A stretch of 64,000 bases of DNA from Lonsdalea britannica (GTDB lineage Bacteria; Pseudomonadota; Gammaproteobacteria; Enterobacterales; Enterobacteriaceae). Below, in pieces: positions 1 to 64,000 of the stretch. The stretch is taken from NCBI RefSeq assembly GCF_002111595.1, contig NZ_LUTN01000001.1:267569-331568 (forward strand), written 5' to 3'. Position numbers and translations under genes: made by a program. How positions within the stretch are numbered: position 1 is the stretch's first letter; every line of letters begins with the position of its first letter. A model generated the notes under the pieces. The model was given only the letters and a program-made list of their open reading frames with translations, was not told where the DNA came from and did no database searches.

Positions 1-1178
1 GGCATGACCTCGCGCGTCTCCAGCACCCGCAACAGTTTGGCCTGCAAGGTGAGCGGCATATCGCCGATTTCGTCCAGAAACAGCGTGCCGCGATGAGCCG
101 ACTGGATCAGCCCGGCCTTACCGTTGGGCGCCGCGCCGGTGAACGCGCCTTTGACATAGCCGAACAGTTCGCTTTCCAGCAGATGTTCCGGGATCGCCGC
201 GCAGTTAATGGCAATAAAAGGGTGCTTGCCGCGTCGGCCCATCTGATGAATCGAGCGGGCCAACATCTCTTTGCCGCTGCCGCTCTCTCCGGTGATCATG
301 ATGCTGGAGGGGCTGTCGGCAAAGCGGGCGATATGCTGTTTCAGGGTCTGAATCACCGGCGCGTGTCCAATGAACTGGCCGATACGCGGTTCGCTGTCCA
401 TTTCTTCCAATGGCGCGGGACGTTCTGACTGGTGAAAGGCAAACAGAAACAGCTGGAGTCGGTTGCCGCTATGGTGCTGTCCGATCACCACTTCCTGTCG
501 GGCCGCAAAGGTGATGACGTGCTGGGCATTGCCGTTGGCGAAATCTTTGCTGGCGACCAACGGGCGTATGGACACCGGGGTTTTGGCCAGCGTTTCCAAA
601 GGGGTATTGAGCAGCGTCAGCGCGTTCTGATTAGCGAAGGTCATCATCCCGTGCTCATCCAGCACCAAAATGCCCTGATCCATACTGTTGATGAGCGTGG
701 TGAACAGCACATCCATGTCAGGGTGGGCCGTTGGACTTTTGGTCAGGTTAGCCATGAGCAGTGAGGAGACATGGCGAACGTAGTCTGAAAATACGCCGAC
801 GTTGTCCTGTAAGCGCTGCTGTTGTTCCGGTGTGATCGCCGCGAGGCTGATCACGCCGAGACAGGCGCCGTCGTGCATCATCGGCATCCCCAGAAAAGCC
901 AATTCGCCGCACTGGTCGAGCTGGCCGCAGCGCTGGCAGAGAGGATCGTGCTGCGACTGAGTGACCACCTTCTCTTTCTTATGTTGAATCACGTATTGCA
1001 GCAGCCGGGTGTGCTCCGAGGGGAGGCCGATCCGCGAACTGTATGGGCCGGTTCCCGCTACGCGCAGCAACCGGTTATCGACGATTTCAACTTCAAGCCG
1101 CAAAACCTGACCGAGCATCTGCGTGAAATGCTTGATCGTGGGTTGAATATGCATCAGTGACAGGGCTTGGCTCGTCAT
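1..1178 (-). CDS. Sigma-54-dependent activator, YgeV-like (3' end beyond window)
   Basis: Transcription activator working with sigma-54 RNA polymerase. The minus-strand frame starts at ATG 1178 and is open to position 1, so about 392 residues are visible and the C-terminal part of the AAA+ domain and the DNA-binding domain lie outside. The N-terminal ~190 residues contain a cysteine cluster (CQRCGQLDQCG) and a GAF/PAS-like sensor, followed by a second PAS-like stretch (DQGILVLDEHG). The AAA+ domain shows Walker A GESGSGKE, the sigma-54 contact loop GAFTGA and Walker B LFLDEIGD. It is divergent from dpaL, as E. coli ygeV lies beside the ygeW-hyuA genes. That position and the nearby sigma-54 promoters suggest it controls this catabolic cluster. 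The regulator family is certain; the YgeV orthology is likely. Confidence 0.9.
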   Translation of the reverse strand, partial: MTSQALSLMHIQPTIKHFTQMLGQVLRLEVEIVDNRLLRVAGTGPYSSRIGLPSEHTRLLQYVIQHKKEKVVTQSQHDPLCQRCGQLDQCGELAFLGMPMMHDGACLGVISLAAITPEQQQRLQDNVGVFSDYVRHVSSLLMANLTKSPTAHPDMDVLFTTLINSMDQGILVLDEHGMMTFANQNALTLLNTPLETLAKTPVSIRPLVASKDFANGNAQHVITFAARQEVVIGQHHSGNRLQLFLFAFHQSERPAPLEEMDSEPRIGQFIGHAPVIQTLKQHIARFADSPSSIMITGESGSGKEMLARSIHQMGRRGKHPFIAINCAAIPEHLLESELFGYVKGAFTGAAPNGKAGLIQSAHRGTLFLDEIGDMPLTLQAKLLRVLETREVM

Positions 1179-1237
1179 GGGTACGCTCTTGTTCAATTAA
1201 ATTCAGGCTCGCCGGAACAGTCGCTGCCGTACGGCGT

Positions 1238-1252
1238 TTCTCATTTTGAGAA
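1238..1252. promoter_or_regulatory. 15-bp palindrome, candidate activator site (UAS) for dpaL-hyuA
   Basis: Perfect inverted repeat TTCTCA-TTT-TGAGAA located about 160 bp upstream of the sigma-54 promoter of dpaL. The same 15-mer (opposite strand) occurs at 5029-5043 upstream of ygfK. A further TTCTCA half-site lies at 1365-1370. The position and repetition fit an enhancer site for the divergent sigma-54 activator; the assignment is inferred. Confidence 0.65.
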
Positions 1253-1412
1253 TGCGCGTCATCCTTGCGCTGTCTTGATAAGGCGTGAAAACACCCACGT
1301 AGGCAGAGAAAATCGGGGAACAACGTCATAAACGCTCACGCCAGGCGGCGTGATAACGCCTGTTTTCTCAATTTTGATTATTCGACATCGCGGTGACGGC
1401 TGCAACTACAAA

Positions 1413-1429
1413 CTGGCACAGATATTGAA
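1413..1429 (+). promoter_or_regulatory. Sigma-54 (-24/-12) promoter of dpaL
   Basis: CTGGCACAGATATTGAA matches the sigma-54 consensus TGGCAC-N5-TTGCA, with GG and the -12 dinucleotide ten bases apart. The only core deviation is GA instead of GC at -12. It lies about 45 bp before the dpaL start codon. Confidence 0.75.
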
Positions 1430-1474
1430 CCTATCCCGGTGAATAATTGTTTTCAACATCATCAGGATACCGAC

Positions 1475-2670
1475 ATGTCTACGTTTTCATTACGAATGCA
1501 TATCGCCGATAACGCCCACTTTAATCCGCAGGGCGCGGCGCTGTTTAGCCGGGAACAGGCGGAACAGGCGCGGGCTTTTCATCAGCGGATGCCGGGCTAT
1601 ACCCCGACGCCGTTGTACTCACTGGACGCCTTCGCCGAGGCGCTTGGCGTGGGGCGGGTGTGGGTAAAAGACGAGTCTCAGCGCTTCGGCCTGAATGCGT
1701 TTAAAATCCTCGGCGGCGCGTATGCGATAGCCCGTTGCATCTGCGAAAAATATCAGCTGACGCTGGCGGATTTTTCATTTGAGTCGGGGCGGACGGCGCT
1801 CCCGGAACGCCTCACCTTCGCCACGACGACGGATGGCAATCACGGCCGCGGCATCGCGTGGGCGGCCAAAGCGCTGGGACAACACGCGGTTGTTTACATG
1901 CCGAAAGGCGCGTCCGCTGAACGCGTGGCCCACATCACCGGGCTGGGGGCGGAGTGCATCGTGACCGACATGAATTATGACGATACCGTCCGGCTGACCA
2001 TGCAAACCGCGCAGGAAAAGGGGTGGGAAGTGGTGCAGGACACCGCCTGGCCGGGGTATGAGAAGATCCCCGCGTGGATTATGCAAGGCTATGGCACGCT
2101 GGCGGTGGAGGCGGTAGAACAGATCGCCGGGCGGCAATGGCCTGCGCCGACGCACGTCTTTTTGCAGGCGGGCGTAGGGGCGATGGCGGCGGGGGTGCTG
2201 GACCATTTGGTCAACAGCTACGGCGCGGGGTCCCTGCATACGGTGATCGTCGAGCCAGAGCGGGCCGACTGCCTGTTTCGCTCTGCGCAGCATGGCGAGA
2301 TCGTCGCCGTGGGCGGAGCGATGGACACCATGATGGTGGGGCTGGCCTGCGGCGAGCCGAATCCGCTGGGATGGCCGCGCCTGCGCGATTGTTCGCGTCA
2401 GTTTATCTCCTGCGAAGACCGGGTCACGGCGTTGGGGATGCGCGTCTTGGGCAACCCGTTGGGAAACGACGCGCGCATCGTGTCGGGAGAGTCCGGCGCC
2501 GTCGGCATGGGCGTACTGGCGGCGATATTACACAGTCCCCGGCGTGAAGCCTATTGGCGCAGCTGGGGCTGGATGCCTCTTCCCGCGTGCTGGTGATCAG
2601 TTCTGAAGGGGATACCGATCGTCAACACTATCGCGAAGTGGTCTGGGAAGGTCTGCCGGCGATGGGCTAA
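1475..2670 (+). pseudogene. dpaL: Diaminopropionate ammonia-lyase, frameshifted near 2550
   Basis: PLP enzyme splitting 2,3-diaminopropionate to pyruvate and ammonia (E. coli YgeX). Start ATG 1475 is preceded by an AGGA-type site. Numbered from this Met, the PLP lysine is K77 in NAFKILGG, and D120 (TTTDGNHGRG) and D189 (VVQDTAW) are present, the positions known in the E. coli enzyme. The frame entered at 1475 ends at 2596 with an unrelated tail. The expected C-terminus (SSRVLVISSEGDTD, then YREVVWEG) is encoded in another frame up to TAA 2670. One missing C in the CC at 2550-2551 accounts for the switch, so the gene is either truncated by about 40 residues or affected by a sequencing error. 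It is 27 bp ahead of hyuA and probably co-transcribed from the sigma-54 promoter. Confidence 0.9.
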
Positions 2671-2697
2671 TCCCACGGACAGCAACAGGAGAGCCTG

Positions 2698-4098
2698 ATG
2701 AAACGGTTACTCAGGGGCGGCACGCTGATCGACCACGTAGGGCAATACCGCGAAGATCTGCTGATCGAGCGGGGGCGCATTGCGCAGCGAGGTCAGGATA
2801 TCCCTATCACGCCGGAAATGGACGTCATCGACGTCACGGGCTGTCAGGTGATGCCGGGTGGCATTGATGTGCATACCCATTTCAATATTGATGTCGGTAT
2901 CGGGCGCAGCTGCGACGATTTTTATGCTGGCACCCGCGCGGCGGCCTGTGGCGGCACGACGACGATTATCGATCACATGGGATTCGGGCCGCCGGGCTGT
3001 CGCCTGCATCACCAATTGGCGCTTTATCATGCCTACGCGGAGGGTCAGGCGACAATCGACTACAGCTTCCACGGCGTGGTGCAGCATGTGGACGACGCGA
3101 TTCTGGCCGAAATGGTGTCGATGGTGGAGCAAGAAGGGATCAGCAGCTTCAAACTCTACCTGACTTACCAATACAAGCTGGACGATGCGGCGGTATTACG
3201 GGCGATGCAGCGCCTGCGTCAGCTGGGCGCGCTCACCACGGTACACCCCGAAAACGATGCGGCGATCCGCCTGCGTCGGGAGGCGCTGCTGCGACAGGGG
3301 AAAACGGCGCCCATCTATCACGCGTTGAGCCGTCCGGTCGCCTGCGAGGCGGAGGCGATAGCGCGCATGATCAATCTGGCGGCGCTGGCGGACAACGCGC
3401 CGCTCTATATCGTCCACCTGTCGAATGGATTGGGGCTGGACTACCTGCGGCTGGCCCAACGTCAACACCAATCCGTGTGGGCCGAAACCTGTCCGCAGTA
3501 CCTGTTGTTGGACGAGCGGCGTTATCTGGAACCGGAGGGGCTGAAGTATATTCTCAGTCCGCCGCTGCGCGGTCAGGAAGAGCAGGCGGCGCTGTGGCAA
3601 GGGCTGGAAGACGGCAGTATTGCGACGGTCGCGACCGACCACTGCCATTTTTCGCTGAGCCAGCGTCATGCACTATCCCACGGGGATTTCAGCCGCTGCC
3701 CTAACGGGCTGCCGGGGGTGGAAAATCGGCTGGCGCTGCTTTACACCCACGGCGTGGCGACGGGGCGAATCAGCGCTGAGCGGTTTGTGGCGCTGACCAG
3801 CGCCCGTCCGGCGCAGCTCTTCGGACTCTGGCCGCAGAAGGGCAGTTTTATGCCTGATGCGGACGCCGATCTGGTGGTGTTTGATCCCCATCGCCGCGTG
3901 ACGCTGCGTCATGAGGACATGCATGATGACGGCGACAACTCCCCTTACGAGGGGATGGCCTGCCAAGGGTGGCCGATCATGACGCTGAGTCGGGGAGAGA
4001 TCGTCTGGCGGGACGGCGTTTTTTCCGGCCGCGCCGGGCATGGACGGTTTTTGCATCGTCAGCCATTTAGCGCGCCGCCGGTTGACGCGCTAGGTTGA
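2698..4098 (+). CDS. hyuA: Dihydropyrimidinase-type amidohydrolase (D-hydantoinase, HyuA)
   Basis: Cytosolic cyclic-amidase of 466 residues, close to E. coli HyuA length (461). The amidohydrolase metal ligands are visible: GGIDVHTHFN near residue 57, the carbamylated lysine in SSFKLYLTY near 150, TVHPEND, IVHLSNG, and the catalytic Asp in VATDHCHF near 306. Start ATG 2698 follows AGGAG. In E. coli the gene lies in ygeWXY-hyuA; here ygeW and ygeY are absent and hyuA directly follows dpaL. Its 3' end overlaps the convergent XdhC-like gene by 9 bp. The natural substrate is unknown; the enzyme class is certain. Confidence 0.93.
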   Translation: MKRLLRGGTLIDHVGQYREDLLIERGRIAQRGQDIPITPEMDVIDVTGCQVMPGGIDVHTHFNIDVGIGRSCDDFYAGTRAAACGGTTTIIDHMGFGPPGCRLHHQLALYHAYAEGQATIDYSFHGVVQHVDDAILAEMVSMVEQEGISSFKLYLTYQYKLDDAAVLRAMQRLRQLGALTTVHPENDAAIRLRREALLRQGKTAPIYHALSRPVACEAEAIARMINLAALADNAPLYIVHLSNGLGLDYLRLAQRQHQSVWAETCPQYLLLDERRYLEPEGLKYILSPPLRGQEEQAALWQGLEDGSIATVATDHCHFSLSQRHALSHGDFSRCPNGLPGVENRLALLYTHGVATGRISAERFVALTSARPAQLFGLWPQKGSFMPDADADLVVFDPHRRVTLRHEDMHDDGDNSPYEGMACQGWPIMTLSRGEIVWRDGVFSGRAGHGRFLHRQPFSAPPVDALG

Positions 4099-4899
4099 CA
4101 CCACCGCCAGCGTGGTCGACTGCAACGGTGCCGCGCTGGCGCCGTTTTTCACCTGCAGAAGTTCCGCCAGTACGCTGATGGCGATCTCCTCCGGCGTTTC
4201 GGCGCCGATATCCAGCCCGATGGGCGAACGCAGCGCCGCCAGATCGGCGGCTGCGACGCCGCTTTTTTCCAGATCCGCGCGAAAAGTCTGGAGCTTGCGG
4301 CGGCTGGCCAGCAGCCCCAGATAACGGACCGGGCTGCCGAGCGTCTGTGTCAGCGCCTCTTTATCCTGATGATTGGTGGCAATGACCACATAGCAGTGGT
4401 CGTCCAGCGTCAACTGTCGGATACCGTCGGTAAAGCTGTCGGCGAGTAACCGACGGCTGGCCGTCGACAGATCGGGGTGTTCAAGATTATCCTGCCAGGT
4501 ATCGACCAGCGTGATCTCGAAGCCAAGCGGGGCGGCGGCCACGGCGATAGCCCGGTTGACGTGCCCGGCACCGAGCAAGATCAGCTGCGGGCGACGAGGC
4601 TGAACCGCGATATGGACTTTCATCGCGCCGCCGCAGTCTGAACCGACCGCGCCTTCGCCCTGACGCGCCATGCGCCCGCTGAACAGGCGGGACGCCCCCT
4701 GCGCCAGGGCCTCTTTCGCCTCTTCCAGCACCAGCCGCTCCACCATTCCTCCGCCAATCGTACCGACGCAGTGGCCGTCTTCATCGACCAGCATGCTGGC
4801 GCTGTGGCGGGGCGTCGAGCCGCGGCTTTCCACGATTTGAATCCACGCAAAAGCGCGGTTGTTCTTTTCCAGTTCCGCTGCATGAGTAAAAAGGCGCAT
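4090..4899 (-). CDS. XdhC/CoxI-family maturation factor for molybdenum hydroxylase
   Basis: About 269 residues from ATG 4899, chosen over ATG 4920 because only 4899 has a Shine-Dalgarno (GAGGT, 6-bp spacing). The N-terminal XdhC_CoxI domain shows ESRGSTPRHSASM and GTIGGGMVE. The C-terminal Rossmann domain begins with LILLGAGHVNRAIA and contains IATNHQDK. XdhC proteins bind molybdenum cofactor, help its sulfuration and insert it into xanthine-dehydrogenase-type enzymes, so the xdhAB product 6 kb away is the likely client. E. coli YqeB, in the equivalent cluster, carries the same domain in a longer protein. It is transcribed opposite to all other structural genes of the cluster and converges on hyuA. 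Confidence 0.88.
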   Translation of the reverse strand: MRLFTHAAELEKNNRAFAWIQIVESRGSTPRHSASMLVDEDGHCVGTIGGGMVERLVLEEAKEALAQGASRLFSGRMARQGEGAVGSDCGGAMKVHIAVQPRRPQLILLGAGHVNRAIAVAAAPLGFEITLVDTWQDNLEHPDLSTASRRLLADSFTDGIRQLTLDDHCYVVIATNHQDKEALTQTLGSPVRYLGLLASRRKLQTFRADLEKSGVAAADLAALRSPIGLDIGAETPEEIAISVLAELLQVKNGASAAPLQSTTLAVVST

Positions 4900-5028
4900 T
4901 CCGTACCTCGCGTAAGTCATGGGTGATGATCAGGTAATGCAAATTTTGTGCCCGTGACCTGAGCCTAAGGGTGAGCGGTGCGGCGGACAAAAAAGACGCT
5001 ATAGCGCAGTGAGAAAGCCCGGCTCATT

Positions 5029-5043
5029 TTCTCAAAATGAGAA
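5029..5043. promoter_or_regulatory. 15-bp palindrome, candidate UAS for ygfK-ssnA
   Basis: TTCTCA-AAA-TGAGAA is the exact reverse complement of the element at 1238-1252. It is nested with a second palindrome at 5023-5041 (CTCATTTT-CTC-AAAATGAG), and a lone TGAGAA lies at 5010-5015. It sits about 140-155 bp before the ygfK sigma-54 promoter and in the divergent region with the XdhC-like gene. Confidence 0.65.
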
Positions 5044-5182
5044 ATTCGTCTCTCTATTTGCAAAACGTTGCGCTGAACCGGAAAGAGGACGGCACGGCGC
5101 GCTTGCCATCGATATTTCCTCTGGACGTGCAGGGCGGCGGAAACGGGGGATGTCCCGGCGCGATGTGGCCCCGACGAATTTC

Positions 5183-5198
5183 TGGCCTGCATATTGCT
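5183..5198 (+). promoter_or_regulatory. Sigma-54 (-24/-12) promoter of ygfK-ssnA
   Basis: TGGCCTGCATATTGCT has GG and GC ten bases apart with the canonical TTGC box, about 120 bp before the ygfK start. The bases following (TCCTATT) are shared with the xdhA promoter at 10337-10353. Confidence 0.75.
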
Positions 5199-5316
5199 CC
5201 TATTCGAAACATTCGCGTGAGACCGGTGTTATCCCGGCGCGTTGGTGCGCTTATTTCCGCGTAATGCGGTGGTCGTATCGTTTGATTTTCCAAGAAAAAC
5301 AATAAAGGAGAGCAAT

Positions 5317-8300
5317 GTGGGTGATGTGATGCGTCCCATTCCATTCGAGCAGCTGCTGGAAAGAATGTTTGCTGAATTTCGGCAAAACCGGTCTATTTTC
5401 GGCATTCCTGAGCGCCAGTTCTATCGCCGTCAACCGGCCCGGCAAATGGGCGTCTTTGGCGAAGTGTGCGATACCCCGGTGGGGCCAGCGGCCGGGCCGC
5501 ACACGCAGTTGGCGCAAAATATTATTGCCGCCTGGCTCTGCGGCGGCAGTTTTATTGAATTGAAAACGGTGCAGATTCTGGACCGGCTTGAGCTGAAGAA
5601 ACCGTGTATTGATGCGCAGGACGAAGGGTTCAACACCGAATGGTCTACCGAGTTCACGCTGGAGAAAGCGGCCGATGAATACCTCAAGGCGTGGTTCGCG
5701 CTGTGGCTGCTGGAGTGTCTGTTTGCGCCGCGTTCCGCCGGGCAGGGGCGGTCGTTTATCTTCAATATGAGCGTGGGCTATGACCTGACAGGTATTCAAC
5801 AGGCGCCGATGCAAACCTTTATCGCGACGATGATGGATGCGGGCGACACTCCCGCCTTCCAGCGTTATCGCCAGACGCTGACGCACTGGGTCGAGCAGGT
5901 CGATTTGCTGCGCGATATCGTCCCACCGGCGCAACGGCCTGCGCTGATGGCGCTGCCTGAGCGGATTACTCCGCAGTTGGTTACTGGCGTGACGCTCTCC
6001 ACCATGCACGGATGCCCGCCTGATGAGATTGAAGCCATCTGCCGCTATATGCTGGAAGAGAAGAGGCTGCACACGTTTGTGAAGCTGAACCCCACGCTGC
6101 TCGGCTACGCGCGGGTGCGTGAGATTCTGGATGGCTGTGGGTTTGACGACATCCCGCTGAAAGAAGCGTCTTTTTTGCATGACTTGCCGTTGGCGCAGGC
6201 GCTCTCGATGCTGGAGCGTTTGCTGGCTCTGGCGGATCAGCGGGGGCTGGCGTTTGGGGTCAAACTCACTAACACGCTGGGCGTCGGCAACCACAAACGA
6301 CGTCTGGCCGACGAGGACATGTACATGTCCGGACGAGCGCTGTTTCCGCTTTCCATCAACGTCGCCGCCGTATTGTCGCGCCACTTTCAGGGAAAACTGC
6401 CGATCTCTTACTCCGGCGGGGCTAGCCAGTTCACTATCCGCGCCATTCATGAAACCGGCATTCACCAGATTACGATGGCGACGGATTTGCTCAAACCGGG
6501 CGGATACCTACGTCTGGCCGCCTGTGCGCATGAACTGGAAACCTCGACCGGCTGGGGCATGACCTCGGTGGATGTCGACCGGTTAGAGACTCTGGCGCGT
6601 GCCGCGCTGACGGCGGAGTACCATCAGAAGTCCTGGAAACAGGACGATACCATCGCGGCGGGCGGCGCCTTACCGCCCTCCGACTGTTACGTCGCGCCGT
6701 GCGTGAGCGCCTGCGCTATCCATCAGGATATTCCCGAGTACCTGCGTCTGGCAGGGGCGGGGCGCTACGCGGATGCGTTGGCGCTGATCTACCAGCGCAA
6801 CGCCTTGCCCGCGATCACCGGCCATATCTGCGATCATCAGTGTCAGTCCAACTGTACGCGACTGGACTACGATAGCGTGCTGCAAATCCGGGACATCAAA
6901 CGTATCGCGTTAGAAAAAGGGTGGGAGGAGTATCGACGTCGCTGGTGTCGACCGGCAGGTTCGGGCCATCGTCATCCGGTCGCGGTATTGGGGGCGGGGC
7001 CTGCGGGGCTGGCGACGGGGTATTTTCTGGCGCGGGCGGGCCATCCGGTCACCGTGTTTGAACGGGAGCCAAGCGCGGGCGGCGTGGTGCGCCACGTCGT
7101 GCCGCAGTTCCGTATTCCGGCGGAAAAAATCCAGCATGATATTGATTTCGTCGCCCAGCACGGCGTGCAGTTTCACTATGGCTGTGACGACGATCTGACG
7201 GTCGAGGCGTTACGCCAGCGGGGATATACCTTTGTGTGCGTGGGAACCGGCGCCTACCGCAGCCGGGAGGCGGCGCTGGCGGGAGACAATGGCGCCGTGT
7301 GGTCATCGTTCCAGTTCCTGCGGCGCTTTAACCGTCAGGAGCCGCTCTCTTTAGGGCGTTCGGTCGGGGTGATTGGCGCAGGCAATACCGCGATGGATTG
7401 CGCCCGCGCGGCGATGCGGGTCCCCGGGGTCACGCAGGTGACGCTGCTCTATCGACGGGGCGAAAAAGAGATGCCCGCCTGGCGTGAGGAGGTGGAGGAG
7501 GCGCGCCGCGCGGGCGTGGATTTTCGCTTCTGGGTCAGCCCGGAACGTTTTGACGCGGATGGGACGGTGACGCTACGCATCATGCAGCCCGGCGAACCGG
7601 ATGCGTTGGGGCGGTCGCGTCCGCAGGCGACCGAACGCACTGATGTGGTGTGTCTGGACGCGCTGATTTCCGCCATCGGGGAAGAGCCGGACTACGAGGC
7701 ACTGGCCCGTATAGGCGTTCCGCTGGCGGAGAGCGGTATCCCGACGGTGAACCGCCAGACGCAGGAAACGGTACGCAAAAACGTCTTTCTGATTGGCGAT
7801 GCGCACAGCGGCCCGGCGTCGATTGTCGCGGCGATGGGGGCGGCACGGCGTGCAGCGGATGAGATATTGCGCCGGGAAAATGTGCATGACGATCACGCGG
7901 CCAAACGCTGGCTGAATACCGATCCTGACGATATCTACCGTCGCAAAGGCACGATAGCACTGCGCCGGGTCGGGGCCGATGAGCAAGATGCGTTTGCCCA
8001 ACAAGAGGCCGCCCGCTGCCTGTCATGCAACTACGTCTGCGCCAAGTGCGTGGATGTCTGCCCCAATCGCGCCAATATCTCGATTGCCGTTCCCGGCTTT
8101 CGTGACCGTTTTCAGACGCTGCACATTGATGCCTATTGCAATGAGTGCGGCAACTGCGCTCAGTTCTGCCCGTGGGACGGGAAACCGTATCGGGACAAAG
8201 TCACGATCTTCAATTTGCGGCAGGATTTTGCCGCCAGCGGTAATCCCGGATTCATGCTGGATGAGGACGGCGTGCTGGTGCGCCACGAACAGCAAATTTA

Positions 8301-8424
8301 TCACCTGGCGATAGACCCGCACGGCGTTATCGCCAGCGCTCCACCGGCACTGGCCGATATGTGCCGAATTATTTCAACGGTTTATCGAGAACATCACTAT
8401 CTGCTTGGCGCGGTGGAGGAGTAA
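5317..8424 (+). CDS. ygfK: YgfK-type Fe-S/FAD oxidoreductase (putative selenate reductase subunit)
   Basis: About 1035 residues, against 1032 for E. coli YgfK. Start is GTG 5317 behind AAGGAG (6-bp spacing); it gives the N-terminus VGDVMRPIPFEQL, matching the E. coli protein, whereas the next ATG has no site. Residues 1-440 resemble a dihydroorotate-dehydrogenase-like domain. From about 460 there is a glutamate-synthase-small-chain-like part with cysteines CVSACAIHQD and CDHQCQSNC, FAD motif GAGPAGLATG near 560 and NAD(P) motif GAGNTAMDCAR near 687. Two ferredoxin-type cysteine sets (CLSCNYVCAKCVDVCP, CNECGNCAQFCPWDGKPY) follow at about 902 and 941. E. coli YgfK has been linked to selenate reduction and to xanthine/urate metabolism with SsnA and Xdh. 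It is 3 bp ahead of ssnA, so they are probably translated together. Confidence 0.93.
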   Translation: MGDVMRPIPFEQLLERMFAEFRQNRSIFGIPERQFYRRQPARQMGVFGEVCDTPVGPAAGPHTQLAQNIIAAWLCGGSFIELKTVQILDRLELKKPCIDAQDEGFNTEWSTEFTLEKAADEYLKAWFALWLLECLFAPRSAGQGRSFIFNMSVGYDLTGIQQAPMQTFIATMMDAGDTPAFQRYRQTLTHWVEQVDLLRDIVPPAQRPALMALPERITPQLVTGVTLSTMHGCPPDEIEAICRYMLEEKRLHTFVKLNPTLLGYARVREILDGCGFDDIPLKEASFLHDLPLAQALSMLERLLALADQRGLAFGVKLTNTLGVGNHKRRLADEDMYMSGRALFPLSINVAAVLSRHFQGKLPISYSGGASQFTIRAIHETGIHQITMATDLLKPGGYLRLAACAHELETSTGWGMTSVDVDRLETLARAALTAEYHQKSWKQDDTIAAGGALPPSDCYVAPCVSACAIHQDIPEYLRLAGAGRYADALALIYQRNALPAITGHICDHQCQSNCTRLDYDSVLQIRDIKRIALEKGWEEYRRRWCRPAGSGHRHPVAVLGAGPAGLATGYFLARAGHPVTVFEREPSAGGVVRHVVPQFRIPAEKIQHDIDFVAQHGVQFHYGCDDDLTVEALRQRGYTFVCVGTGAYRSREAALAGDNGAVWSSFQFLRRFNRQEPLSLGRSVGVIGAGNTAMDCARAAMRVPGVTQVTLLYRRGEKEMPAWREEVEEARRAGVDFRFWVSPERFDADGTVTLRIMQPGEPDALGRSRPQATERTDVVCLDALISAIGEEPDYEALARIGVPLAESGIPTVNRQTQETVRKNVFLIGDAHSGPASIVAAMGAARRAADEILRRENVHDDHAAKRWLNTDPDDIYRRKGTIALRRVGADEQDAFAQQEAARCLSCNYVCAKCVDVCPNRANISIAVPGFRDRFQTLHIDAYCNECGNCAQFCPWDGKPYRDKVTIFNLRQDFAASGNPGFMLDEDGVLVRHEQQIYHLAIDPHGVIASAPPALADMCRIISTVYREHHYLLGAVEE

Positions 8425-8427
8425 CTC

Positions 8428-9759
8428 ATGCTGATTTTACGCAATGCGACTGCGGTACAGTTTTCGCCTGCACGGGTGGATGAGGGCGTGGACATCGCCA
8501 TCGACGGCACGGAGATTGCGGCGGTCGGGACCAAACTGACGGCGCGCTATCCGGCGGCGGCGGTCAAAGAAATGAACGGACGGCTGGTCATGCCGGGCCT
8601 TGTTTGCGCTCATAACCACTTCTACTCCGGGCTGGCGCGAGGCGTGATGGCGCGCATTGACCCCTGTCCCGACTTCATTTCAACGCTCAAGAATCTGTGG
8701 TGGAAACTGGATCGCGCGCTGGACGAGGAGTCGCTGTATTACAGCGGGCTGGTCTGTTCGCTGGAGGCCATCAAGCAAGGCTGTACGGCGGTGATTGACC
8801 ATCATGCGTCGCCGTCGCTCATTGCCGGTTCGCTGGATATTCTGCGCCGGGGATTTCTGACCGCCGGTCTGCGCGGCATGACCTGTTATGAAACGACGGA
8901 CCGAAACGGTGGGCTGGATGAACTGCGTCGCGGGGTGGAAGAGAACATCCGCTTTGCGCATCGTATCGATCTGGATAAAAAGTCCGGGAAAACGCCCTAT
9001 CTGGTGGAAGCGCATATCGGTGCGCATGCGCCTTTTACGCTCAGCGATGCCGGGTTGGCATTGCTGGAGAACGCCGTGCAGGTGACGGGGCGCGGGCTAC
9101 ATCTGCACGTGGCGGAAGATCGCTACGATGTTTCGCACAGTCATCACCACTATGGCGTTGACCCGATGGTCAGACTGGCGCGCGCGCGCCTGATTAACGA
9201 GAAAAGCCTGATTGCGCACGGCCTCTGTCTTTCCGCCGAGGATGTCGCGGTAATCAACCATGCGGATGCTTTTCTGGTGCACAATCCGCGCTCGAACATG
9301 AACAATCAGGTGGGCTACAATCCGCGTCTGGCCGAGTATCGCCACGTCGCGCTCGGCACGGACGGTATCGGCGCCGACATGTTCGAAGAGCTGAAATTCG
9401 CCTACTTCAAACACCGCGATGCGGGCGGCACGCTGTGGCCGGACAGCTTCATGCGCTTTCTGCATCAGGGCAATCTGCTGCTGGAGCGTAATTTTCAGGC
9501 CTCATTCGGCGCGCTCGCCGCCGGGTATCAGGCGGATTTAACCCTGTTGGATTACCCGTCGCCGACGCCGCTGTGCGCAGAGAATCTGGCCGGTCATCTG
9601 GCGTTTGGGCTCAATTCCTCTTGCGTACACAGCGTCATGGTGGCGGGCAATATGGTGTATGAGGATCGCTGTTTTCCTTTCGACGTCGAGGAAATCTATT
9701 TCCATGCCCGACGGGAAGCGAAGAAATTGTGGCAGCGGATGGATAACTTAGGCGGATAA
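8428..9759 (+). CDS. ssnA: Aminohydrolase SsnA (metal-dependent deaminase/chlorohydrolase family)
   Basis: 443 residues, matching the E. coli SsnA length (442). Amidohydrolase-fold ligands are visible: LVCAHNHFYSG (HxH near residue 61), VIDHHASPS, HLHVAED near residue 225 and LGTDGIGADM near residue 310. The family contains guanine deaminase and related purine/triazine deaminases, so a purine-like substrate fits the neighbours xdhAB and ygfK. The exact substrate is not determined. It follows ygfK by 3 bp and is followed by a terminator-like hairpin at 9801-9830, so the operon is ygfK-ssnA. Confidence 0.92.
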   Translation: MLILRNATAVQFSPARVDEGVDIAIDGTEIAAVGTKLTARYPAAAVKEMNGRLVMPGLVCAHNHFYSGLARGVMARIDPCPDFISTLKNLWWKLDRALDEESLYYSGLVCSLEAIKQGCTAVIDHHASPSLIAGSLDILRRGFLTAGLRGMTCYETTDRNGGLDELRRGVEENIRFAHRIDLDKKSGKTPYLVEAHIGAHAPFTLSDAGLALLENAVQVTGRGLHLHVAEDRYDVSHSHHHYGVDPMVRLARARLINEKSLIAHGLCLSAEDVAVINHADAFLVHNPRSNMNNQVGYNPRLAEYRHVALGTDGIGADMFEELKFAYFKHRDAGGTLWPDSFMRFLHQGNLLLERNFQASFGALAAGYQADLTLLDYPSPTPLCAENLAGHLAFGLNSSCVHSVMVAGNMVYEDRCFPFDVEEIYFHARREAKKLWQRMDNLGG

Positions 9760-9800
9760 ATCGAGTATCACCGCGTTACTCGCTATATTTAAAACCCGAT

Positions 9801-9830
9801 AAACCCTTCGTGAACGCGGAGGGTTTTTTA
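9801..9830 (+). terminator. Intrinsic terminator after ssnA
   Basis: AAACCCT paired with AGGGTTT across a 13-base loop, followed by TTTTTT. It ends the ygfK-ssnA operon. Confidence 0.7.
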
Positions 9831-10336
9831 TTTTTTCCGTGTTTTTATATCGGGTGGGGTTATTAACATCAATATCGAAGTATTATTGATTTAATTATTA
9901 ATTCGCTATGATAATTAATCGTCAGACCTTATTTTTTATTGTAAGTCACACCCAGCGATTCCCGATTCAGTAGGAGGATGGATGTGGTCTGTTTTATTTT
10001 TTTTTGATGTTTATCTCTTTGTGCCTCTGACGGGTTAGAGGCCGCCATTTCACACGTGTTAACCCCATGTAGCAACGCCGGCCGTCTGTCGGTTACTCTC
10101 GTATTCGATGTGGTCTATTTATTTTCTTCGTCATTATGGGTGTCAGAAATATTATATAGCCATGCACTTTATATGGGCATATTCATGCCAGAATGCCATT
10201 TCATGGTGCATAACATTCAGGGCGGAAATGATCGCGTTATCGGCGTCCTAATGCGTGAATTCGGTGCGATTATTTTCTTAAATTGGCAATCGTTTGCCTT
10301 TCAGAAAATAAATGAAATAAAGATGCGGTTTTTATT
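9831..10336. other. About 500-bp AT-rich intergenic region without a convincing gene
   Basis: Much more AT-rich than the flanking genes. A 101-codon frame at 10056-10361 has no family resemblance, has no good ribosome site and overlaps the xdhA promoter, so it was not called. No copy of the TTCTCA/TGAGAA palindrome was seen here. Confidence 0.5.
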
Positions 10337-10353
10337 TTGGTATGGGAATTGCT
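10337..10353 (+). promoter_or_regulatory. Sigma-54 (-24/-12) promoter of xdhAB
   Basis: TTGGTATGGGAATTGCT has GG and GC ten bases apart with TTGC. The following TCCTATT is identical to that after the ygfK promoter. It is 43 bp before the xdhA start. Confidence 0.65.
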
Positions 10354-10395
10354 CCTATTAAGACATCATCCGTTGATAACCCAGGATAAAACCGC

Positions 10396-11838
10396 ATGAT
10401 CCAATTTTTATTGCATGACACGCCGGTGGTTGAACGCGATCTCGATCCTGCCATGACCGTCTTGGCGTATTTGCGACAGCGAAGACGTCGCGTGGGCACC
10501 AAAGAGGGGTGCGGATCGGGCGATTGCGGCGCCTGCACCGTGGCGCTCGGTCGGGTAGAGCAGGGACGGTTGCATTATGAGACGGCCAGCGCCTGCCTGA
10601 TGCCGGTCAGCGCGTTGCAGGGTAAACAGCTGATTACCGTTGAGGATCTTCGGCAGCAGGGGGCGCTGCATCCCGTGCAACAGGCGGTCGTGGATCTGCA
10701 TGCTTCCCAATGTGGTTTCTGTACGCCGGGCATGGTGATGTCGCTGTTCGTGCTGCAAAAGCAGAGCTCGGGGTGGGATCGGGCGGAAGCCGAACAGGCG
10801 CTGGCGGGAAACCTGTGTCGCTGTACCGGCTATCGGCCGATTATGTCCGCGGCCCGCTACCTGTGCGAACATCCGACAGAAGACAGCTTTCGCCGTGACG
10901 AAGCCTTGACCGTTGCGCGGCTGGCGGCGCTGTCTCAGACAGAGGTAGAGACGCTCTCTCAGGGCGCGCGCGACTGCTTTATTCCCGCGACGTTGGACCA
11001 GCTGGCCGACTGTTATCAGCGCTATCCGCAGGCCCGGCTATTGGCGGGCGGGACCGATTTGATGCTGGAGATCGCGCAAGCGGCTGACGATGGCGCGCCT
11101 TTCATCGATCTGGATCAGGTGAGCGAGCTTCACCGCTGGCGGACGGATGAACACGCGTTTTATCTGGGCGCGGGGATGAGCATCACGCAGTGCGAAACGC
11201 TACTGGAGACGTCGATCCCCGCGTTTTCGCAGGTACTACGTCGTTTCGCCTCACGCCAAATTCGCAATCGCGGCACGTTAGGCGGCAATATCGCCAATGC
11301 TTCGCCCATCGGCGATACCCCGCCGATGCTGCTGGCGCTGGACGCCGAACTGCTGCTGCAACAAGGGGAGAGAACCCGCACGCTGCCGCTGCATGACTTC
11401 TTCCTGTCCTATCGCCACACCGCGTTAGAGGAGGGCGAATTTATTCGTGAGGTGAGGATCCCGCGCGGTCCGCGGTTGGATCATTTTCAGGCGTGGAAAG
11501 TCTCCAAGCGAGCAGACGACGATATTTCCATTGTCTTTGGCGCGTTTTCACTGCAACTCCAGCGCGGAAGGGTCGCCGAGGCGCGCGTCGCCTTCGGGGG
11601 AATGGATGCGATCCCCCGGCGGGCCGAGCGCTGTGAGCAGGCGCTGTTGCATCAGCCGTGGAACCGGGCGACGGTCGCCGCCGCCTGTCAGGCGCTGGAG
11701 CAGGACTTCACGCCGCTAAGCGATGCGCGCGCCAGCGCCGAATATCGCCGTCAGATCGCCAAAAATCTGCTGCTGCGTTACTACGAATGGATGCAAGGCG
11801 AAGCGCCCGAAACGGAGGCCGTCCCCCATGTCGCATAA
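10396..11838 (+). CDS. xdhA: Xanthine dehydrogenase small subunit (2Fe-2S + FAD)
   Basis: 480-residue electron-transfer subunit of a molybdenum hydroxylase. The N-terminal plant-type ferredoxin has CGSGDCGAC near residues 40-48. The second 2Fe-2S domain has CGFCTPGM near 107 and CRCTGYRP near 143. The FAD domain shows LLAGGTDLMLE near 216 and TLGGNIANASPIGD near 295. In E. coli these functions are split between separate Fe-S and FAD proteins in some loci (xdhB/xdhC, ygfM); here they are one polypeptide, as in the XdhA of Rhodobacter and Pseudomonas. Start ATG 10396 follows AGGA. The last 11 bp overlap xdhB, indicating coupled translation. Its own sigma-54 promoter sits upstream. Confidence 0.92.
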   Translation: MIQFLLHDTPVVERDLDPAMTVLAYLRQRRRRVGTKEGCGSGDCGACTVALGRVEQGRLHYETASACLMPVSALQGKQLITVEDLRQQGALHPVQQAVVDLHASQCGFCTPGMVMSLFVLQKQSSGWDRAEAEQALAGNLCRCTGYRPIMSAARYLCEHPTEDSFRRDEALTVARLAALSQTEVETLSQGARDCFIPATLDQLADCYQRYPQARLLAGGTDLMLEIAQAADDGAPFIDLDQVSELHRWRTDEHAFYLGAGMSITQCETLLETSIPAFSQVLRRFASRQIRNRGTLGGNIANASPIGDTPPMLLALDAELLLQQGERTRTLPLHDFFLSYRHTALEEGEFIREVRIPRGPRLDHFQAWKVSKRADDDISIVFGAFSLQLQRGRVAEARVAFGGMDAIPRRAERCEQALLHQPWNRATVAAACQALEQDFTPLSDARASAEYRRQIAKNLLLRYYEWMQGEAPETEAVPHVA

Positions 11839-14167
11839 TCCTTCACAGCCTGAACAAACCGCGCTGCAAGCGCAATTCCGCCAGCCGCTGCCCGGCGCGG
11901 TGGGGGATAGCCGCGTTCACGAGAGCGCGGAGCAACATGTCAGCGGCGAGGCGCGCTATATCGACGATCGTCCCGAACCGGAAGGCGTCCTGCATCTTTG
12001 CCCGCGTTTGAGCGATCACGCCCACGCGCGTATTCGGTCGCTGGACGTCGAACCCTGCTATCGCATTCCCGGCGTGGTGGCGGTCGTCACCCGGCAACAC
12101 ATCCCGGGGAATCCGGATATCGGCGCTTTGGCGCCGGGCGACCTGCTGCTGGCGGATGGCGAAGTGAACTATGCCGGACAGGTGGTGCTGGTGGTCGCGG
12201 CGGAAACCCGCGAAGCCGCCAGACGGGCCGCGCAGGCGGCGGTGATCGACTACGAGGTGCTCACGCCGATACTGGACGTGAAAGACGCGCTGGAAAAAAA
12301 GTGCTATGTCGAGCGTCCCTTTGAACATCGACGCGGCGATGTCGATGCGGCGTTGGCCCGCGCGACCCACCGCCTGACGGGCGAGTTCCACGTCGGCGGA
12401 CAGGAGCACTTTTATTTGGAAACGCAGTCCGCGTTGGTGTGTCCGGGCGAAAATCAGACGGTCACGGTCTACGCCTCCAGCCAGAATCCGACCGAGGTGC
12501 AAAAGCTGGTCGCCTCGGTGCTCGGCGTTCGCCAAAGCGAAGTCACGGTGGAAATGCGCCGTATGGGCGGCGCTTTCGGCGGCAAGGAGTCTCAAGGAGC
12601 GGCCGTCGCCTGTTTATGCGCGATTGCCGCGCGTGTGACGGAAAGACCGGTAAAAATGTGTCTGTCGCGGCGCGACGATATGCGTATCACCGGCAAGCGC
12701 CACGGTTTTTTCGTGCGCTATGAGGTGGGCATTGATGACCATGGCGTGTTCAGCGGCGTGAGGATCGATCTGGCGGCAAACTGCGGCCATTCGTTGGATC
12801 TCTCGGGATCGATTGTCGATCGCGCCATGTTCCACGCGGATAATGCCTATTATCTGGGGGATGCGCTCATTACCGGATACCGCTGCCGCACGCACACGGT
12901 TTCCAACACGGCCTTTCGCGGCTTCGGCGGCCCACAGGGGATGGCGGCGATTGAACAGGTCATCGAACATATCGCGCGTACCCTGCATTTGGACCCGCTG
13001 GAGGTCCGCAAGCGTAACTATTACGGGGTAGCGGATCGCAATGTGACCCACTACTACCAGCCGGTCAGACAAAATCTGCTGAACGAGATCACCGCGCGGC
13101 TGGAGCAGAGCGCCGCGTACAGTCAGCGCCGTGCGGAGATTGAGGTTTTTAACGCCCGTCACGCAACGTGGCGGCGCGGATTGGCGCTGATGCCCATCAA
13201 GTTCGGCATTTCGTTTACCGCCACGTTTCTCAACCAGGCTGGCGCGCTGCTGCTAGTGTATAGCGATGGCAGCGTGCAATTGAATCACGGCGGTACGGAG
13301 ATGGGGCAGGGGCTGAATACCAAGGTGGCGCAGATCGTGGCGCAGGTGCTGCAAATCGATATCGCATCGATTCAGGTCACCGCCACGCATACGGGGAAAG
13401 TGCCGAATACCTCGCCGACCGCGGCGTCCAGCGGCGCGGACTTAAACGGAAAAGCGGCCCAGCAGGCGGCGGAAATCATCAAGCAGCGACTCGTCACACT
13501 GCTGTGCCGCCTGTATGCCTGTGAACCGTCGGACGTCGCGTTTCATAATGGCGTCATACGCGCAGGCAGCCAGCATCTGACGTTTGCGCAGGTCGCGCAT
13601 CTGGCGTGGCTTAATCAGGTATCGCTGTCGGCCACGGGATACTATCGGGTGCCGGGCATTCATTACGATCGCGAGGCGGGACGCGGAGAGCCGTTTTATT
13701 ATTTTGTGTATGGCGCGGCCTGTGCGGAAGTGGCGGTGGATACGCTGACCGGCGAGTATCAGGTCAAGCGCGTCGATATCCTGCACGATGCGGGCGCTTC
13801 GCTGAATCCGGCGCTGGATATCGGGCAGGTGGAAGGCGGTTTCGTGCAGGGCATGGGCTGGGTGACGACGGAAGAGCTGGTGTGGAATGAGCAGGGGCGG
13901 CTGCTGACGGACACCGGCGCGACCTACAAAATCCCGACGGTCGCGGATATCCCGCACGATTTTCGCGTGCAGCTTCTGCCTGATACGGGCAACGCCGCAG
14001 AAACCGTGTTCCGCTCCAAAGCCGTGGGCGAGCCGCCGTTTATGCTCGGCATGGCCGTCTGGTGCGCGTTGCAGGATGCCGTCGCGCGACGGGATGAAGG
14101 GCCGCATCATCTGCTCGACCTTCCCGCAACGCCGGAGCGGGTATGGCGTGCGTTGCAGACGTTCTGA
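11828..14167 (+). CDS. xdhB: Xanthine dehydrogenase large, molybdopterin-binding subunit
   Basis: 779 residues from ATG 11828, which lies inside the 3' end of xdhA. Molybdenum-hydroxylase motifs occur in order: GGAFGGKES near 247, the substrate-site arginine in FRGFGGPQG near 364, GGTEMGQGLNTK near 490, and the general-base glutamate in AVGEPPFMLG near 734. These support an active hydroxylase oxidising xanthine/hypoxanthine or a related N-heterocycle. The cytoplasmic complex with XdhA would feed urate-type products into the YgfK/SsnA part of the pathway (inferred). A longer upstream reading in this frame overlaps xdhA and is not used. A hairpin follows at 14190-14219. Confidence 0.93.
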   Translation: MSHNPSQPEQTALQAQFRQPLPGAVGDSRVHESAEQHVSGEARYIDDRPEPEGVLHLCPRLSDHAHARIRSLDVEPCYRIPGVVAVVTRQHIPGNPDIGALAPGDLLLADGEVNYAGQVVLVVAAETREAARRAAQAAVIDYEVLTPILDVKDALEKKCYVERPFEHRRGDVDAALARATHRLTGEFHVGGQEHFYLETQSALVCPGENQTVTVYASSQNPTEVQKLVASVLGVRQSEVTVEMRRMGGAFGGKESQGAAVACLCAIAARVTERPVKMCLSRRDDMRITGKRHGFFVRYEVGIDDHGVFSGVRIDLAANCGHSLDLSGSIVDRAMFHADNAYYLGDALITGYRCRTHTVSNTAFRGFGGPQGMAAIEQVIEHIARTLHLDPLEVRKRNYYGVADRNVTHYYQPVRQNLLNEITARLEQSAAYSQRRAEIEVFNARHATWRRGLALMPIKFGISFTATFLNQAGALLLVYSDGSVQLNHGGTEMGQGLNTKVAQIVAQVLQIDIASIQVTATHTGKVPNTSPTAASSGADLNGKAAQQAAEIIKQRLVTLLCRLYACEPSDVAFHNGVIRAGSQHLTFAQVAHLAWLNQVSLSATGYYRVPGIHYDREAGRGEPFYYFVYGAACAEVAVDTLTGEYQVKRVDILHDAGASLNPALDIGQVEGGFVQGMGWVTTEELVWNEQGRLLTDTGATYKIPTVADIPHDFRVQLLPDTGNAAETVFRSKAVGEPPFMLGMAVWCALQDAVARRDEGPHHLLDLPATPERVWRALQTF

Positions 14168-14189
14168 GGCGCCGCTTTCAACGGAAATC

Positions 14190-14219
14190 AGGCCCGCGCA
14201 GCACGATCTGCGCGGGCCT
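14190..14219 (+). terminator. GC-rich hairpin after xdhB
   Basis: AGGCCCGCGCAG pairs with CTGCGCGGGCCT across a 6-base loop. No T-run follows, so termination is probable rather than certain. Confidence 0.5.
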
Positions 14220-14354
14220 GTAAGCGACCGCGGTTCAAACGCGGGTCAGCACTGGGAGGCGCTGATGCTCTGTCGGCGATGCGGCCCGGACTCAGCCCCG
14301 ATCCACTGGCGTCATGCGCGGAGTGACACGCAATGCGTAGGGGATTACCGAGGC

Positions 14355-14866
14355 TTATCGCGGATCGGTGGGGGTGTCGGCATCGTTGGACGAAGGCCAC
14401 TCCACGCCAACGCTTTTCATGCCTTTGGTGACATCCATCTCCGGGTGCGACAGCACGACGTCACGATAGGAGGGGCTGCCAATCACCACCGGTTTGAATG
14501 ACATGAACGTGGCGGTGATCTCTTCACGCAGATCATGGGGGACGTCGAAATCCTCGTAACACGCTTCAAGGCAGTCGAACATGGCCTGCCAGTGCTCTTC
14601 GGTCAGACCCATTCCACGATGGGCCGTCACCATATCCCGGCCGCGATATACCGCGTTGCCGCCCCAGTGTACGGCCAGAAAATCAACGAAATTGATATGT
14701 TCCTTGAGGAACGTGGATTCTGACATATGGCCCAGATATGCCCGATTTTGGGATGTGCCATCGCTTTTTTGAGGGCCGCGCCCGCAAATTGATGAATGGC
14801 ATCGTATCCGCCAAGACGGGTATACAGGGTGTCCTGACTGGGTTCTGCGGGGTGTTGACGAGTCAT
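14355..14866 (-). pseudogene. Truncated haemoglobin, frameshifted near 14738
   Basis: Bacterial group-type truncated globin, a haem protein that binds O2 or NO. The first frame (start 14866) encodes TLYTRLGGYDAIHQFAG and HPKIGHIW. The rest is in another frame: HINFVDFLAVHWGG, YRGRDMVTAHRGMGLTEEHW (with the candidate proximal histidine) and a long C-terminal extension ending near 14355. One base missing around 14735-14741 would join the parts as PKIGHYLGHMSES. It is the last gene of a minus-strand set with the MetA-like protein and nitrilase. Either a recent pseudogene or a sequencing error. Confidence 0.8.
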
Positions 14867-14932
14867 GTTGAGTCCTCCGATGATGATCAGCTAAGGTCAG
14901 TGCATTCGAAAACGTTCACCTGTCATGAAAAA

Positions 14933-15823
14933 TCAAAACAGGACGCCTAAACGCAACGTGGCGTTCAAATCCTGTTTAAATCCTTGTTTGACATCCAGAT
15001 CTCGCCCTAAGACCGCCTGCAATTGCACCGATGGCGTAAAAAAGTGCGAGGCAGAGATACGGGCGTAGGTGGTATTCAGGCGATCGCGCTGATTCACTCC
15101 TCCCACGCTGCTCTCTGCCCCCGTAATCCATCCGCCGCCGAAACCTACCCGCGTTTGCGGCGTGAAGTCATAGCGCAGATAGGCTTGATATTCGTAACGC
15201 GGTTTTTGTTCTAATGTCTGCCCTGACGCACCGTAGTCGTCGTTAGGCGTGACCCAGGAAACATCGGCGCCGGTATCGAAGGCCCAGTGAGGAGTGAAGT
15301 GGTGAATCCACGCGGCCTGAAGCAAGAAACGCCAGCGGTTTTCACCCATATTCAATGGGTTATCGTTGTTGTAATGACCCGTAGGCAGATAAATGTAGGG
15401 ACCGAGGGCCAAAACGTTGGTGCCCGCGGGATCCATATTGACGACGACTGGGGAGCCAACGACGACATCGCCGATACCGGAGGCGTCTCCCAATGCGCGG
15501 CTATCGCCATAGGCGGTAACGTTGCCAAACGGCAGAATGACCTGTGGCTGGATGCTGACATTTTCCATCGGATGATAAGCATGGATAAGGCGTAACATCG
15601 AGACTTCTGATTTGAGCTTATTGTCGCCCGCCGCCTTATTGCCTTGAGAATAATAAGCATCGCTATGATTGTACTGTAAATACGTCAGAAAAAAGGTGGC
15701 GTTGTCCGGCAGCATTTCATAGTCGCCAGGCGAAAATTCCAGCGCCTGCGCCGCATTCATCGCCGCGCCACTCACTAAGACGAAAAGGGCCATTCGTTGA
15801 TACTGCCGGACGGCTAATTTCAT
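14933..15823 (-). CDS. MetA-like outer-membrane protein (phenol_MetA_deg family)
   Basis: About 296 residues from ATG 15823, chosen because it follows AGGGGG and opens a signal peptide (MKLAVRQYQRMALFVLVSG, cleavage probably after AQA). The mature part is rich in alternating aromatic beta strands and ends in F (LRLGVLF), typical of an outer-membrane beta-barrel. Features such as YLPTGHYNNDNPLNMGENRW and RVGFGGGWITG match the family found beside aromatic-compound degradation genes. It lies 77 bp downstream of the nitrilase and could be its substrate porin (inferred). Confidence 0.82.
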   Translation of the reverse strand: MKLAVRQYQRMALFVLVSGAAMNAAQALEFSPGDYEMLPDNATFFLTYLQYNHSDAYYSQGNKAAGDNKLKSEVSMLRLIHAYHPMENVSIQPQVILPFGNVTAYGDSRALGDASGIGDVVVGSPVVVNMDPAGTNVLALGPYIYLPTGHYNNDNPLNMGENRWRFLLQAAWIHHFTPHWAFDTGADVSWVTPNDDYGASGQTLEQKPRYEYQAYLRYDFTPQTRVGFGGGWITGAESSVGGVNQRDRLNTTYARISASHFFTPSVQLQAVLGRDLDVKQGFKQDLNATLRLGVLF

Positions 15824-15900
15824 GATTATCCCCCTGTTCAGAAACTTGTTTTTATTAGATATCGCAAGGATGGCTCCGATCGTGTCGGAGCCTCGGTCTG

Positions 15901-16929
15901 TTAGCCCTGACTTTCCGGTAGCACGACCCATTCCGCCGTGGTCGCCGGAAACGGTTCGTCCGCTTCCGGTGGAGGCGTGACGGCGAGATTGACCACGGTC
16001 GGGTTAGCGGCGGAGTTAAACAGCAGTCGCGTGACGTCCGGGCGCGAGTAATGCCCCACCGGATCTGCGGCAGCCTTGGCAAAGGTGATCGCGGCGGGCT
16101 CCAGCGTCGCCATCAACAGTCCCTCTTCGTCTTCCGGCAGCGGCGTCGCCAGTTCGCCGCCATCCGGTCCAAAGATTCGCGCATGGCCGCCGCCGACTTT
16201 CAGCAGCTGGCGTTTGGTCTCATCGGTGCAGAGCTGCTCAATCATCTCCGGCGAGACGATGGCGCAGGGCGCGAGCACAAAGCATTGCCCCTCGGCGGCA
16301 TAAAGACGCGACGCCGCTACGTTGACGTCCGGACCCAGCGCCGCGGTCGCGCCCTGATAGAGGCTAAAACTGGGCCACGCGCCGATGTGGATTTGTTCAT
16401 GTTGGGCATACATCGCGTAGCGCGTCAGCGGCTGGAGATGCTCCCAGCAGCACAGCGCCCCCAGCGTGCCAAGCGGCGTGGAGAAGGTGCGCAGGGAGGA
16501 ACCGTCGCTTTCGCCAAACAGCGTACGTTCGACGTGAGTCGCTTTCAGCTTGCGACGCGTTGCGACCGTTTCGCCCTGGTTGTCGATTATCCACTGAGCG
16601 ATATACAGGCTGCCGTTATCACGCTCGCTGAATCCCAGCACAACCCAGATATTGTTGGCCTGCGCCGCTGCCGCGATGCGTTTCGCCTGCTCGCTGTCCA
16701 GCGTCAGCGAGTTCTGGTGATAGCGGTAAACCCACGGCATTACGGCGGCAGGGGAGTCCAGCCACAGGAACCAGGGATAGCCCGGGATCCACGTTTCCGG
16801 GAAAGCCACCAGCTCGGCGCCACGCTGTGCGGCCTCTTCGATCAGGGCGATGGTCTTATCCACCGTGGCATTGAGATCCATAAATACCGGGGCGGCCTGT
16901 ACGCAGGCGACGGTGATAGCTCGATTCAT
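15901..16929 (-). CDS. Nitrilase
   Basis: 342-residue carbon-nitrogen hydrolase converting a nitrile to acid and ammonia. The full catalytic triad is visible: E45 in AFPETWIPGYPW, K129 in RRKLKATHVER and C161 in GALCCWEHLQP. The CWEH signature and length are those of true nitrilases, not amidases. It is first gene of the minus-strand set and divergent from an AraC-type regulator, an arrangement typical of inducible nitrilase operons. In a plant-associated bacterium, plant-derived nitriles such as indole-3-acetonitrile are plausible substrates, but nothing in the sequence fixes this. Confidence 0.93.
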   Translation of the reverse strand: MNRAITVACVQAAPVFMDLNATVDKTIALIEEAAQRGAELVAFPETWIPGYPWFLWLDSPAAVMPWVYRYHQNSLTLDSEQAKRIAAAAQANNIWVVLGFSERDNGSLYIAQWIIDNQGETVATRRKLKATHVERTLFGESDGSSLRTFSTPLGTLGALCCWEHLQPLTRYAMYAQHEQIHIGAWPSFSLYQGATAALGPDVNVAASRLYAAEGQCFVLAPCAIVSPEMIEQLCTDETKRQLLKVGGGHARIFGPDGGELATPLPEDEEGLLMATLEPAAITFAKAAADPVGHYSRPDVTRLLFNSAANPTVVNLAVTPPPEADEPFPATTAEWVVLPESQG

Positions 16930-17100
16930 CAGGGGTGCCTCTCTCCGTTGAAATAACGATGTGTTCGCTGTTTTTTATAAGGGGAACGGTGTTTCGCGCG
17001 TTATGACCAGAAGGAAGTCACTCTTGACTGAGAAGGAACTCCCGATGGCACACAACTTGCAGCTTCCGCCGCGTGGGGAACAACACGATGGAGCTGCCGC

Positions 17101-18054
17101 ATGAAGGTGTTTGATACCGGAGAGGTGCTTGCCAGAGAACGTCACAGCTACTGGCGTGAAGCGATAAGCCAGACTTTCGTACCGTTAGAGTGCCGGATCG
17201 GCGACGGCGATTTTCATGGGCGATTACAGTCGCGCGCGCTATCGGATATTGCGCTGGTCAATGTGCAGGGCGCGCCGCAGACGGTGACGCGTACTCAAGG
17301 TCGGCTACATCAGTATTGCGATGATGTCATCCTGTTGAGCATGGTCAGACACGGTCGGACAGGCGTCGTTCAGGGTGGGCGAGAGGCGACGCTTGGCCGT
17401 GGCGAATTCGCGTTGTACGACACGCGCGCGCCTTACGAACTGCACCTGAATGGGGAGTTTCAGCAACTGGTGGTGCAATTTCCCCGACTGCATTTACAGC
17501 GTCGCTTAGGGCGGGTGGACGACTTGACCGCGGTGAGCTTCGGCGGCTCGCATCCGCTCAGTGGGCTGACCGCGAGTTTTCTCGATGGCTTGTTTAATCT
17601 GCCGGATGAATTGCCTAAACAGCACCAGCAGCGGCTGATTGATCAGGCGATGGATCTGCTGGCGACGATTATCGCCGATCATCGCAGTCATTCGGCTCAG
17701 TCTACGACGGCCAGTATGCTGTTTTTACAAATAAAAATGCTGATTAACGACAATCTCTCAGATCCGGATTTAAACCTTAAAGCGGTCGCCCAACGTTTTA
17801 AAATCACGCCTCGCTACCTCAGCATGTTATTTCAACGGGAAGGTCACACATTCGGTCGCTATCTGTTAACGGCGCGGTTAAACCGGTGCGCGGAAACCTT
17901 GCGAGACCGAGGCGCGAGGCACGGTTCGGTCAGTGATATCGCCTACCGCTGGGGATTTAGCGATCCCGCCTATTTTTCGAGAGAATTTAAGAAAATGTTC
18001 GGTGCAACGCCGAGCCATTTTGTTCGGGCGCAACCGACGACGGTCGGGCAGTAA
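17101..18054 (+). CDS. AraC-family regulator, divergent from nitrilase (NitR-like)
   Basis: 317 residues. The N-terminal ~180 residues form an AraC-binding-like domain of the NitR/FeaR type. The C-terminal ~100 residues are two helix-turn-helix motifs (LKAVAQRFKITPRYLSMLFQ; VSDIAYRWGFSDPAYFSREF) ending in the family signature FKKMFGATPSHFR-like. It starts 171 bp from the nitrilase start on the opposite strand, so it most likely senses the nitrile or its product and activates the nitrilase operon (inferred). GGAG precedes ATG 17101. Confidence 0.88.
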   Translation: MKVFDTGEVLARERHSYWREAISQTFVPLECRIGDGDFHGRLQSRALSDIALVNVQGAPQTVTRTQGRLHQYCDDVILLSMVRHGRTGVVQGGREATLGRGEFALYDTRAPYELHLNGEFQQLVVQFPRLHLQRRLGRVDDLTAVSFGGSHPLSGLTASFLDGLFNLPDELPKQHQQRLIDQAMDLLATIIADHRSHSAQSTTASMLFLQIKMLINDNLSDPDLNLKAVAQRFKITPRYLSMLFQREGHTFGRYLLTARLNRCAETLRDRGARHGSVSDIAYRWGFSDPAYFSREFKKMFGATPSHFVRAQPTTVGQ

Positions 18055-18174
18055 TGGAGTGACGAACAGATCCATTGTATCCATCACCACGGTCTTGAAT
18101 ATGCCTCTTACTATGTCAGCGCCGCTGAATAAAACGGGCCATATCGTCCGTTCTATGGCCCCAGTCGATCATCG

Positions 18175-19443
18175 TTAGTGCGTCCACTCGCTGGCCACCA
18201 TGGGCTGCGCTTTTTTCTCGTCGCGAGGAAAACAAATCGCGGCCCCCAGGCTGATGGCAGACACCGCAAACATGTAATACGCCGGGGCAGGCGCGCCCCA
18301 ACTATGCGACAGCCAGGCCACGATGAACGGCGAGAATCCGCCAAAGGTCATGGTCGCCAGATTGTAACTGATGGATAACGAGGTCACCCGGTTCTCGACG
18401 GGGAACAGCAATGTCAGCATGGTGGGCATGGTGGCAAATTGCGCGGCCAGACAGATGCCCAGCACCAGCTGCATAATCAGCATATGACTGATTTGGGGAG
18501 AATGAATCACCCAGGTAAACAGCGGCAGCACCATCACGAAGTAGCCGATAGTGGCGACGAGGAACACGCGCTTTCTTCCGATTTTGTCCGCCAGAATGCC
18601 GAACAGGGGAATGATGATCGCCATCAGGCTGACGATGCCGATTTGGATGGTCAGTACGCTGGTGATGGGCATGCCTAGCTGTTTACTGGCGAAGCTCGGC
18701 ATATTAATCAACAACACGTAGAAGCCCACCGTTCCGCTGACCACCAGACAAAATCCGAGGATGATTTTTCTGACATCCAGCCGTTTTTTATCGCCTGGCA
18801 GGGTTTCCTCGGATTGCTGCTGAATAAACTCGTCGGATTCAGAGAGGTTATTTCGAATCCAGAGCCCGACCGGACAAATAATCAGACCGATGGCAAACGC
18901 AATTCGCCAGCCCCAGCTGTCCAGACTCTCTTTGAACACCTTGAAAATAATCATTGAGATAATCGATGCCAGCACCACCGCCAGACACTGCCCGAATAAT
19001 TGCCAGGAACCGTAAAACGTTTTCTTATTGTCGTCTGAGCCTTCCACCAGATAGGAGGTTGAGCTGGCATATTCGCCACCGGTCGCGAACCCCTGAATAA
19101 GACGCGCGATGACGATCAATATCGGGGCTGTAATACCAATCTGGTGATAGGACGGGGTCACGACAAAGATCGCGACCGCGATAAACATCAGCCAGATGAT
19201 GAGCTGTAGCGCTTTCTTCCGGCCGTATTTATCCGCATAAAAACCAATCACCAGTCCGCCAATTGGTCGGGTAAAAAAGCCCACGCCGAAGGTCGCTAAC
19301 GAAATCAGCAGCGAACTGTATTCGTCATTGGCCGGAAAGAATTGTCTGGCGATCACCGCAGCGAAGAAGCCATAAATCAGAAAGTCATACCATTCGAGTA
19401 TATTGCCGATGGTGCCTGCGATAATTTTTTTATGGCTGCTCAT
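18175..19443 (-). CDS. MFS transporter, metabolite:H+ symporter (MHS) family
   Basis: 422 residues with about twelve hydrophobic segments. The opening GNILEWYDFLIYGFFA and the loop motif ADKYGRKKAL are the MHS signature (ProP, ShiA, citrate and dicarboxylate carriers); a second loop copy reads ADKIGRKRVF. Substrate not predictable, probably an organic acid or zwitterion. It is the last gene of a minus-strand set SDR, APC permease, amidase, MHS, with 28 bp to the amidase. Confidence 0.9.
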   Translation of the reverse strand: MSSHKKIIAGTIGNILEWYDFLIYGFFAAVIARQFFPANDEYSSLLISLATFGVGFFTRPIGGLVIGFYADKYGRKKALQLIIWLMFIAVAIFVVTPSYHQIGITAPILIVIARLIQGFATGGEYASSTSYLVEGSDDNKKTFYGSWQLFGQCLAVVLASIISMIIFKVFKESLDSWGWRIAFAIGLIICPVGLWIRNNLSESDEFIQQQSEETLPGDKKRLDVRKIILGFCLVVSGTVGFYVLLINMPSFASKQLGMPITSVLTIQIGIVSLMAIIIPLFGILADKIGRKRVFLVATIGYFVMVLPLFTWVIHSPQISHMLIMQLVLGICLAAQFATMPTMLTLLFPVENRVTSLSISYNLATMTFGGFSPFIVAWLSHSWGAPAPAYYMFAVSAISLGAAICFPRDEKKAQPMVASEWTH

Positions 19444-19471
19444 TGTGATCCCCTCTGGTGAATAAATGAAA

Positions 19472-20935
19472 TCAATCGTGAATCAATTCGCTGTCGTTAA
19501 TGGCCGGCGGTTTAACCTTTGCGGTCCATTGCGTGGCGGTTTCATAGGCCTGAGCCAGCCGCAGCACCGCCATATCGCGCTGAGGACGCCCGATAATTTG
19601 GAGCCCGGTAGGCAACCCTGATGGATTAAATCCGGCCGGCATATTCACGATGGGACAGCCGGAAAGGCTCCCGAGGATGGTGACTTCCATCCAGCGGTGA
19701 TAGGTGTCCATCGTCCGGCCTGACAGGGTGTCCGGCCAATGGCGGTGTTTGTCGAAGGGAAAAACCTGCGCGCTCGGTAGTATCAGGAAGTCCACCTCAT
19801 CGAAAAGCGCGAGCAATTTTCTGTAGAGCTGCGTTCTGACCGCCGACGCTGCATGACTTGCATCGCGCTTAACGCCAGCCCGTTCTCTATTTCCCAAAGC
19901 GCTTCCGGTTTCAGGAATGTCCGCTTCTCGGGGTCTGCGTAGAGGGGGAAAAGATTGTGCATCACGGCCGCGTGCCGCAGCGTACACCACGCGTTCCAGA
20001 CCGAGTCGAAATCCATATCAATCACGACGTCGCTCACGTCGCAGCCGAGCGAAGAAAACGTGCTCAGCGCGGCTTCACACAGGGGCAATACGCCGTCTTC
20101 GAAGGGGAGGTGGCCCTGAAGATCGCCCAGCCAGCCGATTCGCAGACCGGTACAGTCGCTTTCCAGCGAGGCGGTAAACTGTTCGGCATCGACGTTCAGC
20201 GATAGCGGCGCGCGATCGTCCCGACCGGCCTGCGTGGCCAACAGAAGGGCAACGTCTTTGACGCAGCGCCCCATCGGACCTTCATACGCCATCTGGTTGA
20301 TAAACAGCTCGTTGCTCTCCGTTAGAGGAACGCAGCCCTGCGAAGGGCGGAAGCCAATGACGTTATTGAAGGCGGCGGGGTTACGTAACGAGCCCATCAT
20401 GTCGCTGCCGTCTGCCACCGGCAGCAGGTACATCGCCAGTGCCGCCGCCGCGCCGCCGCTGCTGCCTCCTGCGGTCAACGCCGGGTGATAGGCATTGCCC
20501 GTCGCGCCGAACACCGAATTATAGGTCTGAGAACCTAGCCCAAATTCCGGCGTATTGGTTTTACCGATCACGATGCACCCGCCTGCTTCATTCTTTCCAC
20601 GATGAGGGCGTCTTTCTCGGGAATGTCCTCTGCGAAAATCCGCGATCCCCGGGTAGTCGGGATCCCTTGCGTGAGCGCCAGATCTTTCACCGCCAAAGGG
20701 AATCCATGCATCCAGCCTGATAGTCGCCCTTCGCCAAGGCGAGGTCTTTATCTTCCGCTTCTCTGAGCAGCCGCGATCTTTCCCGCAGGCTGACGATGGC
20801 ATTAATCTGTGGATTAAACGCTTCAATATGGTCGAGATAGATCGCCATCACTTCCCGACAGGAGATGTCTTTATTCCTGATTAACGCGGAAAGTTGATGC
20901 GCGTTGAGCAGAACAAGACGTGGGTTATCAGACAT
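19472..20935 (-). pseudogene. Amidase-signature enzyme, three frameshifts
   Basis: Ser-Ser-Lys amidase (GatA/AmiE-signature type). Frame 1 from 20935 runs to the KGDYQ region; a second frame carries MHGFPLAVKDLAL (catalytic Lys) to ERMKQAG; a third carries GKTNTPEFGLGSQT and the signature GGSSGGAAAALAM with the catalytic serines; the last carries FLILPSAQVFPF and GLPTGLQIIGRP to 19472. Each junction (about 20716, 20579 and 19849) is repaired by restoring one G in a short G run. When repaired, the protein is about 487 residues, normal for the family, and no segment is missing. It lies 11 bp after the APC permease gene. A real pseudogene would need three independent single-base losses. Confidence 0.85.
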
Positions 20936-20946
20936 GATCCGGCCCT

Positions 20947-22479
20947 CTATTTTTCGTCATTCAACACGATGCGGCCAATCACCTGGAATTTTTGACGATC
21001 AAAAAGCTTAAACCAGGTGGCGATGGCGGCACCGACGACAAAGCTGGCTAGCACAATCCACGGAATCGCTTTGTAGAACAGTGAATTGGCTGACGCGCCG
21101 GCCGCGAAATCCATATTGGCGAACAGCAGATAGACGACGTAAAGCATGCCAATCCCGCCCAGTAACGGCGCCAGAAAGGTTTTAAACCAGTGGCCGTTCT
21201 TGCGGTTTTCCGCATGCGCGTGGAAGTAGAAGATGACGGCGAAGGCGCACAACGCTTGAACGATCATGATCCCCATCGTGCCGAGTATCGCCAGCAGCGT
21301 GTAGATATCCGCATAGGGATCTTTCCCCGCCATAAGGAACAGGAGAACGATGGCGCTGGCGATCAGCGTTTGCACCGTCGACGCGACATGAGGCGAGCCA
21401 TGTTTGGGGTGGGTCAGGCCCAGCGTGTTGCCTGAACGTGGGAACAGATTCTCCCGTCCGAGCGCATAGAGGTAGCGCGCGGCGCAGTTGTGGAAGGCCA
21501 TCCCGCAGGCGAAGGAGCCGGTGATCACCAGAATTTTGAACACGGAAACCGCCCACTCGCCCAGGTATTGGCGCGCCGGGCCATAGAAAATTTCAGCCGC
21601 TTGATTCGGGTCTTGCGCCAGCGCGATGGCTTTCTCCGGGCCTGTCCCGGCAATCGCCATCCAGGAAATAAACACATAGAACAGGCCGATGCCAATCACG
21701 GCCAGCAGTGTCGCCAGCGGAATGATTTTCTTCGGATTCCGCGACTCTTCGCCATACATGGCGGAGGATTCAAACCCGACCCAAGACCAGAAGGCGAAGA
21801 ACAGGCCGATACCGGCGTTCGCCCCCGATACGCCCAGCGCGGGCGTAAACGCCTTCAATGGGTTGATCGACTCAGGAACAAAGCCCTGCGGCCCGCCGCC
21901 GTGTAACAGCACCGCGCCCGCCACGACGGTAAGGATGATAATTTCCAGCACCAGACAGACGCCCAGCATTTTCGACGTGAGCGAGATATCGAAGTAGCTG
22001 AGGACGCCGTTCGCCACCAGCATGCCCAGCGCGAAGACGATCCAGTGCACCTGTATCCCGGACAGCCCGTGGACCAAGTCTTCGCAGAAGAATGCGAAAA
22101 TGCCGACCAGCGCCGCTTCAAACACGATATAGGTGAGCGTCACCGCGACCCCGGCGGCCATACCGATGACGCGTCCCAGCCCGTGAGAGATGAAGCCATA
22201 AAACGCGCCGGTGGCCGTGATGTACTTCGCCATCTGCGCATAACCGACGGCGAACAGCGCCAGAATGATCGTCGCGACCAGAAATCCCGCGGGTGCGTAC
22301 TGTCCGTTACCGCTCCCCACCGCGATGGGGACATTCCCCAGCATCGCCGTGATGGGCGCGGCAGTGGCGACGGTCATAAACAAGACGCCGGTCAGTCCGA
22401 CGGCGTTGGGGCGCAGGCGCCGGATCGGCGGGGTACCCGCGTCATTCCCGGCCAGGTGAGTCATTATTTGATTACTCAT
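20947..22479 (-). CDS. APC-superfamily amino acid/amine permease
   Basis: 510 residues, about twelve membrane segments. The first segment region has LTGVLFMTVATAAPITAM. Motifs such as FAFWSWVGFESSAMYGEESRNPKK in the middle are typical of APC amino acid/amine transporters. The gene is between the SDR and amidase genes with gaps of 15 and 11 bp, so it is part of one operon. Its substrate is probably the amine or amino alcohol handled by the divergent kinase and PLP enzyme (inferred from context). Confidence 0.88.
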   Translation of the reverse strand: MSNQIMTHLAGNDAGTPPIRRLRPNAVGLTGVLFMTVATAAPITAMLGNVPIAVGSGNGQYAPAGFLVATIILALFAVGYAQMAKYITATGAFYGFISHGLGRVIGMAAGVAVTLTYIVFEAALVGIFAFFCEDLVHGLSGIQVHWIVFALGMLVANGVLSYFDISLTSKMLGVCLVLEIIILTVVAGAVLLHGGGPQGFVPESINPLKAFTPALGVSGANAGIGLFFAFWSWVGFESSAMYGEESRNPKKIIPLATLLAVIGIGLFYVFISWMAIAGTGPEKAIALAQDPNQAAEIFYGPARQYLGEWAVSVFKILVITGSFACGMAFHNCAARYLYALGRENLFPRSGNTLGLTHPKHGSPHVASTVQTLIASAIVLLFLMAGKDPYADIYTLLAILGTMGIMIVQALCAFAVIFYFHAHAENRKNGHWFKTFLAPLLGGIGMLYVVYLLFANMDFAAGASANSLFYKAIPWIVLASFVVGAAIATWFKLFDRQKFQVIGRIVLNDEK

Positions 22480-22494
22480 GCGATGACCACTCCG

Positions 22495-23268
22495 TCAGGA
22501 AATGCAGGATAAGGATTCGGGAAGAATCTGGCCGCCGTCCACAATCAGCGTTTGCCCGGTGATATACCCGGACGCCTGAGAGGCAAAAAACAGCGCGGCG
22601 GCGGCAATGTCGTCAACGCTGCCGAGGCGATTCAGGGGGACGGACTTCGCCATCGCGGCAATATAGTCATCTCCCATGTCGGCCAACCCTTCCGTCACGA
22701 TGTTGCCAGGGAGGATGGCATTGATGGTCACGCGATCTTTCGCCAGCTCTAACGCGGCGGTGCGCATGAAACCCAACTGGGACGCCTTGCTGGAGGCATA
22801 GTGCGCCCAGCCCGGATAACCGGTGACGGGGCCGGTGATGGAGGAGGTCAAAATGATGCGACCGTGGCCGGCGGTCTTGAGCCACGGCATGGCGGCCTGC
22901 ACGCACAAAAAAGTGCCTTTACTGTTCACCGCATGCACTTCATCCCACTGCGCTTCCGTCATTTCGCTGAGCGGCGCGGAAGGGAAAATGCCCGCGTTGC
23001 AACACAGCACGTCCAGCCCGCCAAAGTGCTCCGCGCACTGGGCAACGGTCTCTTTCACCTGTAGCGCCACGCTCACATCACAGAGATAGCCCGTCAGGTT
23101 CACGCCTGTGGCGCTGGCATGCTGGAGGGCGGACTCCAGCTTGGCCGCATTTCTTGCGGTGATCGCCACATGGGCCCCCTGACGAGCAAAATTCAGCGCC
23201 AGCCCCAGCCCAATGCCGCTGCTGCCACCGGTAATCAGTACGTTCTTGCCGCGTATATCGTCGAACAT
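22495..23268 (-). CDS. Short-chain dehydrogenase/reductase
   Basis: 257 residues from ATG 23268, which follows AAGGAG; upstream in-frame starts lack a site. Classical SDR motifs are in order: TGGSSGIGLGLA (nucleotide binding, near 12), CNAGIF near 87, catalytic Ser in LTSSITG near 137, YASSK (Y-x-x-x-K) near 155, and ILPGNIVTEG. The closing IVDGGQILPES is typical of 3-oxoacyl/sugar-alcohol type SDRs. First gene of the minus-strand operon. It may oxidise or reduce the aldehyde released by the PLP lyase (inferred). Confidence 0.9.
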   Translation of the reverse strand: MFDDIRGKNVLITGGSSGIGLGLALNFARQGAHVAITARNAAKLESALQHASATGVNLTGYLCDVSVALQVKETVAQCAEHFGGLDVLCCNAGIFPSAPLSEMTEAQWDEVHAVNSKGTFLCVQAAMPWLKTAGHGRIILTSSITGPVTGYPGWAHYASSKASQLGFMRTAALELAKDRVTINAILPGNIVTEGLADMGDDYIAAMAKSVPLNRLGSVDDIAAAALFFASQASGYITGQTLIVDGGQILPESLSCIS

Positions 23269-23380
23269 GTGGGTCTCCTTGCTTACGTCAGACCGGGCTG
23301 TGTAGGGAATCATCGCTCCGCCGCTTTTCACAGATGCCGCCGGGAAACGATTGCCAATGTCGATAAAGAATAATCACGTA

Positions 23381-23400
23381 AATGTTGAATGATCAACATT
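23381..23400. promoter_or_regulatory. Operator-like inverted repeat, site 1 of divergent region
   Basis: AATGTTGA-ATGA-TCAACATT, perfect 8-bp arms with a 4-bp spacer. It shares the ATGTTG/CAACAT core with the site at 23683-23698. It lies 113 bp upstream of the SDR start, so it could control the minus-strand operon. Confidence 0.55.
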
Positions 23401-23682
23401 ATTTGCTGGGTTTTCGCAAGGTTTAATCTGCGACTTAATGGTGAGCTGTTTTGGTGCGATAAGGGGATTTTTATATTGTTGATTATATTTATTTTATCGG
23501 GTTTTTCTGGCTGCGGTTTATACGCAATAGCCGATAATATACAAAACATGCCCCATTGCGGGGCGTCTGATCTTATTAGTGATCATATTTTCTATTAAGC
23601 CATTAATATAAAAGGTTATATTTGGAGTGGTTGTATTGGATGATAACTATTTTTGTCGTTGTTCTTGCATAAAATCCAGCTT

Positions 23683-23698
23683 CAACATAAAAATGTTG
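23683..23698. promoter_or_regulatory. Operator-like inverted repeat, site 2 of divergent region
   Basis: CAACAT-AAAA-ATGTTG, perfect 6-bp arms with a 4-bp spacer, 30 bp upstream of the kinase start. Same core and spacing as 23381-23400, suggesting one regulator (perhaps the DeoR-type protein at 26203) acts on both operons. The 300 bp between the sites hold no gene. Confidence 0.5.
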
Positions 23699-23727
23699 TA
23701 CTTCTGTCAGTTGTTGGATGTTCACTA

Positions 23728-24756
23728 ATGCTTTATGACGAAACGTATATAGAGACTATCAGCCGGTTACTGCGCGCAGAATTGCCTCGATGGGGCGTCA
23801 GTGAAGGTTCTGATCTCGCGCTGCTGACCTTTTCCGAAAATGCCACTTTTCTGGTGACGGATGCGATCACCAGTCACCGCTTGGTTTTGCGTGTGCATCG
23901 GCCCAATTATTGCGACCACGCTGAAATTGTGTCCGAGCTCGACTGGCTGCTGGCTCTGAAAAGCAGCGGGGTTATCGACGTGGCGGCGCCGCTTCCACAG
24001 TTGGATGGCGAACGCGTGGCGCGGCTGGCGGATGAAACGGCTGAGACCTTTGTGGTGGCGTTTGAGTTTATCGCCGGCGCGGAGCCGGATAGCGCGTGCG
24101 ATCTGTCTGCGTGGTATCGCCATCTGGGGCAAATTGCGGCCCGCCTGCATCTGCATAGCCTGAGTTGGCAAAGGCCGTCGACCTTCACCCGCAAGGTATG
24201 GACGTTTGACACCATTATTGGCCAACAGGCGCTCTGGGGGGACTGGCGCTGCCTGAGTGAATTTGCGCCTGATGATCTCGCCCTGCTGGAAGAGACCGAA
24301 ACCGTGCTGGAAACGCGGCTAGACGACTATGGGTGCTCACCGAACCGCTTCGGGCTGGTACACAGCGACATGAGACTTGCTAACCTGCTGGTGGACGGCG
24401 ATAAGATGACGGTTATCGATTTTGATGACTGCGGTATTTGCTGGTTTGGCTGGGACTTCGCGACCGCGGTGAGTTTCATCGAAAACGATCCGCTCTTGGC
24501 GGATTACCAGTCGGCATGGGTGGAAGGCTATCGGAGCGTCCGTCCGCTTGACCCTCAGGACGAGGCCATCTTGCCCACGCTGGTCATGCTGCGTCGGCTT
24601 CAGTTGAGCGCTTGGATCGCCAGTCATGCCGAAACCCCCACCGCCCGGCAGTTAGCCGCCGATTATCCCGCAGGCACCGTGGCGCTGGCCCGGCAGTATC
24701 TGCGTGGACAGACACAACGCGTCGCGCGGAGCGCGCAGCAGGAGCCTTCGCAATGA
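23728..24756 (+). CDS. APH-family small-molecule kinase (hydroxylysine-kinase/homoserine-kinase-II-like)
   Basis: 342 residues from ATG 23728. Aminoglycoside-phosphotransferase fold: an N-lobe with a lysine/arginine-poor strand set (LVLRVHRP), the catalytic loop GLVHSDMRLANLLVDG near 210 (HxD...N) and the metal-binding VIDFDDCGICWFGWD near 230. It overlaps the class III aminotransferase-fold gene by ATGA. That pairing is known from hydroxylysine and phosphoethanolamine catabolism, where a kinase phosphorylates the amino alcohol and a PLP phospho-lyase removes ammonia and phosphate. The substrate is inferred from this, not visible. Confidence 0.8.
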   Translation: MLYDETYIETISRLLRAELPRWGVSEGSDLALLTFSENATFLVTDAITSHRLVLRVHRPNYCDHAEIVSELDWLLALKSSGVIDVAAPLPQLDGERVARLADETAETFVVAFEFIAGAEPDSACDLSAWYRHLGQIAARLHLHSLSWQRPSTFTRKVWTFDTIIGQQALWGDWRCLSEFAPDDLALLEETETVLETRLDDYGCSPNRFGLVHSDMRLANLLVDGDKMTVIDFDDCGICWFGWDFATAVSFIENDPLLADYQSAWVEGYRSVRPLDPQDEAILPTLVMLRRLQLSAWIASHAETPTARQLAADYPAGTVALARQYLRGQTQRVARSAQQEPSQ

Positions 24757-26096
24757 AAGAGAAAAAACAGATTCTCGGCCTCAATCGCTTCGAGAAAAGC
24801 GATGTCGTGACGCTCGATGCGGCGCTGACCGAACAGATTGTTCGTCGCCAACACACGCAGGGCGCTTCGTCGGTATTGTTCTACCAGCAGCCGATTGAAA
24901 TGGTCAGCGCGCGCGGCGTCTGGATGTTCGATGCGGCGGGCAACAGCTATTTGGATATGTATAACAATGTGCCGAGCGTGGGCCACTGTCATCCGCGCGT
25001 GGTGGAAGCTATGTGCCGTCAGGCCGGGTTGCTCAACACCAACACCCGCTATTTGTTCCCGGTGCTGGAGCAGTATTCGGAAGCGCTGCTGGCGACGTTC
25101 CCCGCGCCGCTCACCAACGTCATTTTCACCTGCACGGGCAGCGAAAGTAATGATATCGCGCTGCGTATCGCCAGAATGGCGACGGGCAAGCAGGGCATCA
25201 TCGTGACCGAAACGGCCTATCACGGTAATACCACGGCGGTGATGGAAGTGTCGCCATCCGGGCATAAACGGCCTCAGTTGCCGCCTTATGTCCGCACGGT
25301 GCCGGCGCCGGATGCCAATACGTCGCAGCCAGGACAGCCGGTGGCGCAGGTCTTTGCCGATGCGGTGCAAGCGGCCATCGATTCGCTGAATGCGGACGGC
25401 TTCGGCTGTGCCGCTTTGCTGGTGGATACCATTTTCTCAAGCGATGGCGTTTACGCCGAGCCCGCGGGGTTCCTCGGTCAGGCCGTCGAGCGCGTTCGGG
25501 CAAACGGCGGCGTCTTCATTGCTGATGAGGTACAGCCCGGCTTCGGCCGCACGGGCTCGCATTACTGGTGCTTCCAGCGCCATGACGTGGTGCCGGATAT
25601 TGTGACGCTCGGCAAGCCGATGGGGAACGGTTTCCCAATGGCCGGGGTTATCACACGACCGGAACTGCTCGACCGATTCAGTCAGCAAACCGAGTATTTC
25701 AACACCTTTGGCGGCAACCCGGTGGCCGCGGCCACCGGCCTGTCCGTGTTACAGGTGATTCAGGAAGAAGCGCTGCTGGCCAACGCGGATAGCTGCGGCC
25801 ACTATCTGCGAGCCGGGCTGCGCAGCCTGTCGAAGCTTCATCCGGCGATAAGCGATGTGCGCGGAGCGGGGTTGTTTAACGCAGTCGAATTCCGGCACCC
25901 GGATAGCCAGGAACCGGACATGGCGCTGGCGCGCTGGGTGATCAATGAACTCAAAGAAGAGGGCATTTTGATCGGGGCAGCGGGGGCGTATGGCAACAGC
26001 CTGAAAATCCGTCCTCCGCTGTGTTTCAGCACCAGCAATGCCAACTTTTTTATCGATAAATTCTCCGCCGTCATGAGCCGCCGCCGACAGCATTAA
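24753..26096 (+). CDS. Class III PLP enzyme, ethanolamine-phosphate/phosphohydroxylysine phospho-lyase-like
   Basis: 447 residues from ATG 24753 behind AGGAG. The class III aminotransferase fold is clear: YLDMYNNVPSVGHCHP near 67, TCTGSESNDIALRIAR near 127, IADEVQPGFGRTG near 255 and the PLP lysine in TLGKPMGNGFPMAG near 289, then NTFGGNPVAAATG. The opening (NVPSVGHCHPRVVEA) and length resemble the phospho-lyase branch (ETNPPL/PHYKPL) more than ordinary transaminases, and the neighbouring kinase supports that. Alternative: a plain amino-acid transaminase. No terminator is obvious before the DeoR gene. Confidence 0.8.
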   Translation: MKEKKQILGLNRFEKSDVVTLDAALTEQIVRRQHTQGASSVLFYQQPIEMVSARGVWMFDAAGNSYLDMYNNVPSVGHCHPRVVEAMCRQAGLLNTNTRYLFPVLEQYSEALLATFPAPLTNVIFTCTGSESNDIALRIARMATGKQGIIVTETAYHGNTTAVMEVSPSGHKRPQLPPYVRTVPAPDANTSQPGQPVAQVFADAVQAAIDSLNADGFGCAALLVDTIFSSDGVYAEPAGFLGQAVERVRANGGVFIADEVQPGFGRTGSHYWCFQRHDVVPDIVTLGKPMGNGFPMAGVITRPELLDRFSQQTEYFNTFGGNPVAAATGLSVLQVIQEEALLANADSCGHYLRAGLRSLSKLHPAISDVRGAGLFNAVEFRHPDSQEPDMALARWVINELKEEGILIGAAGAYGNSLKIRPPLCFSTSNANFFIDKFSAVMSRRRQH

Positions 26097-26202
26097 AAAA
26101 ACGGCGGTAATACGTGATAACCGGCGCTTTGCGTTTTTGTTGCCTGACGGCGCCGGATATACTGGCGTTCCGGTGACGTTTTATCAGGAGAGATGACGGT
26201 CA

Positions 26203-26967
26203 ATGTCAAAAAGGAAAACAGTACGCCAGCAGAACATACTGAGCGAACTGAGTGAATCGCCCAGTTTGCGTATTGTCGATCTGGCGCGGGCTCATCAGGT
26301 TTCAACGGAAACCATCCGGCGCGATTTGGATGAGCTGACCCAACAAGGGTTGTTAAATCGCACCTACGGCGGCGCGGTACGGGCGATGAATACAGAGCCT
26401 ACCGTCACAGAACGTCATCGCCTGTTTACGGAAGAGCGTGAACACATTGCCCGGGAAGCGATGCAGTATCTGCGCGACGGCAAACTGTTCATGATGGGGT
26501 CGGGGGCAACGACCGTGCATGTCGCGCGCCGGATGGCGGTCGATCTCCGCGATATCACCGTCATCACGCACTCATTCGGGGTGGCGACCGTGCTGTCGAT
26601 GAATCCCACCATTCGGGTCATCGTCGCGCCGGGCGATTACATCGCTTCGGAAGGGGCGATGGTCGGCGGACAAACGCTGAATTTCCTGCACCAGTATTAC
26701 GCCGACTACGCCATTCTTGGCGCCAGCGGCGTGACCTCTGGCGGGCCAAGCGAAGCCCTGATCGATTGCGGCATTATTTATAACACCATGATCCAACGTT
26801 CGAACCAGAGCATGGTCGTGGTGGATCATTCGAAATTCGACATGGCATTTCCTTCCAGCTACGCCACCTGGTCGTCGATCGATCGCGTGATCACCGACAG
26901 CACGCCCGCAGATCATCTGCTGACCAGCCTAAAGAAAGGCAACGTGGACGTTTCCGTGTGCCGTTAA
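26203..26967 (+). CDS. DeoR-family repressor
   Basis: 254 residues. The N-terminal helix-turn-helix has RQQNILSELSESPSLRIVDLA and the family signature STETIRRDLDELTQQGLLNRTYGGA. The C-terminal DeoR sensor domain has MMGSGATTVHVAR, and GASGVTSGGPSEALID followed by VVDHSKFD, the phosphosugar-type pocket of the family. The gene is 106 bp after the PLP enzyme in the same direction and is the likely local regulator of the divergent catabolic operons. ATG 26203 has AGGAGA upstream. Confidence 0.9.
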   Translation: MSKRKTVRQQNILSELSESPSLRIVDLARAHQVSTETIRRDLDELTQQGLLNRTYGGAVRAMNTEPTVTERHRLFTEEREHIAREAMQYLRDGKLFMMGSGATTVHVARRMAVDLRDITVITHSFGVATVLSMNPTIRVIVAPGDYIASEGAMVGGQTLNFLHQYYADYAILGASGVTSGGPSEALIDCGIIYNTMIQRSNQSMVVVDHSKFDMAFPSSYATWSSIDRVITDSTPADHLLTSLKKGNVDVSVCR

Positions 26968-27326
26968 TGAGGCGAAGGCGGGGGAGCGGTGTCGCCTCTA
27001 AAACGCTGGGAAGACAACATAACCGCCAATGCGTAGGTCTATCAAACGAGGGTATTACGCAGGCGAGAAGGTGATAGAGACCCGCGTTTTATCCTTTAGG
27101 GAGAACCATGGAGGCGGGTTCATCGGTATGGGAGCCGCGTTACGACGCGTTGAGCGTGTTGCGAATCTGACGCGAGGATTATTGATGTGACGGCGATTTT
27201 TGGGAGTTAGCTTCGGTTCAGAGGATAGGCGTACTTGCCCAATAAGAAACGGCCAGCTAAACGCTGACCGTCGGGAAGAGGGCGTTAGCGATACACGCCC
27301 GGGCTGGGGGAAAACGGTGTGAGGTG
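26968..27326. other. Gene-free 360 bp between convergent genes
   Basis: No open frame with family resemblance, RNA gene or clear T-tailed hairpin was seen between the DeoR gene and the convergent flavin oxidoreductase. Confidence 0.4.
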
Positions 27327-28448
27327 TTAAACCAGCGTCTTCAGCGCCTCGGGGGTGAAATCTTCCAATGCGTCCTGCCGGCCCGTTTTGATTTTGGTGA
27401 CCCAGTTCGGATCGCTCAACAAAGCGCGGCCGACGGCAATCAAATCAAACTCGTCACGTTCCATCCGCTCAACCAGATTGTCGAGATTATCCGGTTTGGC
27501 GCCTTCACCGGCAAAAGCGCTCATGAAGTCGCTCGACAGGCCAACGGAACCGACGCTGATTGTCGCCGCCCCGGTCAGTTTCTTCGCCCAACCGGCAAAG
27601 TTTAGTCCTTTTTCCCCGTCTACTTCTGGAAACTCAGGTTCCCAGAACCGCCGCTGTGAACAGTGAAGGATATCGACACCGGCATCCACCAACGGAACCA
27701 GCCAGTCCGCCATTTCCTCAGGCGTTGGCGCGAGACGCGCCGCGTAGTCTTGTTGCTTCCACTGACTGACGCGCAGGATGAGAGGGAAGTCAGGCCCGAC
27801 CGCTTTACGCATAGCCTTCACAATCTCGGCCGCGAAACGGGAGCGCTGTTTCAGCGTCGCGCCGCCGTAGCCGTCCGTGCGCAGGTTGGTCCCCGCCCAG
27901 AAAAACTGATCGATCAGATAACCGTGTGCGCCGTGAATTTCCGCGACGTCAAAGCCCAGACGCTTGGCGTCGGCCGCGGCCTGACCGAAGGCGGCGACCG
28001 TATCGGCGATATCTTCCTCGCTCATCGCCACACCGCGCGGTTGATCGGGGGCAATCAGGCCGGAAGGACTTTCCACCTCGGCATCCGGCGTCCAGTCCGT
28101 CAAAAAGCTGACGGTGGAGCCTGTGTGCCACAGCTGCGGCCCCATTTTTCCGCCTGCGGCATGAACATCGTCGATGACTCGTTTCCAGCCCGCTAAGGCT
28201 TTCTCACCGTGGAAAAAGGGGATTTGAGCGTCGTTGCGTGAAGCCGGTCGGTCGATGACCGTGCCTTCAGAAAGAATCAGGCCCACCTCGCCTTCGGCGC
28301 GGCGTTGGTAATAGGCCGCGATGTGTTCATCCGGTACGCCGCCGACGGCGAATGAACGGGTCATTGGCGCCATCACGATGCGGTTTTTCAGGGTGAGATT
28401 TTTAAAATGAAAAGGCTGAAACAGGACGTCGACTTTGGATGAAGCCAT
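27327..28448 (-). CDS. Old Yellow Enzyme family NADH:flavin oxidoreductase
   Basis: 373 residues, a single-domain FMN TIM barrel. Motifs: LKNRIVMAPMTRSF at the N-terminus, QLWHTG near 125, the HGAHGYLIDQF substrate motif near 180, then NLRTDGYGG and the phosphate-binding end (VGRALLSDP). It reduces activated C=C bonds (enones, nitroolefins), with no physiological substrate evident. It is divergent from an HxlR regulator, a common OYE arrangement for electrophile-inducible detoxification. GGAGAG precedes ATG 28448. Confidence 0.9.
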   Translation of the reverse strand: MASSKVDVLFQPFHFKNLTLKNRIVMAPMTRSFAVGGVPDEHIAAYYQRRAEGEVGLILSEGTVIDRPASRNDAQIPFFHGEKALAGWKRVIDDVHAAGGKMGPQLWHTGSTVSFLTDWTPDAEVESPSGLIAPDQPRGVAMSEEDIADTVAAFGQAAADAKRLGFDVAEIHGAHGYLIDQFFWAGTNLRTDGYGGATLKQRSRFAAEIVKAMRKAVGPDFPLILRVSQWKQQDYAARLAPTPEEMADWLVPLVDAGVDILHCSQRRFWEPEFPEVDGEKGLNFAGWAKKLTGAATISVGSVGLSSDFMSAFAGEGAKPDNLDNLVERMERDEFDLIAVGRALLSDPNWVTKIKTGRQDALEDFTPEALKTLV

Positions 28449-28481
28449 AGTATCTCTCCGGTTAGGTTAGCGCCGTTTATA

Positions 28482-28528
28482 GTATATTATGTATACCACT
28501 CGTCAATCAGGTACCCTGATGCTACCTG
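28482..28528. promoter_or_regulatory. Two operator-like palindromes between the OYE and HxlR genes
   Basis: GTATA-TTATG-TATAC at 28482-28496 and CAGGTA-N9-TACCTG at 28508-28528. Both lie in the 100-bp divergent region and are the obvious candidate sites for the HxlR protein. Confidence 0.45.
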
Positions 28529-28548
28529 GTATCTTTGAGGAAACTTCG

Positions 28549-28926
28549 ATGCTGAAACAAGCGGCAGACTGCTCCCTAACGCCATGCCCCCATCGCCTGC
28601 TGCTCGACCAGATAGCGGATAAATGGTCAGTGCTGATCCTTGATTCGCTATGTGAAAAACCGTTGCGTTTTAACGTGCTGAAACGCGAGCTGAGAGGCAT
28701 CACCCAAAAGTCGCTAACGCAAACTCTCCGGCGGCTGCAACGCAACGGCATCATCACGCGGCGAATTATCACCACGTCACCTATTGCGGTGGAATATGAA
28801 ATAACCCCGTTAGGCCGCACGCTGAAGGAACCTATCGAGGCGCTGTGCGCATGGACCCGGAATTATCTCCCTCAGGTTGAAGCTGCGCGGCAGGCGTTTG
28901 ATGAGGGGGAGGGGAGCGCGCAATGA
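28549..28926 (+). CDS. HxlR-family transcriptional regulator
   Basis: 125 residues from ATG 28549 with GAGG upstream. Winged helix of the HxlR/YodB group: an N-terminal redox-active-looking cysteine (CSLTPCPHRLLLDQIADKWSVLIL), LKRELRGITQKSLTQTLRRLQRNGIITR and VEYEITPLGRTL. Such regulators sense electrophiles or oxidants through the N-terminal cysteine and usually repress a neighbouring reductase, here the divergent OYE gene. Confidence 0.9.
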   Translation: MLKQAADCSLTPCPHRLLLDQIADKWSVLILDSLCEKPLRFNVLKRELRGITQKSLTQTLRRLQRNGIITRRIITTSPIAVEYEITPLGRTLKEPIEALCAWTRNYLPQVEAARQAFDEGEGSAQ

Positions 28927-28993
28927 TCCTCGGTAAGCGCCGCGTAGGCAGGCGTTAACTCATGAGGGTATCTGTCGCTTGATGCCAGAAAGC

Positions 28994-29027
28994 AAAAGGC
29001 CGCTTCAGTTTCCTAAAGCGGCCTTTT
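28994..29027. terminator. Bidirectional terminator between HxlR and YjfB genes
   Basis: AAAAGGCCGCTT pairs with AAAGCGGCCTTTT across a short loop, with A and T runs on either side. The two genes converge on it. Confidence 0.75.
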
Positions 29028-29064
29028 AGTTTTGATTTCGCCGATCAGCCAATCAAAACGCTAT

Positions 29065-29253
29065 TCAGGCGGTGGTATTGATATTACGTCCCACCGCCGG
29101 ATTCGCAGGTAACTGCGGGATAGAGTTGAGAAGGCTGGCTGCGGTGGACTCTTGGTTATCCAAGGTCTTTTTCAGTAGAGCGGTACTCACCTGGCTACTA
29201 AGTTCTTGGCTATCAAGGCTGGTAGCCAGTGAAGCGATTTGCGATACATCCAT
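29065..29253 (-). CDS. YjfB-family small protein
   Basis: 62 residues. The opening MDVSQIASLATSL, the helix TALLKKTLDNQESTAASLL and the end PAVGRNINTTA are the conserved features of the YjfB family (annotated as putative motility protein in Bacillus). The function is unknown and no flagellar gene is nearby. GGAG precedes the ATG at 29253. Confidence 0.82.
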   Translation of the reverse strand: MDVSQIASLATSLDSQELSSQVSTALLKKTLDNQESTAASLLNSIPQLPANPAVGRNINTTA

Positions 29254-29634
29254 ATTGTTCTCCTATTCAATATAAGAAAAAGGAACGAACTGCGACTTAA
29301 CTCTAAGCTTAAATTATCATCGGTAATTTGGTCATTAACTTTAAAAGAATAAGACACTCACCTGTATTCAGGGGGATGGCATATACCGCGTTAATGGCGT
29401 CGCTAAATCGCGCTTTATTGGATGCGGAAGCCGCACATATTAGGACAGATTTCACCTGCTAACATGATGAATAATAATATGAATAGGTCGTTGTTTTGAT
29501 CTATGAATTAAACAACGCGCAATGCGTTTTGGTACTGAAGTTGATCTCGCTAAGCGAAAGCATCGTATTCATATTTTGCGCACTTTACGCCTGTTCCGGT
29601 GCTAGCGAGCTTTGCACAGAAACATGTCTGGGCG
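29254..29634. other. Gene-free 380 bp upstream of the YjfB gene
   Basis: AT-rich leader region. It should contain the promoter of the YjfB gene, but no clear -35/-10 pair was singled out. Nothing coding was recognised. Confidence 0.4.
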
Positions 29635-30036
29635 TTATTGCTGACGCGCTGGAATTCGGGCAATCACCTTGATTTCAAAATCGAATCCCGCCAGCCAGTT
29701 AACACCTACGGCAGTCCAGTTTGGATAAGGAGGTTGAGGAAAAATAACGTTTTTCACCCGCATAAACGTCGAAAATTGATTATCAGGGTCCGTATGGAAA
29801 GTGGTCACGTCCACCAGATCGTCAAATGTACATCCTGCGGCGGCAAGAGTTGCCTTGAGGTTATCGAAAGCAAGCTGTACCTGTGCGGCGTAATCCGGCT
29901 CCGGCGTACCGTCCGGGCGGCTGCCGACCTGACCAGAAACAAACAGCATATCGCCTGAGCGCATTGCTGCGGAATAACCGTGTTCTTCATAAAGCGCATG
30001 GCGGCCAGCGGGAAAAATGGGTTCAGGTTGGGTCAT
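29635..30036 (-). CDS. Rid (YjgF/YER057c/UK114) family protein lacking the catalytic arginine
   Basis: 133 residues with the Rid fold markers YSAAMRSGDMLFVSGQVG and VQLAFDNLKATLAAAGCTFDDLVDVTTF. The arginine that makes RidA an imine/enamine deaminase (in a YPARTxV context) is replaced: here the stretch reads YPNWTAVGVNWLAG. It therefore belongs to one of the non-deaminase Rid subgroups. It is divergent from a TetR regulator with three palindromes between them, so the pair is probably co-regulated. Confidence 0.85.
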   Translation of the reverse strand: MTQPEPIFPAGRHALYEEHGYSAAMRSGDMLFVSGQVGSRPDGTPEPDYAAQVQLAFDNLKATLAAAGCTFDDLVDVTTFHTDPDNQFSTFMRVKNVIFPQPPYPNWTAVGVNWLAGFDFEIKVIARIPARQQ

Positions 30037-30094
30037 CGTGTTTCCTTTTTCTTTAATCAGCGTGTCGTGGGCAATGCAAGGCGCGTGTAAGTGA

Positions 30095-30166
30095 TTTAAT
30101 ATACGCGGCGTATATTAAAACTAGCACACATACGGAGCGTATGTAAAATTGCATACGTCACGTATG
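30095..30166. promoter_or_regulatory. Three tandem palindromic operators, TetR-type
   Basis: Three sites with the same core: TATACG-CGG-CGTATA (in a 25-bp perfect palindrome at 30095-30119), CATACG-GAG-CGTATG (30129-30143) and CATACG-TCA-CGTATG (30152-30166). They occupy the region between the Rid gene and the TetR gene, the last one 15 bp before the TetR start. Confidence 0.75.
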
Positions 30167-30181
30167 TGAAAAGGAGATCGC

Positions 30182-30784
30182 ATGGTTGCTAAACGCCGTA
30201 CTCAAAAAATGGAAGAGAATCGCGTCAAATTAATCGCGGCAGGGCGAAAAGCATTCGCTGACAAGGGGTTTGCCGCCGCATCTATGGATGACCTGACCGC
30301 GAGCGTCGGTTTGACTCGTGGGGCGCTATATCACAATTTTGGCGATAAGAAAGGATTGCTGGCCGCAGTTGTCGCGCAGGTTGATGGTGAAATGGCGCAA
30401 CGCGCGAAAGCGGCTGCGGCCTCTGCCGATGACGATTGGGAGAGACTTTTGGCCGAAGGCATTGCTTATATCCAGATGGCGCTGGATGCAGAAGTGCGCC
30501 GCATCGTTCTTCTCGATGGTCCGGCTTTTCTCGGCGACCCCTCACAATGGCCCAGCCAGAACAGCTGCCTGGAGTCCACCCGACAGAGTATTGAAAATAT
30601 GATAGAACGCGGCGTGCTCAAATCTGTAAACGCGGATGCCGCTGCACATCTGTTAAATAGCGCCGCGATGAACGCCGCACTTTGGATAGCGACGAGCGAC
30701 GATCCGCAGCAGGCGCTCCCAAAAATGATTGAGGTATTCACGTTACTGGCAAGTGGCTTACGCGATGGTGCTCACGAAAAATAG
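30182..30784 (+). CDS. TetR-family repressor
   Basis: 200 residues. Typical TetR N-terminus: RVKLIAAGRKAFADKGFAAA followed by SMDDLTASVGLTRGALYHNFGDKKGLL. The C-terminal ligand domain includes VRRIVLLDGPAFLGDPSQW, resembling the TetR_C YfiR/AcrR-like group. ATG 30182 has AAGGAG upstream. It very probably binds the three palindromes immediately before it, repressing itself and the divergent Rid gene. The 3' end abuts an IS relic but the protein appears complete. Confidence 0.9.
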   Translation: MVAKRRTQKMEENRVKLIAAGRKAFADKGFAAASMDDLTASVGLTRGALYHNFGDKKGLLAAVVAQVDGEMAQRAKAAAASADDDWERLLAEGIAYIQMALDAEVRRIVLLDGPAFLGDPSQWPSQNSCLESTRQSIENMIERGVLKSVNADAAAHLLNSAAMNAALWIATSDDPQQALPKMIEVFTLLASGLRDGAHEK

Positions 30785-30787
30785 TGG

Positions 30788-31170
30788 ATACCCCTATCCA
30801 AACCTCGTGTGGGGCATGGATTTTGTCTCTGACGCCTTGTTCTACGGGCGTCGGTTGCATCTGCTGACAGTGATTGACCTCCATCCACGCGAATGTTTGG
30901 GGATCTGCATGGGTCAGAATCTTCGCTCAAGCGAAGTTGCAGCGATGCTGAACAGCATAGCGCTCAGGCGACCTTCGCCACAGTTACTTGAAAACCGACA
31001 ATGGTTCTGAATTTGCAGGGAAAATGCTGGATAAATGGGGGTAAGAACGGGCGGTAAGGATTGACTTTTCCCGACCCGGGCCCCCCACAGATAATGCCAC
31101 GGTGGAGTCTTTTAACGGCAGGCTGCGGCAGGAGTGCCTGAATGAGAACGTCACGCCCGTTGACCGCTCG
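30788..31170 (+). mobile_element. IS3-family transposase relic (integrase core only)
   Basis: Decayed DDE transposase fragment. One frame gives LVWGMDFVSDALFYGRRL and GICMGQNLRSSEVAAML (first Asp). After a frameshift near 30987 comes KTDNGSEFAGKMLDKW (second Asp), an in-frame TAA at the position of a conserved Tyr, then DNATVESFNGRLRQECLNE (Glu). OrfA, the N-terminal half and recognisable inverted repeats are missing. It marks an old insertion at the left side of the indigoidine region. Confidence 0.8.
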
Positions 31171-31196
31171 CATCTGACAGTCAACACAGAAAACAA

Positions 31197-31230
31197 AAAG
31201 CCCGCTTAAGTTTCCCTGCGCGGGCTTTTC
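31197..31230 (+). terminator. Terminator-like hairpin, near copy of the tRNA-Asn terminator
   Basis: AAAAGCCCGC pairs with GCGCGGGCTTTT. The upstream arm and loop (CCCGCTTAAGTTTCC) and the preceding AAAACAAAAA are shared with the hairpin at 41395-41429. Confidence 0.65.
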
Positions 31231-31367
31231 TCATTGGAGATTCTCGCGCTGGGACAGTCTCTGTCAGTCACGGGCTAATGAGCCCATGACCTTGATTGAG
31301 TCTCATAACAAAGCCAGTCCAGGGAGATAGATTTTACGGCGTTCGATCTGACTGATTGCCCTCAAAT

Positions 31368-32306
31368 TCAGAGAGTTGGATGTTCAGCAGATTTATATTC
31401 ATACCGTTTTCGGTACGCTGAATCCTCATCAAAAGCGCGTAAGAAAAAATCCAGTAACAGACGCATTTTTTCCGGCATAAAGCGGCGGTGTGGATAGACC
31501 GCAAAAATATGATGCTGCGGCAGCAGATAACCGGGGAGCAGGGGCACGAGCCGACCGTCAGCCAGCGCCGGGCCAACGATGAATGTCGGCATCTGAGCGA
31601 TCCCAGTCCCGGTCAGCAAGGCTTCATACAGTACCTCACTATTGTTTACCTTATAGTTGCCACGGGGGAAGACACGCTCCTGGCCATACGGGCCATCAAA
31701 GGTCCAGGCCGCGCCACCACGATAATAAGAATAGAGCAGGCAGTTATGCTTATTTAATTCATCTGGCGTGTTGGGTGTGCCGTACTGGTGAAGATACTGG
31801 GGGGAGGCGCAAAGAACGCTGGTACAGGGTGACAAAGGGCGGGCGATAAGGGAAGAGTCACTGAGCTGTCCAATACGAATCCCCATATCGAATCCCTCAC
31901 CGACTAAATCCACCATCCTGTCGTCCATTGACATATGCAGTTCGATTTGTGGGTTTTGCTGCAGAAACCGCGGAATAAGCGGAGAGATATGTAGCCTGCC
32001 GAATACCATCGGAACGGTTATCCGCAACAGACCTTGCGCGGTGTCCTGCATTTTGGATATCGCGTCCTGCCCCTCCTTGACCAGCAAATTAGCGGCCCTG
32101 GCATATTCATAATATTTCAGGCCGGCTTCTGTCAGGCTGATTTTACGCGTGGTTCTGTTTAGTAATCTGATACCGAGTTCGTCTTCGAACTGGCTGATTC
32201 GTTTACTCACTGCGGACTTAGTGACCGCCAGTTTACGGGCTGCGCTCGAGAAGCTTCCTGTTTCAACCACCGCAATGAAAAACGGAATTGTATCGAAATT
32301 ATCCAT
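31368..32306 (-). CDS. LysR-family regulator
   Basis: 312 residues from ATG 32306 (MDNFDTIPFFIAVVETGSF); an in-frame GTG 15 bp upstream is an alternative start. HTH: FSSAARKLAVTKSAVSKRISQFEDELGIRLLNRTTRKISLT. The C-terminal substrate-binding domain contains HISPLIPRFLQQNPQIELHM, the CrgA/DmlR-like subgroup. It is divergent from the YdcZ-type transporter pair 105 bp away and is the likely regulator of those genes. A link to the indigoidine genes is possible but not shown. Confidence 0.9.
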   Translation of the reverse strand: MDNFDTIPFFIAVVETGSFSSAARKLAVTKSAVSKRISQFEDELGIRLLNRTTRKISLTEAGLKYYEYARAANLLVKEGQDAISKMQDTAQGLLRITVPMVFGRLHISPLIPRFLQQNPQIELHMSMDDRMVDLVGEGFDMGIRIGQLSDSSLIARPLSPCTSVLCASPQYLHQYGTPNTPDELNKHNCLLYSYYRGGAAWTFDGPYGQERVFPRGNYKVNNSEVLYEALLTGTGIAQMPTFIVGPALADGRLVPLLPGYLLPQHHIFAVYPHRRFMPEKMRLLLDFFLRAFDEDSAYRKRYEYKSAEHPTL

Positions 32307-32410
32307 TTTATTGGCAACCACTCGTAAACAATGTGTTTCTTTCGGATTGGCTTATACCTTATCTGATTTTTTTTTAAAATATTACTGAATTGTTCAGGAG
32401 TGTTTAAGTT

Positions 32411-32869
32411 ATGCGTACCACTGGCGGTATTCTCTCACTGGCTGTCGGCGCGGGGGTGTTGCTAACCGTAATGATCACGACTAACAGCTACCTTGCGACA
32501 TGGAATTCACCGCTGATAGCCTCCTGGTTTGCGCATGGTTCGGGCGCTATCGTCGCCTGGCTGTTGCTGTTGGGATTGAGCAGACGCAAAAACGTTTTTG
32601 CGCATCCCGGACAGGGTAAAGCGCCGACGTGGAGCTATCTCGGCGGGATCCCCGGGGCCTTCACGGTACTATTGGCGGCCATTGCGGTAAACAGCCCACT
32701 AGAACTTGCCGGAACACTGGGACTCATGCTCACGGGGCAGATCATTTTCGGTTTGTTATCGGACCTGCGAGGATGGTTTGGCGTCATCAAGTGCCGCTTT
32801 TCTGGGCTGGATCTTCTCTCTCTCTCGCTCATCCTAAGCGGCAGCGCGTTGCTGATAATATATAGATAA
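32411..32869 (+). CDS. YdcZ/DUF606-type DMT transporter, subunit 1
   Basis: 152 residues with about five membrane segments (GGILSLAVGAGVLLTVMITT at the N-terminus; FTVLLAAIAVNSPLELAGTLGLM). Short five-TM proteins of the DUF606 (YdcZ) family of the drug/metabolite superfamily often occur in tandem pairs that probably form heterodimers. It is followed after 4 bp by a second such gene. Substrate unknown. Confidence 0.78.
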   Translation: MRTTGGILSLAVGAGVLLTVMITTNSYLATWNSPLIASWFAHGSGAIVAWLLLLGLSRRKNVFAHPGQGKAPTWSYLGGIPGAFTVLLAAIAVNSPLELAGTLGLMLTGQIIFGLLSDLRGWFGVIKCRFSGLDLLSLSLILSGSALLIIYR

Positions 32870-32873
32870 TCTT

Positions 32874-33352
32874 ATGATAACTTTCATCGTTATTGCTCTG
32901 TTTAATGGCGTATGTATCAGCCTGAGTCGCTCCATCAATGGTCGTCTGAGCATGGAGCGTAACGCTTTCTATGCTTCGTTGTGGAACCACATTGTCGGTT
33001 TTGTTTTCCTGACCATTATCATTGTCGTTCAGGGAAAGGCTTCTCCTCTTTTCATTTTGATGCGCCTTTTTATGCGTACTTAGGGGGGGCAATGGGGGCG
33101 CTGTTTGTGGCGATTAACAGCTTCGTATTGCCACGAGCCGGGTCGACACAGGCGGCATTGATGATTATCAGTGGTCAGATGATTTCCGGTGTGGTGATCG
33201 ATCAGATTATCCATCCAGCAAATAACGTGTGGCTTGATTTACTCGCGGTAGTGCTCATTATTTCAGGTATTTGGGTATCGAAAATATCATCGGCAAAAAA
33301 AAGCGCACAGCCGTTATTGTTTAAGGATAAACATAAAGAGAAAGATCTTTGA
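32874..33352 (+). pseudogene. YdcZ/DUF606-type DMT transporter, subunit 2, frameshifted near 33050
   Basis: The first frame (MITFIVIALFNGVCISLSRSI ... VVQGKASP) stops at 33083. The second frame, starting in HFDAPFYAYLGGAMGALFVA and ending at 33352, carries the remaining membrane segments, with the family-like AYLGGAMGALFVA and SFVLPRAG. Restoring one T in the TTTT at 33049-33052 gives a continuous ~159-residue protein. Broken as read, but no domain is missing. Confidence 0.75.
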
Positions 33353-33930
33353 TGATGCATGCGTCACGGTTTGGATTATTAGGGCGCGTTTCATCTACGC
33401 TCAACTTAGGCTGCGTCGATTTATTATCTGCCTGACGCAGTGGTCTATTCGTCTCCCTTCATCATCCTGCCGGCAATAACAGAGAAGCGCTTTCTGTTTC
33501 ATTTTTTTCACAATAATATCGGATTTAAGACCCCACTCCCGATGGCTTATGCTGGCGATTTAGGTGTGAAGATGAGTGGCTGCAGTCGCAATATAAAATG
33601 GTCTAATTATCGACTAAGCGTATTTTGCCGATGGGCTTGCTTCAAGTTGGCTATTATCCATAAGGTTTCTCTTAAATATGATGTGGGAGATGTGAGGGGA
33701 AAACTTACACTGATGATTATCACGGCAGGGTATTTGAAATCGGTAGTTGACGGGTAATCTATAGCCCATCGTTGGCATGAAAAACATAATAATTTCGATT
33801 TATATAAAAAAAATAAAACTGTTGAGTTAAAGGAAACTGTTATTTTCCTTGATATCAGCTAGTAAAATGTGACCAACCACATAATATCCATTCTACGGTT
33901 TATTAGGATATCAATGGAGTGGGTTGACTT
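33353..33930. other. Gene-poor 580 bp upstream of the indigoidine operon
   Basis: A 105-codon frame at 33440-33757 has no recognisable homology or good ribosome site and is not called. The last ~150 bp are AT-rich and probably hold the promoter of the tautomerase-indA-indB-indC genes. Confidence 0.45.
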
Positions 33931-34179
33931 ATGCCGCATATCAACATGAAGCATTTCCCGTCATTAACTAATAAACAGCGCGATGATCTCGCCAGTATCT
34001 TTATTCATGAAATAAGCCGTATTGTTAACTGCCCGCCTGAATTTATTTCTGTAGCTTTTGAGCCTGTCGAACCTGAAATATGGATGAATGACATTTATCA
34101 GAATGAAATATTACAGAAAAAGCAATTCACGCATACTTTTCCTAATTATAACGTCACCACGGAGAAGGCATCGAAATGA
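33931..34179 (+). CDS. 4-oxalocrotonate tautomerase-family protein, PptA-like
   Basis: 82 residues. Pro2 directly after the initiator Met ([21 protein letters not shown]) is the catalytic base of the family. Length and the C-terminal [17 protein letters not shown] resemble E. coli PptA (YdcE). Its stop overlaps the indA start by 4 bp, so it is the first gene of the pigment operon. A role in keto-enol handling of pathway intermediates is only conceivable. Confidence 0.82.
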
Positions 34180-35116
34180 AACCGTATCGAAATACTGATT
34201 TATTATCTTATAGTGAAGAGGTCCTGGACGCATTAAATAGCGGGAAACCCGTTGTTGCGCTGGAGTCGACCTTTATTTCTCACGGCCTTCCCTATCCAGA
34301 AAATCTGGCCACAGCATTAAAAATAGAACAAGAGGTCAGACATCAAGGCGCTACTCCCGCTACTATCGGGCTGGAAAATGGCAAATTCCTCATTGGCATG
34401 ACAGAAAAAGAGATCGATCGCTTCGCTTCGGCGAAAGGTATTTCGAAAATCACCAGCCGGGATTTACCTGTTGTTATGGCGCAGCGTGGAATGGGCGCGA
34501 CGACGGTGGCTTCTTCGCTGGTGGCGGCAGAACTTGCAGGTATTGCGTTTCTTGCTTCCGCCGGCATTGGCGGGGTGCATCGTGGCGCAGAGAAAAGTAT
34601 GGATATATCCGCCGACCTTATTCAGTTTACCCGTTCGAAAGTGGCGGTGGTGTGCGCCGGAGCAAGAATATTTTGGATCTTGGCTTAACGCTGGAATATT
34701 TAGAAACGCAATGTGTCCCCATCATTTCCTGGCAGTCGGATGATTTTCCGGCTTTTTATTGCGAAAGCAGCGGATTCCGTAGTCCACATCGCATTGATGA
34801 CGACATGCAGGTCGCCAGTATTATTGAGCAACACTGGCGGCTGGGAAATAACAGCGCCGTACTGATTACTGCGCCTGTTAACAAAGCGGACGCGATCGAT
34901 CGCGATGAAGTTGAGGGTATTATTCAGCAGGCTGCGGAACAGGCTGAGCGGGAGGGTATTCACGGTCCCGGCGCAACGCCTTACCTGATGCGCGCGGTCG
35001 CCAAAGCGACTAAAGGCAAAACCGTCAAAGCCAATATTTCAGTCTTGATCAGCAATGCGGGTGTCGGGGCACGGCTGGCGGCTGCTCATGCGCGCCTCCT
35101 ACAGGGTGAGGTCTGA
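34176..35116 (+). pseudogene. indA: IndA, pseudouridine-5'-phosphate glycosidase (PsuG) family, frameshifted near 34664
   Basis: PsuG fold proteins cleave or form the C-glycosidic bond of pseudouridine 5'-phosphate; the homologue in indigoidine loci is IndA. The first part has [39 protein letters not shown] and [13 protein letters not shown]. After the frame change comes [28 protein letters not shown] and [12 protein letters not shown], all conserved family elements. One A missing in the AA at 34664-34665 (GCA-AAG-AAT expected) joins both frames into about 313 residues, the usual PsuG length. Starts with GGAGAAGG and an ATGA overlap with the tautomerase gene; 2 bp before indB. Confidence 0.87.
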
Positions 35117-35118
35117 AC

Positions 35119-35802
35119 ATGTCTCCGGTGCTGGCCATTTTCGACCTTGATGGAACATTAGTGGATACGCCCTCAGGCATTGTTCAGGCTTTCAGCAGTG
35201 TCTTGCGCGAGAACGGACGGCCCGCCATTCATCAACAGGATATCCGGCAAACTATTGGACTACCGCTGGAAATCGCCTTCACGCATTTGATGGATATTCC
35301 CGCCGAGGACTCGCGGATGCCGCAACTGGTGGCTGCATACCAGCAGGCTTTTCGTCAGCAGGTTCTGCCCCGGGCTGCGCAACTTGTTTTCCCTGGGGTT
35401 ATCGATGGGCTGAAAAAACTGCAGGCTCGTGGCGTTATCCTTACCGTGGCGACCAGTAAAGTGTCTAAAAGCGCGCATGCTTTGCTGGAAGCAGCAGGGT
35501 TATCACCTTTTTTTGCCAAAGTCCTGGGCGCTGATGATGTGGCTCATCCGAAACCCCATCCTGAAATGGCGCAGGTTTTGATGGCGGCCTTTCAGGTCCC
35601 CGCCGCCCAAACCTGTATGGTCGGCGATACTTCCCATGATTTGCTGATGGCGCAACAGGCGGGAATTATCGGGCTGGGAGTAGCGTGGGGCGTGCATAGC
35701 AGGGAACAACTCGGGCGACGGCAACCACGACAGATCGCCACCACTTTTGATCAAACAGTCGATGCGATTCTGACGATGCAAACTCAACGGGCGCCTGACT
35801 GA
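35119..35802 (+). CDS. indB: IndB, HAD-family phosphatase
   Basis: 227 residues. HAD motif I FDLDGTLVDTPSG at the N-terminus, motif II VATSKVSKSA near 113, motif III lysine and motif IV MVGDTSHDLLMAQQAG near 170. This is the phosphoglycolate-phosphatase-like group to which IndB of indigoidine clusters belongs. Two bp behind indA. IndA and IndB are accessory; in other systems IndC alone makes the pigment, and IndB-type phosphatases raise the yield. Confidence 0.87.
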   Translation: MSPVLAIFDLDGTLVDTPSGIVQAFSSVLRENGRPAIHQQDIRQTIGLPLEIAFTHLMDIPAEDSRMPQLVAAYQQAFRQQVLPRAAQLVFPGVIDGLKKLQARGVILTVATSKVSKSAHALLEAAGLSPFFAKVLGADDVAHPKPHPEMAQVLMAAFQVPAAQTCMVGDTSHDLLMAQQAGIIGLGVAWGVHSREQLGRRQPRQIATTFDQTVDAILTMQTQRAPD

Positions 35803-35868
35803 CCTTTAACCTCAGCAAAATAGCTTCAACAACAAAGTATTTTGCGTTTGCGAGTGGACGAATACGTT

Positions 35869-37116
35869 ATGGCTTCTACTATCTCCCCTGCTGAGAGGAT
35901 GACTGACGCCGGTCAGTCCCGTGAGGCACGAATTGATGCACTGTTGGCTGATACTTCCCATCATATTGAATTTAATGGGCACCTTTCGAATCATAGTAAG
36001 CATGCCGTCGTGGCGCTGGCGGGACTGGGCGCGTCAGCGAACAGAATCGAAGAATATTATTACCAGTATGCTAAAGAAACGACTTATGGCTTTGGCCTCG
36101 AGCCCAAACGACCTTCACGTTACACGGTGACTGATGAAAACTGTCTGTCATTGCTAGGGCGACGGACCAGTTTTTCCAGCTGGTGTCACTATTTTTCTTC
36201 CCTTACGGAACGGGAGGGGCTGCCTGCCGTGCTGGAAAAATGGATGCCCGTCCTGCTACCCGGCTGGGTTGGCGCTTTTACGCATGCGACGATCCACTTG
36301 GGGTGGGGGCTGGACTATGGGCATCCACGCATGATTACCGAAGGAATGGCGTACATGGCGTTCTCATGGGTTTCGTGTCATCCGGAACGTCAAACCGCAT
36401 CTTGTCTTACCGGGGATGCCACGGCTCTCGAGTCCCTGATCGCTATCAGCACAGCGCTGGAACAGCGCAATACTGAATATCAGACGTGGGTGCAGCGGGT
36501 TCAGAATGGCGAGATCGCGCCAGAAAAAGCCGCTTGCCACTCGGAATTGAAACGCTCGGGTTTGCAATATCTTATTGCAATGTCGGTTGCGGAAGGCCAC
36601 CCGCTTATGGATGCAGTACCCGGCTGGTTATGCCATGGACAAATGGACACAGTGTGGCAGCAACTCTACTACGCTGTTGCCATTATTTATCTGGCGCGGC
36701 CTGGTGATTTCGTTAATCTGCATTTAATTACCTCACTGCATGCGATGGAACACATCGCCAGCCAGCTTCCGGAGCACCAGCATCGTGACGTCGTGCGGCT
36801 ATACTGGCAGGGGATGATGGGCATTCTGTTCTCCAGTGGTGATTTTCCTGATGCACAGACGATGGCCCATCTGGATTCCAGACTTAAAAATCAGTTTGAC
36901 GATATGCAGAAACCGGACGTGCAACAATACTGGCAAAACATTATTACCGCCGCGATTGCTGAAGCAGAAGAGCATAATCCAAAATTGGTTTATGTTATGC
37001 GAAAATTATGGGAAAGAACGCACGGGCTCTCTATTTATCGCGAATCAGCCGGTTCTTTTACTACGACACCTGAACTTCCGGAAAGTTTTTTACAGCAAGC
37101 CGATGATAGTATTTAA
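35869..37116 (+). CDS. Questin-oxidase-like (DUF4243) protein in the ind operon
   Basis: 415 residues from ATG 35869; an in-frame TTG at 35842 is less likely. The conserved N-terminal pattern of the family is present (EFNGHLSNHSKHAVVALAGLGA, then IEEYYYQYAKET), with several histidines in HATIHLGWGLDYGHPRM and HLITSLHAMEHIASQLPEHQ. Fungal questin oxidase performs a Baeyer-Villiger-type ring opening of an anthraquinone. A member between indB and indC is not part of the classical indABC set and suggests the product is modified beyond indigoidine, or that it protects against the pigment. The family call is from memory of its motifs. Confidence 0.65.
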   Translation: MASTISPAERMTDAGQSREARIDALLADTSHHIEFNGHLSNHSKHAVVALAGLGASANRIEEYYYQYAKETTYGFGLEPKRPSRYTVTDENCLSLLGRRTSFSSWCHYFSSLTEREGLPAVLEKWMPVLLPGWVGAFTHATIHLGWGLDYGHPRMITEGMAYMAFSWVSCHPERQTASCLTGDATALESLIAISTALEQRNTEYQTWVQRVQNGEIAPEKAACHSELKRSGLQYLIAMSVAEGHPLMDAVPGWLCHGQMDTVWQQLYYAVAIIYLARPGDFVNLHLITSLHAMEHIASQLPEHQHRDVVRLYWQGMMGILFSSGDFPDAQTMAHLDSRLKNQFDDMQKPDVQQYWQNIITAAIAEAEEHNPKLVYVMRKLWERTHGLSIYRESAGSFTTTPELPESFLQQADDSI

Positions 37117-37187
37117 AGATAATAAAATGGCACTGTCATTAGACTGATATTAGAAGAAATACGTTATATTTTTCGAGGAAGTTAATA

Positions 37188-40100
37188 ATGTCTCTGAATA
37201 CAAATAATAGTGACTTGGCCAGGGTCATTGATGACGCTCGTCCGTTTGTTGTTGATTCTGCTGCTACGCTTATTTCTTTATTTAAACAACAAATGGAATA
37301 TGAACCCTTAGCTCCTGCCATCATATTCCGCCAGGAAATTGTGACCAGAATAAATCTCTGGCAACAAGCCGCATCAATGGCTCGTTATCTGATGGAAAAC
37401 GTTGACTGCAAAGACCAATGCGTGGGGTTGTTTGTTGAGCCATCCGTGTCACTAATAAGCGGGGCATGGGGCATTATGTTATCCGGTAATGGCTATTTGC
37501 CGCTGTCCCCCGAATATCCTAAGGAACGCTTGCGCTATATGCTGGAAGACAGCCGGGCGGCCGTCGTTTTTACCCAGGAGCACCTGCGTCCACAGCTTGC
37601 ACAATTAGCGCCGCCTGAGGTTCATATTTTTACCGAACAGGATGTGAAGAAATATTTGGCGCAATTGACTTCCTCAATAACAGCACGGGAGGAATATCCC
37701 TTATCACCAGATACGCTGGCTTACGTTATTTACACCTCAGGTAGTACAGGCAAACCGAAAGGCGTGATGATTGAGCAGCGTAGCATCGTCAATCAAATGC
37801 AATGGCTGGCCCGTGAATATCAGCTCAATGCACAAACGCGTATTCTGCAAAAAACGCCGATGAGTTTTGATGCGGCGCAATGGGAAATTCTCGCTCCGGC
37901 CTGCGGCTCCACCGTCATTATGGGAGAGCCAGGTATTTATAAAGACCCTCCGCGTCTCATCGCCACTATTCGCCGCTACCAGGTGACGGCCTTGCAATGC
38001 GTTCCCACCCTTTTAAAGGCTATTTTGGATGATGATGACATTCTGCAATGTGTCAGCCTTAAGCAGATTTTCAGCGGCGGTGAGGTACTGCATAAACGTT
38101 TGGCGATGCTCTGTCTTGAGACATTACCCCGTTGTCAGCTGGTGAATCTTTATGGGCCGACAGAATGTACGATTAATAGCTCGGCTCTGACCGTTAATAA
38201 AGAGGTGCTGGAAAAAGAATCAGACATGGTTTCGATCGGTCGTCCCATTGATAACATGCGCTACTCTATTTTGGATGAAACGTTGCGTCCGGTCGAGGCG
38301 GGAGAAACGGGGGAGCTGTATATCAGCGGGGTGGGATTAGCGCGGGGTTATTTGCACCGGCCTGAAATGACCCGAGAACGTTTCCTGCTCGATCCCTCTC
38401 AGACGGGAAACCGGTTGGCAAGGATGTATAAAACGGGCGATCTGGCTCGCTGGGGGGAGAATGGCACCGTTAGTTATTCTGGCCGTACTGACAACCAGAT
38501 TAAATTACGCGGCTACCGCATTGAGCTGGATGAGATACGCTCCGCCATTGAGAAACATGACTGGGTCAGAAACGCCGCCGTTATCGTCAAAAATGATCCT
38601 CACACGGGCTACCAGAATTTAATTAGTTTCGTCGAATTGAATAATAAAGAAGCCACGCTGATGGACCAAGGGAATGCGGAAAGTCATCATTATTCAAAGG
38701 CAAATAAGGCTCAGGTTTATATGCAACTCGCGAATACAGGATGTCGCGATGAAAACGAAAATGATTGGGTTATCAACCTACCGGGTTCTCAGGAAACGCC
38801 GCAGCAGCGGGCGATGGCGTTTGGCCGTAAAACTTATCGTCACTATGAAGGCGGAATTGTTAGCGAACAAGATCTTCGGAATATGCTTAGTGAACAGCCG
38901 CCATTAGGGCAGCCGGCGGAGCTTTCCACACTGTCATTGGCTTCTTTAGGAACGCTACTGCGCTACTTTGGGCGTTTTACGAGCGATGAACGTATTCTGC
39001 CGAAATATACCTGGTCCTCGCCGGGAGCATTATATGCAACCCAGCTTTATGTCGAACTGGTGGGTATCGCTAGTCTTGAGAAGGGGATTTATTATTATCA
39101 TCCAGTGAAACATCAGCTGGTATTTTGCTCTGAGACCTTAGTTGACGAATCACCTTTTTTCCGCTGCCACTTCATCGGCAAAAAAATGGCGATAGAACCT
39201 ATTTATAAAAACAATATTGAGGAGGTGCTCAATTTTGAGGCGGGGCACATGCAGGGCGTGCTGGACTATATTCTGCCGGGTTTTGGTTTTAGCATCGTTG
39301 CTCAACAGCCTTGTCCTGAAGTGAAGTTACACCTCGGCGCTGCGGATGAGGACTATTATCTGACCAGTTGTCGTATCGATAGCTATCGGCAGAATCCGCC
39401 ACTGCCGGTGGATATTCTGGTGCAGGCGATGTCGGATAAAGTTGCCGGGTTGGAGGCAGGTCTCTATCGCTATCAAAATAATACATTCCAATTAGTAAGC
39501 CGCCAGCTGGTGCAGAAAAAACACGTTATCGCGATTAACCAGAAAGTGTACGAAAACGCTTCCTTTGGTATTGCCCTGCTGAGTAGGGAACAAACGGGCT
39601 GGCAGAAATATGTCACCTTGGGGAGGCAAATGCAGCGCCTGATGAGTAATAACTGGCTAATGGGGCTAATGGGGCTAATGGCGTCAGGCTACAGCTCTGA
39701 AACCGGTAATGATTTGCCTTCCGCCATTGTATTAAAGAACATTCTCTCAATGCGGCGCGGAGCTTCCTATTTCTGTGTAGGCGGACGTATTACCGAACAG
39801 CAAAAACAAAGCGAGGGAATGAAAGAAGACATTGTTCATATGAAGGGGCCTGCGGAGATTTTGCGAGATGATCTAGTGCGTTTCCTGCCCATATATATGG
39901 TGCCAAATAAGATTATCGTGCTAGAGAAATTGCCGCAGACGGCAAACGGGAAAATTGATATTCAGAGTCTGTCCGCGCATAAGATTGAGCTTGCCCATAA
40001 GACGATTGTTTTACCTCGTACAGCATTAGAAAAACAAATTGCGGAGATATGGCAAACCTGCCTCAAACAACCGCAATACTCAATCGACGATAATTTTTTT

Positions 40101-41045
40101 GAAGCCGGTGGCAATTCGCTCATCGCCGTGGCTTTTTTGACACGCTTAAATAAATCGCTGAATTGTCATTTACCGGTTCAGGTGATTTTTACTGCGCCGA
40201 CCATCGAAAAACTGGCTCTGTATATTGTCGCCAGTTCATTAGACGCTGCTGATACTTCACGATTGATCCCTTTGCAGCCGCGGGGGCGCCAGAACCCGGT
40301 ATTCTGTTGGCCAGGTTTAGGCGGCTATTGCATGAACCTGAGAACGCTGGCTGTTACGCTTTCATCAACTCGGCCATTTTACGGCATTCAGGCCAGTGGT
40401 ATTAACGCTGGCGAAGCTATCTTCCCAACCATAAAAGAAATGGCGGAACGCGATATTCAGCTTATCAAACAAAAACAGCCGCAGGGGCCATATGTGCTTT
40501 GGGGATACTCATTTGGTGCGCGTGTGGCATTTGAAACCGCCTGGCAACTTGAATGTGCAGGCGAACAAGTGAAAGAGCTGATTCTAATCGCGCCGGGATC
40601 GCCAACAGTGCGTCAAGAATCAGCTGCACTTCATGCTTATGAAGCTAGTTTTACCAATCCAACTTACCTGACAATTTTGTTCTCGGTTTTTATGGGAAGC
40701 ATTCAGCATCCATTGCTGGAACAGTGCCTATTGCAGGTCACAACACGTGATGACTTTATTGATTTCATTGCCAGGCACCATGAAGCGCTAGTGTACGAGC
40801 AGATCGCACGTATAACGAATATTGTGGGGCAGACATTCGAGTTTACTTACAGCTTCCATGAACTCAATCAACGCAAAATAAAGGCGCCAGTGACCGTGAT
40901 AAAAGCACAGGGTGATGATTACTCATTTATCGAAGGCAGCGAATGCTTTTCTGTTGTCCCCCCCAACATAATCACCTTGAAAGCAGACCACTATCAGTTA
41001 CTGAAAGAGAGCCACATTGATGAACTGATGAGCGCCATTGGCTGA
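37188..41045 (+). CDS. indC: IndC, single-module NRPS indigoidine synthetase (A-Ox-A-T-TE)
   Basis: 1285 residues, matching the indigoidine synthetases BpsA/IndC (about 1280). Adenylation motifs: IYTSGSTGKPKGVMIEQ near 180, NLYGPTECTINSS near 322, YKTGDLARW near 415, GRTDNQIKLRGYRIELDEIR near 432. An FMN-dependent oxidase domain is inserted at about 525-880 between A-domain core motifs. The A-domain end NGKIDIQSL is near 925. The carrier site is in DNFFEAGGNSLIAV near 975, and the thioesterase has GYSFG near 1106 and a late DHYQLL histidine. The enzyme oxidises and cyclises two L-glutamines to the blue bipyridyl indigoidine. ATG 37188 has CGAGGAAG. A perfect 9-bp triplication (39657 region) encodes LMGLMGLMA in the Ox part. 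GC content is lower than in the flanking backbone. Confidence 0.95.
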   Translation: MSLNTNNSDLARVIDDARPFVVDSAATLISLFKQQMEYEPLAPAIIFRQEIVTRINLWQQAASMARYLMENVDCKDQCVGLFVEPSVSLISGAWGIMLSGNGYLPLSPEYPKERLRYMLEDSRAAVVFTQEHLRPQLAQLAPPEVHIFTEQDVKKYLAQLTSSITAREEYPLSPDTLAYVIYTSGSTGKPKGVMIEQRSIVNQMQWLAREYQLNAQTRILQKTPMSFDAAQWEILAPACGSTVIMGEPGIYKDPPRLIATIRRYQVTALQCVPTLLKAILDDDDILQCVSLKQIFSGGEVLHKRLAMLCLETLPRCQLVNLYGPTECTINSSALTVNKEVLEKESDMVSIGRPIDNMRYSILDETLRPVEAGETGELYISGVGLARGYLHRPEMTRERFLLDPSQTGNRLARMYKTGDLARWGENGTVSYSGRTDNQIKLRGYRIELDEIRSAIEKHDWVRNAAVIVKNDPHTGYQNLISFVELNNKEATLMDQGNAESHHYSKANKAQVYMQLANTGCRDENENDWVINLPGSQETPQQRAMAFGRKTYRHYEGGIVSEQDLRNMLSEQPPLGQPAELSTLSLASLGTLLRYFGRFTSDERILPKYTWSSPGALYATQLYVELVGIASLEKGIYYYHPVKHQLVFCSETLVDESPFFRCHFIGKKMAIEPIYKNNIEEVLNFEAGHMQGVLDYILPGFGFSIVAQQPCPEVKLHLGAADEDYYLTSCRIDSYRQNPPLPVDILVQAMSDKVAGLEAGLYRYQNNTFQLVSRQLVQKKHVIAINQKVYENASFGIALLSREQTGWQKYVTLGRQMQRLMSNNWLMGLMGLMASGYSSETGNDLPSAIVLKNILSMRRGASYFCVGGRITEQQKQSEGMKEDIVHMKGPAEILRDDLVRFLPIYMVPNKIIVLEKLPQTANGKIDIQSLSAHKIELAHKTIVLPRTALEKQIAEIWQTCLKQPQYSIDDNFFEAGGNSLIAVAFLTRLNKSLNCHLPVQVIFTAPTIEKLALYIVASSLDAADTSRLIPLQPRGRQNPVFCWPGLGGYCMNLRTLAVTLSSTRPFYGIQASGINAGEAIFPTIKEMAERDIQLIKQKQPQGPYVLWGYSFGARVAFETAWQLECAGEQVKELILIAPGSPTVRQESAALHAYEASFTNPTYLTILFSVFMGSIQHPLLEQCLLQVTTRDDFIDFIARHHEALVYEQIARITNIVGQTFEFTYSFHELNQRKIKAPVTVIKAQGDDYSFIEGSECFSVVPPNIITLKADHYQLLKESHIDELMSAIG

Positions 41046-41394
41046 ACGAGAGGGGGATGGATATTAATTCGTGCATCCGTTGTCGTGCCCGGTAGCGCGA
41101 AGTCAATGCGCCCCCCGTTCACGAGCCCAATCAATAAGGTGAAGATTGTGTCTGGCTATCAGAAGCGCGAAGGGTAGATTCGAACTTATTTCACTGCTTG
41201 CTTCGGGCCACGATGATCGTCAGGTAGTTGCTATTCCAAGTGAAGAGTTGGGGGCAGTCCAAACCAACCTGACCCCAAATCTGACCACCATTTTTTCCCG
41301 ATGCGGAGAAAAAGCCTAAAACGCAGTTGAAAGCGTTCTCGTTACCTTACCGCATCAAAGCGATACGAAAACTTGCTCAGACACATGAAAAACA
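41046..41394. other. Gene-free 350 bp between indC and tRNA-Asn
   Basis: No coding potential was recognised. Some stretches read like worn mobile-element DNA, but no family could be named. This is the junction between the pigment region and the 3' end of tRNA-Asn, where an attachment site would be expected; no exact repeat of the tRNA end was found in the window. Confidence 0.4.
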
Positions 41395-41429
41395 AAAATC
41401 CCGCTTAAGTTTCCTTAAGCGGGATTTTC
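41395..41429 (-). terminator. Intrinsic terminator of tRNA-Asn
   Basis: AAAATCCCGCTTAAG pairs perfectly with CTTAAGCGGGATTTT across TTTC; on the minus strand it lies 6 bp behind the tRNA and is followed by a T-rich run. Confidence 0.85.
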
Positions 41430-41435
41430 TAAATA

Positions 41436-41511
41436 TGGCTCCTCTGACTGGACTCGAACCAGTGACATACGGATTAACAGTCCGCCGTTCTACCGACTGA
41501 ACTACAGAGGA
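41436..41511 (-). tRNA. tRNA-Asn (GTT)
   Basis: 76 nt with encoded CCA. Acceptor TCCTCTG/CAGAGGA, anticodon loop CTGTTAA (GTT), T-arm TGGTTCGAGTCCA. tRNA-Asn genes are frequent integration sites in enterobacteria; here the 3' side faces the indigoidine region. Confidence 0.97.
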
Positions 41512-41528
41512 ATCGGTAAGTGCGGTGG

Positions 41529-41557
41529 ATGATAGCGGGAGTGCCGGGGCTTGTCAA
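41529..41557 (-). promoter_or_regulatory. Sigma-70 promoter of tRNA-Asn
   Basis: On the minus strand TTGACA (41557-41552), 17 bp, TATCAT (41534-41529), then 17 bp to the tRNA. Near-consensus and well placed. Confidence 0.8.
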
Positions 41558-41831
41558 AGCAAGATATGAATCTCCGTGATCGTTTGATGAACTTATAATC
41601 AACTCATTGAATTTTCGGATTTAGTGGACGTATTCGATTGTGAGCACTATGGCGATAGACGCCATATGCACTTCACCGTGGCAGCGATTGCACCATCATG
41701 GTGCCGTCAGGTGGGGTGGACTGAAATCGGTCAGTTCTGAGGTGGAAGCGTCGCACTCGCTGACCATTGCTTTTACTTATTTATAAGTGAGTTAAGTCCT
41801 AAAACGCATTTTTTCCCTGAACGATTTGGAT

Positions 41832-41848
41832 TTGGCGTAGTTCTTGCT
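41832..41848 (+). promoter_or_regulatory. Sigma-54 promoter of nac
   Basis: TTGGCGTAGTTCTTGCT: GG and GC ten bases apart with TTGC, 34 bp before the nac ATG. In Klebsiella and E. coli nac is a known sigma-54/NtrC target, so the element is expected here. Confidence 0.75.
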
Positions 41849-41881
41849 ACCTCTTGTGAGGTAACCATTCTGGAGGTACGC

Positions 41882-42157
41882 ATGAATCTAAGACGGCTCA
41901 AATACTTTGTGAAAATTGTAGATATCGGTAGCCTCACGCAGGCAGCAGAGATGCTGCACATTGCGCAACCCGCGCTGAGTCAACAAGTCGCCACGTTGGA
42001 GAGCGAACTTGAACAGCAATTGCTGGTGCGCAGTCGCCGTGGCGTTACCCCGACTGATGCAGGTAAAGTTTTATATTCCCATGCGCAAGCCATTTTACAC
42101 CAGTGCGAACAAGCTAAGACGGCCGTTAACGGAGTTCGACAGACTGTTAACGTCTGA
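41882..42157 (+). pseudogene. nac: Truncated Nac (LysR nitrogen assimilation control), DNA-binding part only
   Basis: 91 residues that match the first ~85 residues of Nac: NLRRLKYFVKIVDIGSLTQAAEMLHIAQPALSQQVATLE-type HTH and GVTPTDAGKVLYSHA. The normal protein has about 305 residues; here the reading frame ends after AVNGVRQTVNV and no effector-domain sequence follows in any frame before the terminator at 42166. It is thus a 3' deletion, not a single-base frameshift. The sigma-54 promoter and GGAGGT site are intact, so a free Nac-like DNA-binding domain could still be made under nitrogen limitation (inferred). Confidence 0.85.
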
Positions 42158-42165
42158 AAAAGAAA

Positions 42166-42197
42166 ACGGCCAGCAATCAATTCATTGCTGGCCGTTC
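42166..42197. terminator. Bidirectional terminator between nac and cycA
   Basis: AACGGCCAGCAAT pairs perfectly with ATTGCTGGCCGTT across CAATTC, with T-rich sequence after and A-rich sequence before. The genes converge on it. Confidence 0.85.
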
Positions 42198-42278
42198 TTC
42201 TTATAACCCACCCGATATATCTATCTCTTCGATAATCAAGCTGACCATAAAATCTCTGGTCTCGATGGCCATTGTGGA

Positions 42279-43685
42279 TCAGGCGTTCTGTTTTTTCCTG
42301 CGCATAAAGATATAAACGACGGCTAGTACCAGGAACCATAGCGGCGTCACGATGAGCGCCTGGCGCGTATCCGGCTGAAGCGTCAGCAATACCAAGACAA
42401 ACGCGAAGAACGCAAGGCACACCCAGCACATCAATTTTCCCAGAGGCATTTTGTACTGGGACTTTTTGTGCAGCTCTGGTCGCTGTTTACGGTAGGCGAG
42501 ATAGGAGCAGAGGATGATGCTCCAGATAAACATAAACAGGATCGCTGAGACGGTGGTAACCAACGTAAACACGGTCATGACGTTCGGGATTAAATAAATC
42601 AGCACGACGCCAGATAGCATGCAGGTACAGGAGAACAGGAGTCCTGCTGAGGGGACGGCGCGTTTCGATAGCACACTAAAACGTCGCGGAGCGTCGCCTT
42701 GCTTGGCCAACCCGAACAGCATACGGCTGGTGGAAAATACGCCACTGTTGGCGGAGGACGCGGCGGATGTCAGCACCACGAAGTTGATGACGCTGGCCGC
42801 TGCGGGTAGGCCGACCAGGATAAACATATCCACGAACGGGCTACGATCGGGTGCAATGTGATCCCAGGACGTCACCGACATAATCATCACCAACGAGAAA
42901 ACGTAGAACATGATGATGCGGACAGGGATTGCGTTGATGGCTCGTGGCAGAACGACCGTCGGGTTTTTGGTCTCAGCGGCGGTCGTTCCCACCAGTTCAA
43001 TACCGACGAAAGCAAACACCGCGATCTGGAATCCGGCAAAAAATCCGGTTACCCCTTGTGGGAACATGCCGCCGTGGCTCCACAAGTTGGTGAAGGATGC
43101 GATATTTCCTGAGGGTGACGGGTAGTGCATGAACACCAGCCCGGCGCCGATTATAATCAAGGCGGCGATGGCGATGATTTTAATCATGGCGAACCAAAAC
43201 TCCATTTCGCCAAACAGTTTGACCGTCGCCAGGTTCAACGTTAACAGGAGCAGCACACACAGTAGGGACGATATCCATTGTGATAGTCCTGGGAACCAGA
43301 ACTGGGCGTAGGAACTGATGGCCACGACATCGGCGATCCCGGTGACGACCCAGCAGAACCAATAGGTCCAACCGGTGAAGAAGCCGGCCCAAGGTCCCAA
43401 TAAATCCGCGGCGAAATCGCTGAAGGATTTATAGTTCAGGTTGGAGAGTAAGAGTTCGCCCATCGCTCTCATAACGAAGAACAGCATAAAGCCGATGATC
43501 ATGTAAACGAAAATGATGGAGGGGCCGGCCAGGCTGATTGTTTTTCCCGACCCCATGAAAAGACCGGTACCAATCGCGCCCCCGATGGCAATGAGCTGAA
43601 TGTGTCGGTTGTTTAGGTTTCTCCGCAGGTCGCCTTGCGGTTTCGCTTCGGCGGTCTGGTTAACCGTTTTGGATTGTTCAGACAT
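42279..43685 (-). CDS. cycA: D-serine/D-alanine/glycine:H+ symporter CycA
   Basis: 468-residue inner-membrane amino-acid permease with twelve predicted membrane segments. It agrees with E. coli CycA almost throughout (e.g. NNRHIQLIAIGGAIGTGLFM; FAFVGIELVGTTAAETKNP; PLGKLMCWVCLAFFAFVLVL). It imports D-Ser, D-Ala, Gly and beta-alanine. Single gene with its own terminator; it has nothing evident to do with the neighbouring nac remnant. The region 43686-44048 upstream contains its promoter and no other gene. Confidence 0.95.
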   Translation of the reverse strand: MSEQSKTVNQTAEAKPQGDLRRNLNNRHIQLIAIGGAIGTGLFMGSGKTISLAGPSIIFVYMIIGFMLFFVMRAMGELLLSNLNYKSFSDFAADLLGPWAGFFTGWTYWFCWVVTGIADVVAISSYAQFWFPGLSQWISSLLCVLLLLTLNLATVKLFGEMEFWFAMIKIIAIAALIIIGAGLVFMHYPSPSGNIASFTNLWSHGGMFPQGVTGFFAGFQIAVFAFVGIELVGTTAAETKNPTVVLPRAINAIPVRIIMFYVFSLVMIMSVTSWDHIAPDRSPFVDMFILVGLPAAASVINFVVLTSAASSANSGVFSTSRMLFGLAKQGDAPRRFSVLSKRAVPSAGLLFSCTCMLSGVVLIYLIPNVMTVFTLVTTVSAILFMFIWSIILCSYLAYRKQRPELHKKSQYKMPLGKLMCWVCLAFFAFVLVLLTLQPDTRQALIVTPLWFLVLAVVYIFMRRKKQNA

Positions 43686-44048
43686 TCAAGTGTGTTTCCT
43701 GTTCTTGTCCGTGATGTGGTGTTTTGTTGAGCTCTTGAGTGGCTCTTGGCTTGTGATGCTGAAAGCGGGGAATAATATCACATTGTGACGGCGATGCTCA
43801 TAGATGCTGATATAGGAGTAAAACAGCGTGATTCAAGCATGATGAAATAATGCTCAGACAGGTGAGAATAATAGCAATCAAGATTTTAGGTGGGCCTTCA
43901 ATATAAAGATGATACTTCTGGCTATGGTGAAACCAGCCGAACCATGAAGTCGCCGATGTTTAATTCAATTTCTTTTTTGTCGCTGGATACAAAAAACAAT
44001 AATAACCATTTGACATGAAGTAGTGGAGAGTGAATAATCCGTCCCGTT

Positions 44049-44123
<75 letters not shown>

Positions 44124-44416
44124 ACACCCCTTTATTACCTCGTGTTTTATTATATTTCAATTCCAGTTCCTCATCTAAATCTATCGACTCTCTTCCAATA
44201 GTTAATTTTTCATTATTATCTTAAATGTATTTTATTTCTAATATGTGTTTGGAATGTTAACCGCGTAAAAAGTCATTTACGGGGTTGGCCTGCCAAAAGA
44301 GTGATCGCGTTAATCTGAACACGGTGGGGGCTGTCTACGTTGATTTTTTATGTCGAGGGAGCTCAGGAGTAGAGGATATCTTGCCGATCGGCTGATACTG
44401 ACCGGCAGGAAGAAAG

Positions 44417-44641
44417 TTATCTGCGGTAAACCGTTTTAATTTGTTTCATCGTATGACTAAGAACATCCGACTGATTTTGGTCTTCTAATTGATCGATATA
44501 TTTTTCCATTCTCACCATCACTTTACCTGCATCGGCCTGTCCGATGGATTTCAGCAACAGTGTGAGTACAGCTTTAAGACAGGTGACTTCATGAGCTAGA
44601 GCTTCGACAGAGGTTTCTGTCGAAAAATCGGCCTTATTCAT
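44417..44641 (-). CDS. yecF: YecF family protein (DUF2594)
   Basis: 74 residues. The core ALAHEVTCLKAVLTLLLKSIGQADAGKVM and the end MKQIKTVYRR match E. coli YecF, which also lies beside uvrY. The function is unknown. GGAGC-type ribosome site (AAGGAGC) before the ATG at 44641. Confidence 0.9.
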   Translation of the reverse strand: MNKADFSTETSVEALAHEVTCLKAVLTLLLKSIGQADAGKVMVRMEKYIDQLEDQNQSDVLSHTMKQIKTVYRR

Positions 44642-45267
44642 ATTTGCTCCTTATAGAGATAAGTCCAGTAAGATCGATATGTTATGTCGCCAGGACCCTG
44701 AGATGACCGACATACCAAAAAATTGGGGCGCATTATAACATAGGTAATCGCTGTTCGGTTTCAGATAATGAATAGCCTGTTTTTATATATGGAATTAGAG
44801 ATATTATTTCGCTGGTGGTTATATTTTTCTAAATGTACCTTCCCACTTAAATATGAAAAAGATGTATCTATATGGCATTATTTTGGTATTTTTAGGATGC
44901 ATTTTATGCTGTAGAAAATAGTCGCCCTGAGGCACAAGTGCGGCTATAATCGTTCCGTTAGCAAAGTCACAACATATATATGAAGAAAGATTATTCTTAA
45001 TATGTTGATTTGGCATTGTTTTTTATTTTAAGGTGACAATTGTCCCTTTTTTCTTAAAAATCCGGTTTTTGTAATAATCATGCTGTATCGTAGTCAAACA
45101 GATTGCTGTTGACGTCGCGAGAACATATAACCAATATGAAATCTATTGCACATAGTCAATAAAAATACATTTTTGATGGAAAAGTGTATTCATTGTAATT
45201 AAGCCATAGAGTATCACCACGGGAATTAGCAATTTTAAGTGTTACTCTCTTTTTGGAGAATTGTTCT
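44642..45267. other. AT-rich 625-bp divergent region between yecF and uvrY
   Basis: No convincing gene; a 65-codon minus-strand frame (44819-45016) has no resemblance to known proteins. sdiA, near uvrY in E. coli, is not here. Promoters of yecF and uvrY should lie within. Confidence 0.45.
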
Positions 45268-45924
45268 TTGATTAGCGTTTTTCTTGTTGATGACCACGAA
45301 TTGGTGCGGGCAGGGATACGGCGCATTCTTGACGACATCAAAGGCCTCAAAGTGGTAGGCGAGGCCGCGTGTGGCGAGGATGCGGCCAAATGGTGCCGTA
45401 ACAATAGCGTGGACGTTGTCCTGATGGACATGAACATGCCGGGTATCGGCGGTCTGGAAGCAACACGCAAAATCGTGCGATTTTCTCCTGAAATAAAAGT
45501 CATCATGCTGACTATTTATACAGAGAGTCCTCTTCCCGCCAAAGTGATGCAGGCGGGTGCCGCAGGTTATCTGAGCAAGGGCGCGACGCCTCAGGAAGTG
45601 ATCTGCGCCATTCGCTCTGTGCACGCCGGGAAACGTTATATCGCATCTGACATCGCTCAGCAGATGGCGCTGAGTCAGTTGGCTCCGCAAACAAAAACTC
45701 CCCTGGAGTGCCTTTCCGACCGCGAATTACAGATTATGCTGATGATCACTAAGGGGCAGAAAGTGGTCGAGATTTCAGATAAACTGAACCTCAGTCCTAA
45801 AACGGTGAACAGTTATCGTTATCGAATGTTCAGTAAATTGAATATCAGCGGGGACGTGGAGTTGACCCACCTTGCCATCCGGCATGGTCTTTTTAATGCG
45901 GAGACGTTGACCAGTAGTGAGTGA
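45268..45924 (+). CDS. uvrY: Response regulator UvrY (GacA/ExpA)
   Basis: 218 residues from TTG 45268, with GGAGAA 7 bp upstream; this gives the N-terminus of E. coli UvrY, which also starts with TTG. Receiver domain: phospho-acceptor D54 in [14 protein letters not shown] in MLTIYTES and K in YLSKGATP. The LuxR-type HTH is [42 protein letters not shown]. It is the partner of BarA (GacS/ExpS); it activates csrB-type RNAs and in soft-rot bacteria controls exoenzymes and pigments. Overlaps uvrC by 8 bp. Confidence 0.96.
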
Positions 45925-47753
45925 AAGCTTTGATGCCCCGGCGTTCTTAAAAACGGTAACCAGCCAACCTGGGGTTTACCGTATGTATGATGCTGACGAT
46001 ACGGTTATTTATGTCGGTAAGGCGAAGGACCTGAAAAAGCGTCTCTCCAGCTACTTCCGTCGCAACGTAGGTAGCCGCAAAACAGAGGCGCTCGTCAAAT
46101 GCATTCATCAGATCGATGTGACCATCACGCATACCGAAACGGAAGCGCTGCTGCTAGAACATACCTACATCAAGCGTTACCAGCCTCGCTACAACGTGTT
46201 ATTACGCGATGATAAATCTTATCCGCTGATCTTCCTGAGCTCTGATAAACATCCCAGAATTTCCATTCATCGCGGCGCCAAGCATGCGAAGGGCGAATAT
46301 TTTGGGCCTTTCCCCAATGGGAATGCGGTACGCGAAACCTTGATGCTGCTGCAAAAGCTGTTTCCCATTCGTCAGTGCGAAGATAGCGTTTATCGCAATC
46401 GCTCCCGTCCGTGTCTGCAATATCAGATTGGTCGTTGTCTCGGCCCCTGCGTCTCCGGACTCGTCAGCGATGAAGAGTACCGTCAGCAGGTGGAATACGT
46501 CCGATTGTTCTTGCTGGGAAAAGACCAGCAGGTGCTGACGCGTCTAATCGCTCAGATGGAAGCCGCAAGCAAAACGCTGAACTTCGAAGAAGCGGCGCGG
46601 ATACGCGATCAAATTCAATCGGTACGCCGGGTAACGGAAAAACAGTTCGTTTCCGGCGCAGGAGATGGCGAAGATCTCGATGTCATCGGCGTTGCCTTCG
46701 ATGCGGGTCTGGCCTGCGTACATGTTTTGTTCGTTCGCCAGGGCAAGGTGCTGGGTAGCCGCAGTTACTTCCCCAAAATTCCGGGAGGCACGGAACTGGC
46801 TGAAGTCGTACAAACTTTCGTGGGGCAATTCTACTTGCAGGGAAGTCTTTCCCGGACGTTGCCTACCGAAATTTTGTTGGATTTTTCGTTGCCGGAACAA
46901 CAGCTTCTGACGGACTCATTAACCGAGATCGCAGGACGCAAAGTGCAGATCCAAAGCCGTCCTCGCGGCGACCGCGCTCGTTATCTCAAGCTGGCGCGAA
47001 CGAATGCCAATACCGCGCTGATCAGCAAACTGTCTCAGCAATCAACTATTCATCAGCGTTTGACGGCATTAGCCAATGTTTTGCAGCTGCCCGAAATCAA
47101 ACGCATGGAATGTTTCGACATCAGCCACACGATGGGGGAGCAGACGGTCGCATCCTGCGTGTCTTCGACGCAAACGGACCGCTTCGTTCCGAGTATCGGC
47201 GCTATAATATTACCGGGATCACCCCAGGCGATGATTACGCGGCGATGACTCAGGTGCTGAAACGGCGTTACGGCAAAGCGCTGGATGACAGTAAAATTCC
47301 GGATGTCATCGTGATTGATGGCGGGAAAGGGCAGTTGGGGCAGGCTAAAGCCGTTTTCGATGAACTCCAGGTTCCCTGGGATAAAACACAGCCGCTGCTT
47401 TTGGGCGTCGCGAAAGGGAGCGATCGAAAAGCCGGGCTGGAAACGCTGTTTTTTGAGGCGACGGGAGAGGCTTCGCCTTGCCGCCCGATTCGCCTGCGCT
47501 ACATGTCATTCAGCACATTCGCGATGATTCCCACGATCACGCCATCTCCGGTCATCGGAAGAAAAGAGCCAAGGTCAAAAATACCAGTAGCCTGGAACTG
47601 ATCGAGGGGGTGGGGCCGAAGCGTCGTCAAACGTTGCTTAAGTATATGGGCGGGCTGCAACCGCTTCAGAATGCCAGTATCGAAGAAATTGCTAATGTGC
47701 CGGGAATTTCTTCAGCTTTGGCAGAAAAAATTTACTATGCATTGAAACACTAG
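45917..47753 (+). pseudogene. uvrC: UvrC excinuclease subunit, two frameshifts as read
   Basis: Nucleotide-excision-repair nuclease. GTG 45917 overlaps uvrY. GIY-YIG domain ([25 protein letters not shown]), UVR motif near 205-240, RNase H-like C-terminal nuclease, and helix-hairpin-helix ([17 protein letters not shown]) are all present. The first frame leaves the family after GEQTVASCV (about 47160); the second ([19 protein letters not shown] ... FFEATGE) ends after about 47470, and the third ([19 protein letters not shown]) reaches the normal end ALKH at 47753. Restoring one G at each of the two places gives a full-length UvrC of about 610 residues. Loss in a strain with intact neighbours is possible but error is more likely. 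Confidence 0.93.
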
Positions 47754-47812
47754 GGACAATGTAGCAACATACTCACAATACCCACTCCGGCCAGACAGTT
47801 ATCAAAAGAACT

Positions 47813-48361
47813 ATGCAATTTAATATACCTACGTGGCTTACCCTGTTTCGCGTTGCATTAATTCCTTTCTTTGTGCTGGCGTTCTATCTTCCTTTCGCCT
47901 GGGCACCTCTGGCCTGCGCCGTCATTTTTGTCGGAGCGGCGGTCACTGACTGGTTTGATGGATTTTTGGCGCGTCGTTGGAAACAAACGACCCGTTTTGG
48001 GGCTTTTCTCGACCCGGTAGCGGATAAAGTGATGGTTGCCGTTGCTTTGGTTTTAGTCGCCGAGCATTACCACTCCTGGTGGATCACCTTGCCCGCTGCC
48101 ACGATGATCGCCCGTGAGATCATTATTTCCGCGCTGCGTGAGTGGATGGCGGAGATTGGAAAGCGGAGTAGTGTGGCCGTTTCCTGGATCGGAAAAGTGA
48201 AAACGACCGCCCAAATGCTGGCGCTGTTCGCTTTGCTGTGGCGTCCTGATATGTTGGTCCAGGGTGTTGGCGTTGCGGCGTTATACGTGGCTGCGGTGTT
48301 AACGTTCTGGTCAATGTTCCAATACTTGAACGCTTCGCGGCACGATTTGTTCGAACATTAA
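47813..48361 (+). CDS. pgsA: CDP-diacylglycerol-glycerol-3-phosphate 3-phosphatidyltransferase
   Basis: 182 residues, identical in length to E. coli PgsA. It is an inner-membrane enzyme making phosphatidylglycerol phosphate. The CDP-alcohol phosphotransferase motif D-G-x2-A-R-x8-G-x3-D-x3-D is visible in [27 protein letters not shown] near 42-68. Membrane segments on both sides. Follows uvrC by 60 bp, as in E. coli. Confidence 0.96.
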
Positions 48362-48411
48362 TCGAGCTGACGCAAAAATCAGCGAGTGAGTGATTTCGGC
48401 CGATAATTTCA

Positions 48412-48439
48412 TTGACTCGCTGCGATAGGTCAGTAGAAT
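48412..48439 (+). promoter_or_regulatory. Sigma-70 promoter of tRNA-Gly
   Basis: TTGACT (48412-48417), 16 bp, TAGAAT (48434-48439), followed by a GC-rich discriminator typical of stringently controlled stable-RNA genes. Confidence 0.7.
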
Positions 48440-48501
48440 GCACCGCATCGACAGCAAGCATGGCTTGTCAGTCACTTTAACAGATGAAGTCAATCTGTTA
48501 C

Positions 48502-48577
<76 letters not shown>

Positions 48578-48615
48578 ATTCTTATCTGCAGATGGCTCCT
48601 TAAGTCTGCAGAATC

Positions 48616-48643
48616 AAAAAAAAAGAGCGAAAGCTCTTTTTTT
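48616..48643 (+). terminator. Terminator after tRNA-Gly
   Basis: AAAAAAAAAGAGC-GAAA-GCTCTTTTTTT, a strong hairpin with GNRA-like loop and T run. It separates tRNA-Gly from the accessory region. Confidence 0.85.
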
Positions 48644-48848
48644 GTTTCTGAAGCACGTCAATCTCAATTATCTACCCCAGCCTTTCAACATCGTTATGAC
48701 TAGCAGCGACGTTTGCTCGTTGTTAGCTGAAGTACTCATCCCAGAACTTTTCGTAAAATCAAATCAGCGGGTCTCGCATTGGGACGCCGGTAGCGTATCA
48801 GCGTCGTTCATTTCTTTTGACCCAAGCATCGCAAACTTAAAAGTAAAC

Positions 48849-48879
48849 AGCCCATAGAAATGTTCATATCCTATGGGCT
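48849..48879. terminator. Hairpin downstream of the MetE-like gene
   Basis: AGCCCATAG pairs with CTATGGGCT across a 13-base loop. Without a clear T run on either strand; it could end transcription of the minus-strand MetE-like gene. Confidence 0.45.
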
Positions 48880-48947
48880 GATAAGGTGGATGGGGGAGGT
48901 TGACCATCTGCACAGTTACGCCGCCCCCATCACTTTATGGGTTTTTG

Positions 48948-50086
48948 TTAGTCTGAAGAGGATTCAGTCGACGGCGCTTGCAGTACCTCTTCCGCTACCT
49001 CGCGGACCAGCTGCAGCTTTTTGGTCTGATCGTCCATGGTTAACGGATTGCCTTCCCATGTTGATGCGAAACCGCATTGAGGTGAAAGGCCAATACGTTC
49101 TAGCGGGATGAAGCGGGTCGCCTCGCTAATGCGCGCCTTGAGCAGATCTTTTGCTTCCAGATCGGGTCGCTTAGTTGAGATTAACCCGAGAATGACCCCT
49201 TTGCCTTTCGGAACCAATGCCAGAGGTTCAAAGCTTCCCGAGCGAGATCATCATATTCCAGAGAATAAAGGTCGAAGCTCCGCGCACCTTTAAACAGCGC
49301 TTCGGCGATGCTCTCATAACCGCCTTCCGCGTAGAACTGTCCCGCATTGTTGCCGCGACAGATGTGCAGGCAGGTGGTGATGCCCTCGAGGCCGTTGACC
49401 ACTTCGTCGATGCACGCGATCCCCTCTTCGAGTAAGCGCTCAGTATCAATGCCCGTCTGAGCTTTCACGTCTTCCCTTAGCTGAGGGTCGATGAGGATCG
49501 CCAGTTCCGGCGCATCGATCTGCACATATTCACAGCCGAGATCGCGCAGTTCTTCGATTTCTTCCCGCAGCAGTCTGGCTACATCATGGAAAAGGTCGAA
49601 GATATCGGGATAGGCTTCAGCTGAATGCGATGCAGACCAGAATGACCAGGCAAGAAGCGGAGAGGGCAGCGTGATCTTCTTGGGCCGGTCAGTGATAGCG
49701 CGCAGGAAAGTGAACTCCTCGACCGATACCGCTTTCTTACGGGCAAGCTTGCGGGTTACGACAGGCACAACAGGCGTTTTCGCATTCGTCGCCTGCGCTG
49801 TTCCTTTCAGACCCCGCCATTCCAGACCGGGAAAATTGGAGGATGCGGTAAGATCAAATCCGGACAGCGCATCAAAAAACCATGAGAAAAACATCGAACG
49901 ACGTTGTTCGCCGTCGGTCACGACCTCGACGCCAGCCGCTTCCTGAACGGCGACGGCCTCACGTACCGCGCGATCCTCGATACGCTTGAATTCCACCGCA
50001 GAGATTTCGCCTGCCTGAAAACGCACTCGTGCCTCTTTTAACCATTCTGGTCTAAGCAAAGAGCCAACCTGCTCTATTTTATACAT
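48948..50086 (-). pseudogene. MetE C-terminal-like methionine synthase homologue, frameshifted near 49231
   Basis: Stand-alone homologue of the catalytic half of cobalamin-independent methionine synthase. From ATG 50086 (AGGGGG upstream) the first frame has QVGSLLRPEWLKEARVRFQAG, VTDGEQRRSMFFSW, CEYVQIDAPELAI and TCLHICRGNN (metal-site His and Cys). After about residue 285 a second frame continues with LVPKGKGVILGLISTKRPD and ERIGLSPQCGFASTWEGNPL (the last ligand Cys). One missing T (an A in the + strand AAA at 49230-49232) explains the switch. Repaired length is about 380 residues, normal for these MetE-like proteins, some of which methylate or demethylate other substrates. Confidence 0.85.
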
Positions 50087-51431
50087 TTTTCCCCCTGATT
50101 TTTCGTTCAGTTTGTTGTCGTTCTGGGAAGCGAAACGTTGTTTATCGTGCTTCACTTCCCGAAAAGAGTCGGTACCCGCTTGGCTAAAATGGACGGCTTC
50201 CGTTGATAAATATCTTCTGATGTTATCAGTGTTCTCTTCTAACAAAAAACCTCTCATTTTGTGGTGTTTTGTGAGGTTCGTTTTCACGCGTCCGAGACGC
50301 GATTTGTATGGCGCAATAGGTCTGATATTCCAACCGAATAGGGTATTCACCGGTGAGCCAACCTGCAAAACCGCTTATCAAAACGCGGCTGTCGTGAAAG
50401 GGAGGATGTATCTATATGACGCGGGTTCAGCATTGACTCGCTGGATAAAATGATGCTATCAGGGAAGAAAAAATCGCAAGTTAGCATGAGTCGTGAATTG
50501 GGCGATTCAAGACGTGTTGTCAAAAAGAAAGTCATACAGAGGCTCAATGGTATGGTGAGTCTTTTCCATAAACGCATTGAAGAATAATATTTTCAGAAAA
50601 TACTATATCGACAATGGCGGGATAGATACATAAAACCGCTTATTTAAAAATAAAAACATAGGCCTTCACGAAAATATCACAATCCATAATTATCTTACCC
50701 GTGTTCAAGTTAAATTAAATGAGGCGTTAATTATGCCTAAACATTGAACTGCCAAAACGCGCGCCAAAACAGCAACCGATGGGCAGTATCATGACACGGA
50801 TAATTCATGCGCGGGTTCAGCTTATGATCGTCGTGTCGAAAAAGGTGAAACATTTCCACCGAGTAAAAATAATCACCATTATCAGGAGAAATAAAAGCTA
50901 GGGGAAAGGCAGCCTGAATGCAGCAACCACCCTCATACACTGGCTCACCGGCGGGGAAGCAGCCCCTGTCCACGGTATGTTCAGCCCTACGCTGTGCCGA
51001 TAACCCAGGCAATCTTTCACCGCGGCGTTTTGCCAGCATGGGTATCTTTCTTCTGCAGGAAATCTCAGCCCGTTAACCCGAATAAAAATAACATTTCTTT
51101 GTACTGGTCCTTGTTGAATTAATTAACAGAAAAACGATATCAAAGGATGACTGATTGCAGCCTATTTAATCCCGAACAGGTTGATAACGTTATTCTCTCC
51201 ATTTATAGAACATCTTATTATCTTTTTTGTTTTTATTCATTTTTCAGATGAGCTCTGTTTTTAGCGTTATTTTGACGTGCTTCATGGTTGGGGTGGGTAT
51301 TAATAAATAGTCATTGTTTGAGAAAGGTGTGAATTATTATAATGAAATTCGAGGACGATATTTTTTAAAAGGCATTTCTAATGCTATTAGAATAATATCT
51401 TTTATATTCATTAGCAGGAAAAATATAAAAT
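50087..51431. other. 1.3-kb region with gene debris but no callable gene
   Basis: Frames of 76 codons (50347-50577, minus) and 100 codons (50737-51039, minus) show no known family. On the plus strand, 50449-50587 encodes a short basic peptide (KKKSQVSMSRELGDSRR) of unknown type. From 50733 a frame with an early stop reads AYDRRVEKGETFPPSKNNHHY, resembling the small YjzC-like type only vaguely. The last 200 bp before 51432 are very AT-rich and should hold the promoter of the enoate reductase gene. Confidence 0.4.
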
Positions 51432-53363
51432 ATGTTCAAAAAATTATTTCACCCCGAAAAAATTAATCAGTGCGTTATTCCGAACCGGCTCGTCGTTCCT
51501 GCCATGGTCACCAACCTGTGTAACAGCGATGGTACGGCATCAGACCGCTATATCGCCTATCACGAAGAAAAAGCAAAAGGCGGCTGGGGGCTGATCATCA
51601 CGGAGAACTACGCCATCAACGAAAATGCGATGGGCTGTAAATATATCGGTGGACTCTGGCGCGACGAGCAAATCGCCAGTCATCGAAAACTCACCGACAC
51701 CATCCATCAATACGACAGTAAAATCTTCTGCCAGATTTACCATGCGGGCCGCCAGACGTCAGAAAATGTGAACGGCGGTGTGCAGCCAGTGGCCCCTTCG
51801 GCAATCCCTTGCCCCGCGTTAAAAGAAATGCCTCGGGAACTGGGTATCGACGAAATTCAGCAGTTGGTTTCAGAATTTGCAGATTGCGCTCGCCGTGTGA
51901 AAGAGGCGGGCTTTGACGGTGTTGAAATTCATGCCGGTCATGGTTATCTGATTGCCGAATTTTTATCGCCTTATGCCAATAAGCGTACCGATAAATATGG
52001 CGGTAGCCTCGACGGCCGCATCCTGTTCTTAAAAGAGATTTATGAGGCGGTGCGTAAGGAAGTGGGCGCTGACTATCCTGTGACCATCCGACTTTCCGCT
52101 GACGAAGGTTTCCTGGGCGGGCGTGATATCGCCGAAACCCGCGTTTTGGCGCAGATCTTCGAAGAGTGGGGCGTGGATGCGCTGCACATGACTATGGGCG
52201 TTTATGGCGATCACAACAAGGCTTGTACTGTGCCGCCGATGTATGTGGGCCATGCCTGGGCCGTCTCTTTCTCCGAAGAGCTGAAAAAAACGGTGAGTAT
52301 GCCCATCATCACCGTGAACCGCATTAACGATCCGCGTATGGCGGACAACGTTTTGGCCTTGGGCAAAGCGGACTTTATCGCGATGGGACGTGGTTCGTTG
52401 GCCGACCCACATCTGCCCAACAAAGCGAAAGCGGGTGATGTCGCGTCTATTCGTTACTGCATCGGCTGCATGCAGGGTTGTCTGGCCAGTTTGCCGCTTG
52501 GCGTGCCGTTCACCTGTCTGGTCAACCCGTCGCTGGCGCGTGAAAGTAGCCTGGACTACAGCAAGGTCGATAGCCCTAAACGCGTCTTCATCGCGGGGGC
52601 GGGTCCGGCAGGGCTGGAAGCGGCCCGCGTGGCGGCGATGCGTGGTCACCGTGTGACGCTGTTTGAAAAAACCGGCTATCTGGGCGGTCAGTTCCGCTCT
52701 GCGGCTTTCCCTCCGGGTAAAGGCGAGCTGGCGACCTACACGGCCTGGCTGGGCCGGGAGCTGGAAAAACTGGGCGTGGAGATCAAGCTGAATACGCCGC
52801 TGACCAAAGCGATCGTGGCGGAAGGTCGCCCGGACTCCGTTATCGTCGCCACCGGGGGTAAACCGGCGGTTCCGCCGATTAAGGGCATCAATCAGCCGCA
52901 CGTAGTGCTGGCGGAAGATGTCCTGTTGGGCAATGTGGTGACCGGTCAGCGCGTGGTGATCGCGGGCGGCGGTGAAGTCGGTGGCGAAACCGCGGCACAT
53001 CTGGCCATGCAGCAGAAAGAGGTCACCGTGGTTGAAATGCGCGACCGCCTGTTGCAAGAGCTGGATGGCGTCAGCAAACTGCATCTGATGTCCGTACTGG
53101 AAGAGTATGACGTGAAGCAGTACCCCAACACCAAGCTGTGCGAAATTGGCGAGCATCAAGTGATCCTCGAAAATGCGCAAGGACGAATGGAGTTAGAAGC
53201 GGATACCGTCGTTATCGCACTGGGATACGCGCCGGTCAAAGAACTGGCTGAAGAGCTGGAAGGCGTTGCCGACGATGCGATCGTCATCGGTGGCGCCGTG
53301 AAAACCAGCAATGCGCTGGTGGCTGCGCGTGAAGGTTTTGACGCGGGTATGTGTCTGGCCTAA
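51432..53363 (+). CDS. Enoate reductase-type flavoprotein (OYE barrel + 4Fe-4S + FAD domain)
   Basis: 643 residues, 2,4-dienoyl-CoA reductase/2-enoate reductase/BaiCD type. FMN barrel at 1-360: NRLVVPAMVTNLCNSDG, QIYHAGRQTS near 99, the HAGHGYLIAEFLSPYANKRTDKYGG stretch near 175, VGMGRGSLADP-like AMGRGSLADP. The 4Fe-4S cysteines are in CIGCMQGCL near 343 and the next Cys in FTCLVNP. FAD/NAD domain from about 375: IAGAGPAGLEAARVA and VIAGGGEVGGETAAHLA. It reduces activated double bonds with NADH. It lies in the island, divergent from nothing, and convergent with the GH31 gene. The substrate could be an enone made from 1,5-anhydrofructose (speculative). Confidence 0.9.
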   Translation: MFKKLFHPEKINQCVIPNRLVVPAMVTNLCNSDGTASDRYIAYHEEKAKGGWGLIITENYAINENAMGCKYIGGLWRDEQIASHRKLTDTIHQYDSKIFCQIYHAGRQTSENVNGGVQPVAPSAIPCPALKEMPRELGIDEIQQLVSEFADCARRVKEAGFDGVEIHAGHGYLIAEFLSPYANKRTDKYGGSLDGRILFLKEIYEAVRKEVGADYPVTIRLSADEGFLGGRDIAETRVLAQIFEEWGVDALHMTMGVYGDHNKACTVPPMYVGHAWAVSFSEELKKTVSMPIITVNRINDPRMADNVLALGKADFIAMGRGSLADPHLPNKAKAGDVASIRYCIGCMQGCLASLPLGVPFTCLVNPSLARESSLDYSKVDSPKRVFIAGAGPAGLEAARVAAMRGHRVTLFEKTGYLGGQFRSAAFPPGKGELATYTAWLGRELEKLGVEIKLNTPLTKAIVAEGRPDSVIVATGGKPAVPPIKGINQPHVVLAEDVLLGNVVTGQRVVIAGGGEVGGETAAHLAMQQKEVTVVEMRDRLLQELDGVSKLHLMSVLEEYDVKQYPNTKLCEIGEHQVILENAQGRMELEADTVVIALGYAPVKELAEELEGVADDAIVIGGAVKTSNALVAAREGFDAGMCLA

Positions 53364-53409
53364 TCATGCTTTAGCGCCATTAATCCTCGGCGCTTGACCG
53401 TCTTATCAA

Positions 53410-53439
53410 CGGGCTTTCCATGCAAAATGGAAGGCCCGT
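53410..53439 (+). terminator. Terminator after the enoate reductase gene
   Basis: CGGGCTTTCCAT pairs with ATGGAAGGCCCG across GCAAA (one mismatch), followed by a moderately T-rich tail. Confidence 0.65.
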
Positions 53440-53614
53440 ATTGTTATCTGTGGTTGGTCTTTACGCTCCACGATTTGCTTTTCTTGGTTTCTTGTCGGCG
53501 CTGACTTTCGTGGAAACCGAACAATGCGGCAGGTATATCTCTGCTGTATGACAGGATAATGAAACAGGACTCAGGAAGAGAAATGGGGTGGGGCGTTGGC
53601 TGGTGGAAGGCGGT

Positions 53615-53650
53615 AAAAAATCACGGACAGGCGGAAAGCCTGCCCGTGAT
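53615..53650 (-). terminator. Terminator after the GH31 gene
   Basis: ATCACGG-A-CAGGC and GCCTG-C-CCGTGAT form a long stem with one mismatch; on the minus strand it is followed by TTTTTT. It lies 14 bp behind the GH31 stop codon. Confidence 0.8.
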
Positions 53651-53663
53651 GAGGTCGAATGCG

Positions 53664-56600
53664 TTATGACACGATATTCATCGTCAACGCGTGGGTTGCG
53701 GATAGCGTGCGGGTGCTGACTTTAATCCAGACGCTGCCGCGTGGGTCAACATAAGCCGCCTCTCCCTCGTGTTTGAAGAGTGCGTCCGTCGAATCTACGC
53801 GAGTGCTGAGGGTAGACGAGCCGACCGTCAGCCGTTGCAACGCAGGTTTGTCCGTGCGCAGGCGCAGGTAGACAAATGCGTGCAGCGGGTAATCGTACTT
53901 GCGCGGTGTCAGGCTAACCTCCAGCGAACCGTCGATTCGACGTTGGCGAACATCGATCACCGAGAACTGTCCCTGACGTTCTGCTGAACGGGTGACGCCG
54001 CCATCGTCCCAGTAAAGTTGATGGTCGCCTTCGTCAGATTCGCCGAGGGGATAGAGCGCGAGCACCAGCGGCTGCTCGAACTTATCCATCACCTGAATAT
54101 TCTTGAACGGCGCAGGGAGATCAGACTGCGTGTGGCGTTCAGGGATAATTGCGCCTTCACGAATAAACAGCGGCACGTTGGTGATGTCTGCGCTGACGGT
54201 ACGGCGCTGGCCCCCTTTAATGGGATTGGCGATATCCACGGTGTCTTCGATGACATGGTAACGATACCAGTTCAGCGTCTGCCCTTTGACCGCATTAGGG
54301 AAGTAAATGTCCTTTTCCGCCACGTAGGCGGCTTCGCTCCCGGCGATGCTGCGCGTCATGATTGGGGCATAAAGCACGGAGCTGTCGATGAAGCACTGTG
54401 TCGCCAGTACGTCCTTGTTGCATTTATCGAAGATCGCGTCGTCGCCCTGCCACAAACACATCGCCTGCAAGATCGGAATACCGGTCTGGGTATTCTGATA
54501 CATAGCGTCATACAGCAGGTGATGCCAGCGTACGCGGAAGCAGACGAAGGCCGTCATGATATCGGCGAAGGAACGATCGCTGCTGCCCGGCACCTTCTCG
54601 TCGTAGCGATAAATTTCCTGATAAGGTTTCATCGCATCGTAATGGTTGCGCATCCACGGCAACAGGCACGCCGCCTGAACCCAACGGGTCATCAGCTCGT
54701 GCTCGCAGATGTCGCCGATGTCGATGTCATCGGGACCCAGCACCAGCCGGTCATACACCATGGGATTGTGATTGCGGCAGTGCTGAGCGCCGAAGAAAAT
54801 ACTGCTGGGATCTTCTGGCGCTTCACCCGGCGCAAATCCGCCAACGTCGGAACCGGAGATGGGCAGCCCGGACATCCCCAGGTTAAGCACCATCGGCAGG
54901 GTGGCCTGCAGGTGATGCCAGGTGGAGGCGTTATCGCCCACCCAGTGACCTGCATAGTGCTGGAGGCCGGGGTAGCCGCTGCGACAGATGATATAGCTGC
55001 GTTTGTACCCCTTGAGCATATCTTCGTGTGCGCTGAGTCCGTACTCGTAGCTGGACTTCGCCAGCATGTAGGCATGGAAGTTGCGCAGCTCGACGTACGG
55101 CGTTTTACGACCATCGCCGAAACGGGGATCCGTCAGATGCGCCTGACCGTGGTAGCTACGCCAGTTGAAAGTATTGGTTCTTCTTCTGTCGTCATCGGGC
55201 GATTCCCCGGTGAGCGACCAGCCGAATTGGTTACGCGGCGCTTCCGTATCCGCGAAATTTTTACCGTCTTCAACGTGAGGCATGGAGTCGGGCGCCGGCA
55301 TATCCTGCCAGATGAATCCAAGCCCATTTTTGAGCAGATAGGCATATTGGTCACCCCAAAAACGCGCGGCGTCCGGGTTGCCGTAGTCGGTGACAACGGC
55401 GCCGATCATATCGCGTTCCGACGTTTGCGCATTGATGCCGTAATCCAGCACCAACAGGTTCTGGTCGGGATAGTTAACCTCGCCGATACGGGTGTAAGTC
55501 AGACCAGGATAATCGCTTTCACGTTTCGGCCCCCGGAATTTGGGAATGTTGGCTTCACCCTCGTTAGCGACGCAGTAGCCTTTCTCAATCAGTCCCTGAG
55601 CGGTGACATACTGTTTTTTCGCTTTATCGGCTGGGTTATAGGCGACTTTGTCCGCGCGGATAAACGGTGTGATATTAGTTTGGCATTGCAGATTGAACTG
55701 GGCCGCCCAGTCGAATACCGAGATCCCTTCGTCGACCTTGCCTTTCGTCCAGAAGCTATCCTTGATGGTGAAGACCTTTTTGTCTTCCTGGATATCGATA
55801 TCGATCCCCAGGCCTTCAATCGGAATACCGGATTTTTTATGCCCTTTGACGATGTCCTCCACATACACCTTGATGGGATCGTTGACATCATCCGGGCGCA
55901 GCAGGCCGGGACTACCGTATTTGGCCTGAAAATAACCAAAGATGTATTTGGGCGGCATGACCGCGCGGTCATTCAACGTCACGTCTTTTGCCGCCGGCGC
56001 ATTCAGTTCGCCTTTCCCCATCAGGTAGGTGAAGGCATCCATTACTCCCGCCCCCTGTTCCGCGAACATATAATGGCAGTCGAATTCGCCGTGCTGAACG
56101 CCAGCTTCTACCGCATTTTTGTCGCGAGACGGGTTTTTGAGGGAGAAGTAGCTCTGGCCGGTATTATCCAGGAACACGCCAAGAAACTGCTGGTGGCCCT
56201 CCACCACGGCGCGCTCGATATAAAAAGGCGCGTTCAGATAAAGCGGGATGCTGGCGTTGGCTTTGAACGCGTCTTTGTACTTCGTCTTATTTGAGAAGAC
56301 TTCCGGTTGGTTGTACCAGAGGTTGTCGTAGTTGTAGCAGGTGATCTGCGAGCCGGTGTGATCCAGCAGCGAATAGCCGCTGTAGCTATAGCAATCCTCA
56401 ACAGCGTGCCCGACGGTCGCATGGCTTTTGCCGGTCAGATTGTAATTAACTATCTCGCCCAGACCGAAGTAGTGAGTCGCCGCCTCGGCTTTACGCTTCA
56501 TGTTGGCGACGGTGCCCACGCCGGGTTTGGCATGGCAGAGCGGGCCGGATGAAATGTCAGTGATGGCGCCATCAGACAGGCGTTTGATCTGGATCGACAG

Positions 56601-57065
56601 GAGGTCGTTGTTGTCACGTAAGAACTGAATCTGGATAGATTTCAGTTGGATGCTCACGCCATCGCGATTCCAGCGCAGCAGCGGGTGGTATCCGGCCGTC
56701 TGCTCGTGTCGACGTATCTGATCCAGCCGTTCTACTATGATCGGTCCATAGACTTTGTTCGGGTAGTCGTCGATGCTCTCGGCGGAAGGGGAAAACCGAA
56801 CCCGGAAGGCATCTTTCTCACAAGATGTGACCTGCAATACGAGATACACGTCCCGCTCGGCGGTCGCCGCGCCGGATTTCGGTTTGGCCTTGGCATTGAT
56901 ATAAATCGTCCAGTCCGCGTCGAAACCGTTGGGGGAATGGGGTTTGCCATCCCAGTAGACTGAATAAAGCTCAATGTCGTCGCCAACGGACCAATCGTCC
57001 ACGGGGACATAGTCATAGGTGTTATAAGCACGCCACGACGTGGGAAGTTCTCTGTTTTTCATCAT
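53664..57065 (-). CDS. GH31 protein resembling alpha-1,4-glucan lyase
   Basis: 1133 residues, much longer than bacterial alpha-glucosidases and close to red-algal/fungal alpha-1,4-glucan lyases (about 1030-1090). No signal peptide. GH31 elements: substrate loop GLGIDIDIQED near 430, nucleophile region GLGFIWQDMPAPDSMPH (Asp near 588), acid/base-region HWVGDNASTWHHLQ near 710 and LNLGMSGLPISGSDVGGF. GH31 hydrolases normally have WxDMNE; here the motif is WQDM-P-A-P without the Glu, as I remember it for glucan lyases (WQDMT-P). Such lyases release 1,5-anhydrofructose from starch or glycogen instead of glucose. AAGGA precedes ATG 57065; the gene follows a Tat-exported protein by 21 bp and is ended by a strong terminator. 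Lyase activity is inferred, not proven. Confidence 0.8.
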   Translation of the reverse strand: MMKNRELPTSWRAYNTYDYVPVDDWSVGDDIELYSVYWDGKPHSPNGFDADWTIYINAKAKPKSGAATAERDVYLVLQVTSCEKDAFRVRFSPSAESIDDYPNKVYGPIIVERLDQIRRHEQTAGYHPLLRWNRDGVSIQLKSIQIQFLRDNNDLLSIQIKRLSDGAITDISSGPLCHAKPGVGTVANMKRKAEAATHYFGLGEIVNYNLTGKSHATVGHAVEDCYSYSGYSLLDHTGSQITCYNYDNLWYNQPEVFSNKTKYKDAFKANASIPLYLNAPFYIERAVVEGHQQFLGVFLDNTGQSYFSLKNPSRDKNAVEAGVQHGEFDCHYMFAEQGAGVMDAFTYLMGKGELNAPAAKDVTLNDRAVMPPKYIFGYFQAKYGSPGLLRPDDVNDPIKVYVEDIVKGHKKSGIPIEGLGIDIDIQEDKKVFTIKDSFWTKGKVDEGISVFDWAAQFNLQCQTNITPFIRADKVAYNPADKAKKQYVTAQGLIEKGYCVANEGEANIPKFRGPKRESDYPGLTYTRIGEVNYPDQNLLVLDYGINAQTSERDMIGAVVTDYGNPDAARFWGDQYAYLLKNGLGFIWQDMPAPDSMPHVEDGKNFADTEAPRNQFGWSLTGESPDDDRRRTNTFNWRSYHGQAHLTDPRFGDGRKTPYVELRNFHAYMLAKSSYEYGLSAHEDMLKGYKRSYIICRSGYPGLQHYAGHWVGDNASTWHHLQATLPMVLNLGMSGLPISGSDVGGFAPGEAPEDPSSIFFGAQHCRNHNPMVYDRLVLGPDDIDIGDICEHELMTRWVQAACLLPWMRNHYDAMKPYQEIYRYDEKVPGSSDRSFADIMTAFVCFRVRWHHLLYDAMYQNTQTGIPILQAMCLWQGDDAIFDKCNKDVLATQCFIDSSVLYAPIMTRSIAGSEAAYVAEKDIYFPNAVKGQTLNWYRYHVIEDTVDIANPIKGGQRRTVSADITNVPLFIREGAIIPERHTQSDLPAPFKNIQVMDKFEQPLVLALYPLGESDEGDHQLYWDDGGVTRSAERQGQFSVIDVRQRRIDGSLEVSLTPRKYDYPLHAFVYLRLRTDKPALQRLTVGSSTLSTRVDSTDALFKHEGEAAYVDPRGSVWIKVSTRTLSATHALTMNIVS

Positions 57066-57086
57066 TACGCTGTCCTTGATAGTCGA

Positions 57087-58319
57087 TTAGTGCTTGTCTG
57101 CTGAACGGTGAAATTCAAAGGCAATCCACACGCTATCGGTGTCGGCGTAATACTGATGGGGCGGGTAGAAGAAGCAGGGATCGTCCATGCTGGCATTTTT
57201 AGCGATGTCCGACACGCCTTTCCAGGCGTCGTATTCCGTGACGATCGGCATCGGCAGATGCGTGTTCCCGGGCGCGAGTCTAAATTCTTCGTAGAGTTCA
57301 GGGAAGGCTTTACCTGTATCAAACGGCGATGCAACGCCGCCTTCCGGCAGTACGGCCCGTTTGCCGGCAATCGCGGCACGGGCTTTGTCGATGTCGGTGA
57401 ACTTCTGCATACGGCCACAGCCAATCAGTTGGGTATGGACCTCGAACAGATTGCTGCCATGCGCCGCGTGGATCCCAGCATCGGAACCGGCCGGCAGCCA
57501 CCACAGATTGACATACAGTTCGTAAGGCAACGCCTTGCTGCCCGCAGGCGCAGGTAAACCGGTCAATTGCCACGGATTCACCTGGATTTTGTGGTTCAGA
57601 TGAAGCTGATTAGAGATCCACAGCGGAAGCGCAGGGGTGCCGGCTGGGAAAGCGTATTTCGCCCACTGGGTATCGCGTGAAAAAATATCCGATTCGACAT
57701 TGCGCGTATTGCGGACCTGGATCAGCGAGATGACCCCGTTTGCAGAGGCGTCAGCCGTCGTGATGACCGCTCCTGCACGGATGATGATGCTTTGTAGCGA
57801 GGGAACGGCATGACGCAGCGGGGTGTCATGATGCAAATCGCTGTTGACGTGCGCTGTCGCAGCGACATAGACCGGCTGAGTGCCCAGATTGGTAAGAATG
57901 ACGTCGGTGTTATCTTGATGGGCGAAAAGCCCGGCGGTGTCGAATTCGTGCAGCTGACTGACCATTACGCCGAACAGTAGTCCGCCGTTGAAAGGGTATT
58001 CCGTCACCACATTTTCGGCAGCGCGAGGCGTAATAGTGACGGTTTTCGGCGCCGCGGGGTTCGCGCCGGGAGCCAATGTCGGATCGGCGGCGACACAGGA
58101 GGACGCTATCACGCCAGGAGGGCATTTTCCCGGTGCGGTGGCATTCGCTACGGCCTCTTTCGCCATCGTCTTATGCGCGGTGCCGGCCAGTGCAACCGTT
58201 CCGGCGGCGACGCAGCTACCATACAGCAGGAATTTACGCCTGGAAAGCGTACGTTGTTTCTCCTCCTGTTGAGATAAAGGGCATGCCTCTGCCGATGTCT
58301 TCTTCATCTGAGTTTTCAT
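57087..58319 (-). CDS. Tat-exported protein of unknown function, co-operonic with the GH31 gene
   Basis: 410 residues from ATG 58319 behind GAGGTC. After a 25-residue leader the twin-arginine motif SRRKFLL and a hydrophobic stretch (YGSCVAAGTVALAGTAHKT) predict folded export through Tat. The mature part has two beta-rich regions; the second (SNLFEVHTQLIGCGRMQKF ... FRLAPGNTHLPMPIV ... PPHQYYADTDSVWIAFEFHR) has His/Glu spacing reminiscent of a cupin. I do not recognise the family. Export of a folded, perhaps metal-containing protein beside a glucan-lyase-like enzyme suggests a role in processing the lyase product. Alternative: a structural or binding protein. Confidence 0.7.
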   Translation of the reverse strand: MKTQMKKTSAEACPLSQQEEKQRTLSRRKFLLYGSCVAAGTVALAGTAHKTMAKEAVANATAPGKCPPGVIASSCVAADPTLAPGANPAAPKTVTITPRAAENVVTEYPFNGGLLFGVMVSQLHEFDTAGLFAHQDNTDVILTNLGTQPVYVAATAHVNSDLHHDTPLRHAVPSLQSIIIRAGAVITTADASANGVISLIQVRNTRNVESDIFSRDTQWAKYAFPAGTPALPLWISNQLHLNHKIQVNPWQLTGLPAPAGSKALPYELYVNLWWLPAGSDAGIHAAHGSNLFEVHTQLIGCGRMQKFTDIDKARAAIAGKRAVLPEGGVASPFDTGKAFPELYEEFRLAPGNTHLPMPIVTEYDAWKGVSDIAKNASMDDPCFFYPPHQYYADTDSVWIAFEFHRSADKH

Positions 58320-59300
58320 TGTGACCTCTAAGTATTTATGAATTAACAATTCTGTTATCTGTCATTAAAATGACGGCCACCCAAATACCTCATTTGAGAA
58401 TGCCTAAATTGGCATCGTGAAATGCAAAATATTTTGGCGGTGATATTTGATTTATGTTGTCATCAATTTATCGGTTGTGATCTCGGAAGCCGGGAAGAAC
58501 ACAATCGATAAAAAAATGTAAATACCTCTTCGCCATTATTTTAAAATTTGTATTTTCTCCCGATGACAGTCGCACACGAGTTATTTTCCATCGTTACTGA
58601 TGGATTAATTTCGTACAAATCTTAAGTTATTGTCACGAGAAAATCACAAGTATGAACGCAGAAGATGCTTACCTGTCATCACTTGATTTATCGGCGGTAT
58701 AGTCTAACCCGGACAAACTTTGCCAACTGATATACCGCAATGTGGATTTCTCAAAATACATATTATTCGCTAGCTCAGTATTTTATGCGTATCCTTCTAA
58801 TTATTATAAAATTTTCTGTTCAAAACAAAGGCGTAATTGCAACGTTTATAACCTATTACACAGCAGGCAATTTATTAGGGAGAAATGCTTATTTATGCTG
58901 TTCGCGATAAATATCCGGCGCATTCTTAAATCCCAATTCTCCATTTACGAACATTTTATCAAGCCTGTGTTTTAACATACTGTCCTTAATCAAAATTAGA
59001 GGGTGTTTTGAATAAAATCATATTTTATTTTACTTGCTAATTTGAATACACCTTGTGGCGTCAGCATCCGTTTGTTGATAGGCAATGAATATCACGCCAT
59101 TTATATTTTCTATCCTGAGCTTAAACAAAGTGTGATTATGCTGTCATCACCGATGTGTTATTTAATTACGGTTGAACATGTTGAATAGGAAATAGTCAGC
59201 TCAAAATAATTGGCTTTTTAATAAAGCATGCTATTGAAGAAGTTTATTTGGCCTCGCATTCTCTCCCTATATTCATCAGCCGATACTTTTGATGTTTTTT
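58320..59300. other. Long AT-rich region upstream of the Tat/GH31 operon
   Basis: About 1 kb with no convincing gene. A 77-codon frame at 58742-58975 is AT-rich and unrecognised. The promoter of the Tat-protein/GH31 operon should lie within the first 300 bp. Confidence 0.45.
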
Positions 59301-59418
59301 TGCTCTACTAGAGCGTGGTCATGTCTGGTGACGGGTAGTGCTATATATAAGAAGGAAAGAGGCGAGAATGAACAACATCGACTAGTTGGCTAACACGAGC
59401 ATCACGAACGCGAATCAT

Positions 59419-59539
59419 CCTGATGACATTTCAGGCGATGAAACGCCAAGCTAGCGCTGTTGAGAGGGACAGCCAAACCTGATGACTCTCTGGGATGGGG
59501 AGTTAAGGTGCGAGATATCGTCTACTCTTAAGGTCGCAC
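59419..59539 (+). ncRNA. Candidate structured RNA, family unknown
   Basis: A non-coding stretch with consecutive local pairings: CCTGA/TCAGG (59419/59431), GGCG/CGCC (59434/59444), GAGAG/CTCTC (59462/59486) and GTGCGA/TCGCAC (59508/59534), the last followed by TTTA. A further ACAAG/CTTGT hairpin follows. GC content is higher than in the surrounding AT-rich DNA. It could be a worn group II intron segment or an independent small RNA; the strand is not certain. Confidence 0.35.
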
Positions 59540-59753
59540 TTTATGACAAGTTGGTCAGCTTGTGTCTACCTCTCCATAGCGACAGCATGGGGTGATGCGG
59601 GGTAACGCCCTTGTGGGAAGCAATGGTCAGGAGTATTACCGCTTCATCCGAATAAAAATCGAGCATTCCTTGCGGTGGTTACGGGCGGTATAATGCAAGG
59701 CGATCAACTTTTAGGCACTTGATATTTTGTGGGGTACAAAGGGCTTGCCATCC

Positions 59754-59797
59754 ATTCCTAACCAGTCCATAATAGCGTCCATTCCTGGTTAGGGAAT
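59754..59797. repeat. Inverted repeat before tRNA-Cys
   Basis: ATTCCTAACCAG (59754-59765) and CTGGTTAGGGAAT (59785-59797) are inverted, one arm a base shorter. A direct TCCATTCCT also occurs twice (59751 and 59778). It may be a recombination or regulatory site at the right end of the accessory region. Confidence 0.45.
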
Positions 59798-59893
59798 AAG
59801 AAAATCGATTCTAATCAAATGGTTAGAAGAGAAATGACAATCTGGTCCCCATTCAAAACTACATTATCGTTATCAGTGTAGGTAAGTTATTAA

Positions 59894-59967
59894 GGCGCGT
59901 TGGCAGAGTGGCCATGCAGCGGATTGCAAATCCGCCTACCTCGGTTCGACTCCGGGACGCGCCTCCA
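59894..59967 (+). tRNA. cysT: tRNA-Cys (GCA), cysT
   Basis: 74 nt with encoded CCA. Acceptor GGCGCGT/ACGCGCC, anticodon loop TTGCAAA (GCA). Followed after 6 bp by tRNA-Leu. Separated from glyW by the accessory region, so it needs its own promoter; none is obvious just upstream. Confidence 0.97.
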
Positions 59968-59973
59968 GTTTTG

Positions 59974-60060
59974 GCCCAGGTGGTGGAATCGGTAGACACA
60001 AGGGATTTAAAATCCCTCGGCGTTCGCGCTGTGCGGGTTCAAGTCCCGCCCTGGGCACCA
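59974..60060 (+). tRNA. leuZ: tRNA-Leu (TAA), leuZ
   Basis: 87 nt with long variable arm (CGGCGTTCGCGCTGTG) and encoded CCA. Acceptor GCCCAGG/CCTGGGC, anticodon loop TTTAAAA (TAA). leuZ is a common prophage/island integration site, and P2-like remnants lie just downstream. Confidence 0.97.
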
Positions 60061-60107
60061 TTGAATAAAACCCATAATAATCAATCTCCTAGCAAAAAGT
60101 CATCGGC

Positions 60108-60130
60108 CGCCCTATGGCGGTTTTTTTGTG
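60108..60130 (+). terminator. Terminator after tRNA-Leu
   Basis: CCGCC-CTAT-GGCGG followed by TTTTTTT; ends the cysT-leuZ transcript. Confidence 0.8.
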
Positions 60131-60248
60131 TCTGTAATAAATCTCAATAGCGAAAAGTGGCGACAGGTATTTTTTGAGCGCGCATTATTTCGTCTTCGAA
60201 TAAGAAAAATAAACCGCGACAGGAAATTCTTTTATTCTGTGGTGCTGG

Positions 60249-60467
60249 TTAAATATTCAATGTGCTCTGATTTCCGCCTTTGGTATGTACGGGCACGGTA
60301 TTTACACTTGCAGGAATCGCAATGGAGCGAATAAAGGTCTCCATCGTAATAAAGGTATGGCCGCAATTGATATTCGTGCATTGGTTGTAGCGCTCTTTCG
60401 TCTGCGGCGTAATTTCCTGACTGGAACGGGTGTGGGCTGCGCATCCACACAGCGGGCATTTCATCAT
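60249..60467 (-). CDS. P2 Ogr/Delta-type zinc-finger activator
   Basis: 72 residues. MMKCPLCGCAAHTRSS and CTNINCGHTF provide the four zinc-binding cysteines of the Ogr/Delta family, the late-gene activators of P2-like phages. It lies at the tRNA-Leu end of a phage remnant, as ogr lies at one end of P2 genomes. The C-terminal 25 residues are unlike the phage proteins I remember. Confidence 0.85.
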   Translation of the reverse strand: MMKCPLCGCAAHTRSSQEITPQTKERYNQCTNINCGHTFITMETFIRSIAIPASVNTVPVHTKGGNQSTLNI

Positions 60468-60534
60468 CGGCTTTCCCTCTTTAAATTCAAATTATCAAGA
60501 TTATTTCGCATTTTCGAATATTTGATCATTCAAT

Positions 60535-60732
60535 CGATAGGTTGTCAATCTTCACCTCCAACTCCAGCGCGGTCGTAAACCCCTTCCCACTGAGCGAGAG
60601 CGTCACCGTTGCGATCGTCCACTCCACTGCGTCGATTTCCTGCTTAAAGCCACTGACTTTCGCTGGCAGTTCCGGGTACAGCTCGGCCCGTCCTCTTGCC
60701 AGCGTGATGGAGAATGAGGCGACGCCACCCTA
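60535..60732 (-). pseudogene. P2 gpD (late control) C-terminal remnant
   Basis: The minus strand encodes VSGFKQEIDAVEWTIATVTL and GKGFTTALELEVKI, matching the last part of P2-type late control protein D. The N-terminal 80% is gone. Next to it begins a tail-sheath remnant, two genes that are far apart in P2, so an internal deletion has occurred. Confidence 0.65.
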
Positions 60733-60734
60733 GC

Positions 60735-61200
60735 GCAGCATCACGTTTTACAGCGGCGGAACCGGCGTGTCGTAGTAGTCGAGGGTCAGCATGTCTTTGG
60801 TGTTGGCCGCTTCATCAATTCAGCAGTCGCCGCCGAGCAGATAGCCGTGGGTGGTCATTTCACGCAGCTTAGCACGGATACTCTCGATAATGTCGCGGGC
60901 CCACATGTGCGCCTCGGCCATCGTGTCGGCCAGCACCCAGGTGGTGCGGGTGTAGGACTCGAAGGCGAACAGCGGATCGTCGCTGCAGGTGCGCGACCCC
61001 CAAAAGCGAAAGCCGTCTTTGCGGATCAGGGTGGTGACGTCATTGCTGATTCAGCAGGCCCGCATCGGTCTCCGGATCTTGCAGATCCCAGAAGACGTCG
61101 GCGGAAATGCCGGTCACGCCGTTGACGCCAACGTTAGACAGGGTTTTATGCCAGCCGGTTTGCTCTTCGATTTTGGCCCGCAGTCCCAGCGCGCTCGGTT
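60735..61200 (-). pseudogene. P2-type tail sheath (FI) remnant
   Basis: The minus strand carries fragments in changing frames: [66 protein letters not shown] and [17 protein letters not shown]. These are the C-terminal region of the P2 contractile tail sheath protein. Stop codons and frameshifts break it and the first half is missing. Confidence 0.7.
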
Positions 61201-61358
61201 GCCCATGCGATAAAGTCCGGCTAAATCAGCATCAGTTCGCGCTGAATGAATTGCGTGGTAGGCGATATGAGCTCTGGTATGGTGAAAGGCACAGTAATAC
61301 CGCGCAGCTGTATCAGGATGGCACAATCGAAGAGGCAAGGATGTGTTAGTGGAATTTA

Positions 61359-61559
61359 TTGGGCGTGACGATTTATGTGCTGGATGCCGGAGACAGTCTG
61401 ATTGACTGTCCGATTGATAGCTATGCGGTATTCAACGATGACGGCTGGATGGCGGTACATCGGCAGGCGGAGCAGGCGATCCCCCTGCATACCGATCCGC
61501 TGCCGAATATCAAGGCGGCGCTGAAAGAGGTGCCCAGCGTCGCGCTGTTTTTTGCCTAG
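61359..61559 (+). CDS. Hypothetical protein, phage- or toxin-region-associated
   Basis: 66 residues from TTG 61359. GVTIYVLDAGDSLIDCPIDSY and AIPLHTDPLPNIKAALKEVPSVALFFA read as a compact beta/alpha protein, probably the 3' part of a longer gene, since related sequence (ELRGRRYELWYGERHSNTAQ) occurs just upstream in another frame. I do not recognise the family. It ends 6 bp before the tandem membrane-protein genes on the other strand. Confidence 0.35.
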   Translation: MGVTIYVLDAGDSLIDCPIDSYAVFNDDGWMAVHRQAEQAIPLHTDPLPNIKAALKEVPSVALFFA

Positions 61560-61564
61560 AGGGG

Positions 61565-62256
61565 TTAATCGCAGGTGGGGTCTTGGGTACCATTCGGGGT
61601 GATATCTACAATAGAGTTCTGATTTTTCTCACATGTGAGATTATAAGAGTTGCTAAACCAAAAACGCATAATACCGCGCAGCCCCTTGATATTAACATTA
61701 TGAAAAGAAGCGAAGCTACTGATCCGATAATCGGTAATGTCTAGGTAATGTTCGTCGGGGCCTGTGGGCGACTGATCCCACCAATGCGTTAACGGAATTT
61801 CACCGCTTATCGGTGTATCCACGCTACGTCGATAAAAACTTGCATAGTATCGATCTTCTTTTTTATCAAAGGGATGTTGTTCAAAATACTTCATTATCAA
61901 GTCAATCAAAGCCTGCTGCCCTTGAGGTGGATTGACGACGACAAAGCGTTCATCCTGACTTGGATAGATGGCCGCTGCCCCAAAGGTAAACTTCGCGGAA
62001 ATGTCACCAATATAATTGATCCATACCGTCATGAAGACATGAAGACATGAAGCGCCAGCGTGCTGCCAATGTAAATCCATTTCCGCCGGAAGCGACGGCG
62101 TAGAAATACGATGATGCATATTGGGGCGATAAGCCAGATCAGCGGCAAAATGGTGGAGTAATACGTCCACAGAAACGTGCTGTCGTCGAACTGGAATAAA
62201 CGGCCAATAATTAGCAATAAATAATTAATTATTAGTAAAATAAGCGTGAATTTCAT
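61565..62256 (-). pseudogene. Membrane protein, putative immunity, copy A, broken by an 8-bp duplication
   Basis: Paralogue of the gene at 62269-62952. The N-terminal frame from ATG 62256 has the membrane segments LILLIINYLLLIIGRLFQFD and LIWLIAPICIIVFLRRRFRRKWIYIG. It then leaves frame at the tandem ATGAAGAC duplication (62031-62046), and the rest (VWINYIGDISAKFTFGAAA ... HWWDQSPTGPDEHYLD ... GTQDPTCD) follows in another frame. Without the extra 8 bp it would be a ~228-residue protein like its neighbour. Confidence 0.75.
62031..62046. repeat. 8-bp tandem duplication ATGAAGAC inside copy A
   Basis: ATGAAGAC occurs twice in direct succession, followed by ATGAAG. The paralogous copy B has a single unit at this place. 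The extra 8 bp shifts the reading frame. Confidence 0.85.
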
Positions 62257-62268
62257 AGCGTAATAGGG

Positions 62269-62952
62269 CTAATCACAGGTGGGGTCTTGGGTGCCATTTG
62301 ATTGAATATCGACAATGTTAAATTCGTTTTTTTCGCAGCTATAATAATAGTCGCCATCAAACCAAATTCTCATAGTCCCAGGTAGTTCGCTTGTGTTGTG
62401 GCTATTAAAAGAAGCGAAAGCTGCCATTCTATAATCAATGGTGTCTAAGTTATCCTCATAAGGTCCAGTGGGTGATTGATCCCACCAATGCGCTAATGGA
62501 ATTTTACCGCTAATGGGGGTATCCACGCTGCGGCGATAAAAACTGGCGTAATATCGATCCTCTTTTTTGTCAAAGGGATGTCGCTCAAAATAGCTCATGA
62601 TCAAGTTAATTAGAGCCTGCTGCCCATGAGGAGGATTAACAACAATAAAGCGACCATTCTGGCCTGGATAAATGGTAGTTGTCCCGAAGGTAAACTTTGC
62701 GGAAATGTCACCAATATAATTGATCCATACTGTCATAAAGACATGAAGCGCCAGCGTGCTGCCAATGTAAATCCATTTCTGCCGGAAGCGACGGCACAGA
62801 AATACGATGATGCATATTGGGGCGATAAGCCAGATCAGCGGCAACATGGTGGAATAGTGCATCCATAGGAATGTACTGTTGTCGAACTGATATAAACGTC
62901 CAATGATGAGCAATAAATAATTCATCACCAGAAAGGCAAAGGTTAACTTCAT
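62269..62952 (-). CDS. Membrane protein, putative immunity, copy B (intact)
   Basis: 227 residues. Three hydrophobic segments at the N-terminus (FAFLVMNYLLLIIGRLY; MLPLIWLIAPICIIVFL; IYIGSTLALHVFMTVWINYIG) and a soluble ~150-residue domain with FVVNPPHGQQALINLIM-like and HWWDQSPTGPYEDN motifs. No family recognised. It sits 37 bp after a putative toxin/effector gene in the same direction, in tandem with a close paralogue, which is the usual arrangement of duplicated immunity genes; the function is inferred from that only. Confidence 0.7.
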   Translation of the reverse strand: MKLTFAFLVMNYLLLIIGRLYQFDNSTFLWMHYSTMLPLIWLIAPICIIVFLCRRFRQKWIYIGSTLALHVFMTVWINYIGDISAKFTFGTTTIYPGQNGRFIVVNPPHGQQALINLIMSYFERHPFDKKEDRYYASFYRRSVDTPISGKIPLAHWWDQSPTGPYEDNLDTIDYRMAAFASFNSHNTSELPGTMRIWFDGDYYYSCEKNEFNIVDIQSNGTQDPTCD

Positions 62953-62989
62953 AGCTCTCCCTTAATGGAGTAATCCATTTCCATCACGG

Positions 62990-64000
62990 TTATAAAGGCT
63001 TATATCCAAAACGGTCCAAGTGTTGCAAAATAAACCAGGACCGAAATCCGCCTAATACACTATAAGATTTTATTGAACCATTCGACGGGTCAGGACCGAT
63101 ATCTGGAATATCCAAGCCGAAATGGTCGTAAAACGTTACGTGTACCTTTCCTTTATAGAAACGCCCACAACGATCGAATTCGACGATCTCCGCTTTAGCA
63201 CCCCATACATCGTTAACCGTGATTGTCAGACCACCATTCCACCATCCCAGCCATTTGTCTTTTGTGGTATTGAATGCAGGAGGAAGAAGAGGTCTTTCGT
63301 TGTTTTTATCATCGATATAAACATATTTATCCATCCAATCAACCAGTTGCAGCGAGTTTATTTCACCATTGCTTTGCTTAATCGCTTTTTTCATGCCATC
63401 CAGTAATAGAGTCATAAACTTCTGTGTTTTCGGATGTGCGCGAGCGGCCTGGGTTAAGGCCGGATGCCTAAACTCGCCCCCTTCATTTTTTTCAAATTTG
63501 GCAATCATTGCGAGAATAACGTTTCTCAGATCCCCGGAAGAGAACAACGTTGCCGCCATCACCCTAAATTTTATAAAGTTGATGGTCGGTGAATCGAAGC
63601 CAAATAAATAACCGTCTTTTACGAAGAGAGGTAAATGGCCAAAGTTAGGTATGGCTCTGATTTCTTCTTCGGTCATATCGCCATAGGTCATATCCGCAGC
63701 CGGGCTGCCATCAGCGTTAAAACCGGGTTTACGCGGCGACTGATATACCAAAACGGGGACATGGATACGCGTCGCACTGGTGGTATCGGTCATTTCGGTG
63801 ACTTTAAGCGTCGGCTCGGGTTCGGTTCGCGGTATGGCCGGGCGAGGCGCAAACCCCCAGCCCGCTTTTTGCGCCGGGGCGTTGACCTTGGCGCGGGCGT
63901 AGGCGTTTTGGACGGTGTTGGAAAAGTTTCGGTTGGCGTTGATGTCTAACGTGCCCGCATTTAACGAACAACAGGCGTGTTCCTTCGAGCCTAATACGAC
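62990..64000 (-). CDS. DUF3289-like putative effector, N-terminus beyond window
   Basis: The minus-strand frame is open from the right window edge to the stop at 62990 (about 336 residues visible), so the ATG at 63793 is probably internal. The visible N-terminal part (LGSKEHACCSLNAGTLDINANR-like, then AGWGFAPRPAIPR) looks like a linker or PAAR-adjacent region. The C-terminal ~250 residues show YGDMTEEEIRAIPNF, FRHPALTQAAR and the ending FYDHFGLDIPDIGPDP ... YSVLGGFRSWFILQH, typical of DUF3289 proteins, which occur in type VI/Rhs effector loci. The tandem membrane proteins downstream would be the immunity genes. Family call from memory; effector role inferred. Confidence 0.68.
   Translation of the reverse strand, partial: VVLGSKEHACCSLNAGTLDINANRNFSNTVQNAYARAKVNAPAQKAGWGFAPRPAIPRTEPEPTLKVTEMTDTTSATRIHVPVLVYQSPRKPGFNADGSPAADMTYGDMTEEEIRAIPNFGHLPLFVKDGYLFGFDSPTINFIKFRVMAATLFSSGDLRNVILAMIAKFEKNEGGEFRHPALTQAARAHPKTQKFMTLLLDGMKKAIKQSNGEINSLQLVDWMDKYVYIDDKNNERPLLPPAFNTTKDKWLGWWNGGLTITVNDVWGAKAEIVEFDRCGRFYKGKVHVTFYDHFGLDIPDIGPDPSNGSIKSYSVLGGFRSWFILQHLDRFGYKPL

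What the first reader, a model, noticed from the sequence alone, without database searches (positions are those of the whole stretch)
51432..58319. Possible bacterial anhydrofructose pathway: glucan lyase-like GH31, Tat-exported partner and enoate reductase
The 1133-residue GH31 protein has WQDM followed by P-A-P where hydrolases have N-E, and lyase-like length, suggesting alpha-1,4-glucan lyase (product 1,5-anhydro-D-fructose). A Tat-exported, cupin-like unknown protein is in the same operon, and an enone-reducing flavoprotein converges on it. Anhydrofructose dehydrates to enones (ascopyrones), so lyase, processing protein and enoate reductase would form a coherent pathway, rarely if ever described in enterobacteria. 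This is the strongest candidate for a new system in the window.
Basis: inference. Interest (0 to 1): 0.75.

Follow-up and report, generated by a model that had tools for sequence, protein, structure and literature searches.

The report
Bacterial anhydrofructose pathway operon
A two-gene operon in the bacterium Lonsdalea is predicted to break starch-like sugar chains into 1,5-anhydrofructose and then, likely outside the cytoplasm, to turn that sugar into ascopyrone- or microthecin-type compounds, a route best known from fungi and red algae.

The parts
57087..58319 (-). Tat-exported AUDH-type two-cupin protein (410 aa), first gene of the operon
58224..58244 (-). Twin-arginine motif SRRKFLL in the signal region
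   Evidence: sequence; SRR, DRR or GRR in 17 of 23 aligned relatives incl. the window; absent from P0034 (starts later) and the five short cupins L089-L093
53664..57065 (-). GH31 alpha-1,4-glucan lyase-type protein (1133 aa), second gene of the operon; no signal peptide apparent by eye
55668..55682 (-). QTNIT: N464 = lyase N459 (Ile/Val/Met in aligned hydrolase-type rows)
   Evidence: role from PMC12441222 section 12
55290..55310 (-). WQDMPAP: D588 = nucleophile D553; A591 = lyase V556, Glu in hydrolases
54933..54935 (-). D711 in WVGDN = lyase D665 (acid in the first step; role recalled)
57066..57086 (-). 21-bp Tat-GH31 spacer with AAGGA, ribosome-binding-site-like
   Evidence: sequence
53620..53650 (-). 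Terminator-like hairpin after GH31 (13 pairs, then T run)
   Evidence: consensus match only
53409..53439 (+). Terminator-like hairpin after the flavoprotein (13 pairs)
   Evidence: consensus match only
51432..53363 (+). OYE/FadH/BaiCD-type flavoprotein with an RYCIGCMQGC motif (iron-sulphur type, recalled), convergent neighbour; role in the pathway uncertain

Best explanation
This operon likely encodes a bacterial anhydrofructose pathway: a predicted cytosolic GH31 alpha-1,4-glucan lyase would release 1,5-anhydro-D-fructose from alpha-1,4-glucan, and a Tat-motif protein predicted to have the two-cupin fold of aldos-2-ulose dehydratase (AUDH) would, likely outside the cytoplasm, dehydrate or isomerise it to an ascopyrone M/microthecin-type enone. 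Shown by calls or sequence: operon layout, closeness of the GH31 protein to the algal lyase, its diagnostic residues, the Tat motif, and repeated neighbourhood of lyase-signature GH31 genes with AUDH-type genes. Predicted: the AUDH-cupin fold. Inferred: lyase activity, the cytosolic place of the lyase, export, metal binding and chemistry of the cupin protein, and how the sugar reaches it. In Lonsdalea the glucan is probably maltodextrin made or reshaped by MalQ or taken up, since no GlgA, full GlgC or GlgP/MalP was found in 5 of 5 genomes while GH77 (MalQ) was. Guessed: the flavoprotein reduces the enone, as detoxification or further metabolism.
Against: No activity data. The Lonsdalea motif is WQDMPAP, not the WQDMTVP of the algal enzyme and of 12 of the 16 closest relatives. 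The lyase shows no export signal by eye while its partner has a Tat motif, so the sugar would have to cross the membrane. Fungal AUDH is recalled to need zinc sites in both propeller and cupin; no propeller was found in 7 genomes, but that search had no positive genome. Sequence links between Tat and AUDH stay under thresholds: AUDH_Cupin 13.9 bits against 25; 5 of 16 cupins scanned gave no hit at all; no AUDH hit in PDB searches. Foldseek's E-value puts AUDH 12th for the better model, behind seed globulins and other bicupins, though with query TM 0.49 against 0.26 or less. Related cupins occur in rhizobia with no GH31 in the stretch opened. 19 of 29 lyase-signature loci show no AUDH-type gene in the DNA held, and the ten that do are not independent: six are cyanobacteria. 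In one Rhizobium plasmid (L088) the end of the GH31 gene lies in another frame.
Confidence: 0.72

Rival explanations
1. The GH31 enzyme is a lyase, but the Tat protein acts on something else, for example an oxidised 2-keto sugar or a periplasmic glycan, and anhydrofructose is simply a carbon source.
For: Related cupins with no GH31 in view lie near GMC oxidoreductases and sugar ABC transporter genes in 4 of 4 alphaproteobacterial plasmid loci of distant homologues opened. The compartments differ. The AUDH propeller was not found (no positive control).
Against: Tat sits directly before the lyase gene in Lonsdalea, G091 and Rhizobium. AUDH-type genes cluster with lyase-signature GH31 across phyla. 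AUDH itself acts on both glucosone and anhydrofructose (recalled), so the GMC loci fit too.
Confidence: 0.18
2. The full three-gene pathway as first proposed: the flavoprotein reduces the ascopyrone/microthecin enone, as self-protection or catabolism.
For: Close flavoprotein homologues (E <= 1e-150) in 7 of 392 family genomes, six of them the GH31 carriers. Order kept in Lonsdalea and G091 while most flanking genes differ.
Against: Five of the six carriers are one genus. Separate convergent unit with its own terminator-like hairpin. No match near the Rhizobium pairs. G243 has it without Tat. Its family reduces many enones (recalled; relatives).
Confidence: 0.3
3. The GH31 protein is an ordinary alpha-glucosidase or transglucosidase with a changed loop.
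For: GH31 Pfam domains; by the review, GH31 glycosidases make anhydrofructose as a minor side product (PMC12441222), so traces of it alone would not prove a lyase.
Against: Closer to the lyase than to any PDB hydrolase by about 370 bits; in the lyase clade; lacks the hydrolase Glu and has the lyase Asn.
Confidence: 0.07
4. Both genes are decayed or without function.
For: Patchy occurrence: GH31 in 6 of 392 family genomes; end of the gene out of frame on one Rhizobium plasmid.
Against: GH31 open in 5 of 5 Lonsdalea genomes, the other four at 91-94% protein identity with no internal stops; active-site residues kept.
Confidence: 0.03

Closest known systems
alpha-1,4-glucan lyase (EC 4.2.2.13) of red algae and fungi, PDB 2x2h
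   Same: GH31 family, best PDB sequence match, N459/D553/D665 equivalents, no Glu at 556, similar size (chain 1027, here 1133 residues)
   Different: Bacterial; T555-V556 replaced by P-A in Lonsdalea; in an operon with a Tat-motif partner
Aldos-2-ulose dehydratase/isomerase (AUDH), PDB 4a7k/4a7y/4a7z (Phanerochaete chrysosporium, from a reference in PMC8023676)
   Same: Its two-cupin part, residues 441-733, is the best structural match over nearly the whole mature protein
   Different: No propeller (or lectin, recalled) domain in the 410-aa protein; Tat motif; 17% identity in the structural alignment; under the Pfam cut-off
Split AUDH in bacteria (cupin and propeller as separate genes), e.g. 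L013, L019, L021, L090
   Same: Homologous cupin; in L013, L019 and L021 beside a lyase-signature GH31
   Different: Those cupins lack the Tat extension and have a propeller neighbour; no report of them came up in our search listings
BaiCD / 2,4-dienoyl-CoA reductase / NCR-type flavoproteins
   Same: Domain layout of the convergent neighbour
   Different: Below the NCBIfam cut-offs of the 25 families shown; substrate unknown
1,5-anhydrofructose use in Sinorhizobium morelense (reductase to anhydromannitol; PMC12441222 passage)
   Same: Bacterial handling of the same sugar
   Different: Starts from supplied sugar by reduction; no lyase or AUDH-type step in the passage

Membership tests
alpha-1,4-glucan lyase (GH31) | Closest characterised sequence relative is a lyase rather than a hydrolase | tested here: met
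   446.6 against 75.1 bits in the PDB; tree, 100/100
alpha-1,4-glucan lyase (GH31) | Nucleophile Asp (D553) and Asn (N459) kept | tested here: met
   D588 and N464; criterion from PMC12441222 section 12
alpha-1,4-glucan lyase (GH31) | Hydrolase Asn-Glu after WxDM absent | tested here: met
   WQDMPAP
alpha-1,4-glucan lyase (GH31) | Releases 1,5-anhydrofructose, not glucose | not testable with these tools
   needs an enzyme assay
AUDH | Double-cupin fold of AUDH | tested here: met
AUDH | Propeller and cupins in one polypeptide | tested here: not met
   410-aa protein aligns only to AUDH 441-733
AUDH | Pfam AUDH_Cupin above cut-off | tested here: not met
   13.9 bits against 25
AUDH | AUDH propeller encoded elsewhere in the genome | tested here: inconclusive
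   0 of 7 genomes, no positive control
AUDH | Metal-dependent conversion of anhydrofructose or ascopyrone M | not testable with these tools
   H283, H286, E292, H294 (counted from the residue after Met) invariant in 23 aligned sequences, spacing varies; ligand role inferred
OYE/2-enoate reductase-type flavoprotein | Oxidored_FMN plus Pyr_redox domains | tested here: met
   281.4 and 96.7 bits
BaiCD | Score above the NCBIfam cut-off | tested here: not met
   534.6 against 825 bits

The most novel reading that the evidence does not exclude
Bacteria of several phyla make microthecin/ascopyrone-type reactive sugars from alpha-glucan with a GH31 glucan lyase and a gene-split AUDH. In Lonsdalea and its kin the reactive step has been moved outside the cytoplasm by Tat export of a stand-alone AUDH cupin, so that the antimicrobial enone forms outside while a cytosolic enoate reductase guards the cell. 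A polysaccharide-fed chemical weapon of this kind is not reported for bacteria in anything our searches listed.
Probability: 0.3. Interest if true: 0.86.

Novelty: new variant of a known kind. Interest (0 to 1): 0.72.

Why it matters
The anhydrofructose pathway is a third, non-hydrolytic and non-phosphorolytic way to break alpha-glucans. A 2025 review names fungi and red algae as examples of lyase holders and, in the parts read, no bacterium (PMC12441222). A bacterial operon that pairs the lyase with an AUDH-type enzyme would make the pathway genetically testable in bacteria, give a likely function to a Tat protein without a curated family match, offer small stand-alone forms of an enzyme known as a chain of about 900 residues, and suggest that tree-canker bacteria form antimicrobial sugar derivatives.

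Tried and rejected
Ordinary alpha-glucosidase: rejected on residues, bits and tree. Direct sequence proof that the Tat protein is AUDH: sought by phmmer and profile searches of the PDB and not obtained; only weak Pfam hits. Foldseek with the better model ranks globulins and other bicupins above AUDH by E-value; judged by TM-score and Z instead. Endogenous glycogen as substrate: unlikely for Lonsdalea. Their partial GlgC hits (E 9.4e-8 to 1.0e-6) are taken as other nucleotidyltransferases, by inference. GlgB was not searched. E. coli carriers: no DNA match. Phylum sample for Tat: 3 of 398 genomes, the window's own and two short distant cupins. Named plasmids with the lyase at E <= 1e-60: 2 records of 72,556.

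Papers: Claesson 2012, Rozeboom 2013, Arumapperuma 2023 and Okuyama 2016 are not held; statements on what AUDH converts, its zinc sites, its lectin domain, its glucosone use and the D665 role are recalled. The statement that no bacterial lyase-AUDH pair is in print rests on search listings alone in an open-licence library. Passages seen: PMC12441222 (plus all of section 12), PMC6003095, PMC11650716, PMC8023676, PMC9061262, PMC6780248, PMC12903740, PMC7914447, PMC10916295, PMC4795551. PMC6003095 mentions enzymes for degrading 1,5-anhydrofructose in a marine Opitutae genome, so bacterial use of the sugar is not new.

Full report
OBSERVATION. The window belongs to a Lonsdalea genome. G004, 'same genus' as the window's genome, has a 245,953-bp contig of the same length as the L. 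quercina NCCB 100490 contig found independently, with the gene at the matching place (L002). Tat (57087-58319) and GH31 (53664-57065) share the minus strand with a 21-bp spacer. The flavoprotein (51432-53363) converges on them, and each side has its own terminator-like hairpin (consensus matches only). The Tat protein has SRRKFLLYG. The GH31 protein begins MMKNRELPTSWRAYNTYDY, with no signal peptide visible by eye; no predictor was run.

GH31. Pfam gives only GH31 domains and DUF5110, and NCBIfam nothing above cut-off. Against all PDB sequences the alpha-1,4-glucan lyase 2x2h stands alone at 1.6e-132; the next, maltase-glucoamylase, is at 2.4e-20. Close relatives (57-91% identity) are named from Lonsdalea, Brenneria, Affinibrenneria, Celeribacter, Rhizobium, Neorhizobium and Sinorhizobium. 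In a 48-row tree the window protein and 2x2h lie in a 19-row clade with 100/100 support. A second, 20-row clade (92/95) with rows from many phyla is its sister, and nine NEP-type proteins form the outgroup.

DIAGNOSTIC RESIDUES. A review states that lyases use D553 as nucleophile and base, aided by N459, which is Ile in hydrolases (PMC12441222 section 12). The aligned window residues are D588 and N464. The residue that is Glu in hydrolases is A591, and D711 takes the place of D665. Of the 110 rows aligned, 56 have the Asn and no Asn-Glu, 53 have Asn-Glu with Ile (49), Met (3) or Val (1) at the Asn place, and one, P0021 (STIVT with WQDMMCP), has neither. Of the 16 closest relatives 12 read WQDMTVP like the algal enzyme, two rhizobial ones WQDMAVP, one Neorhizobium WQDMPDP and one, Lonsdalea, WQDMPAP like the window.

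INDEPENDENT TEST. Twenty-nine carry the lyase signature and 51 the hydrolase NE. With Tat-family cupins and the Streptomyces AUDH-type pair as queries, 10 of 29 lyase-signature loci hold an AUDH-type cupin and/or propeller gene: L002, L012, L013, L016, L017, L018, L019, L021, L022 and L064 (propeller only). None of the 51 others does (Fisher p 1.2e-5). The other 19 lyase-signature loci, L003 among them, showed none in the DNA held, several of them short. The ten come from Enterobacterales, Cyanobacteriota (six), Gastranaerophilales, Paenibacillus and Acidobacteriota, so the p-value overstates independence; L002 is close kin of the window. Three of these propellers were tested and score 146-209 bits with Pfam AUDH_beta_propeller. 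In two Nostoc loci (L017, L018) only the cupin was seen beside GH31, as in Lonsdalea. In Streptomyces L090 the cupin homologue lies next to a protein matching the AUDH propeller at E 1.4e-76; no GH31 is annotated in that stretch.

OPERON CONSERVATION. Tat stands directly before GH31 in 5 of 5 Lonsdalea genomes (own included), in G091 and on two Rhizobium plasmids typed as conjugative; on one of these (L088) the last part of GH31 is in another frame. In the protein search, five Tat/GH31 pairs share the same longest-contig length (204007, 16915, 3094708, 29916 and 21387 bases). GH31 is rare in the family: 6 of 392 genomes at E <= 1e-100.

FLAVOPROTEIN. OYE-type FMN and NAD(P)-binding domains, nearest to NCR and dienoyl-CoA reductase in the PDB and to BaiCD in NCBIfam. 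Close homologues (E <= 1e-150) in 7 of 392 family genomes, six of them the GH31 carriers; Fisher p 1.4e-12 if the two samples are the same genomes, but five carriers are one genus. Gene order is kept in G091 while the other Lonsdalea flank genes tested gave no match there apart from a weak AMP-binding one. G243 has it alone (75% identity), with no Tat match in the genome and no Tat or GH31 in the 20 kb around it. No OYE match in the two Rhizobium loci. A pathway role is possible, not shown.

SUBSTRATE. Lonsdalea genomes, 5 of 5, show no GlgA and no GlgP/MalP match and only weak partial hits to GlgC. G091 and G243 are positive in the same searches. GH77 (MalQ) and LamB-type porins are present in all seven; three or four GH13 matches per Lonsdalea genome. 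Cytosolic maltodextrin from MalQ, or imported dextrin, is therefore a more likely substrate than glycogen in this genus (inference).

MECHANISM. Likely: the lyase cuts alpha-1,4-glucan from the non-reducing end by elimination and gives 1,5-anhydrofructose in the cytosol; the sugar leaves the cytoplasm by an unknown route; the cupin protein, probably metal-dependent, dehydrates or isomerises it to ascopyrone M and/or microthecin. [quoted passage not shown] Which of the two AUDH reactions the stand-alone cupin would do is open.

KNOWN OR NEW. Glucan lyase and AUDH are known enzymes; the pathway is known from fungi and algae. New here, as far as the listed searches go, are the bacterial operon, the stand-alone Tat-motif cupin, and the cross-phylum pairing with split AUDH genes. 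Filed as a new variant of a known kind. The GH31 protein meets every lyase test that was run. The Tat protein is not filed as AUDH, because the one-polypeptide propeller and the Pfam cut-off were tested and not met; it is said to work like the AUDH cupin part.

Noticed in passing
L012, L013, L016, L019, L021, L022: Cyanobacterial, Paenibacillus and Gastranaerophilales loci carry a lyase-signature GH31 with separate AUDH-type cupin and propeller genes: a wider gene set not met in our paper searches.
   Followed up: partly
L089, L091, L092, L093: Short stand-alone AUDH-type cupins on Ensifer, Paracoccus, Rhizobium and Thalassospira plasmids, each locus with a GMC oxidoreductase and sugar ABC transporter genes, three with an annotated aspartate ammonia-lyase; a glucosone-type substrate is conceivable.
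   Followed up: no
G000-G004: Lonsdalea seems to lack GlgA, GlgC and GlgP/MalP but keeps GH77 (MalQ).
   Followed up: partly
P0021: GH31 protein with hydrolase-like Ile at the lyase Asn place but WQDMMCP at the loop: an intermediate signature.
   Followed up: no
61565-63793: DUF3289 gene followed by paralogous small genes, one apparently frame-disrupted; the number of copies differs among Lonsdalea loci (L002, L094, L096).
   Followed up: no
59894-60467: tRNA-Cys and tRNA-Leu next to an Ogr/Delta-like zinc finger ORF: possible phage remnant at a tRNA site.
   Followed up: no
45917-47601: uvrC-like gene appears in two overlapping frames (443 and 163 aa ORFs; gene name by eye); sequencing error or real break not decided.
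   Followed up: no
37188-41045: 1285-aa AMP-binding, carrier and thioesterase protein (NRPS-like) in the same window, 47.7% G+C against 53.4% for the window.
   Followed up: no
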